Shown: positions 1 through 46,784 of the stretch, one piece after another
How the letters are laid out: each line of letters opens with the position of its first letter
Numbering within the stretch: the stretch's first letter is position 1
Source of the DNA: Anaerolineales bacterium
GTDB lineage: Bacteria > Chloroflexota > Anaerolineae > Anaerolineales > RBG-16-64-43
Reading direction: 5' to 3'
Assembly (NCBI GenBank): GCA_016928575.1
Contig: JAFGKK010000107.1
Location: 1-46,784, forward strand
Length of the DNA stretch: 46,784 nt
The notes under the pieces: generated by a model
Seen by the model: only the letters and a program-made list of their open reading frames with translations
Databases searched by the model: none
What the model was told of the DNA's origin: nothing
Program-made: the position numbers and the translations under genes

Positions 1-256
1 AACGGGGGAGGATTGAAGGGGGGATCCCCCGTCTGCGAACTGCAGCTAACGGGGGAGGATTGAAGGGGGGATCCCCCGTCTGCGAACCACGGCTAACGGG
101 GGAGGATTGAAGGGGGGATCCCCCGTCTGCGAACTACCGCTAACGGGGGAGGATGGGAGGGAGCCCCCCCCCGTTCGCGAACCACGGCTAACGGGTGAGG
201 ATGGGAGGGAGCACCCCCCGTTCGCGAACCACGGCTAACGGGGGAGGACGGGAGAG
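1..256. repeat. 47-bp tandem repeat array
   Basis: Five full units and one partial unit begin at 1, 48, 95, 142, 190 and 237, so the period is 47-48 bp. Each unit starts AACGGGGGAGGA and holds a G-run/C-run palindrome centred on GGATCC in the first three units. It ends in GCGAAC followed by a short variable stretch and GCT. Units 1-3 and units 4-5 form two sub-types. The array runs off the left edge, so the true copy number is unknown. The unit resembles the stem of the C-rich hairpins at 25691-25751 and 34409-34465, so it looks like a tandem amplification of that dispersed repeat. No coding function is apparent. Confidence 0.9.
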
Positions 257-274
257 GGCTGTGAAGCCAAACGG

Positions 275-280
275 TATAAT
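275..280 (+). promoter_or_regulatory. candidate -10 box of the two-component operon
   Basis: TATAAT lies 16 bp before the ATG of the response regulator, just after the tandem array. No good -35 box is visible, and no Shine-Dalgarno sequence lies between it and the ATG. The transcript would therefore have a 5' leader of about 10 nt. This is inference from sequence only. Confidence 0.45.
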
Positions 281-296
281 CGAATCCCAAGCCGCC

Positions 297-1007
297 ATGA
301 AAACCATCCTCGTGATCGACGACGAACCGAAAATCACGAACCTAGTCCGAGATTACCTCGTCCGGTCCGGGTTTGTCGTCTTTACCGCGCGCGACGGACG
401 CGAAGCGCTGGCGGCCGCGCGGGAGCATAAACCGGACCTCCTGATCGTGGACCTCGGCCTGCCCGACCTCGACGGCCTCGACCTAATCCGGACCCTGCGC
501 GCCCAATCCTCCACCCCGACGATCATCCTCACCGCGCGCGACGAGGAAACCGACAAGATCCTCGGGCTCGAACTGGGCGCCGACGACTACGTGACCAAAC
601 CCTTCAGCCCGAAGGAGCTCGTAGCCCGCGTGCGGGCCGTCCTGCGCCGCAGCGAAACCACCCGGGCCGGGACGCCGGGCGATCTTCTGCGGGCGGGCGA
701 TTTGCGGATCGACCTCGTGCGCCGCGAAGTCCGAATCCGCGAGCGGCAGGTCGAGCTCACGGCGACGGAATTCGAACTCCTCTCAACCATGGCCCGCCAG
801 CCCGGGCGGGTGTTCACCCGCGCCCAACTGCTCGACGCGATCCACGGCGTCTCGTTTGAATCCTTCGAGCGGGCGATCGACTCGCACATCAAAAACCTGC
901 GCAAGAAGATCGAGCCCAACCCGCAGGAACCAGCCTACCTCCTCATGGTCTACGGCGTGGGCTATAAGCTGGCGGAATCGGTAGGCGGGCAGAAGGAGCA
1001 GCCGTGA
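297..1007 (+). CDS. OmpR/PhoB-family response regulator
   Basis: This 236-residue protein is a two-component response regulator that activates or represses genes after phosphorylation by its partner kinase. Residues 1-115 are a receiver domain with the acidic pair DD at 8-9, the phospho-acceptor Asp52 in VDLGLPD, and the conserved Lys in the YVTKPF motif. Residues from about 135 to 230 are an OmpR-type winged helix (ELTATEFELL, then a SHIKNLRKKIE recognition region). I chose the ATG at 297 because MKTILVIDDE is the canonical receiver start; reading further upstream would translate the tandem repeat. Its stop overlaps the GTG of the downstream kinase gene, so the two are translationally coupled. 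The stimulus is not visible from sequence. Confidence 0.93.
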   Translation: MKTILVIDDEPKITNLVRDYLVRSGFVVFTARDGREALAAAREHKPDLLIVDLGLPDLDGLDLIRTLRAQSSTPTIILTARDEETDKILGLELGADDYVTKPFSPKELVARVRAVLRRSETTRAGTPGDLLRAGDLRIDLVRREVRIRERQVELTATEFELLSTMARQPGRVFTRAQLLDAIHGVSFESFERAIDSHIKNLRKKIEPNPQEPAYLLMVYGVGYKLAESVGGQKEQP

Positions 1008-2176
1008 ACGACCGCAAGCGCCCATTCCACGATCCGCCGGAGTGGGGCGGCGGCGTTTTCCACGAACCCCGGCGTCCCCACCATCATCCCTTCCGTCATT
1101 TCCCCCGCCCGGCCTGGTGGCCGCAGGACGAACCCTGGCCGCCCGAGCCTCCCTTCGGCCGCCGGCACCGGCCCCCGTTCCGCTTCCGGTGGGGCTGCCT
1201 GCTCTCGGTCGTTTTCCTGCTCTCCAGCGCCGGATGCGGTTCGGCGCTGTTGATCGCCCTGTTCCGCTCCGTGTTCCCGGAGGAGCTTCCGCGCGGCGTT
1301 CTCTTGGTTCCGCTGGTCGGGTTCGTGCTGTTCGCCATCATCCTGGGCGGCATCCTCAGCCAGATAGTGTCCCCGCTGGATGAAGTGATGGACGCCGCCG
1401 ACCGCGTGGCCGCCGGGGATTACACCACCCGCCTTGAGGAGCACGGCCCGCCGCAGATGCGGACCTTCACCCGCTCCTTCAACATGATGACCGGCCGCTT
1501 GCGGGCGTACGACGAACAGCGCAAGCGCCTGCTGGCCGACATCTCGCACGAACTGCGGACCCCGCTGACGGTCCTGCAGGGCAACCTCGAGGGGATGCTT
1601 GACAACGTCTACCCGCGGGACGAGGAACATCTTGCCCTGCTGCTCGAGGAAACCCGGATCCTTGCGCGTCTGATCGAAGACCTGCGTACCTTCTCTCTCG
1701 CCGAGACGGGAAAACTCGTCCTGCGGAAGGAACCCTGCGATCCGGCGCGCCTGGTTTCGGACTTGGCGCAGGCGATGCAGCCCTCCGCCGGCAAAGCGGG
1801 GGTGACGCTCGTGCAACAGACCGATCCCGGGTTGCCGAACATCGAGGCGGACATCCCCCGGATGCGCGAGATCCTCGAGAACCTGGCAACCAATGCGATC
1901 CGCCACACGCCCGAAGGCGGAACCGTGCGGATCGGCTGCCGCCGCGATGCGGGGGGAACCCCCCGCCTGGAATTCCGGGTTGAAGACAACGGGCGCGGAA
2001 TCCCCGCGGACCTGCTCCCGCACGTCTTCGACCGCTACGTCAAGTCGGTGGATTCGGGCGGGACGGGGCTCGGCCTGGCCATCGCCAAGCAGCTGGTGGA
2101 AGCGCACGGCGGCGAGATCCGGGCCGAAAGCGAGGAAGGCGAAGGTACGGCGATCCGGTTCTGGATGCCGGCATAA
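1004..2176 (+). CDS. membrane sensor histidine kinase with HAMP domain
   Basis: This 390-residue kinase starts with GTG inside the GTGA overlap with the response-regulator stop and has an AGAAGGAG ribosome site. Residues 1-62 are an unusual His/Pro/Arg/Trp-rich cytoplasmic tail. Two membrane helices (about 63-88 and 98-122) are joined by a loop of only about ten residues, so there is no real extracellular sensor domain. A HAMP linker follows (about 123-175), then the HisKA dimerisation helix with phospho-acceptor His182 in ISHELRTPL. The ATPase domain has an N-box (NLATNAIRHT), G1 box (DNGRGIP) and G2 box (GTGLGLAIAKQL). The architecture suggests intramembrane or cytoplasmic sensing, perhaps metal binding by the His-rich tail (inference). 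Confidence 0.93.
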   Translation: MNDRKRPFHDPPEWGGGVFHEPRRPHHHPFRHFPRPAWWPQDEPWPPEPPFGRRHRPPFRFRWGCLLSVVFLLSSAGCGSALLIALFRSVFPEELPRGVLLVPLVGFVLFAIILGGILSQIVSPLDEVMDAADRVAAGDYTTRLEEHGPPQMRTFTRSFNMMTGRLRAYDEQRKRLLADISHELRTPLTVLQGNLEGMLDNVYPRDEEHLALLLEETRILARLIEDLRTFSLAETGKLVLRKEPCDPARLVSDLAQAMQPSAGKAGVTLVQQTDPGLPNIEADIPRMREILENLATNAIRHTPEGGTVRIGCRRDAGGTPRLEFRVEDNGRGIPADLLPHVFDRYVKSVDSGGTGLGLAIAKQLVEAHGGEIRAESEEGEGTAIRFWMPA

Positions 2177-2378
2177 GGGCAGGCCTCCGGCGTTTTGGAA
2201 TCATCGACCGAAACAGGGCGGCGCGTCCCCGTCCCGAACGCTATGGAAACCCCGTTTGCTCAGCCGCCCTTTCCCCCCATCCTCCCACACCCTTCGACCG
2301 CTCCATCCGGGGAAGGCGTTCCGGGATACACTCTCCCGGCTCCTCATCCGCTTGATAAGGATTCAAAACAGTGAATTA

Positions 2379-2397
2379 CCGCCGCCTGAGGCGGCGG
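2379..2397. repeat. GC-rich perfect inverted repeat
   Basis: CCGCCGCC and GGCGGCGG flank a TGA loop. It lies about 200 bp after the kinase gene and could be a terminator stem, but no T-run follows. Confidence 0.5.
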
Positions 2398-2399
2398 CT

Positions 2400-2820
2400 T
2401 CAGTATTGTCGCACCTGGAAGGTGCGCTCCTAACGGCTCTAGTCGAACAACCGTTTTTATGCAATCTCAGTTTCTTTTTCCTGTTTCTCTTTCCATTGGA
2501 CGAATTTTCTTATCCTCTCTTCGTCCAATCCCACACTACTTACGCAGTCTCCCCTGCATAAATAGTCCCTCCTTCGGTCCGACCGCCATCCCACCCAACC
2601 CCTCCTGTCGGCGATGGAAAAACCACGGGACGAAAATCCCACCCTCCCCTTCCCTCCCGTCTTACGGGAGGGAAGGGGAGGGCCAGGGGAGAGGTTAGGT
2701 GGGATGTCGATGAATTTGTCAGCTCCGTGGGAAAACGAATTACTACCACGGTGGTACCTTTTCATGGCACACACTGCCATAGGCAGTAGTTTTGAGAGCT
2801 AATAAAATTCGTAACTGCTT
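2400..2820. other. AT-richer non-coding stretch with several hairpins
   Basis: No convincing gene is visible. The base composition is clearly lower in GC than in flanking genes. It holds a perfect 10-bp inverted repeat at 2495-2529 (arms ATTGGACGAA and TTCGTCCAAT), a near-palindrome at 2744-2756, and ACTGCCATAGGCAGT at 2773-2787 followed by AGTTTT. It may be the decayed remains of an insertion or a non-coding RNA locus; I cannot tell which. Confidence 0.4.
2588..2705. repeat. C-rich long hairpin repeat, copy 1
   Basis: An inner hairpin at 2642-2682 (arms CCCTCCCCTTCCCTCCCG and complement, loop around CTTA) is framed by outer inverted arms near 2588-2606 and 2687-2705. It belongs to a dispersed family also seen near 6135, 11065, 16865, 19585, 25691, 30640 and 34409, always between genes. 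Confidence 0.75.
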
Positions 2821-3056
2821 CTCAGGTAGCTTATTTCGACTGAATAATCTCAGCATAACATCACCAGTGTTATATGGTTTGTCCGTCACCCCGGCGTGGC
2901 TCCCCCGCGCCCGCCCTCGGCATGCTCTATGCCGGGGGAAGCGGGGTTCGAATCCGGGGTCCAGTATTTATTGAAGATTTGCTGGATGCCGGCTAATTTC
3001 ACCCCCGGAGAAGAACACGCCGAGGGCGGGCGCCGGCATGACGATCGCCAGCTGAG
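2821..3056 (-). repeat. MITE-like dispersed element A, copy 1 (236 bp, inverted)
   Basis: The reverse complement of this stretch aligns along its length with 5472-5797 and 28851-29091. It has CTCAG/CTGAG ends, a start with GGCGATCGTCATGCCGG, and the shared internal segment GAAATAAGC near the other end. It contains no open frame of any quality, so it is non-autonomous. GTAACT occurs just outside each end (2811-2816 and 3059-3064) and could be a target-site duplication. Confidence 0.75.
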
Positions 3057-3285
3057 TAGTAACTTAAACTCTTCCTACGCCCCTTTTCGGCCGGGAAGCC
3101 TGTTCCGCTGGTTTTCCGTGAAATAATCCCGGAGCACGCCTTCCGGCTCGCTCTCCGGAGGAGCGGATGAGGCGGAAGAAAACGGATGCGGCCGGGGATT
3201 TTCCGCCGGATGGTTCGGACCGGACGCGGGCGGGAGCCGTTATAATTGCCCCCGACCGCAAATCCGATCGAATTAGGAACGAACC

Positions 3286-4356
3286 ATGAATGCAAGTAAG
3301 CCGACGCACAGGAATTTGAGCCGGAAGCAATTCCTCCAACTGTCCGCCTTCGGAGCCGCCGGCTGGCTGACCTCTTGCCGGGCGGCGCCGTCCGCCCCGG
3401 CGGTCACGCCGACCCGGACCGTCCCGCCCGTCGATCCCGCGGCGGCGAAAACGGAAGCCGCGGCTCCACAATCCGCGGTCACCAGCCGCGTCGTCCACAC
3501 CCGCGGCGCAGGGGTCTGGGACGGCGACGGGCTTTCCGGCGCGGTCGTGCGCCGGATGTTGGACGAATCGATCGTGCGCCTGACCGGCCAAACGACCGCG
3601 CGCGACGGCTGGGCCTCGCTGTTTACCGCGGACGACAAGGTCGCGATCAAGGTCAACGCCTTCTACAACAGCCTGATCTGGACCCACGTCCCGCTGGTGG
3701 CGGCGGTGACGGATTCCCTCCAGGAAGCCGGCGTCCCGGCCGGCAGCATCGTCTTGTACGACCAGACCAGCGACGAATTGAAAACCGCCGGGTTCGCCGT
3801 CAATCCGGACGGGCCCGGGGTCCGCTGCCGCGGAACCGACAAGACCTACGGAACGGAATGGACCAACGTCGGCGGCGCCGATGTGCCGGTGAGCCCGATC
3901 CTCAAAGACTGCACGGCGCTAATCAACATGCCGGTGTTGAAAGCCCACATGCTGGCCGGAATCACCTTCGCGCTAAAAAACCACTTCGGTTCCGTGCAAT
4001 ATCCGGGCATGCTGCACAGCGGCATCGCCGGGAAGATCGCGGCGCTGAACGCGCTGCCCGAGATCAAGGAGCGCACCCGGCTGGTCATCGGCGACGTCCT
4101 CGAGGCGAACCTGGAATACGGCACCTCGTATCCCTATTGGACGGCTGACTACCGCGGGGATTCGATTCTGATGAGTTGCGATCCGGTGGCGCACGACGCG
4201 GTCGGGCTGGATATCCTCAAGGGGCTGCTTGCCGAAGCGGGCAAGCCGGCGCTGTCCCTGCTGTCGATCGCCGAATCCTGCCTTTCGGAATCCGGGTCGC
4301 TCGGCCTGGGCGTCCATCAACTCGAGAAAATCGAACGGCTGGAAGTCGCCGTCTGA
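3286..4356 (+). CDS. secreted DUF362-family lipoprotein
   Basis: This 356-residue protein begins with a Tat-like signal (SRKQFLQLSAFGAAGWL) that runs into a lipobox-like LTSC, so it is probably exported and lipid-anchored. A Pro/Ala-rich linker follows to about residue 70. The rest resembles DUF362 proteins: KVAIKVNAFYN, a segment of alternating helices and strands, LINMPVLKAH, ALKNHFGSV, and a C-terminal DPVAHDAVGLDIL. No Cys-rich ferredoxin motif is present, unlike many DUF362 members. The ATG has AGGAA upstream and a TATAAT at about 3240. It is followed 22 bp later by another lipoprotein gene, so the two may form an operon. The biochemical role is unknown. Confidence 0.8.
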   Translation: MNASKPTHRNLSRKQFLQLSAFGAAGWLTSCRAAPSAPAVTPTRTVPPVDPAAAKTEAAAPQSAVTSRVVHTRGAGVWDGDGLSGAVVRRMLDESIVRLTGQTTARDGWASLFTADDKVAIKVNAFYNSLIWTHVPLVAAVTDSLQEAGVPAGSIVLYDQTSDELKTAGFAVNPDGPGVRCRGTDKTYGTEWTNVGGADVPVSPILKDCTALINMPVLKAHMLAGITFALKNHFGSVQYPGMLHSGIAGKIAALNALPEIKERTRLVIGDVLEANLEYGTSYPYWTADYRGDSILMSCDPVAHDAVGLDILKGLLAEAGKPALSLLSIAESCLSESGSLGLGVHQLEKIERLEVAV

Positions 4357-4378
4357 ATCCCGCGAGGCTGCGAACGGC

Positions 4379-5272
4379 ATGAACGGAAAAACCCTGCGAT
4401 TTGCGCATGTCCTCCGGACCGGAGCCGCGCCGACCCTCCTCGCCGGCTTGGTTTTCTGCGCGGGATGCGCGCCAGCGCCCGCTCCGGTCAAACCCGCCGA
4501 TTCCCTCCCCGGCGCGGATTCCATCCCCGGCTGGATTCCCGCCGGCGAAGCCCTGACCTTCACCCGCGAGACGCTGTTCGACTACATCAACGGCGCCTCG
4601 GAATATTACTTCACCTACACCTTCGAGGAAGTGGCGACCGGCCGCTACGCGGACGGCGCCGGCAGGGAACTGAACGCCGAAATCTGGCGCTTCGCCGAAG
4701 CGGAGGACGCCTACGGCTTGTTCTCCGGCCGGGAGGGCATCCCGGCGGCGGCGGTCGGGCGGGCGAACCAAGCCGTGCTGGAAACCGGCGTGCGCCTGGT
4801 CTTCTGGCAGGAGAAATTCTACGTCAACCTCACCGCGCTCGACACGGCCGCCGACGGGGAACTGCTCCAATTCGCGGAGTTCATCTCCCGGTCGCTTCCG
4901 GCGGGCGGGGAGAAGCCGGCGATCCTCGGCTTCCTTCCCGCGGAAGGGCTGGCCGCCGGATCCGAAAAATTCTTCCATATGGAGTTGGCGATCCAGGAAA
5001 GGATCTGGCTCGGCGGGGAAAACCTGCTCGGATTGACCGCGGACACCGACGCGGTGGCGGCTCGTTACGCGCGCGGCGGTTCGGAATGTCAGTTGCTGCT
5101 GGTGCAATATCCGGATTCGGCGCGGGCGGAGGCGGCGCTCGAGGTTCTCCGGGGCGGCGGGGTGGAAGACGCCGCCGCGGCCGCCCGCAACGGAAAACTT
5201 CTGGGCGCGGTCTTCGGGACGAATGCGAAGGAGCCGGCCGAGGCCCTGCTGGCCGAGGCGCTGGGTACCTGA
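4379..5272 (+). CDS. DUF6599-like lipoprotein
   Basis: This 297-residue protein has a signal peptide ending in the lipobox FCAGC (Cys about 29). The mature part contains the pattern FDYINGASEYYFTYTFEEVATGRY, typical of DUF6599-like exported proteins, followed by alternating beta-rich segments. I took the ATG at 4379 because it starts directly with the signal peptide; reading further upstream would overlap the DUF362 gene. Function is not known. Its position directly behind the DUF362 lipoprotein suggests the two act together at the cell surface, which is inference from context only. Confidence 0.75.
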   Translation: MNGKTLRFAHVLRTGAAPTLLAGLVFCAGCAPAPAPVKPADSLPGADSIPGWIPAGEALTFTRETLFDYINGASEYYFTYTFEEVATGRYADGAGRELNAEIWRFAEAEDAYGLFSGREGIPAAAVGRANQAVLETGVRLVFWQEKFYVNLTALDTAADGELLQFAEFISRSLPAGGEKPAILGFLPAEGLAAGSEKFFHMELAIQERIWLGGENLLGLTADTDAVAARYARGGSECQLLLVQYPDSARAEAALEVLRGGGVEDAAAAARNGKLLGAVFGTNAKEPAEALLAEALGT

Positions 5273-5471
5273 GGCAGCCCTTGCCTCGGAACGGAAACGG
5301 GCGGCGGTCGAAAAACACTTGAAAGCGGATTCGAAGCCGAATAAACCCGCCGGGCGGATCGCCCGCGGCAGGCTCGACGGTTTTTCAATGCCCGGCAGGG
5401 ATGAATCACTCGCCGGCGGCGGCTGGGATTTCTTTCCTCGAGTCCGCTTCCATCTGGAAAAAATGTAATTT

Positions 5472-5797
5472 CTCAGCCGGCGATCATCATGCCGGCGCCC
5501 GCCCTCGGCGTGTTCTTCGCCGGAGGTGAACCTGGCCGGCGTCCAGTACATCTTCGATAAATATTGGACCCCGGCTTCGAATCCCGCTTTCCCTCGCTTT
5601 CCCTCGCTTCGCTCGGGACAGGCGCTCGGGACAGGCGCTTGGGACGGGCGCGAGGGCAGGCGCGAGGACGGGCGCGAGGGCAGGCGCGAGGACGGGCGCG
5701 AGGACGGGCGCGAGGAAGCCACGCCGGTGTAACGGATAAAACCCATAACGCCGCTGGTGTTATGTTGAGGTTTTTTCATCGAAATAAGCCGCCTGAG
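5472..5797 (+). repeat. MITE-like dispersed element A, copy 2 (326 bp)
   Basis: It has CTCAG/CTGAG ends and the same internal blocks as 2821-3056 (inverted) and 28851-29091. This copy is longer because its middle, about 5640-5715, is expanded by a 12-bp minisatellite (GGGCGCGAGGAC and the variant GGGCAGGCGCGA). The open frames across it are repeat translations rich in Arg, Gly and Glu, not genes. Confidence 0.75.
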
Positions 5798-6134
5798 CAG
5801 TTGATAAAATAAGGAAAACGGATTTCCGTCATTCTTTATCCCCCAAACGGATTAGAATGGGGAATGGCCTGCCTGTATGGCGACGCATGCACCGCCCAGA
5901 AATATACTTCTTTACAACCTCAAAAAAGGTTTCTTCGATTCAGACCGCGGCCTTTTTCCGACCACCGGCTTTTTGCCACAAACATTACAAAAAAACCGGA
6001 AGGTTTCGTCTGTTATTCGCTCTTTGTGCCCTTTATGGCCGAGGTTTTTGCTGGAACTCATTCAGAGGTCTTACTATAGAAGAAAAACGCAATTGCTCAG
6101 CATCCCGCCATCATCCAACCCTCACTCCCCTTCA
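5798..6134. other. non-coding stretch, no gene seen
   Basis: Short frames here have no recognisable start signal or protein-like composition. The sequence is AT-richer than the genes. Near 6250 there is a solo piece similar to the end of element A (GCTGAGCAGTAACG). Confidence 0.4.
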
Positions 6135-6199
6135 CCCCTTCCCCCACTCCTGGCATACCCCCGCTTCGCGAGGGCAGGCGCCAGGAGTGGGGGAAGGGG
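6135..6199. repeat. C-rich long hairpin repeat, copy 2
   Basis: Perfect 19-bp arms (CCCCTTCCCCCACTCCTGG and its complement) flank a 27-nt centre containing CGCTTCGCGAGGGCAGGCG. It lies 87 bp ahead of the GAF histidine kinase gene. Confidence 0.8.
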
Positions 6200-6285
6200 A
6201 CCGGAGATAGATGTGAGGTCGGAAAACGGCCGGTTATCCTTAAAAAACAGGCTGAGCAGTAACGAAAAAAAATGAGGAATCCCCC

Positions 6286-7917
6286 TTGGCCGGCGACCTG
6301 ACCCCCTCAACCCTCGCGCTCAGCCCTCTGCGCGAAATCGCCCAGGCGCTTTCCGCCGCCTGGGACCTGGATACCACGCTGGATCTGATCGCGCGGCGGA
6401 CGAACCACGTGATGGGCGCGGATTCCTGCTCGATCTACCTGCTCGAGCCCGAGGGGGAAATTCTGCGGCTGCGCGCCTCAACCCGCCTGGCCCGCGAATC
6501 GCTCGGGCGGGCTTCGCTGCGGCTGGGCGAGGGCCTGACCGGGTGGGCGGCGAAGCACGGCAAGAGCGCGGCCGTGCGCGAAGCCCGCCTGGACCCGCGC
6601 TTCAAGCTGCTGCCGGAAACCAACGAGGAAGGGCTGCGTTCGCTGCTCGCCGTCCCGTTGACCAACCGCGGGCGGGTGATCGGGGCGATGAACGTCCAGA
6701 CCGCCGCGCCGCGCGATTTCTCCGAAGCCGAGGCGGAACTGCTGATGCTGATCGGCGACCTGGCGGCCGGCGCTCTGGACCGCGCCATGCTCCACGATTC
6801 GATGCGCAACCGGCTGGACGAGCTGACCACCCTCGCCAAAGTCAGCCAGACCGTCACCTCGCCGATGGTCCCGGACCAGATGCTCGAGCTGGTGGCGGAG
6901 ATGGCCGCCGGGGTGATGGGCAGCGACGTATGCTCGCTGCAGCTGATCGACGAAGACCACAAGGAGCTGGTTATGCGCGCCGCCTGGAGCCGCAGCCCGG
7001 CCTACCGGCGCCGGCCGCCCCTGCGGATCGACGAGGGAATCGTCGGCGAGGTGATCCGGACCGGAAAGCCGGTGGCCGTCCAGGACGTGCGCGTCGATCC
7101 GCGCTACCACTTCAAGGACCTGGCGCGGCGGGAAGGCCTGGTCTCCCTGCTTTCGGTTCCGCTGGCCGTGCGCGAGAAGGTGATCGGCGTGATGAACGCC
7201 TACGTCGGGCGGCCGGTGGAGTTCACCCCGCAGCAGGTCGCGCTGTGCACCACGCTCGCCAACCAGACGGCCCTGGCGATCGAGAACGCGCGGCTGGCCG
7301 CCGGCGCCGCGATCGTGCGCGAGATGCACCACCGGGTCAAGAACAACCTGCAGACGGTGGCGATGCTCCTGCGCATGCAGCAGCGCGAAGGGGATTCCGC
7401 AGGGCCCGCCGACGCGCTGGGCGCCGGCATCGGGAGGATCCTGGCCATCGCCGCGGTCCACGAAACCCTCTCGCGTCAGGGATACGCCCTGGTGGACCTG
7501 CGGCAGGTGGCGGAACGCATCGTCCGGCTGACCTCGCAAAACATGGTGCGGCCGGACCTCGCCGCGACCATCACGGTGGAAGGGGATTCCCTGCTCCTGC
7601 CCTCGCGGCCGGCCACCTCGCTGGCCCTGGTGATCAACGAGCTTCTGCATAACGCACTGGAACACGCCTTCGGCGGCCGCGCGTCCGGAAGCGTGCGGAT
7701 CCTTCTGGCCCACACCCCGGAAGATACGCTAGTGGAGATCTTGGACGACGGCGTGGGATTGGACGGCGGACAGCCGCGGGAGAGCCTCGGACTGGAAATC
7801 GTGCGGACCCTCGTCCGCGAGGACCTGTGCGGCAAGCTGGCGTTTGAATCCGGCCCCGAAGGAACGCGGGCGACGGTCCGCATTCCGCACACCGAGGCGT
7901 TTCAGGAGGCGGAATGA
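6286..7917 (+). CDS. GAF-GAF sensor histidine kinase (HisKA_2 type)
   Basis: This 543-residue soluble kinase probably senses a small molecule and phosphorylates the ANTAR response regulator encoded directly downstream. Residues about 20-165 and 185-335 are two GAF domains (LRSLLAVPLTNRGRVIGAMNV and VSLLSVPLAVREKVIGVMN). Residues 340-365 hold the HisKA_2 phospho-acceptor region MHHRVKNNLQ (His348/349). The ATPase domain follows with NELLHNALEHAF, DDGVGLDGG and SLGLEIVRTLV. The start is TTG with GAGGA seven bases upstream. The stop overlaps the next start (ATGA), so the pair is coupled. In other bacteria HisKA_2 kinases paired with ANTAR regulators control RNA antitermination (for example EutW/EutV). 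Here the neighbourhood suggests a nitrogen signal, which is inference. Confidence 0.92.
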   Translation: MAGDLTPSTLALSPLREIAQALSAAWDLDTTLDLIARRTNHVMGADSCSIYLLEPEGEILRLRASTRLARESLGRASLRLGEGLTGWAAKHGKSAAVREARLDPRFKLLPETNEEGLRSLLAVPLTNRGRVIGAMNVQTAAPRDFSEAEAELLMLIGDLAAGALDRAMLHDSMRNRLDELTTLAKVSQTVTSPMVPDQMLELVAEMAAGVMGSDVCSLQLIDEDHKELVMRAAWSRSPAYRRRPPLRIDEGIVGEVIRTGKPVAVQDVRVDPRYHFKDLARREGLVSLLSVPLAVREKVIGVMNAYVGRPVEFTPQQVALCTTLANQTALAIENARLAAGAAIVREMHHRVKNNLQTVAMLLRMQQREGDSAGPADALGAGIGRILAIAAVHETLSRQGYALVDLRQVAERIVRLTSQNMVRPDLAATITVEGDSLLLPSRPATSLALVINELLHNALEHAFGGRASGSVRILLAHTPEDTLVEILDDGVGLDGGQPRESLGLEIVRTLVREDLCGKLAFESGPEGTRATVRIPHTEAFQEAE

Positions 7918-8495
7918 GAAAATTGAAGATCCTCGTCGCCGACGACGAATCGCTGATCCGGATGGGGTTGAAGACGATGCTTTCCGGATTGGGGCACGAG
8001 GTGCTGACCGCCGCCGACGGCCACGAAGCCTTGAGCCTTTTCCACGCCCGCGCCTTGGACCTGGCGATCCTCGACATCCGCATGCCGTTCACCGACGGGC
8101 TGGAAGCGGCCCAGGCGATGTGCCGCCGCCGGCCGATCCCGGTGCTGATCCTGACCGCCCACGGCGAACAGGACCTGATTGAAAAGGCCGCCGCGCTCCC
8201 GATTCAGGGGTATCTGATCAAGCCGGTGGACGAACGCGGCCTGGCGGCGGCGATCGAGGTGGCGGTATCGCGGTTTGAAGAATCCCGGCGGCTCGCAAGC
8301 GAAACGTCGGAAATCCGCGAAGACCTGGAATCCCGCAAAGTGGTGGAGCGGGCCAAGGGGCGGCTGATGCAGAGAGGCAAATCGGAGGAAGAAGCCTACA
8401 GCCAGATTCAGGAACGAGCCCGCTCGCGGCGGATCCCCATGCGCCGGGCTGCGGAAGAATTGCTTCGCGCACCGGCCCAACCTCCTGACCCCTGA
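7914..8495 (+). CDS. ANTAR-domain response regulator (RNA-binding antiterminator)
   Basis: This 193-residue protein has a receiver domain (residues 1-118; acidic pair DD at 10-11, phospho-Asp54 in AILDIRMPF, Lys in YLIKPVD), a helical linker, and a C-terminal ANTAR domain from about 135 to 185 (VVERAKGRLMQRGKSEEEAY, ending RRAAEELLRA). ANTAR domains bind stem-loops in nascent mRNA and stop a terminator from forming. The gene overlaps the kinase gene by four bases and lies 435 bp upstream of glnN, whose leader carries a terminator. A second, receiver-less ANTAR protein at 28417-28785 has a very similar domain, so both may read the same RNA element. Confidence 0.93.
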   Translation: MRKLKILVADDESLIRMGLKTMLSGLGHEVLTAADGHEALSLFHARALDLAILDIRMPFTDGLEAAQAMCRRRPIPVLILTAHGEQDLIEKAAALPIQGYLIKPVDERGLAAAIEVAVSRFEESRRLASETSEIREDLESRKVVERAKGRLMQRGKSEEEAYSQIQERARSRRIPMRRAAEELLRAPAQPPDP

Positions 8496-8547
8496 ACCCC
8501 TTCCCTCCGAGGCTGTCTAGAAAGATCGGCAGGGCAGGTGGAAGATC

Positions 8548-8641
8548 GTCATGCCCGCGTGCTCTTAGCGGGCATCCAGAGACTTTATCCTATCTACCCG
8601 CGAAAGACCCTGGATTCCCGCTAAAAACACGCGGGAATGAC
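8548..8641. repeat. dispersed palindromic repeat B, copy 1
   Basis: It begins GTCATGCCCGCG and ends GCGGGAATGAC, with GCGGGCATCCAG and CTGGATTCCCGC inside. The same layout is found at 15101-15195. This type of ATTCCCGCG/GGGAATGAC intergenic repeat is common in many bacterial genomes. Confidence 0.8.
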
Positions 8642-8788
8642 AACTCAATAAGTATCGGGTCTCATCCATAATAAGAAAGTTCCACTTTTTAGACAGCCCA
8701 TGAGGGAAGGGAACGGGAGATGGGAGGTTAGGTTCGATCCCCCGAATAGGCCATCCGCGCGGCGGCCTGAAATCAGCCGTTCGGACGC

Positions 8789-8818
8789 TTGACGGAAATA
8801 CCGGAAACGCCATAAAAT
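8789..8818 (+). promoter_or_regulatory. glnN promoter
   Basis: TTGACG at 8789-8794 and TAAAAT at 8813-8818 are separated by 18 bp, a good sigma-70 match. Transcription would start near 8825, giving a leader of about 105 nt that contains the attenuator described next. Confidence 0.7.
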
Positions 8819-8842
8819 TGGGCGAATTCAAGATTGGTTTTT

Positions 8843-8856
8843 GGGCCATGACGCCC
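8843..8856 (+). promoter_or_regulatory. leader motif GGC-CRYGAM-GCC (glnN copy)
   Basis: GGGC-CATGAC-GCCC can fold as a 4-bp stem with a six-base loop. Its 3' half is also the start of the 5' arm of the terminator at 8851-8895, so the two folds exclude each other. Four more copies with the same layout occur in this window. Confidence 0.6.
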
Positions 8857-8895
8857 GTTCCGCAATGCGGTTGCATCGCGGGACGGGCGTTTTTT
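8851..8895 (+). terminator. intrinsic terminator inside the glnN leader (attenuator)
   Basis: The 18-nt arms 8851-8868 and 8873-8890 pair with one G-U wobble and one mismatch around a GGTT loop, followed by T-run 8891-8895. It lies between the promoter and the glnN ribosome site (ATG at 8931), so it must be read through for glnN expression. That is the expected arrangement for antitermination control. Confidence 0.8.
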
Positions 8896-8930
8896 ATTTG
8901 CCTGAAATCCAAACACCAACGGAGGCCAAG

Positions 8931-11024
8931 ATGCCGGAGTTAAACGAACTGTTCGGTTCCAACGTGTTCACCGACGCCAAGATGAAGGAGCGGCTTCCCA
9001 AGCCCGCCTACCAGGCTCTGCGCAAGACGATCGACCGGGGCGTGGCGCTCGATCCGTGGGTGGCCGAGGTGGTCGCCGGAGCGATGAAGGAATGGGCGGT
9101 GGAGATGGGCGCCACCCACTTCACCCATTGGTTCCAGCCGCTGACGGGCTACACCGCCGAAAAGCACGATTCCTTCATCAGCCCCTCCTCCAACGGCAAA
9201 GTCATGCTGGAGTTCTCCGGCAAGGAGCTGATCCGCGGCGAACCGGACGCCTCGTCGTTCCCATCCGGAGGCCTGCGGGCCACCTTCGAAGCCCGCGGCT
9301 ACACCGCCTGGGATTGCACCTCGCCGGCCTTCCTCAAGGACCACGCCCTGTGCATCCCGACGGCGTTTGTCTCCTACACCGGGGAGACGCTGGATAAAAA
9401 GACGCCGCTGCTGCGCTCGATGGACGCACTTTCCAAGCAGGCTCTGCGGATTCTGCGGCTGTTCGGCAACACCGCCGCCGAGAAGGTGACCACCACGGTC
9501 GGCCCGGAACAGGAGTATTTCCTGATCGACAAATCGACCTACGACCGGCGCAAGGACCTGATCCTCGCCGGACGGACCCTGTTCGGCGCCAAGCCGGCCA
9601 AGGGCCAGGAGCTGGAGGACCATTACTTCGGCCAGATCAAGGAACGCGTCTCGGCCTTCATGGAGGAGCTCAACCAGGAGCTGTGGCGGCTGGGGATCCT
9701 CGCCAAAACCCAGCACAACGAAGTCGCCCCCGCCCAGCACGAACTGGCGCCGATTTTTTCCAGCACCAACCTCGCCACCGACCACAACCAGCTGGTGATG
9801 GCCTTCATGCAGAAGGTCGCCCGGCGGCACGGCTTGGTGTGCCTGCTGCACGAGAAGCCTTTCGCCGGCGTCAACGGCTCCGGCAAGCACAACAACTGGT
9901 CGATGGCAACCGACGACGGGCAGAACCTGCTGGATCCGGGGACGACGCCGCACGAGAACATGCAGTTCCTGGTCTTCCTCATGGCGGTGATCGCCGCGGT
10001 CGACGACTACGCCGACCTGCTGCGGGTCTCGGCCGCCACGCCGGGCAACGACCACCGCTTGGGCGCCAACGAGGCTCCGCCGGCGATCATCTCGGTCTTC
10101 CTCGGCGAACAGCTGACCGACATCCTCGCCCAATTGGAGAACGGCGGCGCGACGAACTCGAAGCAGGGCGGCACCCTGAACCTGGGCGCCTCCACGCTCC
10201 CGCCGCTGCCCAAAGACAACACCGACCGCAACCGCACCTCGCCCTTCGCCTTCACCGGCAACAAATTCGAGTTCCGGATGGTGGGCTCGTCGGCTTCGAT
10301 CGCCATGCCCAACTTCGTCCTCAACGCGATCGTAGCCGAAACCCTCAGCCAGTTCGCGGACCGGCTGGAAAAGGCCAAGGACCTGAAATCCGAGGTCCGG
10401 GCGCTGCTGCGGGAATCCGCGCGGACCCACAAGAAGGTGATCTTCAACGGCAACAACTACTCCGAAGACTGGGTCAAGGACGCCGAAAAACGCGGCCTGC
10501 CCAACATCCGCTCGACCGTCGCCGCGACGCAGGCGCTGGCCGAGAAAAAGAACATCGCCCTGATGGAAAAGCACGGGATTCTGAGCAAGGCCGAGTTGGA
10601 ATCCCGCCGGGAAATCATGCTGGAGGGTTACGTCAAGACGATCCGGATCGAGGCATTGACGATGCTGGAGATGGCCAAGCGGCAGATCCTTCCCGCCGCC
10701 GTGGAGTACATCTCCGATCTCGCCGAATCGATCCGCGAGGTGAAAGCCGCCGGGGTCGAGGCCGAAACCAGCGCGCAGGCCGAGACTCTGCGGGAAGTCT
10801 CCACGGTTGCGGCCTCGTTCAAGAATAACGTCGCGCGGTTGGAATCCAAGCTGGCGGAAGCCGATGCCGTGGACGGCGGCGCCTATCCGCAGGCTTGCGC
10901 CTTCCGCGATTCCGTGTTCACCCAGATGGCGCTCCTGCGCGAGGACGGCGACAAGCTGGAAGCGCTGGTCAGCGCGGAGGTTTGGCCGTATCCGACCTAC
11001 AGCGATATGCTGTTCAATATCTGA
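8931..11024 (+). CDS. glnN: glutamine synthetase type III
   Basis: This 697-residue enzyme makes glutamine from glutamate, ammonia and ATP. The length and motifs match the GSIII family (about 700 residues, dodecamer of double hexamers), not GSI or GSII. Visible are the N-terminal GSIII region ([18 protein letters not shown]), [11 protein letters not shown] with metal-ligand glutamates, [16 protein letters not shown], the ATP/metal loop [14 protein letters not shown], and [19 protein letters not shown]. The C-terminal 150 residues are helical as in family members. The start is the ATG at 8931 after ACGGAGG; reading further upstream would run through the terminator. It sits downstream of the ANTAR regulator and is probably controlled by leader attenuation. 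Confidence 0.96.
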
Positions 11025-11064
11025 ACGGAAGCCCGGCGCGCCGCCCCATCCTGCCCCTCCTATC

Positions 11065-11103
11065 CTCCCCTCCCTTCCCGTCATACGGGAAGGGCGGGGA
11101 GGG
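11065..11103. repeat. C-rich long hairpin repeat, copy 3
   Basis: Arms CCCTCCCTTCCCG and CGGGAAGGGCGGGGAGGG flank a TCATA loop, just after glnN. It belongs to the same dispersed family as 2588-2705. Confidence 0.7.
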
Positions 11104-11301
11104 ATGTCGGTTGCGCTATGCAGAAAAGAATTCAGTGGAGGGGCGGGATGGGATGGCAATAGCCGCGCTGTTATTTCCCGCGCAATGTGTTGCTGAAAAA
11201 TAAAAAAAACCCTTAACGGCAGAACCTTCTCCGGATTCATCGCAACAAGCAGTGATTGGGTTGGCCGATTAAGTTCAAAAACAGTGGAAAAATGTTCCCT
11301 T

Positions 11302-11340
11302 AAAGGCCGAATGCCAGCCTCCCTCTGGTATTCGGCTTTT
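11302..11340. terminator. bidirectional terminator between glnN and the R-M gene
   Basis: The arms AAAGGCCGAATGCCAG and CTGGTATTCGGCTTTT pair with small imperfections. A T-run follows on the plus strand and TTTAA on the minus strand. It separates two convergent genes. Confidence 0.75.
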
Positions 11341-11352
11341 ACATTTATGGGG

Positions 11353-14190
11353 TTATTGCGAGCCTTCCACTATCGCAATCTCTTCTGATGTCAATTCATA
11401 CAATTCATAAACTAAAGCGTCTATTTGAGAGTCGGTGGAGTCAATCAATCGCTGAAGACGCTCCTCTTCAATAATATCCTTCGCGACCTTTTTTTGTTTG
11501 TGAATATCAATCATCTGCTTAACGATCACTATCATTTTTTCTTGATCCTGCATCCAATTTAGTGGAAGTGGTAGTTCGGATATTTTAAATCCACCAACCT
11601 CCATCAATAACCCATACTTCTTCACAAACCACCAATTAGCTAATGTCGAGTTGAATAAACCTAATACCGCGAACAATGATTCGATAGGCAATTCGGGTTG
11701 CAATATTAGGTTTGAAAGTGAATGGCGATTCACCGCACCGCTGAAATCGCATGCTCCGATTAACTGTCTGGGTAACTTTTTCCGAAGTCGGTGGAATAAT
11801 ATTTTTGGTTGTTTGAAATATTTGGGGTCTCGTGGGCACCATAACCAATTACCATAGTGTATGTATGCAGTAGGTGCATCAATTTCAAATCTCCTAAGCT
11901 GTGATGCACTTTCAAGTAAAGGATACCAACCAAGACCTCTTGGTTTTTCTGCGATGTATCGATTAGCTTCACCATCTTCTTTTGTCTTATAAGGGATTAC
12001 GCCTTGCGAATAATCCACCAAATCTCCCAAAGTTCCCCCGTCACAATTCATTTTTGTTAAAAGGGATATCTCAATTGGATTTGCTTGTAGATTAATGATG
12101 CTTTGCTTATCATCTTTCCATATTGATTGGCTTATTGTAAATTTATATTCAATTCGATGATCTTTAGTTCCTTTAGAAATAGATGTAAGCGATGCATCAT
12201 CCAATTTCTTTCTATTGGTAATAATTGAGATGACGGTATCAACAATTGCTTTTTGAAAAACTTTAGTTGGCTCAAGGTCAACAAGATGATAGAAGAAACC
12301 TTTCGAAAGTAAATAACGCCGCAATTGCGCACCATAATGGTTCGTTAACCAAGCATTTGGTGTGATATATCCAAGGCATCCGGACGATTTCAATAAATTG
12401 AAGCCCCTCTCGAAAAAGAAGATGTATGTTTCAGGTTTTCCTTTTCGGTATATAAATTGACCTTGAAAGTATTCTTTTTCCTTTTCTGTGTAATCAGCAC
12501 CATACGGCGGATTACCAATCACGCAATCAAATCCGCCCGCCTGCATTGCCTCTGGAAACTCCGCCGCCCAATCGAACGGGTTTACGCGCCGCAATTCCTC
12601 CGGATCGGGCATAAGCCGGCCGGCGAAGTAATCCGGCCCGATCAGGCTGTTGCCGCACTTGATGTTCTTATCCAGGTTGGGGAGCGCGCGCTCGGGGAGC
12701 AGTTCCATCTGCCTCTGCCGGCTCAGGCTCTCGTCGCTCTCGCCCTCCAGAACCTTGATCAGCAGGCTGAGCTTGGTGACTTCCGCCGCCTGCCGGTCGA
12801 TATCGACTCCGAAAATGTGCTCGGTCAGGATGCGCTTCTTTTCGGCGGTGGTCAATTTCCAGGTATCCCGATATTTCCAAACGGCGTTTTTGTTCTTCTC
12901 CGGTTCGTTCGCCGTGTACCAGCCGAGGTAATGATCCATCAGATATTGATACGCGCCCAGGAGGAAAGATCCGGATCCGCAGGCCATGTCCAGAACCCGG
13001 AAACCTTTCAGCTGTTTCGGGCTCTTTCCTTCCACCTGTTTGCCGACCGCGTTTTTGACGATGTACTCGACGATGTACGCGGGAGTGTAATATACGCCCC
13101 CCGCCTTTTTAACCTCCGGTTTTTCCTCGACCTTGGCCTGATGTCCGGCTGTGAGCCGGATGACCTTGCCAAGGAACTGCTCGTACACGTTGCCCAGGAT
13201 CTCCACCGGCAGTACGTTGAAGGCATAAGGCGATTTCGGAAAGTACAGGTCGGCGAGGATCGGCTCGAGCGCCTTATCGTCCAGCACCAGGTCCGGCGTG
13301 ACACTGTCGCCGGTCTTGGAGAAATCGAACAGTCCGGAGTTGTAGCGCGAATCCGCCTGGCGGCACATCGCGATCAGTCCGGCGTAGATTTCGTCGCCTT
13401 CGGCCAGCTTCTGCAGGCGGCCGTAGGGCTCCACACCGCGGTCCTCCGCCATGCGCAGAAAGATGATCCGGTCGATCGTCCGCTGAACGGCGTCGTTCAG
13501 CTCGTCGATCGTGAGGTCGGGGTTTCGCAGGGCGATATTGCGCGCGAGCGCGTTGCGCCAGCCTTCGATTTCCTTCAGGAATTCGGCGTCCACTTCCGAC
13601 GTTCCGCGCCGTCCCCGGCCGGCTTGGGCGAAAGCATCGAAGGAACCGCTCCGCACCGCCTCGCGCGAAAAAACGTCCCAGACCTCGTGCCAGCGGTCGG
13701 GATACTCCTCATAGGTTATGTAGTTCAGACGCGCCGTGGAGGATTTATCCTTGTCCGAAGGCCGGATCCGGCAATCGTAGGCGGACCACTCCTGAAAATC
13801 GGTGAGGACCGACAGCGGCAGTTTGGCGCTCCAGGCATAGCGCCGCAATTGATACGCCGGGGAGAGCGAGGTTTTGATGTCGACGCCCGGCTTCTTGGCT
13901 TCGGCGAAGAATTTGCGCTCCCGCCCCACCCGAAACACGTAATCCGGAGCGCGGTGAGCCTCGTTTCTTCCCATATCCAGTGAATCTTCGACGACAACCT
14001 CGCGGTACTCCGGCGCGGCCTGTTGTTGGTTGCGCACGTCCCAATTGAGCGCCATGAACAGCGGGTCGATGAACTCCTGACGCACGTGCGCTTCCTTGTA
14101 CCCGGAAGCCTGATAGGCCGCCCGGTGGGCCGAAAAATGCTTTATCAGCCTGGCGATCTCGTCTTTGGATTGATCGAAGGTGAATGCCAT
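11353..14190 (-). CDS. type IIG restriction-modification enzyme (N6-adenine methylase fused to nuclease)
   Basis: This 945-residue protein appears to be a single-chain restriction-modification enzyme. Residues about 30-140 hold a PD-(D/E)XK nuclease candidate (PDY at 82-84, then AEAKK with Glu97 and Lys99). A helical connector leads to an N6-adenine methylase with SAM motif I (LDMACGSGSFLLG, about 400) and catalytic NPPY (about 558). The rest resembles an Eco57I/TaqI-type target-recognition domain. No separate specificity or nuclease gene is nearby, consistent with a stand-alone type IIG system. The part after NPPY (roughly 11353-12500) is distinctly AT-richer than the first part, which suggests that the recognition half was exchanged by recombination. 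The gene lies alone between N-metabolism genes, typical of a mobile defence gene. Confidence 0.88.
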   Translation of the reverse strand: MAFTFDQSKDEIARLIKHFSAHRAAYQASGYKEAHVRQEFIDPLFMALNWDVRNQQQAAPEYREVVVEDSLDMGRNEAHRAPDYVFRVGRERKFFAEAKKPGVDIKTSLSPAYQLRRYAWSAKLPLSVLTDFQEWSAYDCRIRPSDKDKSSTARLNYITYEEYPDRWHEVWDVFSREAVRSGSFDAFAQAGRGRRGTSEVDAEFLKEIEGWRNALARNIALRNPDLTIDELNDAVQRTIDRIIFLRMAEDRGVEPYGRLQKLAEGDEIYAGLIAMCRQADSRYNSGLFDFSKTGDSVTPDLVLDDKALEPILADLYFPKSPYAFNVLPVEILGNVYEQFLGKVIRLTAGHQAKVEEKPEVKKAGGVYYTPAYIVEYIVKNAVGKQVEGKSPKQLKGFRVLDMACGSGSFLLGAYQYLMDHYLGWYTANEPEKNKNAVWKYRDTWKLTTAEKKRILTEHIFGVDIDRQAAEVTKLSLLIKVLEGESDESLSRQRQMELLPERALPNLDKNIKCGNSLIGPDYFAGRLMPDPEELRRVNPFDWAAEFPEAMQAGGFDCVIGNPPYGADYTEKEKEYFQGQFIYRKGKPETYIFFFERGFNLLKSSGCLGYITPNAWLTNHYGAQLRRYLLSKGFFYHLVDLEPTKVFQKAIVDTVISIITNRKKLDDASLTSISKGTKDHRIEYKFTISQSIWKDDKQSIINLQANPIEISLLTKMNCDGGTLGDLVDYSQGVIPYKTKEDGEANRYIAEKPRGLGWYPLLESASQLRRFEIDAPTAYIHYGNWLWCPRDPKYFKQPKILFHRLRKKLPRQLIGACDFSGAVNRHSLSNLILQPELPIESLFAVLGLFNSTLANWWFVKKYGLLMEVGGFKISELPLPLNWMQDQEKMIVIVKQMIDIHKQKKVAKDIIEEERLQRLIDSTDSQIDALVYELYELTSEEIAIVEGSQ

Positions 14191-14299
14191 GAAATACCTT
14201 GGTGGATAATTCAGGGTTGGACTTATTATAGAACGAGATCGCTGAAAAATCCCCTATTTTCAGCCCGTCCACCGCCGGCGAATCTGGCCCGTTTGGGGG

Positions 14300-14327
14300 T
14301 GGATATACCCGGAAGATAAAGTATACT
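14300..14327 (+). promoter_or_regulatory. candidate promoter before first permease-side leader hairpin
   Basis: TGGATA at 14300-14305 and TATACT at 14322-14327 are 16 bp apart. A start near 14334 would give a transcript of about 68 nt up to the terminator at 14367-14402. Confidence 0.4.
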
Positions 14328-14359
14328 CGGATCAAGATCGACAACCGAATATCTCGCAA

Positions 14360-14371
14360 GGCCGCGAAGCC
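14360..14371 (+). promoter_or_regulatory. leader motif GGC-CRYGAM-GCC (permease side, copy 1)
   Basis: GGC-CGCGAA-GCC. Its last five bases begin the 5' arm of the terminator at 14367-14402, as at glnN and amt. Confidence 0.55.
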
Positions 14372-14402
14372 TCCCGTCCCGTGTGGGACCGGAGGCTTTT
14401 TT
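14367..14402 (+). terminator. intrinsic terminator following leader motif
   Basis: The 14-nt arms 14367-14380 and 14385-14398 pair with one mismatch around a GTGT loop, followed by a T-run through 14402. No gene lies directly downstream, so it ends a short RNA or acts as the first attenuator of a long leader. Confidence 0.8.
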
Positions 14403-14431
14403 CTTCCGCAGCAATCTTCGCCGAAACGCGA

Positions 14432-14518
14432 AGGTTGTGAATCGAGAGGAGCAACGCGCGGGGGTCACACCGGGGTGGTGGGGGCCGATGCGGGTTAGCT
14501 CCTCTTGATTCACAGCCT
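14432..14518 (+). ncRNA. unassigned large RNA hairpin
   Basis: The 21-nt arms 14432-14452 and 14498-14518 enclose a 45-nt centre. The two arm differences are U-G and G-U wobbles if the plus strand is transcribed, but would be mismatches in the minus-strand RNA. That supports a plus-strand structured RNA. It does not match tRNA, SRP RNA, tmRNA or RNase P signatures that I know. It sits 30 nt after a terminator, so it would need its own promoter or read-through. Confidence 0.45.
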
Positions 14519-14636
14519 CCTTCAGCCGGCGGAAAGTATCCCGGCGCCGCAACGGGCATCCCTTTGCAGGGGTGGAAATTCGCCCAAGCAGGCATGTCAA
14601 GAAGCCGGTCGAGCAGCCTGAGTTCTCCGCGGGCGA

Positions 14637-14668
14637 ATCGAAACCACCTTTTTTCTTGTGGTTTCGAT
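14637..14668. other. perfect 11-bp inverted repeat with T-rich loop
   Basis: ATCGAAACCAC and its complement flank CTTTTTTCTT. It could be a terminator or an RNA stem in the non-coding region before the permease. No gene was found between 14191 and 15311. Confidence 0.4.
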
Positions 14669-14827
14669 GCTCCCCGCCAAAACGCCGTGGCCGCTCAATC
14701 AGCTTTACCGCATCCTTCCGCCCCTGCCAAAGCATTCCACGACTTGCGCCAACGCGGACATTCCGGATCCCCCTTTCGTAGTAATCGGACGATCTCGCGC
14801 CTTCCTGATTTGTGGCCCATTAGGGTG

Positions 14828-14855
14828 TTTCCACGGGTCTTGTTTTCCATACAAT
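14828..14855 (+). promoter_or_regulatory. candidate permease-side promoter
   Basis: TTTCCA at 14828-14833 and TACAAT at 14850-14855 are 16 bp apart. The leader motif starts about 16 nt after the -10 box. Confidence 0.4.
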
Positions 14856-14870
14856 AGCGTAAAACCAGAC

Positions 14871-14883
14871 GGGCCATGACGCC
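14871..14883 (+). promoter_or_regulatory. leader motif GGC-CRYGAM-GCC (permease side, copy 2)
   Basis: GGGCCATGACGCC is identical over 13 bases to the glnN copy. The final five bases start the following hairpin. Confidence 0.6.
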
Positions 14884-14908
14884 TCCGGAGGAATTCCTTC
14901 GGAGGCGT
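14879..14908 (+). terminator. terminator-like hairpin after leader motif
   Basis: The 13-bp stem (ACGCCTCCGGAGG with CCTTCGGAGGCGT, one wobble) has an AATT loop. The following bases are not a clean T-run, so terminator activity is less certain than for the glnN and amt hairpins. Confidence 0.5.
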
Positions 14909-15022
14909 TCGCATTAATCCAGTGGCGCGGGCCGTCCCCCGTTTCCGCGGAGGGTGTTTCCGAAGGGGCGGGCGCAACACGGTGGAACGCAAGGGGGTCG
15001 GCGGACAAATGAATATATTCCC

Positions 15023-15065
15023 GGCCGCGACGCCTTGAACGGATATTCGGTTCAAGGTGTCGGCC
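15023..15065 (+). promoter_or_regulatory. third leader motif and hairpin before the permease
   Basis: GGC-CGCGAC-GCC at 15023-15034 lies in the 5' arm of a hairpin with arms 15023-15040 and 15049-15065 (stem through CCTTGAAC/GTTCAAGG, with a bulge). This repeats the motif-plus-hairpin layout for the third time ahead of the permease. It is followed by GTTTAAG and not a full T-run. Confidence 0.5.
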
Positions 15066-15100
15066 GTTTAAGGGACTGCGGGAAAAGTCATACCAGGATT

Positions 15101-15240
15101 GTCATGCCCGCGCCGGCCCTGCTTAGGAGGGCCTTCTCCTCAGGCATCCAGCCGGACAAAACCCTGGATTCCCGCTGAAACCGCGCGGGAATGACGGACA
15201 AACCACCGCGCGGGAATGACGGACAAACAACCGCACGGGA
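15101..15240. repeat. dispersed palindromic repeat B, copy 2, with tandem tail
   Basis: 15101-15195 has the same GTCATGCCCGCG ... GCATCCAG ... CTGGATTCCCGC ... GGGAATGAC layout as 8548-8641. The right end is duplicated with a period of about 25 bp (units from 15182, 15207 and a partial third). Confidence 0.8.
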
Positions 15241-15311
15241 TTTTCCAAAGAACGCCGTTCGGTTTCTTTGGAGACAACCCGGTGCGGAATACCTTCGCAA
15301 TGGAGGAAATC

Positions 15312-16859
15312 ATGGAAGCCAATTCGAGCCCAACCACGATGCGCAAGACCCTCGGCCTGACCGGGGTGACGGTCAACGCGATGGCGCTGATCGCGCCGGG
15401 GGCGTTCCTGTGGATCACGTTCCAGTTGCAGGCCGCCGCCGGCGTCAACGCCGCCGGCATGGAGAAGGACATCTGGAGCGGCGTGTTCTTCGCGCTGATC
15501 ATCGCGTTTCTCACGGCGCTTTCCTTTGCCGAGCTGGCGCGCAAATACCCCGAAGCCGGCGCCGGCGGCTCCTACTACTTCGCCGACAAAGCCTTTTTGG
15601 ACCGCGAAAAGCCGGCCCACCGGCGTTTCGCCCGCATTTCCAAATTCGTCGTCGGCTGGGCGGCGCACCTTTTCTACTGGGTCTACCCCGGGGTGATGGT
15701 GGCGATGATGGCGACGCTGGTATCTTACCTGTGCGGCCAGTTCGGGATAGCCGTCCCGCCGTGGGGCCTGGTGCTGATCGCCGCCGCGTTTTCGGCCTTC
15801 GTGGGCTTTATCGCGGTGCGCGGGATCAACGGCTCCACCGTCGTCAGCCTGGTGATCAACATCATCCAACTCGTGTCGTTGGTCGGGTTTTCGGTCCTGG
15901 CGATCGCATTCCGCCTGTCCAATCCGCTCGGCGCGACGGAATGGGTGCATCCGACGGCCGTTTCGGTGGTGCTGCCGCACAACTTTGCGTCCATGCTGTT
16001 CCAATCAACGATCGCCATCCTGATCCTGGTCGGATTTGAATCAGCCACCTCGCTGGCCGCGGAAGCCAAAAATCCGAAGCGCGACATCCCGCGCGGGGTG
16101 ATCCTTTCCTTGGCGATCCAGGGGCTGTTCGCCTACCTGCTGCAATACTTCGCCGCCAACTTCGCCATTTCCGAGAAGCTGACGGCGACCGCGTCCGACG
16201 GCACCGCCGTCTCCGGGATGGAGGCCGCCGCGGCCTCCGGGGCGCCGATCGGCGACTTGGTCCGGCTGATCGGCGACGCCATGCTGGGCGGTAACGGCTT
16301 CGCCCTGATGATCATCATCGCCTTCACCGTCGCGCTGGCGGTGCTCGGCACGACCCTGGCGGCGATGAATACCGCGGTCCGGATCTCCTTCGCCATGGCG
16401 CAAGACAAAGAGATGCCCGGTTTAATGGGGATCCTGCACGGCCGGTACGCCACCCCCTACATCGGAATCTGGCTGCTGGTGGCCGTCTCGGCGGTATTCG
16501 GCGCCGTCGGGTCGCAGAACGTGACCGCCCTGACGGGAATCACCCTGGCTTCGAATTTCGGCACGTTTGTGTTGTACGCCCTGATTTGCGCCTTGACCTT
16601 CATCGCCTTCGCGGGGCGGCGTGATTTCCGCTTCGGAAAGCACCTGATCGTTCCCGGCCTCGGACTGATCGGAAACGTCGGCATGCTGCTGGCCATCGCC
16701 GGAGTGGGCTTGGCCAGCGGAGGAACCTCCCAGGCGGCGACGGTCATCGGGCTGGGCATCGCCGCCCTGTGGGCCCTGGCGAGCGGCGCCTACTTGGTTT
16801 GGAACAGCCGCGCCCAGGGCAAGGCGATCCTACCCGCGGTCGCGGCCTCGGAATCCTGA
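15312..16859 (+). CDS. APC-family amino-acid permease
   Basis: This 515-residue protein has about 12-13 hydrophobic helices and the pattern of the amino acid-polyamine-organocation superfamily: TGVTVNAMALIAPGAFLWITFQ near the start, SFAELARKYPEAGAGGSYYF in helices 2-3, and GFESATSLAAEAKNPKRDIPRGV around 240-265. It probably imports an amino acid by coupling to an ion gradient; the substrate cannot be read from sequence. The ATG at 15312 has GGAGG five bases upstream; an in-frame ATG at 15300 is weaker. It lies among ammonium and glutamine genes, and its upstream region carries three copies of the leader motif shared with glnN and amt, so co-regulation by nitrogen is likely (inference). Confidence 0.88.
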   Translation: MEANSSPTTMRKTLGLTGVTVNAMALIAPGAFLWITFQLQAAAGVNAAGMEKDIWSGVFFALIIAFLTALSFAELARKYPEAGAGGSYYFADKAFLDREKPAHRRFARISKFVVGWAAHLFYWVYPGVMVAMMATLVSYLCGQFGIAVPPWGLVLIAAAFSAFVGFIAVRGINGSTVVSLVINIIQLVSLVGFSVLAIAFRLSNPLGATEWVHPTAVSVVLPHNFASMLFQSTIAILILVGFESATSLAAEAKNPKRDIPRGVILSLAIQGLFAYLLQYFAANFAISEKLTATASDGTAVSGMEAAAASGAPIGDLVRLIGDAMLGGNGFALMIIIAFTVALAVLGTTLAAMNTAVRISFAMAQDKEMPGLMGILHGRYATPYIGIWLLVAVSAVFGAVGSQNVTALTGITLASNFGTFVLYALICALTFIAFAGRRDFRFGKHLIVPGLGLIGNVGMLLAIAGVGLASGGTSQAATVIGLGIAALWALASGAYLVWNSRAQGKAILPAVAASES

Positions 16860-16864
16860 TAGCA

Positions 16865-16927
16865 CCCCCTCCTTCATCCTCCCCCGCTTGGCCGGGTGCG
16901 CCAAGCGGGGGAGGGAAGGGGAGGGGG
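16865..16927. repeat. C-rich long hairpin repeat, copy 4
   Basis: The CCCCCTCC...CCTCCCCCGCTTGG arm pairs with CCAAGCGGGGGAGGG...GGGGAGGGGG. It lies between the permease stop and the phosphatase start and may act as a terminator or processing stem. Confidence 0.75.
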
Positions 16928-16942
16928 CAGAAAGCCGGCCGA

Positions 16943-17839
16943 ATGGAACAATATCATCTTCAAACGACCACCTCCGTCATCCCATCCGCGGGAGCGCCGC
17001 TGCGATCCCTGCTTTCCACGGCGGCGGAAGTCCCCGGAATCCTCACCGCCGCCGGGATCAGCGACACCGGCACGCGCCGCGACGAAAATCAGGACGGCTT
17101 CCGGATGGCCGGCGCAGCCGCAAGGAACGGCCGGATGCGCGCGCTGTTCGCCGTCGCGGACGGGATGGGCGGGCTGGCGCAGGGACGGTTCGCCAGCCAC
17201 GTCGCCCTGCAGGTTTTCTTTGAATCGTTCCTGCGCAATCACTCCTCCTCCGTCGTCCGAGCCATGCGGACTGCCGTCGAAGAGGCGGATTTCGGCCTGC
17301 AACAGGCGATGCGCCAACTGGGGATCCCGCGGATGGGAACGACCCTCACCGCCGCCTGCCTGGAAGATGGCCGCTTGCACCTTCTGCACGTCGGCGACAG
17401 CCGGGCCTACCAAATCCGCGGCGGCGGGATCGAATGCCTGACCCACGATCACACAACGGTGGGCGAAATGGTCCGCCTGCACGTCCTCGGCCCGGAAAAA
17501 GTCCGCGCCCACGAACGGCGCTCCGAACTGACGCGGGGGCTCGGCCTCAGCCTGTTCCTCCGGCCGGACACCGCCACCCGGGACCTGCACGGAGACGACC
17601 GGATTCTGCTGTGCACCGACGGCGTGTGGTCGGCGTTGGAGGACGGCGAGATCGCGGCTTGTTCCGCCGGCGCGGCTTCGCCCCTGGAGTTCGGACGGTC
17701 GTTGATCGATCTGGCGCTGGAACGCGGCAGCGACGACAACGTTTCGGCGATCGTCATTCAGGCCAAGTCGCCGGCGCCGGCGCGATCCGCCGCAGGCGGC
17801 CTCTGGGGCCGGCTCTTCCGGCACAGGACCGGGCACTGA
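16943..17839 (+). CDS. PP2C-type protein serine/threonine phosphatase
   Basis: This 298-residue phosphatase reverses Ser/Thr phosphorylation, presumably by the kinase encoded 215 bp downstream. All the metal-binding motifs of the PPM/PP2C family are present: RRDENQDGF (about 47-55), AVADGMGGLA (about 72-81), LLHVGDSRAY (about 150), LLCTDGVWSAL (about 223) and GSDDNVSAIVI near the C-terminus. No membrane helix is seen, so it is cytoplasmic. The start at 16943 gives a 40-residue leader before the catalytic core; no strong ribosome site is visible, so the exact start is uncertain. PP2C plus PknB-type kinase pairs are common in Gram-positive bacteria and Chloroflexota. Confidence 0.9.
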   Translation: MEQYHLQTTTSVIPSAGAPLRSLLSTAAEVPGILTAAGISDTGTRRDENQDGFRMAGAAARNGRMRALFAVADGMGGLAQGRFASHVALQVFFESFLRNHSSSVVRAMRTAVEEADFGLQQAMRQLGIPRMGTTLTAACLEDGRLHLLHVGDSRAYQIRGGGIECLTHDHTTVGEMVRLHVLGPEKVRAHERRSELTRGLGLSLFLRPDTATRDLHGDDRILLCTDGVWSALEDGEIAACSAGAASPLEFGRSLIDLALERGSDDNVSAIVIQAKSPAPARSAAGGLWGRLFRHRTGH

Positions 17840-18043
17840 ATGAACCACCGCGCGGCAAGCCCCCCGCTTCCCCCGCTTCCCCCGCTTCGCGAGGGCAGGC
17901 GCGAGGGCAGGCGAGGGGTTTTCATCATCCCGCACGAGCAGGATAAAAGCGCCTTGGCCCCCGCCAAAGACACCCGCCGATGACGGACCGGGGCGGATCT
18001 TCCAGCGCCGGATCGGGCGCTGATCCGAGTCGGAAATCCCGAA

Positions 18044-18049
18044 TATAAT
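18044..18049 (+). promoter_or_regulatory. -10 box predicting a leaderless kinase mRNA
   Basis: TATAAT ends only four bases before the ATG at 18054 (a second in-frame ATG is at 18060). Transcription would start at or within the start codon. A weak TGATCC at 18021-18026 is 17 bp upstream. The gene at 29231 has the same arrangement. Confidence 0.5.
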
Positions 18050-18053
18050 CGGA

Positions 18054-19037
18054 ATGACAATGTTGAAATCCGGCGACCGATTTGACCGTTATGAAATCCA
18101 AACCCACCTCGTGCGCGGCGGAATGGGCGACATCTACCGCGCCTTCGATCCGGTGGAACAGCGGGACGTGATCTTGAAAATTCCGGACGCCTCGGGGGTG
18201 GGGGATCCGGTGTTGTTCGAGCGGTTCCGGCGCGAGCTCGAAACCGTCCAGACCCTCGACCACCCGATGATCCAGAAAGGATTGGGGTCGGGCGTCTTCG
18301 AGAGGATTCCATACCTCGTTGCGGAGTACGTGGAAGGGCGCTCCCTGCGCGACCTGCTCTACTCCGAAGCCCCGCTGCCGCCCGGGCGGGCGACCGGCCT
18401 GATCCGGATGATCGCCGACGGGATCGCCTATTGCCACGAACAGGGAGTGATTCACCGCGATTTAAAACCGGAAAACATCCTCATCACCCCCGCCGGGCGG
18501 CCGGTGATTCTGGATTTCGGTTTGGCGCTGACGCGCAAGGGCCGGCGGGTGACCTATCCGAAATTCTCCTCCGCCGCCGGAACCCCCGAATACATGGCCC
18601 CCGAACAGGTGGACGGCCGGCGGGGGGACGCGCGCACCGACGAATACGCCCTGGGAGTCATGCTGTACGAGATGCTGGCGGGGCATCCGCCCTTCGACGG
18701 GGACAATCCGATGGCGGTGATGGCGCAGCAGTTGTACCATCCGATCCCGCGCCTGGACCGGGACATGCCGTCGGTGCCGAAGCCGCTCGCCGCTGTCGTC
18801 ACCCGCTGCCTGCAAAAGAAGCCGGAGGACCGCTTTCCGGACGTGCGCGCCCTGCTCGAGGCCCTCGAGAATCCGGAGACGGTCGACCTCGCCATTTTGG
18901 AAACGGCCGGAGGCAAACCTTCCGGCACTTCCTATTTGCGGAACCAAGTGGTCCTGGCGCTCGCAATCAGCTTCGGATTATTGCTGTTCGTGGCGCTGGC
19001 GGCGCTGTTCCTGCAATCGCTGCGCCCGGGAGGGTGA
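18054..19037 (+). CDS. PknB-like membrane Ser/Thr protein kinase
   Basis: This 327-residue kinase has a cytoplasmic catalytic domain (about 8-275) and one C-terminal membrane helix (about 300-322) with almost nothing outside the membrane. Kinase motifs are a Gly loop (VRGGMGDIY), catalytic Lys in VILKIPD, HRDLKPENIL (catalytic Asp), DFGLAL (Mg ligand), and GTPEYMAPEQ in the activation segment. No PASTA or other sensor domain follows the helix. The start could be 18054 or 18060; either way the mRNA looks leaderless because TATAAT ends at 18049. The partner phosphatase gene lies directly upstream. Targets are unknown. Confidence 0.9.
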   Translation: MTMLKSGDRFDRYEIQTHLVRGGMGDIYRAFDPVEQRDVILKIPDASGVGDPVLFERFRRELETVQTLDHPMIQKGLGSGVFERIPYLVAEYVEGRSLRDLLYSEAPLPPGRATGLIRMIADGIAYCHEQGVIHRDLKPENILITPAGRPVILDFGLALTRKGRRVTYPKFSSAAGTPEYMAPEQVDGRRGDARTDEYALGVMLYEMLAGHPPFDGDNPMAVMAQQLYHPIPRLDRDMPSVPKPLAAVVTRCLQKKPEDRFPDVRALLEALENPETVDLAILETAGGKPSGTSYLRNQVVLALAISFGLLLFVALAALFLQSLRPGG

Positions 19038-19106
19038 ATCCTCCCCGTTTGCCGCTGAGTTTTAGCCGACGGGGCGGCCCCGGGCGCCGAAATCCACGCT
19101 CCCTTC

Positions 19107-19553
19107 TCACTCGCAATATTCGAGGATGTCGTCCATGATCGGCTCCGCTCCGGCCTTGTCGCCGATCGCCTCGCCCAACCGCTCGCGCTTCTCGTCGATA
19201 TCGCCGGCGTAGTGCAGCGCCTCGCGGCCGCGCTCGCCGGTGCGGATCCGGATCACGTCCTCGACCGGATAGACGAAGATCAACCCGTCCCCGATGCTGC
19301 CCGTCGCGGCCGAAGCGCGGATCGCCTCGACCGCCTTGTCGAGGTTGTGGTCGCTCAGGACGATGTTGACCTGCAGCCGGGGCAGCAGATCGACCGTGTA
19401 ATCGCCGTTGCGCCCGGATAGTTTGATCCCCCCTTGCCGCCCGTGGCCGCGGATCTCGACCACGTTCATGCCGACGATCCCGATCTGGTGCAGGGCGGTC
19501 TTCACGTCCTCCAGTTTCTCGGTGCGGATGATGGCCTCGATTTTCTTGGTCAT
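19107..19553 (-). CDS. glnK: PII nitrogen-regulatory protein (GlnB/GlnK type)
   Basis: This 148-residue trimeric signal protein binds ATP/ADP and 2-oxoglutarate and usually blocks the Amt channel when nitrogen is plentiful. Motifs are KIEAIIRTEKLEDVKTAL, the T-loop base GHGRQGG (37-42), DYTVDLLPRL with Tyr52 at the place of the E. coli uridylylation site Tyr51, and the ATP site GSIGDGLIFVYPVEDVIRIRTGERG. The tip of the T-loop (IKLSGRNG) differs from the usual TELYRG. The chain continues about 36 residues beyond the normal 112-residue end, with a charged helix-like tail. The gene lies 91 bp behind amt on the same strand, the classic amt-glnK pairing. No uridylyltransferase gene is in the window. 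Confidence 0.93.
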   Translation of the reverse strand: MTKKIEAIIRTEKLEDVKTALHQIGIVGMNVVEIRGHGRQGGIKLSGRNGDYTVDLLPRLQVNIVLSDHNLDKAVEAIRASAATGSIGDGLIFVYPVEDVIRIRTGERGREALHYAGDIDEKRERLGEAIGDKAGAEPIMDDILEYCE

Positions 19554-19584
19554 GGCACATTCTCCTTTGGACTTTTTTCCTGAC

Positions 19585-19644
19585 CTAACCCCATCTCCCG
19601 TTCCCTCCTCCCCTTCCCTTAAGGGAAGGGGAGGAGAGGTTGGG
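19585..19644. repeat. C-rich long hairpin repeat, copy 5 (between amt and PII)
   Basis: CTCCTCCCCTTCCCTTAAGGGAAGGGGAGGAG-type dyad with outer AACC/GGTT arms in the 91-bp amt-PII gap. It could lower expression of PII relative to Amt or protect mRNA ends, as known for REP elements in other bacteria (inference). Confidence 0.7.
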
Positions 19645-20868
19645 TCACGCATACGCCAGCTCGCCGTGCTCGCTGATGTCCAACCCGACTTCCTCCTCGT
19701 CCCGGGATACCCGCAAGCCGACCGTCGCTTTGAGGATGCGGGCCAGCAGGTAGGTTGCGCCGAAAGCGAACAGGATCGAAACCGCCGCGGCCGCCGCCTG
19801 GATCAGGAATTGCGAGGGATTGCCGGCCAGCAGTCCGTCCGCGCCGGCCGGGTTGACAGCCTTCACGGCAAACAACCCGGTGGCGACGGCGCCCCAGGTT
19901 CCGCCCACGCCGTGGCAAGCCCAGACGTCGAGGGATTCATCCAAGCCCATTTTTTGGCGCAGTTTGATCGCCCCCAAGCTGATCGGGGAAGCCAGCGCTC
20001 CGATGACCGCCGCCGCCAACGGGGTGACGTAGCCGGCGGCCGGCGTGATCGCCACCAGCCCGACCACCGCCCCGGTGACGGTCCCCAGGACACTCGGCTT
20101 GTTCCGCCGCCAGGTGATCAGCATCCAACTGAGCGCGGCGGCCGCCGCCGCGGTGTTCGTCGTCACCAGGGCGCTCACCGCCGTGCCGTTCGCCGCGAGG
20201 GCGCTGCCGCCGTTGAACCCGAACCATCCCATCCACAACAGGCCGGCGCCGAGCACGGTAAAAGGAATGTTGTGAGGCTCCATCGGCGCCTCCCCGTATC
20301 CCTTGCGCTTTCCGATCACCAGCGCGAAGGCCAACGCCGAGAAGCCGGCCAGGATGTGGACCACCGTTCCGCCGGCGAAATCCAGCGCGCCCATGGTGCG
20401 CAGGAAGCCGCCGGTGCCCCACACCCAATGCGCCACCGGATCGTATATTAGGGCGGCCCAGAGAAGCGTAAACAGCAGATAGGTTTTCCATTTCACCCGT
20501 TCGACAAACGCCCCGGTGATCAGCGCCGGGGTAATGACGGCGAACATCATTTGGAAAGCCATAAACGCCAGGTGCGGGATCGTCGCGGCGTAGTCGGGAT
20601 TCGGCTCTGCGCCCACGCCGGCCAATCCGAGGTAGTTCAGCCCGCCGAAGAGACCGCCCCCGCCCGTGCCGAAGGCGAGCGAGTAGCCGACCAGCACCCA
20701 CTGCAGGCTGATCAGCGCGATGGTGATGAAACTGAGATTCAATGTGGAGAGAATGTTCTTGCGCCGGACCATCCCCCCGTAGAAGAACGCCAGCGCCGGC
20801 GTCATCATCAGTACGAGCGCGGTGGAAACCAGCATCCAAGCGGTATCGCCGGAATCTATGGACGGCAT
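19645..20868 (-). CDS. amt: ammonium transporter
   Basis: This 407-residue protein of the Amt/Mep/Rh family moves ammonium or ammonia across the membrane. It shows about 11 helices and family signatures: PALAFFYGGMVRRKN near the N-terminus, the first pore histidine region DFAGGTVVHILAG, GWFGFNGGSALAAN, and the second pore histidine in ACHGVGGTWGAVATGLF. I start at 20868 (MPSIDSG), nine bases after GAGAGG; an ATG at 20877 is in frame but overlaps that ribosome site. The C-terminal tail is short and regular, as needed for PII contact. It is transcribed with the PII gene. Expression is probably controlled by an activator palindrome and by a terminator in its leader. Confidence 0.95.
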   Translation of the reverse strand: MPSIDSGDTAWMLVSTALVLMMTPALAFFYGGMVRRKNILSTLNLSFITIALISLQWVLVGYSLAFGTGGGGLFGGLNYLGLAGVGAEPNPDYAATIPHLAFMAFQMMFAVITPALITGAFVERVKWKTYLLFTLLWAALIYDPVAHWVWGTGGFLRTMGALDFAGGTVVHILAGFSALAFALVIGKRKGYGEAPMEPHNIPFTVLGAGLLWMGWFGFNGGSALAANGTAVSALVTTNTAAAAAALSWMLITWRRNKPSVLGTVTGAVVGLVAITPAAGYVTPLAAAVIGALASPISLGAIKLRQKMGLDESLDVWACHGVGGTWGAVATGLFAVKAVNPAGADGLLAGNPSQFLIQAAAAAVSILFAFGATYLLARILKATVGLRVSRDEEEVGLDISEHGELAYA

Positions 20869-20885
20869 CGTTATCATCCTCTCGG

Positions 20886-20927
20886 GAAAAAGAAATAGCC
20901 CTCGGAGGATTGCCGCCTCCAAGGGCT
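20886..20927 (-). terminator. intrinsic terminator inside the amt leader (attenuator)
   Basis: On the minus strand a 12-bp stem (AGCCCTTGGAGG with CCTCCGAGGGCT, one U-G pair) and 7-nt loop is followed by ATTTCTTTTT. It ends about 18 nt before the amt start codon and lies downstream of a good promoter, so default transcription should stop here. Confidence 0.85.
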
Positions 20928-20935
20928 TCACGGCC
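20924..20935 (-). promoter_or_regulatory. leader motif GGC-CRYGAM-GCC (amt copy)
   Basis: GGC-CGTGAA-GCC read on the minus strand. Its last four bases are the start of the terminator's 5' arm, so hairpin formation by the motif would compete with termination. Confidence 0.6.
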
Positions 20936-20958
20936 GAAATGGATTTTCTTTTACCGAG

Positions 20959-20986
20959 ATTATACCCATCCCCGCCGATGAATCAA
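20959..20986 (-). promoter_or_regulatory. amt promoter
   Basis: On the minus strand TTGATT (20986-20981) and TATAAT (20964-20959) are 16 bp apart. Predicted start is near 20952. Confidence 0.75.
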
Positions 20987-21000
20987 CACCCATATGGGTG
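20987..21000. promoter_or_regulatory. CACCCATATGGGTG operator at amt
   Basis: A perfect 14-bp palindrome abuts the -35 box, centred about 41 bp before the predicted start. That is the usual place for a class II activator. A one-base variant sits at the same position before gdhA. Confidence 0.65.
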
Positions 21001-21021
21001 AGAACTTCATCCTCCGGAAAA

Positions 21022-21056
21022 CAGGCCGAGGCGGTCCTTGAGACCGCCTCGGCCTG
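21022..21056. terminator. second gdhA terminator, 15-bp perfect stem
   Basis: CAGGCCGAGGCGGTC pairs perfectly with GACCGCCTCGGCCTG around CTTGA. It is followed by TTTT on the minus strand and preceded by a T-run on that strand, so it ends gdhA transcripts and insulates the amt promoter. Confidence 0.75.
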
Positions 21057-21088
21057 AAAAACGCCGCCGCAGTCGAGGCTGCGGCGGC
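21057..21088 (-). terminator. first gdhA terminator
   Basis: A 10-bp stem GCCGCCGCAG/CTGCGGCGGC with a six-base loop, followed on the minus strand by GTTTTT. It lies 131 bp after the gdhA stop. Confidence 0.75.
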
Positions 21089-21104
21089 CGCGTTTACCAA
21101 AAAC

Positions 21105-21206
21105 GAGGGGATTGCTTCGTCGGCCGAAAAAACACCGGCCTCCCCCGGCCTCGCCACGGCGAAAGCCTGCACTCGCGAAGCGGGGGCCGGGGCGGGGCTC
21201 GCAATG
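21105..21206. repeat. dispersed palindromic repeat C, partial copy
   Basis: It contains GGATTGCTTCGTC, GCGAAGCGGGGGCCGGGG and CTCGCAATGA, the parts of a repeat also seen at 32232-32346 and 46531-46639. Confidence 0.6.
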
Positions 21207-21218
21207 ACTCCCGGCAGC

Positions 21219-22838
<1,620 letters not shown>

Positions 22839-22840
22839 TC

Positions 22841-23947
22841 ATGTGCCGAATCGCAGCGATTAAATCCAAGCAGCCGATATCCTCCGCACCCATCCTGCGG
22901 ATGATGGCGGCAATGCAAAAGGGCCACGACAATTCCGGATTCGCCATGGTTCTTCAGGACCTGGACGGCGCGTTCGCCCCCTACAAGGCGTTTCCGCTGC
23001 TTTCGATGGCCTGCACCCCGGCCGGTTTGGAGCGCGTGGACGGGATGATGAACCGGTTCGGGTTCGACTTGAAATTCGAATGGATCCCGGACGTCGATCC
23101 GTCCCCCGGATTGGATATCCAACGCATGCCGCTGTACGTGTTCCGCAACTACGGTTTTCCGCTATCGCACGCGGATCGTCCGCAAGCGGAGCGGGAGCGG
23201 CTGCTGGTGGAAACCCGGCTTGCTCTGCGCCGCGCGCTCGAGGAGGCGGGCGAAGGATTCGTCTATTCCTTCTGGCCGGACGCGCTCACCCTCAAGGAAA
23301 TCGGCGACCCGCGCGACATCGCCGCCGCCTTCGGCCTGTGGGCCGACAACCATCCCCTGCGGGCGCGGACGATCAGCGCCCAATGCCGCCAGAACACCAA
23401 TTACCGGATCGTGCGCTACGCCGCGCACCCCTTCTTCCTCGAGGGCTACACCCTGATGGGCAACGGCGAGAACACCTTCTTTCAGAAAAACAAGGATTTT
23501 CAGCAAACCCTGAGCCCCTACTACACCGGGTTTGAATCCGACACGCAATCGTTCCTCTACACGCTCCATTACATAACCCGAACCCTCGGCTGGCCGGTGG
23601 AATATTACAAGCACGTGATCACCCCGCTGCCCTTCGAAGAGATAGCCGCGCGGCCGGACGCCCCCGTGCTGTACCAGATCCGGCGGGCATGCCAGCACCT
23701 GGAGATCAACGGGCCGAACACGGTGGTCTTCGTCCTGCCCGACGGGCGGATGGGAATCGCCTGCGACGCGAAGAAGCTGCGGCCGGTGGTGGTGGGCGGG
23801 GACGGGACGATGGTGGCGGCGGCCTCGGAGGTGTGCGGGCTCAACCGGATCCTTCCAGACCGCGATCCGCAAGCGGATATCTACCCCGGCGAACGCGAAC
23901 TGGTGGTGGTGGACGGAAGCTTGGAGGTGCAGCGATGGCGACAATGA
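22841..23947 (+). CDS. glutamate synthase glutaminase subunit (class II amidotransferase)
   Basis: This 368-residue protein corresponds to the amidotransferase part of glutamate synthase, encoded separately as in archaeal-type GOGAT. The second residue is the nucleophile Cys2 (MCRIAAI), exposed after removal of Met. GHDNSGFAMV and NTNYRIVRYAAHPF fit the Ntn-hydrolase fold. It should release ammonia from glutamine and pass it to the FMN subunit encoded next. A GAGGG ribosome site lies eight bases upstream. The stop overlaps the next gene by 13 bp. The upstream region contains several short palindromes (near 22735 and 22758), but I could not identify a clear promoter. Confidence 0.88.
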   Translation: MCRIAAIKSKQPISSAPILRMMAAMQKGHDNSGFAMVLQDLDGAFAPYKAFPLLSMACTPAGLERVDGMMNRFGFDLKFEWIPDVDPSPGLDIQRMPLYVFRNYGFPLSHADRPQAERERLLVETRLALRRALEEAGEGFVYSFWPDALTLKEIGDPRDIAAAFGLWADNHPLRARTISAQCRQNTNYRIVRYAAHPFFLEGYTLMGNGENTFFQKNKDFQQTLSPYYTGFESDTQSFLYTLHYITRTLGWPVEYYKHVITPLPFEEIAARPDAPVLYQIRRACQHLEINGPNTVVFVLPDGRMGIACDAKKLRPVVVGGDGTMVAAASEVCGLNRILPDRDPQADIYPGERELVVVDGSLEVQRWRQ

Positions 23948-25689
23948 CCGATCTGGAGGTCGACCAGCGGGATCAGCCGCATCCCGCCCCTCGGGCGCCG
24001 ACCCCCTCTCCCGCGCGGCGGCCCGCCCTCCCGACGCCGCCCCGCGTCCCGCTCGCCGCCCCGGTCTACGTCCGGGACCCGCATGTGGTCGACCAACCCT
24101 GGAAGATCCGCTGGGACAGCGAAACCTGCATCCGCTGCGGAGCCTGCGTCGCCGCCTGCACCTTCGGCGCCTTGCACGCGCAACTCCAGCGCCGCGGGCA
24201 GACCGTTTCGGCCGGCTCCCTCCCCCAGCCGCTGGACACCACCGCCGTGATCCTGGCCGTCCGCCAAAGCGACGACCCGGCCCATGCCTGCCGCGGATGC
24301 GGGATGTGCGAGAAGGTCTGCCCGACCGGCTCGATCCGCCCCGTTCCCAATCCGCACAACCGCTTCGCGCTGATCGCGCGCCGGGGCGGGAATCCGATCA
24401 AGCGCGGCGGGCGCGCGCACCTGATCCCCGGCCGGGTGCTGGACGGGATCAAGGTCGGCCGGATCAGCCAGATGACAGACCCCTCGCTGGATGCGGCCCG
24501 CCACACCTTCGACCTGCTCACCCCGCTCGGCCGGAGCCTGCCGGCGGAAAAACTTCCGCTCAAAGTTGAGAACGGCAAACTCGTTCCGGCGGGCTGGGTT
24601 CCCCCCGTGCGCTGGATCTACCCGATCCTGATCGGCGACATGTCGATCGGCGCGCTTTCCTGGCGGATGTGGGAGGCGCTGGCGCTGGCCGTCGCTTACC
24701 TCAATGAGGAATGCGGCCTCCCGGTGCGGATGTGCTCCGGTGAGGGCGGCCTGCCGGTCAAGCTGCTCACCTCGAAATACCTGCAGTACATGATCCTGCA
24801 GATCGCCTCCGGGCATTTCGGCTGGAACCGGATCATCAAGGCGATGCCCAAGATGACCGTCGATCCGGCCGCGGTTTTGATCAAGATCGGCCAGGGCGCC
24901 AAGCCCGGCGACGGCGGGCTGCTGCCCGCGGCGAAAGTGGCGCCCCACATCCAGGCCATCCGCGGCGTCCCGCGGGCCGACCTGCTCAGCCCGCCCAACC
25001 ACCAGGGGCTCTACAGCATCGAGGAGAGCGTCCAAAAGATGTTCCTCTCGATGAACGCCGCCTTCCAATTCCGGGTGCCGGTGGCGATCAAAGTCGCCGC
25101 CAGCTCCACCTCCGTCTCGGTGTTCAACAACCTGGTCCGCGACCCGTATCACATCGTCGGCGGTTTCTTCCTCGACGGGATCCAGGGCGGAACCGGTGCC
25201 GCGCACGAAGTCAACCTGGACCACTCCGGCCACCCGGTGCTCTCTAAATTGCGGGATTGCTACCTGGAATCGGTCAGCCAGGGCCGGCAAGGGCAGATCC
25301 CGATCTTCGCCGGCGGCGGCTTCGGCCAGACCGGACACCTCGCCGCGGACGCGTTTAAGGCGATCTGCCTCGGCGCCAGCGGCGTGTTCGCGGCCAAGAT
25401 CTTCCTGCAGATCGCCGGCTGCGTCGGCAACGACCGCGGCCGCTGCAACGCCTGCAACACCGGGCTGTGCCCAACGGGGATCTGCACCCAGGATCCGCTG
25501 CTGGTGGCGCGGCTCGACGTGGATGCCGCGGCGCAGGCGATCGTCGATTATTTCCTGGCGACTGATCGGGAACTGAAGAAGCTGATGGCGCCGATCGGCA
25601 ACTCCAGCCTGCCCGTCGGCCGCAGCGACGCGCTGATCGCGATGGAGAAAGCCGTCGCCGAGCGTCTGCAGATCGGATACGCGTGCTGA
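23935..25689 (+). CDS. glutamate synthase FMN/ferredoxin subunit
   Basis: This 584-residue subunit is the catalytic core of split glutamate synthase. After a Pro-rich tail (1-40) come two ferredoxin clusters (CIRCGACVAAC about 63 and CRGCGMCEKVC about 120). Then the FMN-binding barrel: GEGGLPVKLL, KPGDGGLLPAAKV, SPPNHQGLYSIEE, IKVAASSTSVSV and GGFFLDGIQGGTGAAHEV. Near the end, CNACNTGLCPTGICTQDP supplies the 3Fe-4S ligands. It joins ammonia to 2-oxoglutarate to make glutamate. I chose 23935 because GGAGG is six bases upstream; the ATG at 23944 is an alternative. It is coupled to the amidotransferase gene by overlap. Confidence 0.92.
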   Translation: MATMTDLEVDQRDQPHPAPRAPTPSPARRPALPTPPRVPLAAPVYVRDPHVVDQPWKIRWDSETCIRCGACVAACTFGALHAQLQRRGQTVSAGSLPQPLDTTAVILAVRQSDDPAHACRGCGMCEKVCPTGSIRPVPNPHNRFALIARRGGNPIKRGGRAHLIPGRVLDGIKVGRISQMTDPSLDAARHTFDLLTPLGRSLPAEKLPLKVENGKLVPAGWVPPVRWIYPILIGDMSIGALSWRMWEALALAVAYLNEECGLPVRMCSGEGGLPVKLLTSKYLQYMILQIASGHFGWNRIIKAMPKMTVDPAAVLIKIGQGAKPGDGGLLPAAKVAPHIQAIRGVPRADLLSPPNHQGLYSIEESVQKMFLSMNAAFQFRVPVAIKVAASSTSVSVFNNLVRDPYHIVGGFFLDGIQGGTGAAHEVNLDHSGHPVLSKLRDCYLESVSQGRQGQIPIFAGGGFGQTGHLAADAFKAICLGASGVFAAKIFLQIAGCVGNDRGRCNACNTGLCPTGICTQDPLLVARLDVDAAAQAIVDYFLATDRELKKLMAPIGNSSLPVGRSDALIAMEKAVAERLQIGYAC

Positions 25690-25690
25690 G

Positions 25691-25751
25691 CCCCCTCCTC
25701 TGTCCTCCCCCGTTAGCCGAAACCGGCTAACGGGGGAGGGCAGGGAGGGGG
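25691..25751. repeat. C-rich long hairpin repeat, copy 6
   Basis: CCTCCCCCGTTAGCCG pairs with CGGCTAACGGGGGAGG, framed by C-rich and G-rich arms, in the 74-bp gap between two glutamate synthase genes. Its inner stem matches the 47-bp tandem unit at 1-256. Confidence 0.8.
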
Positions 25752-25763
25752 AAGGATTTTCCC

Positions 25764-28091
25764 ATGCTTCGCATCGCCGCCAACACCGACGACCAGCGCA
25801 TCTCCACCCAGGACCTCCTGCGGCGGATCTACGCCGCGATGGCCGCAGGCGAAACGGATTTCGTCATCGACGCCGCCGGCCAGCACGACATCGGCGGCCC
25901 GCTGTGGGACCAGCTCGGGCGCGGTCTGCATTTCACGGTGACCAATCCCGGCCAGCGCGTCGGTTCGATGGGCATGCCGGGCACCGAAATCGTCGTTGAG
26001 GGACCAGCGCCGGCCGATGTCGGCTGGCTCAACGCCGGAGCGCGAATCGTCGTCCGCGGCGACGGGGGCGACACCGCCGGCCACTGCGCCGCCGACGGCG
26101 TGATCTACATCGGCGGGAGGGCCGGCGCGCGCTCCGGCTCGCTGATGAAGCACGATCCCGCGTACCCGCCGCCGCAGTTGTGGATTCTCAAGCACACCGG
26201 CTCCTTCCCGTTTGAATTCATGGGCGGCGGCATCGCCGTCGTCTGCGGGCACGATTGCGAGGGCGCGCCTTCGGTCCTCGGACAGCGCGCCTGCGTCGGG
26301 ATGGTGGGCGGAACGGTCTATGTGCGCGGACCGGTGGAAAATCTCTCCCCCGAGGTGAAGCTCAGCGACGGGCTCGACGATGCGGATTGGTCCTTCCTGG
26401 CCGAAGGCTTGCCGCGTTTCCTCGAAGCCGTCGACGCTCCGGAACTGCTCGGGGCGCTGACCGTCCGCACCGAGTGGCGCAAGATCACCCCCTGGGATTC
26501 CCAGGAACGCAAACGCGCGCAGGAGCGTCTGCCGCTCGCGGAATTCCGTTCCGCGCGCTGGGTGGAAGGCGGGATCTTCGGCGACGTGCTGCGGGACGAC
26601 GGGGAGGTGGCCCCGCTCGTTCCGCGTGGAAAATACCGCTCCGTTTTCCCGGTCTGGAACAACGCCGTTTTTGCGGCGCCGTGCGAGTACGCCTGCCCGA
26701 ACGGGATCCCGACCCAGGAGCGGATCCGGCTGCTGCGCGAAGGACGGGTGCGTGAGGCGCTCGAACTGGTCCTGCAGTACAGTCCCTTCCCGGGTTCGGT
26801 GTGCGGCGCCGCCTGCCCCAATCCGTGCATGGCCGCCTGCACCCGCGGATCGATCGATTTTCCGGTCCTTGCCGGCCCGCTCGGCGGATATTCGGCGGAC
26901 CTGCCCGCCCCCGAACCGGCCGCGGCGACCGGGAAAACCTTCGCGGTGATCGGCGCCGGAGCCGCCGGGCTTTCCGCCGCCTGGCAGTTGGCCTTGCGCG
27001 GGCACACCGTCTGCGTGTACGACAGCGGGCCGGACCTCGGCGGAAAAATGTTCTCCGTCATTCCGCAGGAGCGGCTCGACAAAGGGCTGGTGCGCGATGA
27101 AATCGAACGCTTGCTGGGTTTGGGGATCGAAGCCCGCACCGGCGTGCGGGTGGACCGGGCGCTCTTCGAGGACCTGCGCCGCCGCCACGACGGGGTGATC
27201 ATCGCCGCCGGGGCGACCAAACCTCGCCGGCTGTCCTTCCCCGGGAGCGAACGGGCGCTCACCGCGCTAGAATTCCTGCGCGCCGAGAACGCAGGTACGC
27301 TTCCGATCGCCCTCGAAGGGAAACAAGCCGTTGTAATCGGCGCCGGGGACGTGGGGATGGACGTTTGCGCCGCGGCCTGGAGGCATGGAGCGCGCAAGGT
27401 CACCGCGGTCGACGTGCGGGCGCCGGCCTCCTCCGGCCGCGAACGGGCCGCGGCCCTGGCCCTCGGGACGCGCATCCTCTGGCCGCTGCATGTCCGCGGG
27501 TACCGCGATGGAATCCTGGCCTTCGAGCAGGGACAGCCCGACCTCCCCGCCGACGCCGTCGTCGTCGCGGTCGGCGAAATCCCGGAATTGGACTGGCTGC
27601 CGGATGCCCTCGGACGTTCGAAGAACGATTACCTCGCCGCGGACGAGGAAGGCCGGACGGGGATTCCAGGAATCTACGCCGCCGGGGACGCGGTCAAGCC
27701 GGGCTTGTTGGCCGACGCGGTCGGCGGCGGTCGCACCGCCGCCCTGGCTGCGCACGCCGACGCCTCCGGCGAACCCTTCCGCCGCGTCCGCAAAGAAGCC
27801 GTCCCCCGCCAACGCCTGCACCTGGAATATTTCACCCCGCAGCGCGGCCGGGCTCCGTCCCAGCCCCTCGAGGAAGCCGCCAGGTGCATTTCCTGCGGCA
27901 CGTGCCGCGATTGCAGCATCTGCGTCTCGGTCTGCGGCCAGAACGCGATCCGCCGGACCGAGGAGCACGGGGAAATTTCGTTTGCGGTCGACGAGGATTT
28001 GTGCACCGGATGCGGCTTCTGCGCCGCGGCCTGCCCGAGCGGGATCTGGACGATGGTTCCGGCCCGCGGCCAGGAAGGCGAAACGCTGTAA
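25764..28091 (+). CDS. glutamate synthase GXGXG domain fused to NAD(P)H oxidoreductase
   Basis: This 775-residue fusion completes the three-gene glutamate synthase. Residues about 1-260 are a GXGXG beta-helix domain, normally the C-terminus of large GltB. Residues from about 305 are a GltD-like small subunit: Fe-S ligands CEYACPNGIPTQ and CGAACPNPCMAAC, FAD site FAVIGAGAAGLSAAWQLA, NAD(P)H site AVVIGAGDVGMDVCA, and the closing FAD motif GIPGIYAAGDAVKPG. The C-terminus adds two ferredoxin clusters (CISCGTCRDCSICVSVC and CTGCGFCAAACPSG). It feeds electrons from NAD(P)H to the FMN subunit. Fusion of a GXGXG domain to the oxidoreductase differs from the standard GltB/GltD split. Confidence 0.9.
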   Translation: MLRIAANTDDQRISTQDLLRRIYAAMAAGETDFVIDAAGQHDIGGPLWDQLGRGLHFTVTNPGQRVGSMGMPGTEIVVEGPAPADVGWLNAGARIVVRGDGGDTAGHCAADGVIYIGGRAGARSGSLMKHDPAYPPPQLWILKHTGSFPFEFMGGGIAVVCGHDCEGAPSVLGQRACVGMVGGTVYVRGPVENLSPEVKLSDGLDDADWSFLAEGLPRFLEAVDAPELLGALTVRTEWRKITPWDSQERKRAQERLPLAEFRSARWVEGGIFGDVLRDDGEVAPLVPRGKYRSVFPVWNNAVFAAPCEYACPNGIPTQERIRLLREGRVREALELVLQYSPFPGSVCGAACPNPCMAACTRGSIDFPVLAGPLGGYSADLPAPEPAAATGKTFAVIGAGAAGLSAAWQLALRGHTVCVYDSGPDLGGKMFSVIPQERLDKGLVRDEIERLLGLGIEARTGVRVDRALFEDLRRRHDGVIIAAGATKPRRLSFPGSERALTALEFLRAENAGTLPIALEGKQAVVIGAGDVGMDVCAAAWRHGARKVTAVDVRAPASSGRERAAALALGTRILWPLHVRGYRDGILAFEQGQPDLPADAVVVAVGEIPELDWLPDALGRSKNDYLAADEEGRTGIPGIYAAGDAVKPGLLADAVGGGRTAALAAHADASGEPFRRVRKEAVPRQRLHLEYFTPQRGRAPSQPLEEAARCISCGTCRDCSICVSVCGQNAIRRTEEHGEISFAVDEDLCTGCGFCAAACPSGIWTMVPARGQEGETL

Positions 28092-28155
28092 CCCGTTTGG
28101 GGGATGCCCGAATGGCCCATCGGCGGGACGACGTTTGCGGCGCGCCGCCGTACAC

Positions 28156-28183
28156 TTAACACGCACTATGGATTCGGTATACC
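28156..28183 (+). promoter_or_regulatory. candidate promoter of the stand-alone ANTAR gene
   Basis: TTAACA at 28156-28161 and TATACC at 28178-28183 are 16 bp apart. It would give a leader of about 225 nt. Confidence 0.4.
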
Positions 28184-28216
28184 GAGGAGACGCTACAGCG
28201 CTCCGGTATGCCAATT

Positions 28217-28255
28217 GGCCTGAGCATGACCCCGCCCTTGCTCAGGCCGGTTTTT
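28217..28255 (+). terminator. terminator in the leader of the ANTAR gene
   Basis: GGCCTGAGCA at 28217-28226 pairs perfectly with 28239-28248, followed by GGTTTTT. A second imperfect stem (ATACCG...CGGTAT, about 28179-28209) precedes it. The ANTAR coding region starts 160 nt later, so this could be an autoregulatory attenuator or simply the terminator of a short RNA. Confidence 0.65.
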
Positions 28256-28416
28256 CTCAGGGACTGGATGCGTGCAATTCCCGCCACCCCCGATCCTCTC
28301 CCGGATTGCTTGCGTGGGACCAGGCAAGCCTCTTTCCCCCCGCCCAGTAAAAATCCGGTCCCCCCTCCGCCGCAAGCAGGAAACGCATGGTTGTGCAGAT
28401 AAGAAAGGAGCCGCCC

Positions 28417-28785
28417 ATGAGTCATCCGACGATGGATAATTCCTTCGGTTCTCCCCCGTCCGCCAACCGCGGGCCGGCGTTCCGGCAGGATTCCGCGGCC
28501 GGGTTCTCCGACGCCCAGGCGGGGCGTCTCGAAAAGGATGCCTTCTTACGCCGTGTTCTCCGCGCCAAGGGGCGGGATTCCGCCCCGCTGAATATGGACG
28601 AACTGGCGGAACTGCGCTACAACCTGGAAGGGCGCAAAACGGTCGAGCGGGCCAGAGACCGGTTGATGGAGCTGGGAAAATCCGAGGGGGAAGCCTTCCA
28701 GGAAATCCAGACTTTAGCCCGGGCGCGGCGGATCCCGCTGCGGCTGGCGGCGGACGAGATCTTGCGCGCTTCCATCGAGCATTGA
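28417..28785 (+). CDS. stand-alone ANTAR-domain RNA-binding protein
   Basis: This 122-residue protein has a low-complexity N-terminus (1-45) and a C-terminal ANTAR domain (about 65-118: RKTVERARDRLMELGKSEGE, ending RLAADEILRASIE). There is no receiver or GAF domain, so it is not a classical response regulator. The domain is very close to that of the regulator at 7914-8495, which points to gene duplication and a shared RNA target. The ATG at 28417 follows AAAGGAG. It comes right after the glutamate synthase genes. It could be a constitutive antiterminator, a competitor of the regulated one, or be controlled by an unknown partner. Confidence 0.85.
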   Translation: MSHPTMDNSFGSPPSANRGPAFRQDSAAGFSDAQAGRLEKDAFLRRVLRAKGRDSAPLNMDELAELRYNLEGRKTVERARDRLMELGKSEGEAFQEIQTLARARRIPLRLAADEILRASIEH

Positions 28786-28850
28786 ATTCACGCGGACGCG
28801 CGAAGAAGATCCGTAAAGCACGAAGCAGAAGAGAAAAAATCCAATAATCG

Positions 28851-29091
28851 CTCGGTCGGCGATCGTCATGCCGGCGCCCGCCCTCGGCGTGTTTTCTGCC
28901 CAGGACGCCCCCCGCCGGCATCCATTTCCTCTTCGAAAAAAACCGGGGCCGGCTTCGAGCGCCCCCGCTTCCCCCGCTTCGCGAGGGCAAGCGCGAAGGC
29001 AAGCGCGAGGGCGGACGCCGGGGTGACGGTTTACCCCAACAACGGCGGTGATGTTGTGTCTAAGTTATTCGGCTGAAATAAACCGCCTGAG
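28851..29091 (+). repeat. MITE-like dispersed element A, copy 3 (241 bp)
   Basis: It starts CTCGG and ends CTGAG, with the same internal blocks as 5472-5797 (GGCGATCGTCATGCCGGCG, CCCTCGGCGTGTT, GAAATAAACCGCCTGAG). It sits upstream of a Ser/Thr kinase gene. No coding capacity. Confidence 0.75.
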
Positions 29092-29195
29092 CGGCGGCAA
29101 ATTTTCCGTCAGGTTCTCCCCCGCCCCGCCCGATTACTGCCCGCACTTGCGGAGCGGGGACCGGGGCGGGACCGCGTATCCCGCGCGGCAAGAAA

Positions 29196-29224
29196 TTGCC
29201 CGGCGGTGTGGGGCGGGATATAAT
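29196..29224 (+). promoter_or_regulatory. promoter predicting a leaderless kinase mRNA
   Basis: TTGCCC at 29196-29201 and TATAAT at 29219-29224 are 17 bp apart, and ATG begins six bases after the -10 box. No Shine-Dalgarno sequence fits between. Confidence 0.65.
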
Positions 29225-29230
29225 CGGTCC

Positions 29231-30499
29231 ATGCTTCCCCAAAGGATCGGGCGATACAGAATCCTAGATAAAATCGGCAGCGGCGGGATGGCCGTGGTCT
29301 ACCTCGGGCAGGACGAGACCTTCGGCCGGCAAGTGGCGGTCAAGGTCCTGCCCACCCACCTGGGGCAGGATCCGGACAACCGCGAGCGGTTCCGGCGCGA
29401 AGCCAAGGCGATCGCCACCCTCGAGCACGCCGCCGTCGTTCCGGTGTACGACTACGGCGAAGACGGGGACCAGCTTTTTTTGGTCATGCGCTTCATGCAG
29501 GGCGGATCCATCAAGGACCGCCTGAGCCGCGGCCGCCTGCCGGCGCCGGCGGCCTGCGCCGTGATGCGCCGGGTCGCCTCCGGCCTGGACAAAGCCCACT
29601 CCCTGGGGATGATCCACCGCGACATCAAGCCCGGGAACATCCTCTTCGATCTGGAAGACAATCCCTACATCACCGATTTCGGGCTGGTCAAGCTGGTGGA
29701 ATCCAGCGTCCAATTGACCCACAGCGAATTTTTCGGGACTCCGGCCTACACCAGTCCGGAACAATGCCAGGGGGAAAAAACCATCGACGGGCGGGCCGAC
29801 GTGTATTCGCTGGCCGCGGTCTTCTACCACATGGTCACCGGCTGTCCGCCGTACGAATCCGAAAACGCCATGGCCCTGCTGATGAAGCACGTCAGCGGCC
29901 CGATCCCCCTGCTCTCCTCCGCGGCGCCGGACCTGCCCGCGGCGATGCAGACGGTCATCGACCGCGGGATGGCCAAAGAACCGGCCGACCGCTACCCGAC
30001 GGCGGGCGAAATGGCGAAGGATGCGGAGCGGATCCTGGACGCGGCCCCGCCGGCCGAATCCCTGCCGCTGACCGAATCCGCGCGCCCGCTCTCTTTCGAC
30101 GCCCTGCGCGCCCCGCATGCCGCCCCTCCGGCCGGGGACGATTCGTCCACCCGGCGGGATTCGTTCGCGCCGGGGATCTACCAGGACCTCCAATCCGGCG
30201 GCCGGCTGGAAATGCCGCTCGACTCCGAAGCCACGAACGCGCTCGACCTGCGCGCCATCCCCACCGAGAGGCGCCGGTTGGAGTGGAAACCGCAGTCCGA
30301 TTCCAAACCGCCCCCCGCGGCCCCGAACGCCCCGGGCCAACCCCATTCGTCGGCGACGACCAAACCCTCCGCGGCTTCCTACGCCCAGCCGCTCAAGCCG
30401 CTCGAAAAGAAGGCTTCGGGGATTCCGATTCTGATCTTCATTGTGGTGATCTTGGCGATCAGCTTGGTGTATTTCGCGCTTCAGAAGGGGCTTTTCTAA
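29231..30499 (+). CDS. PknB-like membrane Ser/Thr protein kinase
   Basis: This 422-residue kinase has its catalytic domain at about 8-275: Gly loop IGSGGMAVVYLG, catalytic Lys in VAVKVLP, HRDIKPGNIL, DFGLVKL and GTPAYTSPEQ. A Pro/Ala/Ser-rich, probably disordered linker (about 280-395) follows, then a single C-terminal membrane helix (IPILIFIVVILAISLVYFAL) and a very short tail. There is no extracellular sensor. I start at 29231 because the kinase fold begins there and the promoter leaves no room further upstream. It is not a close copy of the kinase at 18054, since the linker is much longer. Confidence 0.9.
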   Translation: MLPQRIGRYRILDKIGSGGMAVVYLGQDETFGRQVAVKVLPTHLGQDPDNRERFRREAKAIATLEHAAVVPVYDYGEDGDQLFLVMRFMQGGSIKDRLSRGRLPAPAACAVMRRVASGLDKAHSLGMIHRDIKPGNILFDLEDNPYITDFGLVKLVESSVQLTHSEFFGTPAYTSPEQCQGEKTIDGRADVYSLAAVFYHMVTGCPPYESENAMALLMKHVSGPIPLLSSAAPDLPAAMQTVIDRGMAKEPADRYPTAGEMAKDAERILDAAPPAESLPLTESARPLSFDALRAPHAAPPAGDDSSTRRDSFAPGIYQDLQSGGRLEMPLDSEATNALDLRAIPTERRRLEWKPQSDSKPPPAAPNAPGQPHSSATTKPSAASYAQPLKPLEKKASGIPILIFIVVILAISLVYFALQKGLF

Positions 30500-30639
30500 A
30501 ACCCCTTGCCGCAAAGACTCCAAGAACGCCAAGCCGGGGAAGGGGATAGGAAATTGGGGCATAAGAAATTTTTCTGCTCAGCGCATTTCACATTGAGAAA
30601 AAAACCCGCCCTTTTCCCTCCTCGCCCCTATCCCCAGGT

Positions 30640-30673
30640 CCTCCCCTCGCTACGCTCGGGACAGCGAGGGGAG
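30640..30673. repeat. C-rich hairpin repeat, copy 7 (short)
   Basis: CCTCCCCTCGCT pairs with AGCGAGGGGAGG around ACGCTCGGGAC. It lies between the kinase and membrane protein genes. Confidence 0.65.
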
Positions 30674-30729
30674 GGTTTGGGTGATGGGAGTGGGGAAAGA
30701 GGAAGGACGGGAGGCTGAGGAGATACAAA

Positions 30730-32205
30730 ATGTTAACCTCCGCGCCCTCTTCGGCCCCGCGGGAAGAAAATCCGGACGACGGAAGGAGTTCGGCATTGAC
30801 GGCATCCGCTCGGATCAAATCGTTTTTTCCCCAACCCCGTTTGCTCATTAATTCCATCTTGCTCGCCGCCTTTTGCGGCGCCCTGATCCGCGCGTTCCTG
30901 TACTGGCTGCCGAGGGATGCTTTCGAGCGCAGCCTGAATTATTGGGCGTATACCGATTGGCTGATCGATTATTCCCAGGGATTCATCCGGCGCGGGCTGT
31001 CGGGCGAGATCTGGCGCCTCCTTCCTTCGGACGTCCCGCACGAGGAATTCATCGCCGTGTTCTCCTGGATCCTGTTCCTGGCCGTCGCCTGCGGCTACGT
31101 CCGGCTGCTGGCAAGGTCGTTGAAAGCCCTGCACCCGTTGACTCTGTTCGGACTGCTGTTCCTTCCCTCGCTGTTCTTTTTCTACCTCCACGACCACAAG
31201 GCCATCGGCCGGAAGGAAATGCTCGGATACGTCATCCTGCTCCTGCACCTGTTCGTCGTGGAAAAAACGCTGCCGCTCGGGGGAGGCTTTCCGCGCCGGG
31301 ACGGAAGCCTGCGGCGGTACCTCCTGGGATGGGCGCCGCTCGCCGTCCTCCTCCTCCCAGCGGCGGTCCTCGTGCACGAGGTGAATTTCCTTTTGTTCGT
31401 CCCGCTGCATGCGATGGTGACCCTGTCGGTTCTGCGGATGACGGCCGCGGGCGGTTTCCGGCGGACCGCGCTGTGGGCCGGATTACTGTACCTCCCGGCC
31501 GCGATCGCCTTCGGCGCCGTGCTCCTGAGCGGCACGCCGAGTTATTCGACGCTGCTTGGCATCTGCGAAAAATGGGCGGCCGCCGGCGCGATCCGGGAGG
31601 GCACCTGCATCCTGCCCCCCGACAAACTCAACGGATCGACCCTGCCCGGATCCTTCATTCCCATGGAGTGGTCGTTCGTCCGGGCCGCCGAAATCACGCG
31701 GTGGATCATCTCCCGGCATTGGATGGATTGGATTCTGATTCTTCCGACGTTGGCGGTTCTCTTGTGGTACCTCGCCCGCCAGACGGTGTATGCCATTCTC
31801 CGGTTCCGCGTTCCGCGGTCCTTCGCCCCGCGGTCGGCGGTCCGCCAGGCGGGCGAGTTCTTTCTGCGCTACTTCGCGGTTCCGCTCCTGCTGTCGATGC
31901 CCGTGTACGTCACGGCCTACGATTACGGGCGCTGGTTCACGGTCGCCTGCGTCAACTTCGCCCTGGTTGCGGTTTCGGTGAATTTGCCGGCCTGGGAGTA
32001 TGCCTTCCGCAGAACACCGCCTTCGGCGGAATCGGGTTCGGTCTCCGCGCCGGAGCACGCCGATTCCCGCCCGGTGTTCTACGGCGCCTCGATCGCCGCC
32101 GCCGTCTTGGCGTTTGTTCTTTGGCTGCCCCATTATTGTTCGTTTGAATGCGAGATCCTGCGAAGTCCGCTGCGGTTCTTCGAATTGACGTTTATTGCGC
32201 ATTAG
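30730..32205 (+). CDS. polytopic membrane protein, function unknown
   Basis: This 491-residue protein has about 10 hydrophobic helices. Between the first and second helices it carries the polar motif YTDWLIDYSQGFIRRGLSGEIW, and later DHKAIGRKEML and YDYGRWF. Conserved charged residues in loops near the membrane surface are typical of enzymes that handle lipid-linked sugars, but I do not recognise a named family with confidence. The ATG has GAGGAGA nine bases upstream. It is flanked by a hairpin repeat and the terminator at 32464-32494, so it is probably transcribed alone. Confidence 0.7.
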   Translation: MLTSAPSSAPREENPDDGRSSALTASARIKSFFPQPRLLINSILLAAFCGALIRAFLYWLPRDAFERSLNYWAYTDWLIDYSQGFIRRGLSGEIWRLLPSDVPHEEFIAVFSWILFLAVACGYVRLLARSLKALHPLTLFGLLFLPSLFFFYLHDHKAIGRKEMLGYVILLLHLFVVEKTLPLGGGFPRRDGSLRRYLLGWAPLAVLLLPAAVLVHEVNFLLFVPLHAMVTLSVLRMTAAGGFRRTALWAGLLYLPAAIAFGAVLLSGTPSYSTLLGICEKWAAAGAIREGTCILPPDKLNGSTLPGSFIPMEWSFVRAAEITRWIISRHWMDWILILPTLAVLLWYLARQTVYAILRFRVPRSFAPRSAVRQAGEFFLRYFAVPLLLSMPVYVTAYDYGRWFTVACVNFALVAVSVNLPAWEYAFRRTPPSAESGSVSAPEHADSRPVFYGASIAAAVLAFVLWLPHYCSFECEILRSPLRFFELTFIAH

Positions 32206-32231
32206 CCGGGTGCGGAAAAAGGCGGGGGCTG

Positions 32232-32346
32232 TCATTGCGAGCCCCGCCCCGGCTTCGCCGCGGAGGGGCCGGGGTAGCGAAGCGGCGAAGCGATCCCCTT
32301 TTTTTCTGAAGGAGGAGATGGCTTCGCTCCCTCCGGCCGTCCGCAA
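32232..32346. repeat. dispersed palindromic repeat C, copy 2
   Basis: GTCATTGCGAGCCCCGCCCCGGC, GGGGCCGGGGTAGCGAAGC and GGCTTCGCTCCCTCCGG blocks match 46531-46639. After both copies a CTGCAAAGGCC sequence follows, so the repeat may extend further. Confidence 0.75.
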
Positions 32347-32463
32347 AAACACTGGTAAAGGCTTTATCAGCACCCTGCAAAGGCCATGCCGAGACTTCCA
32401 AGGAAATGGGCGGCCCCGGCGGCCGCCTCCGCATGCCCGTCGCGTTCTTCGCGGCCCTGAAAA

Positions 32464-32494
32464 AAAACCGCCGGCGTCGCCGCCGGCGGTTTTT
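32464..32494. terminator. bidirectional terminator
   Basis: AAAACCGCCGGCG pairs perfectly with CGCCGGCGGTTTT around TCGC, with A/T-runs on both sides. It lies directly after the acetyl-CoA hydrolase stop codon and serves the convergent membrane protein gene as well. Confidence 0.85.
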
Positions 32495-34396
32495 CTAATT
32501 GACCTCCGCCGGCGGCGGAGGGGCGGGCTTGGCCGGTGAGAGGTCGAACTCGATGTTGTAGACGTCGCCGTCGAATTCGGTGTTCACCTTGTAGCCCGAA
32601 TTGTGGAAGATGGACAGCATCGGCCGGTTGGTCGGCAGGACCTTGGCAAAAAATTTCTTGATCCCCCGCTGCTTGGCAACCCGGCAAAGATACTGCAGCA
32701 GCACCGTGCCCATGCCCTTTTGCTGCCACTCGTCCTGAACGATGAAGGCGACCTCCGCGACCTGCGTCTTCGGATCCAGGAAGTATTGGGCGATGGCGAC
32801 GATCTCCTCGCCCGAGACGCCCGGGACGGTGCCGACGATCGCCAGGCTGTTGATGTAGTCGATGTTCGTCAGCTGCTGGACGTCCTTGTGCGGGAAGGTC
32901 ATGGTGTGGGTCATGTAGCGGGTGCGCAGGGAGGTCGGGCTGAGCGAGTAGAGCATCTCCGAAAGCGCCGATTCGTCGGTGGGTTTGACCGGCCGGAAGA
33001 AGAGTTCGGTCCCGTCGTTGAGAGTCTGGTAGATCTCCAACTCCTCGGGGTAGATGACCCGCTCGGTGTCCAGGATGATCTGGTCCTCGTAGACGTACTT
33101 CTGCGCCTTGGCGGCCTGGATCAATCCGACGCGGAATTTGGGGTGGGCGATATTGATCAGCGCCAAGACCCGCTCGCGGATGCTCTTGCCGTGCAGGTAG
33201 GCCACGCCGTATTCCGAGACGACGTAGTGCACGTCGCCGCGGGTCACCACCACGCCGGCGCCCTCCGCCAGGTGCGGGACGATCCGGCTGACGGTGCCGT
33301 TCCGGGCGGTGGAAGGCACGACGATGATCGGCTTGCCGCCGCGGCTGCGGGCCGCGCCGCGGATGAAATCCACCTGCCCGCCGATCCCGCTGTAGAACTT
33401 GTAGCCGAGCGAATCGGCGCACACCTGCCCGGTCAGGTCGACCTCCAGGCCGACGTTGATCGCCACCATCTTCTCGTGCTGGGCGATGATGTTGACGTCG
33501 TTGACGTACTCGGTCGGATAGAACTCGAAGAAGTGGTTGCTGTTGAGGTAGTCGTAGAGCCGCTTCGACCCCATGCAAAAGCTGGCCACCACCTTGCCGC
33601 GGTTGAGGGTCTTCTTGGCGCAGGTGATCACGCCGCAGTCGATCAGGTCGATGATCCAATCCCCGAACATCTCGGTGTGGATGCCGAGGTCCTTTTTGTC
33701 GCGCAGGCATTCGGCCACCACCTGCGGCACCCGGCCGATGCCGCATTCGATGGTGCTGCCGTCCTCGATCAGCCGGGCGACGTTCTGTCCGATGCGGCGC
33801 ATCACATCGTCCACCTCCGCCCGGGGGATTTCGGCCAGCTCCTCGTCGTACGGCACCAGGGCTTCGAAGTCGTTGACGTGGATGAAGCTGTCGCCGTAGG
33901 TGCGCGGCATGTTGGCGTTGACCTGGGCGATGACGTACTTGGCGTTCGCCACCGCCGATTTGACGACGTCCACCGATACGCCCAGGCTGCACAGCCCGCC
34001 GGAATCCGGCGGCGAGACGCTGATCAGGGCGACGTCGATCGGAATGCGGCCGGATTCGAATTCGTTGGGGATCTCCGACAGGAAGATCGGAGTGTAGTCC
34101 CCGCGCCCCTGTTCGATCGTCGCGCGGACGTTGTCGCTGATGAAGAAGGTGTTCAGGCTGAACCTGTCGCGGTAGCGCTCGTCGAGGTAGGGCGCCTCGC
34201 CCATGGTGAGGATCTGCAGGATGCGCACGTCGCGCACCTCGTCGCAGTAATCCACCAGCGCCCGCAATAGGTATTGCGGCTGGGCGCAGCCCGACCCGAT
34301 AAACACGCTGTCGCCGGATTGGACCAGGCGCATGGCCTTGGCGGCGCCGCGGATCTTGTCGGCGTATTTGGTTTTCCAGTCGAAAGTGTTCGGCAT
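32495..34396 (-). CDS. acetyl-CoA hydrolase/CoA-transferase fused to GNAT acetyltransferase
   Basis: In this 633-residue fusion, residues about 1-430 are a class I CoA-transferase/acetyl-CoA hydrolase fold (SVFIGSGCAQPQYLLRAL, ECGIGRVPQVVAECL, GIGGQVDFIRGAARS, EYGVAYLHGKSIRERV). Residues about 465-620 are a GNAT domain (FFRPVKPTDE, AEVAFIVQDEWQQKGMGT with the acetyl-CoA loop QKGMGT, NRPMLSIFHNSGYKV). It probably converts acetyl-CoA to acetate or swaps CoA between acids; the GNAT domain could acetylate a protein. Such fusions occur in several anaerobe genomes. Downstream of, and probably co-transcribed with, the ADP-forming acyl-CoA synthetase gene; both act at the acetate/acetyl-CoA node. Confidence 0.85.
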   Translation of the reverse strand: MPNTFDWKTKYADKIRGAAKAMRLVQSGDSVFIGSGCAQPQYLLRALVDYCDEVRDVRILQILTMGEAPYLDERYRDRFSLNTFFISDNVRATIEQGRGDYTPIFLSEIPNEFESGRIPIDVALISVSPPDSGGLCSLGVSVDVVKSAVANAKYVIAQVNANMPRTYGDSFIHVNDFEALVPYDEELAEIPRAEVDDVMRRIGQNVARLIEDGSTIECGIGRVPQVVAECLRDKKDLGIHTEMFGDWIIDLIDCGVITCAKKTLNRGKVVASFCMGSKRLYDYLNSNHFFEFYPTEYVNDVNIIAQHEKMVAINVGLEVDLTGQVCADSLGYKFYSGIGGQVDFIRGAARSRGGKPIIVVPSTARNGTVSRIVPHLAEGAGVVVTRGDVHYVVSEYGVAYLHGKSIRERVLALINIAHPKFRVGLIQAAKAQKYVYEDQIILDTERVIYPEELEIYQTLNDGTELFFRPVKPTDESALSEMLYSLSPTSLRTRYMTHTMTFPHKDVQQLTNIDYINSLAIVGTVPGVSGEEIVAIAQYFLDPKTQVAEVAFIVQDEWQQKGMGTVLLQYLCRVAKQRGIKKFFAKVLPTNRPMLSIFHNSGYKVNTEFDGDVYNIEFDLSPAKPAPPPPAEVN

Positions 34397-34408
34397 GCCG
34401 GCTCCCGT

Positions 34409-34465
34409 CCCCCTCCCCTGCCCTCCCCCGTTTGCGAAGCAAACGGGGGAGGGCAGGGGAGGGGG
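34409..34465. repeat. C-rich long hairpin repeat, copy 8
   Basis: CCCCCTCCCCTGCCCTCCCC pairs with its complement around CGTTTGCGAAGCAAACG, filling the 70-bp gap between two acyl-CoA genes. Its stem matches the TTCGCGAAC/CGGGGGAGG parts of the tandem array at 1-256. Confidence 0.85.
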
Positions 34466-34466
34466 T

Positions 34467-36569
34467 TTATTTCTCTTCCACGCTCATCCGGGCGTCGACC
34501 GCGATCGGAACCGTTCCGCGGGGCCCGACGACGTAGGGATTGATGTCCAGCTCCTGGATCTGCGGATACTCCGTCACCAGCTGCGAAAGCCTCTGCAAGC
34601 CCTCGGCGATCGCGTCGATGTCGACTCCTTCCTCGCCGCGCACGCCCTGCAGCATCTTGTAGGTGCGGGTGCTAATCAGCATCTGCTTGGCCTCGTCGGC
34701 CGTCAGCGGCGCCAGGTAGAAGGAAACATCCTTCATCACTTCCACCATCGTTCCGCCCATGCCGAACATCATCAACGGGCCGAAGCGCGGATCGCGGTTC
34801 ATCCCGAGGATCACCTCGCGCACGCCCTTGCACATCTGCTGCACCAGCACCCCCAGAATCTGCGCGTCGGGGGCCTTCTTCGGCACGCGGTACATCATCA
34901 GGTCGAAGGCGTCCATCACCTCCTGGGCGTTGCGCATTCCGAGCTTCACCCCGCCCACGTCGGATTTGTGGATGATGTCGCGCGACCAGATCTTCATCAC
35001 CACCGGATATCCGATCTGATCGGCGATCGAGGCGGCCTGCTCGGGCGAGGTGGCCAGGGCCCCCTTGGGGGTGACAAAGCCGTAGGCTTCGAGGATTTCC
35101 TTGGCGTCGGCTTCGCCCACCTCGCGCAATCCCTGGCGGATGTGGCGCTCGATGATGATCTCCACCTTGTGGCGGTTGACCGGGAAGAGCTTCACCACGC
35201 GCTTGGGCTTGTTGCGCCAGCGCACGTGCTCGGTCATCACCTTGATCACGTCGACGGCGTTTTCCGGCGAGACGTATTGCGGAATGCCCGCCGCGCGCAG
35301 GACTTTCAGCGCCTCGGTGATTTTTTCCGCGCCGATGAAGCAGGCCAGGACGGGTTTGCCGGGCTTCTTCTTCACCACCCGCGCCACCGCCTCGGCCGTC
35401 TCCCGGCACTCGGTCATCGCCTGCGGGGTGAGGATCACCAGGGCGATGTCCACCCCGGGATCGTCGAGCACGGTGTCGAGCGCCTGCTCGTAGCGGTCTG
35501 CCAGCGCATCCCCGAGGATGTCCACCGGGTTGTGGACCGAAGCCGCCGCCGGCAGGAAGGACTCCAGCTTGTCCATCGTCGCATGCGCGAGCTGGGTGAA
35601 GCCCAGCCCTTCCCGCTCGACCGCGTCGGCCGCCATAATCCCCGGACCGCCGGCGTTGGTGATGATCGCCACCCGGTTGCCCTTCGGCAGGGGCTGGACG
35701 GCGAAGGCCTCGGCGTAGTCGAACTGCTTGTCGATCGACGGACAGCGGATGATCCCGGCGCGCTCGAAGCCCGCCTCGTAGGCGGTTTCCCCGCCGGCCA
35801 GCGAGCCGGTGTGGCTCGAGGCGGCCTTGGCCCCCACGGCGGTGCCGCCGGATTTGATCAGCAGAATGGGTTTGACGTTCGAAACCTGCTCGGCGCGGCG
35901 GACGAACATGTTGCCGTCGCTGATGCTTTCCAGGTATCCGGCGATGACTTTCGTCTCCGGATCGTCGCCCAGGGCGGCGATCAGGTCCAATTCGTTGACG
36001 TCGATTTTGTTGCCGATCGAGATCAGTTTGCTGAAGCCGATCCCGGAGGCGTTGGCCATATCCAGGATCGCGGCCAGCAGCGCGCCGGATTGCGACAGGT
36101 ATCCGATTCCCCCCGCCGCGGGCAGGCTCCCGCCGAAGCTGGCGTTGATTTTCCGCGAAGGGGCGATGATTCCCAGGCAGTTGGGGCCGATGACGCGGAT
36201 CCCGTACTGGGAGGCGGTCTGGGTGATCCGCTGTTCGAGCGCCAGCCCTTCTTTGCCCACTTCCTTGAAGCCGGCGGTGATGATGATCACCGCTTTCACC
36301 CCCAGCTTGCCGCATTGCAGCATGATCGCCGGAACGACCGGCGCGGGGACCACGATCACCACCAAATCCGGAACCTCCCCGATCGCAGGCAGGTCGGGGT
36401 AGCATTTCAACCCCAGAATCTCGTCCGCCTTGTTGTTGACCGGGAATACTTTTCCGGGAAATCCGGCTTCGATCATATTTTCAAGGATCTCGAATCCGAC
36501 TTTGGTTCTTTGGGTGGAGGCGCCGACGATGGCCACGGATTTGGGGGCAAAAAATTTCTCAAGACTCAT
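34467..36569 (-). CDS. ADP-forming acetyl/acyl-CoA synthetase, fused alpha-beta
   Basis: This 700-residue enzyme converts acyl-CoA, ADP and phosphate to acid, CoA and ATP, a substrate-level ATP source typical of fermenters. Order: CoA-binding domain (VAIVGASTQRTKVGFEIL; GPNCLGIIAPSRKINASF), succinyl-CoA-ligase-like domain with the phospho-His motif ASSHTGSLAGGETAYEAGFERAG (about 255), then a C-terminal ATP-grasp domain from about 470 (VVMKIWSRDIIHKSDVGGVKLG, GMGGTMVEVMKDVSFYLAPL, ELDINPYVV). Both halves in one chain match the bacterial and Pyrococcus-like NDP-forming type. The ATG at 36569 follows GAGGAACG. It may also work in the reverse direction for acetate use. Confidence 0.92.
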   Translation of the reverse strand: MSLEKFFAPKSVAIVGASTQRTKVGFEILENMIEAGFPGKVFPVNNKADEILGLKCYPDLPAIGEVPDLVVIVVPAPVVPAIMLQCGKLGVKAVIIITAGFKEVGKEGLALEQRITQTASQYGIRVIGPNCLGIIAPSRKINASFGGSLPAAGGIGYLSQSGALLAAILDMANASGIGFSKLISIGNKIDVNELDLIAALGDDPETKVIAGYLESISDGNMFVRRAEQVSNVKPILLIKSGGTAVGAKAASSHTGSLAGGETAYEAGFERAGIIRCPSIDKQFDYAEAFAVQPLPKGNRVAIITNAGGPGIMAADAVEREGLGFTQLAHATMDKLESFLPAAASVHNPVDILGDALADRYEQALDTVLDDPGVDIALVILTPQAMTECRETAEAVARVVKKKPGKPVLACFIGAEKITEALKVLRAAGIPQYVSPENAVDVIKVMTEHVRWRNKPKRVVKLFPVNRHKVEIIIERHIRQGLREVGEADAKEILEAYGFVTPKGALATSPEQAASIADQIGYPVVMKIWSRDIIHKSDVGGVKLGMRNAQEVMDAFDLMMYRVPKKAPDAQILGVLVQQMCKGVREVILGMNRDPRFGPLMMFGMGGTMVEVMKDVSFYLAPLTADEAKQMLISTRTYKMLQGVRGEEGVDIDAIAEGLQRLSQLVTEYPQIQELDINPYVVGPRGTVPIAVDARMSVEEK

Positions 36570-36834
36570 GACGTTCCTCGGTGGAAGGATCCGGTTCAAA
36601 AACGCGCTATTTTACCACGACGCAAGGCCGCAGTAAGCTCCGGCGCTCCGGAATCTCATCGAAGTATACCGCCTTCCGCACAAACTGTCGCCGCAGCAAA
36701 GTAACCTCATGAAGGAATCCGCATTTCGGGGAAGAAAACTACGTAAAAAAAAAGAAGCCCGCGGCGGTCCATGCCGGCCGCCCGGGCCGCCTTGCGTGCC
36801 TACCCGAAGAAACGCCCCGCGCCCGGCAGCGGCC

Positions 36835-37551
36835 CTATTGCAGCGCGGCGATCAACAGGAAAAGAATGACGACGGCGATCATACAGCCCCCGGCCAGCGC
36901 GATCTTCGTCTCCATCGACAGCGAAGTCCACCGGCTTCGGCGCTGAACCTGCCCGTCCGGTCCGAGATCCCCCGCCGGCGGTTCCCGCCGCTCGGCGCCC
37001 GGCCCCGATCGCCGGATGTCATCCTTGTCGATCAGCCGCATGTAGCGCTTGGTCAATTCCAGTTCGTCGCTGGTCGTGAACATGCGAATGTTCTTGGGAT
37101 ACGATTCCATGGGGAAATCGTCCGCGCCGGAAAGCCCGACCTGCGGCTCCCAGACCCTGGCCGACGTCCGGGCCGATCCCCGCCGCACGATGGCCGTCCT
37201 GCCCTCCAGTTTGCGGGTGGACCGGGCGGCGTGGAATGAACCGGCGCCGGCCTTCAGCGCCGCCCCGCAGGACGGGCAGAAGGCGGCCTGGAACGCCCCC
37301 CACAGCGCCCGCTCGCAGTTCGGACAGCGCAATCTCGTGAAGGAGAAAACCGCCAAACCGAAGGCGGCCGCCGCCAGGACGCCCGCCGCGGCCAACAGCA
37401 CGCCGCTCCATTGGGCATCCCGCGCCGAAGGGATTCCGTAGAGTGCGAATCCGACGGCGGACAAAAGCAAAGCGGCCGCGGCGGCCAACCGGATGTTGCG
37501 GGCGGACCGGGACCGGCTGCCGAATTCTTCAATCAGGCTTGAATCGTCCAT
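36835..37551 (-). CDS. membrane protein with double zinc ribbon
   Basis: This 238-residue protein has two N-terminal membrane helices (about 20-40 and 50-72), a zinc-ribbon pair CPNC (about 79) and CPSC (about 96), a soluble middle part rich in Arg, and a C-terminal helix (about 217-236). I recognise no catalytic motif. The start at 37551 follows GAGGA. It stands apart from neighbours by 180-265 bp of non-coding DNA on each side, and hairpins at about 37675-37693 and 37707-37729 lie upstream. Function unknown; zinc-ribbon membrane proteins often act as assembly or regulatory factors. Confidence 0.7.
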   Translation of the reverse strand: MDDSSLIEEFGSRSRSARNIRLAAAAALLLSAVGFALYGIPSARDAQWSGVLLAAAGVLAAAAFGLAVFSFTRLRCPNCERALWGAFQAAFCPSCGAALKAGAGSFHAARSTRKLEGRTAIVRRGSARTSARVWEPQVGLSGADDFPMESYPKNIRMFTTSDELELTKRYMRLIDKDDIRRSGPGAERREPPAGDLGPDGQVQRRSRWTSLSMETKIALAGGCMIAVVILFLLIAALQ

Positions 37552-37706
37552 GCAATCCTCAGCATTGTCCGTTGCGGAATCCCCTGCCGTACGGCGGAGG
37601 CCGAACGGCATTGTACCTTGTCGCAGTGAATTCACCTTTCCGCATTATTGAACTCTTAATTTAAAACGCCCCGAACAGGGTGTGGATCACCCTGGTCGAT
37701 CCCCGT

Positions 37707-37729
37707 CCGGCTTGGCAGAGCCAAGCCGG
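37707..37729. terminator. terminator-like hairpin after the methyltransferase gene
   Basis: CCGGCTTGG pairs perfectly with CCAAGCCGG around CAGAG, about 90 bp after the methyltransferase stop. A second 7-bp stem (CAGGGTG/CACCCTG) lies at about 37675-37693. No T-run is seen. Confidence 0.45.
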
Positions 37730-37817
37730 CGCAGCCCGCATTCCGTACAGGCATATCGAGACGGCGGCATTTTGCGGTGGTTTTGCCCTCCCGCCGGAAT
37801 CCGCGGCGCCGGCGGAA

Positions 37818-38408
37818 TCATTCCTTCCGGCAGATCAACACGCCTTTGCCCACCGGCACGATCAGGGAATCCACGCGCGGATCCGCCTGCGCCCTTTCCA
37901 GCACCGGCCGGAGAGAATCGGCATGGCTGACCGCGTTGTCGGCGGCCAGGATCCCGCCGGGAACCAGGTTGGGGACTACCGCTTCGTAGCAGTCGGAGTA
38001 GATTTCCTTTTCCGCGTCCAAAAAACAAAACGCAACCTGCCGGAACGCCGCCGGATGGTTGCGCGCATCGCCTTCAACCAGTTCCACCCACTGTTCGATC
38101 CCCGCCCGGCTCAAAGTCTCCCGCGCCAGGGCGGCCTTCTCCGGCAGAATCTCGAACGCGGTCAGGCGCCGGTCGAAGCGCTCGCAGGCCAGCGCCAGCC
38201 ACATCGTCGAATACCCGGCGCTGGAGCCGATTTCAAGCCACGCGCCCGGCGGCGTGCCCGCCGCCAGCAGGGCCAGGAACCGGCCGGTCTCGGGCGGGAT
38301 TTGGCGCAGGCGCCGCTGGCGGGGCGTGCCGTCGGCGCGGTCCCGGCGGTCGATCGCCTCCAATTGGCGCATCCGTTCGAGGATTTCCGGCCGGATGTTG
38401 TGGAACAT
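37818..38408 (-). CDS. SAM-dependent O-methyltransferase
   Basis: This 196-residue protein resembles the small O-methyltransferase family (COMT/CCoAOMT-like). It has motif [17 protein letters not shown] at about 58-73, an acidic residue at FEIL (about 86), [10 protein letters not shown], and [32 protein letters not shown], in which DAEK replaces the usual metal-binding DADK. It probably methylates a small molecule hydroxyl group. It is the last gene of a minus-strand run that begins at 40183, with a 25-bp gap to the gene before it. Confidence 0.82.
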
Positions 38409-38433
38409 GGACGCCTATTCTCCCTTCACTCCA

Positions 38434-39243
38434 TCAAGCCGAATCCCTTCCCGGGCCGGCCCGGCTGGGAAGGGTCTCCCGCCACGGCGAGCATAAATCC
38501 CTGACCGGCTCGAGGACTCGATCCGCGTGCGACGGCCCGACATGGACGTTGCCGTCCGACATGCTTCGGCGCAGGGCGCCCTCCGGATCCGCGAAAGGGT
38601 CGAACGGATCCAGGAAATGAAAATCGAAAGCGGAACATTGTTCGGCCAGCGACCGGTTGAGAATCCGGCGGGCTTCGACCCGTTCGGCGAGGGTGCCGGC
38701 GATGGGAAACGCCGGATTTGGGGCTTGATCGGTGGGAGGAATGACCGACAAGATGACCGTCCGCAGGGCGCGCGCGTCCTTTTGGATTTCAGAGACGGAC
38801 CGGAGAAATCCTCCGGCCAAACTTGCGGCGAGGGAGGCGACGGTCACGCCCTGCCGACGGGCCTGCGGAACGAGATGGCAGCGCACGTCGATTTCCCCCA
38901 GGCACCAGATGACGATATCCCGGTCGTGCACGCCCAGATCGCTCAAAAGCAGGGCGGCGCGTCCGTCGCGCGCGATCCGGTGCATCGTCACCGGCCCCAG
39001 GTGATGCAGCCGGATGTCCGGCGCGCCGCGGAAAATGAACTTCGCATGGCTGTCTCCCACGGCGTGCACCGCAGGCCGGCGTGGGAATGATCTATGGACC
39101 AAAGAGGCGGCCCGCCAGCACCAGGCGCGGATCCGGCGGAACGATCCGCCCAGGATGGCTGGCGACGTTTTGCGGCCGCGGGATCCCTGCGGCAGACGGA
39201 CCGGATCCATCCGTGCCCCGGTGCGTTCCGTCAAATCACGCAT
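38434..39243 (-). CDS. SGNH/GDSL-hydrolase-like protein
   Basis: This protein of about 270 residues has VHAVGDSHAKF (a GDS-type nucleophile block), an IVIWCLGEIDVRCH block (like the Gly/Asn block III), and a C-terminal DGNVHV that could hold the catalytic Asp and His. That order matches SGNH-type esterases, but the similarity is loose. Start sites at 39258, 39243 and 39210 are possible; 39243 gives an 8-base overlap with the upstream stop. It is transcribed with the cyclase-like gene before it and the methyltransferase after it. The substrate is not predictable. Confidence 0.6.
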   Translation of the reverse strand: MRDLTERTGARMDPVRLPQGSRGRKTSPAILGGSFRRIRAWCWRAASLVHRSFPRRPAVHAVGDSHAKFIFRGAPDIRLHHLGPVTMHRIARDGRAALLLSDLGVHDRDIVIWCLGEIDVRCHLVPQARRQGVTVASLAASLAGGFLRSVSEIQKDARALRTVILSVIPPTDQAPNPAFPIAGTLAERVEARRILNRSLAEQCSAFDFHFLDPFDPFADPEGALRRSMSDGNVHVGPSHADRVLEPVRDLCSPWRETLPSRAGPGRDSA

Positions 39244-40183
39244 CCGCCCGTCCCGCATGGCGCAGGATGCGCAAGGCCTGCAGGGTCACCCAGCGGTCCG
39301 TCTCCGGCGGCGCGCCCATTTCGCGCCAGGTGCGGGTGCGGAAGGGACTGCTCCCCTTCCAGCGGCCGTCCGGCCGGCGGCGCGATTCCAGCCAATCCAG
39401 CGCCGGACGCGCGCCGCGATGATCCAGGAACTCCAGCTCGTCCAGCACGCGCAGGGTGAAGAGAATGTCCGCCTGATAGAAAAGCGGGAAGTTCAATTTG
39501 AACCACAGCGGGCTGACCCTTCCTCCGCGCGGAACCGGATAATCAGCCCGCTCCAAATGATGGTCCCGAAGCAGAAAGTTAACGCCCTTCCTAACGGCGG
39601 CCTCCACGTTACGGTCGCGGCGCGGTTTCGGAATCGCCGCCAGCCCCCACAATACGCGCGCCACGCCCCAGGCGCAGGCTTTTCCGCCGTTCCACCCGCA
39701 CGCGCAGTCCCCGTCGGAAACCGCCCGGGCGCAAAACCGGGTCAACCGCTCCAGGCGGTCGTCTTCCGCGGCCCGCACGCTCCACGCGTAGCGAAGGATG
39801 TTGCCGAACAGGCAGGACCAAGGGAAGGATTCCGATTCCAAACCTGCTTGCACCTTGCCGCGGGTTGCCTCGAGCATATAACCGGCCCCGCGCCGAAACC
39901 GCGCATCGGCCCTTTCCGCTCCCAATTCCGCAAGCAGCATCATGCTCCAATGCGTGCTGAAATATTTCGGCCCGTAGTAGCCGAAATCGATTTTCCAGTT
40001 GCCTTGCTTGGATTGGCGGGAGAGGATCGCCGGTATCGCGCCGGTCCGCATCCCTCGCGCCTTCGCCGCGCGGACCCGCGCCGCCGGCGGGGAGCACAGG
40101 CGCGGATCGCTCAGGGTCTGGTAAACGATGGAAGGAGTCTGCGAGTCCAGCAGCCAGGATATCCGTTCGTCAGTCGGTTTCAT
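39236..40183 (-). CDS. alpha/alpha-barrel protein of terpene-cyclase/prenyltransferase type
   Basis: This 315-residue protein consists of repeated helix pairs like those in squalene-hopene cyclases and prenyltransferase beta subunits: GNWKIDFGYYGPKYFSTHWSM, GKACAWGVARVLWGL, GVNFLLRDH, and RPALDWLESRRRPDGRWKG, where QXXDGXW-like ends occur. The catalytic DXDD motif of squalene cyclases is not seen, so it is probably not a hopene synthase. ATG at 40183 follows GGGGAGG. First gene of a three-gene minus-strand run with the SGNH-like and methyltransferase genes. Function unknown. Confidence 0.65.
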   Translation of the reverse strand: MKPTDERISWLLDSQTPSIVYQTLSDPRLCSPPAARVRAAKARGMRTGAIPAILSRQSKQGNWKIDFGYYGPKYFSTHWSMMLLAELGAERADARFRRGAGYMLEATRGKVQAGLESESFPWSCLFGNILRYAWSVRAAEDDRLERLTRFCARAVSDGDCACGWNGGKACAWGVARVLWGLAAIPKPRRDRNVEAAVRKGVNFLLRDHHLERADYPVPRGGRVSPLWFKLNFPLFYQADILFTLRVLDELEFLDHRGARPALDWLESRRRPDGRWKGSSPFRTRTWREMGAPPETDRWVTLQALRILRHAGRADA

Positions 40184-40280
40184 ACGGACCTCCCCGCGGA
40201 TGGATCCCGGATTTAGCCTCCGGCCGGCGCGGGCTTCCATCCGCGTCCGGAAAGCACCTCGAGGCGTACTCGCGGGCGGT

Positions 40281-40433
40281 TCACTTGCGGTTCAGGACGA
40301 TCAACGCCCCGAGGACCCCGGGCACCCAGCCGATCAAGGTCAGCAGGGTGACGATGACGATCGAACCGCAGCCCTTATCGATGACGGCCAGGGGAGGCAG
40401 GAGGATGCAGAGCAGTACCCGTCCGAGCGACAT
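40281..40433 (-). CDS. YqaE/Pmp3-family small membrane protein
   Basis: This 50-residue protein contains two membrane helices and the family pattern LLCILLPPLAVIDKGCG followed by VTLLTLIGWVPGVLGALIVL. Pmp3/YqaE proteins are small membrane proteins linked to salt or membrane stress. The ATG at 40433 follows AAAGGAG. It is single, with 97 bp to the next gene downstream. Confidence 0.88.
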   Translation of the reverse strand: MSLGRVLLCILLPPLAVIDKGCGSIVIVTLLTLIGWVPGVLGALIVLNRK

Positions 40434-40761
40434 GCCGTTCTCCTTTCGGCGATGCAGGAAACTCGCAGTTGATCCATCGCAGCAATCTACGAGCAGCGGA
40501 AAATATCGGTTTTTTACCGAACGAGGCAGGCTTCCACCGCCCATCACCCCCCCCGCGGCTGCGCCGGGTGTTGACCACGCCCTTCGGCGGTGTCTTGGCG
40601 GGCATTTCTAGGAGTACGCCCGTACCACCCGGCAGAAGCAGGGTTTTTCTGCTAAGCGGCGCCCCCCGCACGGAGGTGCGTTCCGGAGTGAAGCCCGTTC
40701 CAGCCCGCCCGGCGGGTTTGCCGGGGCGGGACTCGCCAAGACATCCGGTTTTATATCCCGA
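40434..40761. other. intergenic region, no gene seen
   Basis: 328 bp between a secreted protein gene and the YqaE-like gene. It is GC-rich and no frame has a recognisable start or protein-like composition. It presumably holds the YqaE promoter, which I could not pin down. Confidence 0.4.
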
Positions 40762-41568
40762 CTAATGGTAGACGTTGACCCAAACCGCGTCGTATCGGCA
40801 CATCGCGGTGCCGGATTCCGCTTCGGCGAACAGGCTGATCGTCCCGGCCGTCAGGCCCGAATCCGTCACCGTCCCCGCCAAGCGTCCGTTGAAAAACACC
40901 TTCAGCGTTTCCCCGCGCGCATACAACAGCACCCGGGTCCGCGCGCCGTCCGCCAGGATAAGCTCCCCATCGGCGGCCGGCTCGATCAGGACTTCCGCGA
41001 CCACTCCGCCGGCGAAGCGCAGCAACGACCAGAAGGCGGCCCCCTCCGTCCGTTCCAGCCGCAACGCGTACCAGTCCCCCTCACCGTCGGAGCGGAAACG
41101 GTATCCGCAAGCGGCCGTCGCGGCGGAGGATTCCAGGCTGACGGAAGCCGCCATGGCGTAATCGCCGTCTTCCGCGGAACCGCAACCCTCGACCGGCTCG
41201 GCCGCCGGCTTTCCCCCCGCTCCGCTCTCGATCTCGCGGACGGTCTCTTCGTAGCAAATATCGTATGGGCTGTACGGAGTTTCCAAATCCGCCCGGTCCA
41301 ATTCAGAGTCGATGTACCGGATGATGCTTAAATCGTCTTGGGCCTCCACCGCATCGTAGAAATCCTCGATTTCTTCCAATCGGAGAGGGGATTCCGTTTT
41401 TTTCGGTTCCAGGATGGGGGCCGTTTTATCCGCTCGCAGGGAAGATTCCATTTCCTCCGTTTTCAAAGGGGATTCCGTTTTTTCCACCGGGGAACCGGCA
41501 AGGGCGCTGCAGGATAGGGACATCAGCAGGCCGGCCCACAACAGAAACGGGGCAAGGGTTCGTTTCAT
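40762..41568 (-). CDS. secreted protein with C-terminal jelly-roll-like domain
   Basis: This 268-residue protein has a signal peptide (LAPFLLWAGLLMSLSCSALAG). A charged, repetitive segment follows (about 28-75, repeats of KTESPLKTEE, RADKTAPIL and KKTESPLRLEE). The last 130 residues look like a LamG/concanavalin-type beta-sandwich (YALRLERTEGAAFWSLLRF, GETLKVFFNGRLAGTVTDSG, AEAESGTAMCRYDAVWV). Such domains bind sugars or act as structural modules. The ATG at 41568 follows a strong AAGGAGGAG. Exact role unknown. Confidence 0.7.
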   Translation of the reverse strand: MKRTLAPFLLWAGLLMSLSCSALAGSPVEKTESPLKTEEMESSLRADKTAPILEPKKTESPLRLEEIEDFYDAVEAQDDLSIIRYIDSELDRADLETPYSPYDICYEETVREIESGAGGKPAAEPVEGCGSAEDGDYAMAASVSLESSAATAACGYRFRSDGEGDWYALRLERTEGAAFWSLLRFAGGVVAEVLIEPAADGELILADGARTRVLLYARGETLKVFFNGRLAGTVTDSGLTAGTISLFAEAESGTAMCRYDAVWVNVYH

Positions 41569-41693
41569 CTTTTTTCTCCTCCTTCCGCCTTGGGGGATCC
41601 GCAAACCTAGAACGGCTTCCCGGCAGGGATTCCTCCGCAGGCCAACCATCCTGGATTGTACACGGATTCTCGTCCGCGGAAAAACGGGGGCGC

Positions 41694-42581
41694 TTAAAAA
41701 ATCCAGCCCAACGGCCCCAGGATCAGCCGCAAGGAGATGTACAGCAGGGCGATGTAATGGAGAATGTGCACCAAAGCCTGCCTGCGGCTCATCGCCTGCG
41801 CGCTCGAGGAGTGGACGGGATTGTCCAGACCCTGGCGATGCCAAATTCCGGCGGCGATCAAGGCGAACGCCACGAACCACCCGGAACGCAGGAAGAAGGC
41901 GGCGATAAGCTCCCCCAGATCCAGCCAGGCAATCGAGCCGGCGGCGAGGAGGACCGCCGCCGCCAGCAGCGCCGCCAAACCGGCGGCCACCCGCCTGTCG
42001 TCTTTTTCCTTGAGCGAAGAAAAGATAACATGGAACAGCAAGCCCCCGTCCAGCTTTGCCAGCGGCAGGAGGTTGGAAATGGCGAGGATCCCGCCCGCCG
42101 TGAGCAGATCCTTCCCGAATTGAGCGGCCGATCCGGAAAAGGCGCTGCGCATCAGGGATCCGGCAAGCATCAGAAGGATATTGGCCGTGACGCCGGCCTG
42201 GAGCAACCAGGCCACCGCGTTCCAGGGAAGCGAGTCACTTTTCCGTTTCTCCTCCCGGTCGAGAGGGGCCGCCGCGGCGCCCAAAGGCAACAGCCACCAG
42301 ATCCGGCTGCGGATTCCGTTCCGCCGGAACACGAATAGGTGCCCGAGTTCGTGGAACAGCATCTGCAGCAGCAGCGCCAGCGAGAGGCGGAACGCCTCGG
42401 CGAGATCGCGCAAGGGCAGCCAGCAACAGGCCGTGAAGAGCGCGAGGAACAACAGCGGGGAGAGCGCCTGAATCCACGCAGCCCGCCGGCGGTCGATCAT
42501 GCGCCAGACGAAGTCCGCCCCGCGGTTTTTTTCGCCGGCGGAACCGCTCCGATCATAGGCAAGGTTCTTCGGAATCGTCAT
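41694..42581 (-). CDS. M50-like site-2-protease family membrane protein
   Basis: This 295-residue membrane protein has the zinc motif HELGH (about 89-93, in LFHELGHLFVF) and a second motif NLLPLAKLDGGLLFHV (about 165-180), as in S2P-type intramembrane metalloproteases where NPxPxxxLDGG binds zinc. Six or so helices surround these. Substrates could be anti-sigma factors or other membrane proteins. The start is taken as the ATG at 42581; MIDRRRAAW at 42503 is an alternative, and neither has a good ribosome site. It follows the SMP-30-like gene by 36 bp. Confidence 0.75.
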   Translation of the reverse strand: MTIPKNLAYDRSGSAGEKNRGADFVWRMIDRRRAAWIQALSPLLFLALFTACCWLPLRDLAEAFRLSLALLLQMLFHELGHLFVFRRNGIRSRIWWLLPLGAAAAPLDREEKRKSDSLPWNAVAWLLQAGVTANILLMLAGSLMRSAFSGSAAQFGKDLLTAGGILAISNLLPLAKLDGGLLFHVIFSSLKEKDDRRVAAGLAALLAAAVLLAAGSIAWLDLGELIAAFFLRSGWFVAFALIAAGIWHRQGLDNPVHSSSAQAMSRRQALVHILHYIALLYISLRLILGPLGWIF

Positions 42582-42617
42582 GGGAGGATTGGGGATGCGC
42601 CCCCGGCCCGCCGGACG

Positions 42618-43478
42618 TCAGACGTTCACCCTGGAAGCGAATTCCGGCACGCCCGGAACGCCGGGCCGGATGCGAAACACGGCGCCGGCTCCTTGCCCCT
42701 CTTCCGCCTTCGCCTTCCCGTCGAGCGCGGTGGTGACGAAGGCCGTTTCGTAGGAATCCCCTCCGAAGGCGACGCTGGAAACCTTGCGGGCGGGAAAGTC
42801 GAACCGCGCGACTTCGACCGCGTCGGGCGAATAGCGGAACAGGGCGGAGCCGTTCCAGCGCGCGGACCAGACAAACCCCTGCGAATCCACCGTCAGCCCG
42901 TCCGGCGATCCCAGGTTCTCCGGCGTCTCAAGCCAGACCCGCTGCCGGCTCAGATTCCCCGTCCCTTCATCGTAGTCGAAGAGATAAATCCGGCGGGCGC
43001 GTGAATCGGTGAAATACATCCCGGTGCGGTCCGGAGTGAATCCCATGCCGTTCGGGGTGCCGAGGTCTTCGAGGATCCCGTGCAACGATCCGTCCGGATC
43101 CAGCCGGTACAGGCGGCCGCCGTGCGCCGCGGTCGACATCGTCCCGCAGAACACCCGGCCGCGCGGGTCGGCAATCACGTCGTTGAAGCGGCCATCCTCC
43201 TCACCGGCGGTTTCCCGGCGCAGGTATGTCAACTCGCCGGCGTTCCAGCGGGCGATCGCCCCACGGGCCATGAACAACAGCAGGGCGCCGTCGGCCTGGA
43301 TGGTAAACCCGCCGACCGGCTCCCCGCGCCGACACTCCTCCCACTTCCCGTCAGCCGGATCCAATCGGTACAGCTTTCCGCGGGGGATATCCGTCCAATA
43401 CAACCGGCGCTCGGCGGGATGCCAAAGCGGGTTTTCGGCGATGTCGAACTGTCCATCGGCAATCCGTTCAGGCTGCAT
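42618..43478 (-). CDS. SMP-30/gluconolactonase-family lactonase
   Basis: This 286-residue six-bladed beta-propeller probably hydrolyses a sugar lactone. Family motifs: AENPLWHPAERRLYWTDI with the metal-ligand Glu (about 15), GRFNDVIADPRGRVFCGT with the Asn and Asp ligands, TPNGMGFTPDRTGMYFTDS and GSPDGLTVDSQGFVWSA. No signal peptide, so it is cytoplasmic. The ATG at 43478 follows GGGAGGG. It precedes the M50-like gene on the same strand by 36 bp, although a functional link is not obvious. Confidence 0.9.
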   Translation of the reverse strand: MQPERIADGQFDIAENPLWHPAERRLYWTDIPRGKLYRLDPADGKWEECRRGEPVGGFTIQADGALLLFMARGAIARWNAGELTYLRRETAGEEDGRFNDVIADPRGRVFCGTMSTAAHGGRLYRLDPDGSLHGILEDLGTPNGMGFTPDRTGMYFTDSRARRIYLFDYDEGTGNLSRQRVWLETPENLGSPDGLTVDSQGFVWSARWNGSALFRYSPDAVEVARFDFPARKVSSVAFGGDSYETAFVTTALDGKAKAEEGQGAGAVFRIRPGVPGVPEFASRVNV

Positions 43479-43702
43479 GCCACCCTCCCATTGGCGGAAT
43501 TGCTGTCCGGCCGGATTCTACCCGAAGGCGGTTTCAGCCGGGTGAACCGCGATTCTCCAAACAATCCTGGGCGGGGTCCATGACAGACGCTCTTCCCCCG
43601 ACCAAGGCAGTCCTCCCGACCGCCTTTGGACGGCTTTTCGAACTGTTTTTTTCGCGAAAAACGGCCGACCCGCAAACCGCCCGCAAAAAGCATCCTGGGG
43701 CC

Positions 43703-43731
43703 TTGACAGGAAAAACGAAATAGAGTACTCT
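43703..43731 (+). promoter_or_regulatory. promoter of the regulator/ABC-exporter operon
   Basis: TTGACA at 43703-43708 and TACTCT at 43726-43731 are 17 bp apart. The -10 box lies within the first of two operator palindromes. Confidence 0.65.
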
Positions 43732-43750
43732 ATGTTATAGAGTACTCTAT
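43720..43750. promoter_or_regulatory. double operator, two ATAGAGTACTCTAT palindromes
   Basis: Identical perfect 14-bp palindromes occupy 43720-43733 and 43737-43750, 17 bp centre to centre. They cover the -10 box and transcription start, so a bound protein would block transcription. The winged-helix regulator encoded at 44333 is the natural candidate for autorepression. Confidence 0.75.
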
Positions 43751-43760
43751 TGGAGGCTTC

Positions 43761-44330
43761 ATGGATATTGACCGTTCCGCTGCCGAATCCGCACTGGCAT
43801 CCATTCGCGAGGCGGAAAACCAGATGAACCGGGCCCAGAGCGCCTCGGGCGGAGCCTATCAGATGATCATCTGGGGCACTGTCATGATGATCGGATACAC
43901 GCTGACCCAGTTCGCCGACCGGCTGCCGGTCGCGCTGGTCGCCGGGCCCTGGATCGTGATGAGCACCCTCGGAAACATCCTCTCCGTGATGGTCAACGTC
44001 CGGCGGGCCCGCAAATTCCTCAACCCGTACGGCGCCCGGCTCGGATTCTTATATGCGGTTTTCCTCCTGTTCGGGGTAGTGGGCGCGTTCTTCGTCCATC
44101 CGTCCGACCCGCGGGAAATCAACCTGCTGGTGTATCTGATGACCATGCTGTGGATGGCGGCGATGGGGCTGTGGGTCGACCTGCGTCTGTTGTGGGTTTC
44201 CCTGGCCTTCACCGCCCTGATGCTGTTCGGCTACCTCGTCCTGCCGGATTACTTCTTCCTCTGGCTGGCATTGGTGGGCGGGGGCGCGCTGATCGGCAGC
44301 GGTTTGCTGCTGTTGCGCGGGAGAGCCTAG
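43761..44330 (+). CDS. small polytopic membrane protein
   Basis: This 189-residue protein has five or six membrane helices and little soluble sequence. It begins MDIDRSAAESALASIREAEN, a short charged helix. I recognise no family motif. ATG follows TTGGAGG directly after the double operator. It is the first gene of an operon with a winged-helix regulator and an ABC transporter. Proteins like this often accompany regulator-ABC exporter cassettes, but its role is not known. Confidence 0.72.
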   Translation: MDIDRSAAESALASIREAENQMNRAQSASGGAYQMIIWGTVMMIGYTLTQFADRLPVALVAGPWIVMSTLGNILSVMVNVRRARKFLNPYGARLGFLYAVFLLFGVVGAFFVHPSDPREINLLVYLMTMLWMAAMGLWVDLRLLWVSLAFTALMLFGYLVLPDYFFLWLALVGGGALIGSGLLLLRGRA

Positions 44331-44332
44331 CA

Positions 44333-44650
44333 ATGGCCGAACTCGACGAGATCATCCATCAGCCTGTGCGCCTGCGCCTGATGGCGGCCCTGGTGGCGAT
44401 CCGGACCGGGGAAAGCGCGGAATTCACCTTCCTGCGCGACCTGCTGGGCGTGACCGACGGCAACCTGGGCGCCCACCTCCGCAAGCTGGAGGAAGCCGGC
44501 TACATCGAACTGACCAAGAAGTTCGTCGACCGTAAGCCGCGCACCTACGCCGCCGCCACCGCCACGGGACGCAAGGTGTTCCGCAACCAGGTGGAGGCGC
44601 TGGAGGAAATCATCCAAGGCGCGGCCGGCGCAAAGGGAAAACAACGATGA
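44333..44650 (+). CDS. winged-helix transcriptional regulator
   Basis: This 105-residue protein matches the short winged-helix family (HTH_34 type, MarR/ArsR-like): IIHQPVRLRLMAALVAIRTGE, then recognition helix LLGVTDGNLGAHLRKLEEAG, wing YIELTKKFVDRKPRTYAAAT, and a dimerisation helix. It probably represses its own operon by binding the double palindrome at 43720-43750. The ATG at 44333 is two bases after the preceding stop. No cysteine cluster or obvious ligand pocket residues are visible, so the inducer is unknown. Confidence 0.82.
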   Translation: MAELDEIIHQPVRLRLMAALVAIRTGESAEFTFLRDLLGVTDGNLGAHLRKLEEAGYIELTKKFVDRKPRTYAAATATGRKVFRNQVEALEEIIQGAAGAKGKQR

Positions 44651-44712
44651 ACCAGATTATTGGTGGGATCTTCGGGAAAGGAGAAACCGTTATGCAGGCA
44701 AAAGCGGGTTAA
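44647..44712 (+). CDS. 21-residue small open frame overlapping the regulator stop
   Basis: MNQIIGGIFGKGETVMQAKAG starts in an ATGA overlap with the regulator stop. There is a second internal ATG with GGAG upstream. It might be a translated small peptide, a remnant of a truncated gene, or chance. The 113 bp after it up to the ABC gene hold nothing recognisable. Confidence 0.25.
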   Translation: MNQIIGGIFGKGETVMQAKAG

Positions 44713-44825
44713 TCCCAGGCTCCCTCCGTCTCTTCGATACCATAAATCCGGTTGTGCTCGGCGCGATCCGCGGTGGTTTCCACCCCGGCAGGATACCCGT
44801 CGCCGAATCCAGAAAGGAAAAAGCC

Positions 44826-45755
44826 GTGAACAATGTCCTTGAAGTCCGCCACCTTCGAAAAACGTACGCCAAAACCGTCGCCGTCGACGATCTCTCCCTC
44901 GAGGTGCGGGCGGGCGAGATCTTCGGTATGGTCGGCCCCAACGGCGCCGGCAAGACGACCACGATCGAATGCCTGGAGGGCCTGCGCCGACCCGACCGCG
45001 GAGAGATCCGCGTCCTGGGTTTGGATCCGGTCCGCCAGGAGCGGGAACTCCGCTACGTCATCGGCACCCAACTGCAGAAATCGCAGCTGCCGGACCAACT
45101 GACAGTCGGCGAAATCCTCGACTTGTTCGCCTCCTTCTACCCCGATCCGGCGCCCTGGCCGGAACTGCTGGCCCGCCTCGGCCTGGCGGAAAAGCGCAAC
45201 GCCTGGTTCTCCAAACTCTCCGGCGGCCAGCAGCAGCGCGTCTTCATCGCCCTGGCGCTGATCAACCGGCCGAAGCTTGTGTTTCTCGACGAACTGACCA
45301 CCGGGCTCGATCCGCAGGCGCGGCGCAGCATCTGGGACCTGGTGCGCGACGTGCGCGACGGCGGCTGCACGGTCTTCCTGACCACGCACTTCATGGAGGA
45401 AGCCGAAACGCTGTGCGACCGCGTGGCGATCATCGACCGCGGAAAAATCGTGGCCCTCGAAACCCCCGCCGCGCTGGTGGCCGATCTCGGATCCGAGGCC
45501 CGGGTCCTGTTCAAGACCCGCAACGCGCTCGATCCGCAGGCGCTGAAGGCGCTCGACGGTGCGACCCGCGTGGAGCGGGACGGGGACGAAGTCATCGTCT
45601 ACGGAAGGGCTCCCCGGCCGGGCGAGCCGGCGCTGATCGGCGCGGTGGTGAACTGGCTCTCGGCGCAGGGCGCCGCTTACAGCGACATCCGGATGGAACA
45701 ACCAAACCTCGAAGACGTGTTTCTGCAGTTGACCGGCCGCGCGATGCGCGACTGA
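44826..45755 (+). CDS. ABC transporter ATPase (ABC-2 exporter)
   Basis: This 309-residue ATPase has Walker A VGPNGAGKTTTIE (about 39-51), signature LSGGQQQRVFIALAL (about 135), Walker B LVFLDELTTGLDP (about 159) and switch His in FLTTHFMEEAE. The C-terminal extension of about 90 residues is typical of DrrA-like drug and lipid exporters. It powers the permease encoded 11 bp downstream. The start is GTG at 44826 after GAAAGGAAA. Confidence 0.92.
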   Translation: MNNVLEVRHLRKTYAKTVAVDDLSLEVRAGEIFGMVGPNGAGKTTTIECLEGLRRPDRGEIRVLGLDPVRQERELRYVIGTQLQKSQLPDQLTVGEILDLFASFYPDPAPWPELLARLGLAEKRNAWFSKLSGGQQQRVFIALALINRPKLVFLDELTTGLDPQARRSIWDLVRDVRDGGCTVFLTTHFMEEAETLCDRVAIIDRGKIVALETPAALVADLGSEARVLFKTRNALDPQALKALDGATRVERDGDEVIVYGRAPRPGEPALIGAVVNWLSAQGAAYSDIRMEQPNLEDVFLQLTGRAMRD

Positions 45756-45766
45756 CGGAGGACAGC

Positions 45767-46510
45767 ATGAAAAGCTTCTGGAAACTCACCCTCGCGGAAT
45801 GCAAAATCTATTTCCGCTTCCCGATCGCCGCCTTCTTCACCCTCGGCCTGCTGCCGATGATCCTGCTGATCCTCGGCGCGGTCTTCACCAACGACCCCAA
45901 TCCGCAGTTCGGCGGGAGAGGGTTTCTGGATTGGGCGGTGCCTGGGTTCATCGCCATCGTGATCGCGATGAGCGCGCTCTTAGCGCTGCCGATGGCCCTC
46001 ACCACCTACCGCGAGCGCGGCATCCTGCGCCGCTACCGCGCCACGCCGGTCAGCCCGGCGGCCGTGCTCGGCGCCCAGCTGGTGTTGCAGTTCGCGATGA
46101 CGATCCTCGGAATGCTGCTTCTGATCCTGATCGGCAAGCTGTTTTTCCATCTGCGCTTCGAAGGCAACATCGCCAGCGTCGTCGCCGCCTTCACCCTCGG
46201 CTGCCTGAGTTTCTTTTCGATCGGGATGATTCTGGGCGGCGTGATGCCCAACACGCGCACCGGCACCATCATCGGCAACGTCCTGCTGCAGCCGATGCTC
46301 TACCTCTCCGGAGTCATCTTCCCCAAGGAGGTGATGTCGGAAGGGATGCAGAAGGCCATCCGCTTCAATCCGCTCACCCACGTGGCGGCGCTGCTGCAGG
46401 GGTTGTGGAGGGGGGACGCCTGGTCGGAGTATCAGATGGAGGTGCTGGTTCTGGGCGCGGTCATGGTCGTGGCCGGGGTCATCGCGGTGCTGGTGTTCCG
46501 CTGGGAGTGA
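45767..46510 (+). CDS. ABC-2 type transporter permease
   Basis: This 247-residue membrane protein has six helices and the ABC-2 pattern: an N-terminal amphipathic region (MKSFWKLTLAECKIYFRFP), then ALPMALTTYRERGILRRYRATPVSP with the coupling helix, and IGNVLLQPMLYLSGVIFPKEVMSEGMQKAIRFNPLTHVAALLQG. It pairs with the ATPase to export an unknown substrate, perhaps a drug, peptide or lipid. ATG at 45767 follows GGAGGAC. It is the last gene of the operon that starts at 43761. Confidence 0.9.
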   Translation: MKSFWKLTLAECKIYFRFPIAAFFTLGLLPMILLILGAVFTNDPNPQFGGRGFLDWAVPGFIAIVIAMSALLALPMALTTYRERGILRRYRATPVSPAAVLGAQLVLQFAMTILGMLLLILIGKLFFHLRFEGNIASVVAAFTLGCLSFFSIGMILGGVMPNTRTGTIIGNVLLQPMLYLSGVIFPKEVMSEGMQKAIRFNPLTHVAALLQGLWRGDAWSEYQMEVLVLGAVMVVAGVIAVLVFRWE

Positions 46511-46530
46511 CGCGTCCTGTTCATTGTGGG

Positions 46531-46639
46531 CCCCACCCCGGCGAAGCCGGGGCGGGGCCGGAGGAGCGAAGCAACCAAGCAATCTCCTTGTTTTTTAGAA
46601 GAAGGAGATTGCTTCGCTCCCTTCGGTCGCTCGCAATGA
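46531..46639. repeat. dispersed palindromic repeat C, copy 3
   Basis: TCATTGTGGGCCCCACCCCGGC at the left and GGAGATTGCTTCGCTCCC and CTCGCAATGA at the right. Inside, GAAGCAATCTCC and GGAGATTGCTTC form a long stem around a T-rich loop. Found after the ABC permease gene. Confidence 0.8.
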
Positions 46640-46680
46640 CATCCTGCAAAGGCCGCCGGCCCGTCGGCAAGGAGAGCCGG

Positions 46681-46784
46681 CTACAGCAGCTCCTCGATCG
46701 GCGTGTAGTCCATCCCGAAGGCGTCCGCCACGCCCTTGCAGGTGATTTTCCCGTTGACCACGTTCGCGCCGGGCCGGATCTCCG
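46681..46784 (-). CDS. probable alanine dehydrogenase, C-terminal 33 residues only
   Basis: The gene runs off the right edge; only the 3' end is in the window. The translated end (ending GMDYTPIEELL before TAG) has the pattern INxxxGKITYxAVAxAxGxxYxP typical of the C-terminus of alanine dehydrogenases, here NGKITCKGVADAFGMDYTP. That enzyme links alanine with pyruvate and ammonium, so it would fit the nitrogen theme. The identification rests on this short tail, so it is moderate. Confidence 0.55.
   Translation of the reverse strand, partial: EIRPGANVVNGKITCKGVADAFGMDYTPIEELL

Follow-up and report, generated by a model that had tools for sequence, protein, structure and literature searches.

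The intergenic stretch 14191-15311 of the window, by which we mean the whole 46,784-nt piece of Anaerolineales DNA analysed here, is flanked by a gene for an Eco57I-type methylase and a gene for an amino-acid permease, whose ATG at 15312 is immediately preceded by the ribosome binding site GGAGG. Ahead of the permease, the pattern GGC-CRNGAM-GCC occurs three times, each time joined to a strong hairpin that starts with the final GCC of the pattern. Three such motif-plus-hairpin units had been proposed in the initial annotation, and all of them are present, folding far better than shuffled sequences (z of -3.7, -4.8 and -4.9 for units 1, 2 and 3). The features of the locus are:

11353-14190, minus strand: Eco57I-type methylase gene, divergent from the permease
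14300-14327, plus strand: promoter-like TGGATA-16-TATACT of unit 1 (consensus scan; TATACT equally placed in G001 and G003)
14342-14352, plus strand: upstream element of unit 1, CAACCGAATAT, with a hexaloop-1-like ACCGAA and no supported stem
14360-14398, to 14402 including T6, plus strand: unit 1, GGCCGCGAAGCC, whose hexaloop GGC-CGCGAA-GCC overlaps a terminator
14432-14518, plus strand: 21-bp stem with an invariant inner core (about 14459-14487), in G000, G001 and G003 only, not in Rfam
14850-14855, plus strand: -10-like TACAAT of unit 2 (consensus scan; TAAAAT equally placed in G003)
14872-14908, plus strand: unit 2, GGC-CATGAC-GCC and a strong hairpin without U-tract, GGCCATGACGCC
15006-15016, plus strand: upstream element of unit 3, CAAATGAATAT (motif discovery)
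15023-15062, plus strand: unit 3, GGC-CGCGAC-GCC and a hairpin without U-tract, GGCCGCGACGCC
15312-16859, plus strand: APC-family amino-acid permease (Pfam; orthologue in G003)

Given that six of the 11 matches to the 13-mer version of the motif in the 3.84-Mb genome lie within this 47-kb contig, and that five of these six carry a hairpin, the recurrence of the motif in the contig is not due to chance. Matches outside the contig are coding-like and lack a hairpin, with L003 as a possible exception. Neither the window nor six related loci matched Rfam at the gathering score, and a lax threshold yielded chance-level matches only in the region; a search for tRNA and tmRNA found none. The segment 14420-14830 was considered as a mobile repeat and discarded, as it has a single, partial second match. 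A dispersed repeat with 42 genome matches, which includes two tandem 25-nt copies, is located at 15070-15240 between unit 3 and the permease.

Further units on the contig precede two genes of ammonium assimilation, and a kinase and a response regulator are encoded nearby:

6286-7917, plus strand: sensor histidine kinase (GAF-GAF-HisKA_2/HWE; Pfam)
7914-8495, plus strand: REC-ANTAR response regulator, Arg in place of EutV Met172 (Pfam; alignments)
8844-8889, plus strand: unit ahead of GSIII; its hexaloop hairpin GGCCATGACGCC overlaps a terminator with T6
8931-11024, plus strand: glutamine synthetase type III (GSIII; Pfam)
19645-20868, minus strand: ammonium transporter (amt; Pfam)
20897-20935, minus strand: unit before amt, GGCCGTGAAGCC, with a terminator, a T-rich tail and TATAAT about 29 nt upstream

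The regulator combines a REC domain with an ANTAR domain that scored above the Pfam cut-off (PF03861), and its presence together with the kinase on this contig suggests ANTAR antitermination. In Geobacter, the kinase and ANTAR regulator GnfK/GnfR reportedly govern nitrogen genes, a system that we liken to the present one at the protein level. A second ANTAR protein of the Arg type (28387-28785, plus strand, 132 aa), which has no receiver domain, is encoded downstream of glutamate synthase genes.

Across 55 distinct sites, pairing in the terminator stem reaches 97.7%, and both sides have changed in 77 cells, loop base 6 included, as compared to 26 cells for shuffles and 0-4 for slid controls. 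The second (P2) hexaloop hairpin overlaps the 5' arm of this terminator, as it does in ANTAR dual-hexaloop target RNAs. Its GGC/GCC stem did not vary among 51 sites, one AGC/GCT variant being seen, and the hexaloop hairpin therefore gains little support from covariation. Both C1 and G4 of the loop were found in 51 of 51 sites, the conservation of C1, G4 and A5 being partly set by the site search, while positions 1-3 were left free in the hairpin search. In the terminator, loop base 6, which is C, A or U, is paired to the opposite arm, and the terminator thus constrains it. Motif discovery in the 40 nt upstream of the 51 sites retrieved the element CAAYNRAATAY (log-likelihood 97 versus 31-39 in shuffles), usually 6-9 nt ahead of the GGCC hairpin. 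It can be read as A-Y-N-R-A-A, a hexaloop with A-U as the closing pair, like a first ANTAR hexaloop. An upstream P1 hairpin around this element was convincing in single cases (e.g. GATA-ACAGAA-TATC in L083), but pairing of the flanks was not above shuffles across the 24 usable sites, and the stem was not retained. Dual-hexaloop targets have A1 and G4 in both loops; here, P2 has C1, and the first element reads A-N-N-R.

A covariance model was built from 14 units of eight of the 12 genomes that later matched. The unit occurred in 12 of 41 relatives, 16 of which encode ANTAR proteins; all 12 are among the ANTAR-encoding genomes, and none of the 25 relatives without ANTAR has the unit (Fisher p=2e-7), a test that is partly circular due to the origin of the seeds, yet about half of the matches are new sites. 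Within the class, Anaerolineae as judged from named records, 35 of 396 genomes, mostly MAGs and with a site collection biased to the seed motif, carry the unit, and 31 of these 35 encode ANTAR. The remaining four are fragmented assemblies, and three of them have ANTAR-bearing congeners. The Arg-type ANTAR subfamily was present in 25 of the 35 motif genomes and in 42 of the 361 others (p=4e-14, without phylogenetic correction; typed by alignment extent and score in most genomes and sequence-checked in about 45 loci). The motif is more strongly associated with this subfamily than with ANTAR at large. Many Arg-type genomes (Thermoflexales-like, f18) have no clear unit, and no motif was found near some 70 ANTAR genes from other taxa, which are mostly Met-type, except for one Armatimonadota locus with Arg-type ANTARs. 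On that contig (L124), tandem GGCCACGACGCC units of the C1 type are located just upstream of an ANTAR gene of the Arg type, which is followed by another pair of units, GGCCGGGACGCC (unit positions 19100-19190 and 19830-19915). The site L090 (G336) is doubtful, as a -10-like hexamer abuts its hairpin.

The genes directly downstream of the units, identified in part by Pfam and in part by recognisable N-termini, are amt, glnA, GSIII and those for glutamate synthase and LysE exporters. Dozens of genomes have one cis copy of the unit ahead of amt, glnA or GSIII, in most cases at a distance of 45-140 nt. These consistent nitrogen targets, together with the fixed loop sequence, the upstream element and the co-occurrence with ANTAR, argue against the assumption that the units are ordinary intrinsic terminators or hairpins which share a GC-rich arm and have no link to ANTAR. 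Although scanning the 7-kb region for promoters and terminators gave chance-level results and the invariant GGC/GCC stem would fit such terminators as well, we regard this explanation as highly improbable.

Leaders controlled by EutV share the 13-nt element AGCAANGRRGCUY across the 5' arm of the terminator (PMC3369931). The unit aligns to this P2 element as GGC-CRNGAM-GCC-Y, with C for A at loop base 1 as the only mismatch. EutV was reported to need both the P1 hairpin and A1 (PMC3369931), and in the EutV-RNA structure Met172 lies inside the hexaloop, G4 is stacked on Tyr164 and A1 is uncontacted (PMC8934654). In our alignments, Tyr164 is kept, while Met172 is replaced by Arg and Arg168 by Gln in nearly the whole subfamily, so that the RNA-contact set of EutV is not fully conserved; these three residues are markers of an EutV-like binding mode and do not define the Pfam family. 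An A1 counterpart of the unit, GAC-AAYGGA-GTC with A1 and G4, is located directly before glnA in three genomes of one sister genus of the same order, and a Met-type GAF-ANTAR gene adjoins it in two of the three. As far as the aligned sequences tell, loop base 1 and the residue at the Met172 position change together, in few independent cases.

The link to ANTAR, which had been put forward from the leader motifs, thus gained support from the co-occurrence in genomes, the adjacent pair of histidine kinase and REC-ANTAR regulator, and the resemblance to the P2 element of EutV. It is very unlikely that another factor or a nitrogen-metabolite riboswitch acts on the leaders while the ANTAR genes merely belong to the same regulon. 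The P1 element without a stem and the four motif genomes without detected ANTAR would be in line with this explanation, but the unit is short and leaves little room for an aptamer, the match to the EutV element is close, the contrast of A1/Met and C1/Arg would have to be accounted for, and the four exceptions are the fragmented assemblies mentioned above.

Nitrogen is a known theme of ANTAR regulation (PMC3369931). The leaders of the EutV, NasR and AmiR systems (PMC3369931, PMC8934654) likewise have a short G4 hexaloop hairpin over the 5' arm of an intrinsic terminator, and these systems have nitrogen genes, a REC-ANTAR protein with a kinase, and a similar linker length in common with the one described here. 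In contrast to them, the second hairpin here has C1, the first element has no supported stem, and the ANTAR domain carries Arg instead of Met172 and Gln instead of Arg168. Several ANTAR units before nitrogen operons are also found in the predicted regulon of Desulfotomaculum acetoxidans, with 13 RNA hits in six transcription units (PMC3369931), whereas the Anaerolineae locus differs by the C1 variant, the structured RNA that separates units 1 and 2, and the lack of U-tracts in units 2 and 3. Since the RNA switch tracks with an unusual version of ANTAR, it looks like a variant of the known ANTAR nitrogen-control mechanism.

Considering the conserved unit, the covarying terminator stem, the target genes, the link of unit and ANTAR across genomes, and the joint change of loop base 1 from A to C and of Met172 to Arg, it is probable that the units are leader RNAs under antitermination by the REC-ANTAR regulator at 7914-8495 and its kinase, with the permease being controlled by tandem units. 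Three units also stand before the permease orthologue of G003 (297 aa compared, 92% identity), which favours this reading. The unsupported P1 stem, the invariant GGC/GCC stem, the hairpins of units 2 and 3 without U-tract and the many Arg-type genomes with no clear unit count against it. We infer binding, signal and direction of control as follows. In the nascent leader, the GCC of the hexaloop hairpin (GGC-CRNGAM-GCC) would double as the 5' arm of the terminator, which forms when no signal is present. Upon a signal, the kinase would phosphorylate the regulator, whose ANTAR domain would bind and hold the hexaloop hairpin, with CAAYNRAATAY probably serving ANTAR loading; the terminator would thereby be blocked and the ammonium-assimilation genes read. 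Most simply, the local regulator would act at all five units. At the permease, unit 1 would work as a complete attenuator, with units 2 and 3 as serial copies that have no U-tract after the hairpin in G000, G001 and G003, resulting in serial control; these two may also attenuate more weakly, be relics, or serve as RNA-binding sites that do not terminate.

Each unit had been suggested to produce its own short RNA, and two candidate promoters had been named. Both promoter matches, at 14300-14327 and 14828-14855, were recovered, but the consensus scan itself performed at chance level (three found, 2.7 expected). Conservation adds to the scan: at the orthologous loci, TATACT lies at -38/-39 of unit 1 in all of G000, G001 and G003, and G000 and G003 share the -10-like hexamer at -22 of unit 2. 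Unit 2 has this hexamer and no U-tract, and unit 3 has neither a promoter-like hexamer nor a U-tract. As only unit 1 combines promoter, upstream element and U-tract, a short RNA is plausible for unit 1, but not for units 2 and 3. A box resembling TGGCCC..TNGGG is located about 20 nt before the -10 hexamers (14285-14300 and about 14816) and is present in G000, G001 and G003; it is possibly the site of a further regulator, and the pattern TGGCCC..GGG was no more frequent than chance in the window.

Such short RNAs had been suggested as possible decoys. Unit 1, and perhaps unit 2, would then be a terminated RNA that titrates ANTAR in the manner of EutX/Rli55 (PMC8934654), and the permease would have its own promoter downstream. 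Unit 1, which has a conserved promoter-like -10, the upstream element and a U-tract and is 950 nt away from the permease, could conceivably yield a short RNA that carries an ANTAR-binding element. A further argument came from G001, where two units and the 21-bp stem after unit 1 remain in front of a deletion relic of the permease (L030 6491-6867, minus strand; residues 9-90 and 490-514 left). However, the divergence of this relic does not exceed that of amt (82% versus 78% DNA identity), so the decay may be recent, and we dropped it as proof of an independent RNA function. Moreover, a terminated RNA would have its second hexaloop locked inside the terminator, a terminator signature is absent from units 2 and 3, and, unlike in EutX/Rli55, no riboswitch or sequestering architecture was identified. 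Decoys are therefore an unlikely explanation, and the tandem attenuator, which had been named as the other option, fits better because elsewhere one copy of the unit serves amt, glnA and GSIII genes as a cis leader.

Two additional stems that had been noted in the stretch proved to be real. The one at 14631-14674 was not seen in G001 or G003. The 21-bp stem has arms (14432-14452 and 14498-14518) that are 90% complementary (z of -8.2), and it follows unit 1 in G000, G001 and G003 with z of -6 to -8 and four doubly changed pair cells. Its invariant core, GGTCACACC-N-GGTGGTGGGGGCC, was found in no further genome among the 396 of the class, and the stem had no match in Rfam. Judged by these comparisons, it is a family-specific conserved structured RNA that is absent from Rfam.

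A second ANTAR code is conceivable, and we propose it tentatively: the subfamily with Arg for Met172 would read a C1 hexaloop with a stem-less loader, one hairpin being enough, and one family would have added the structured RNA with its invariant core between tandem units. If this holds true, the natural pairs of Met/A1 and Arg/C1 protein and RNA would make the specificity code of ANTAR directly testable, a nitrogen-control mechanism could be assigned to Anaerolineae, and the system would bear on whether two hexaloop hairpins really are required. The conserved 21-bp structured RNA is worth studying in its own right; its counterparts are located at about 6565-6650 of L072 and about 7222-7310 of L030 (minus strand).
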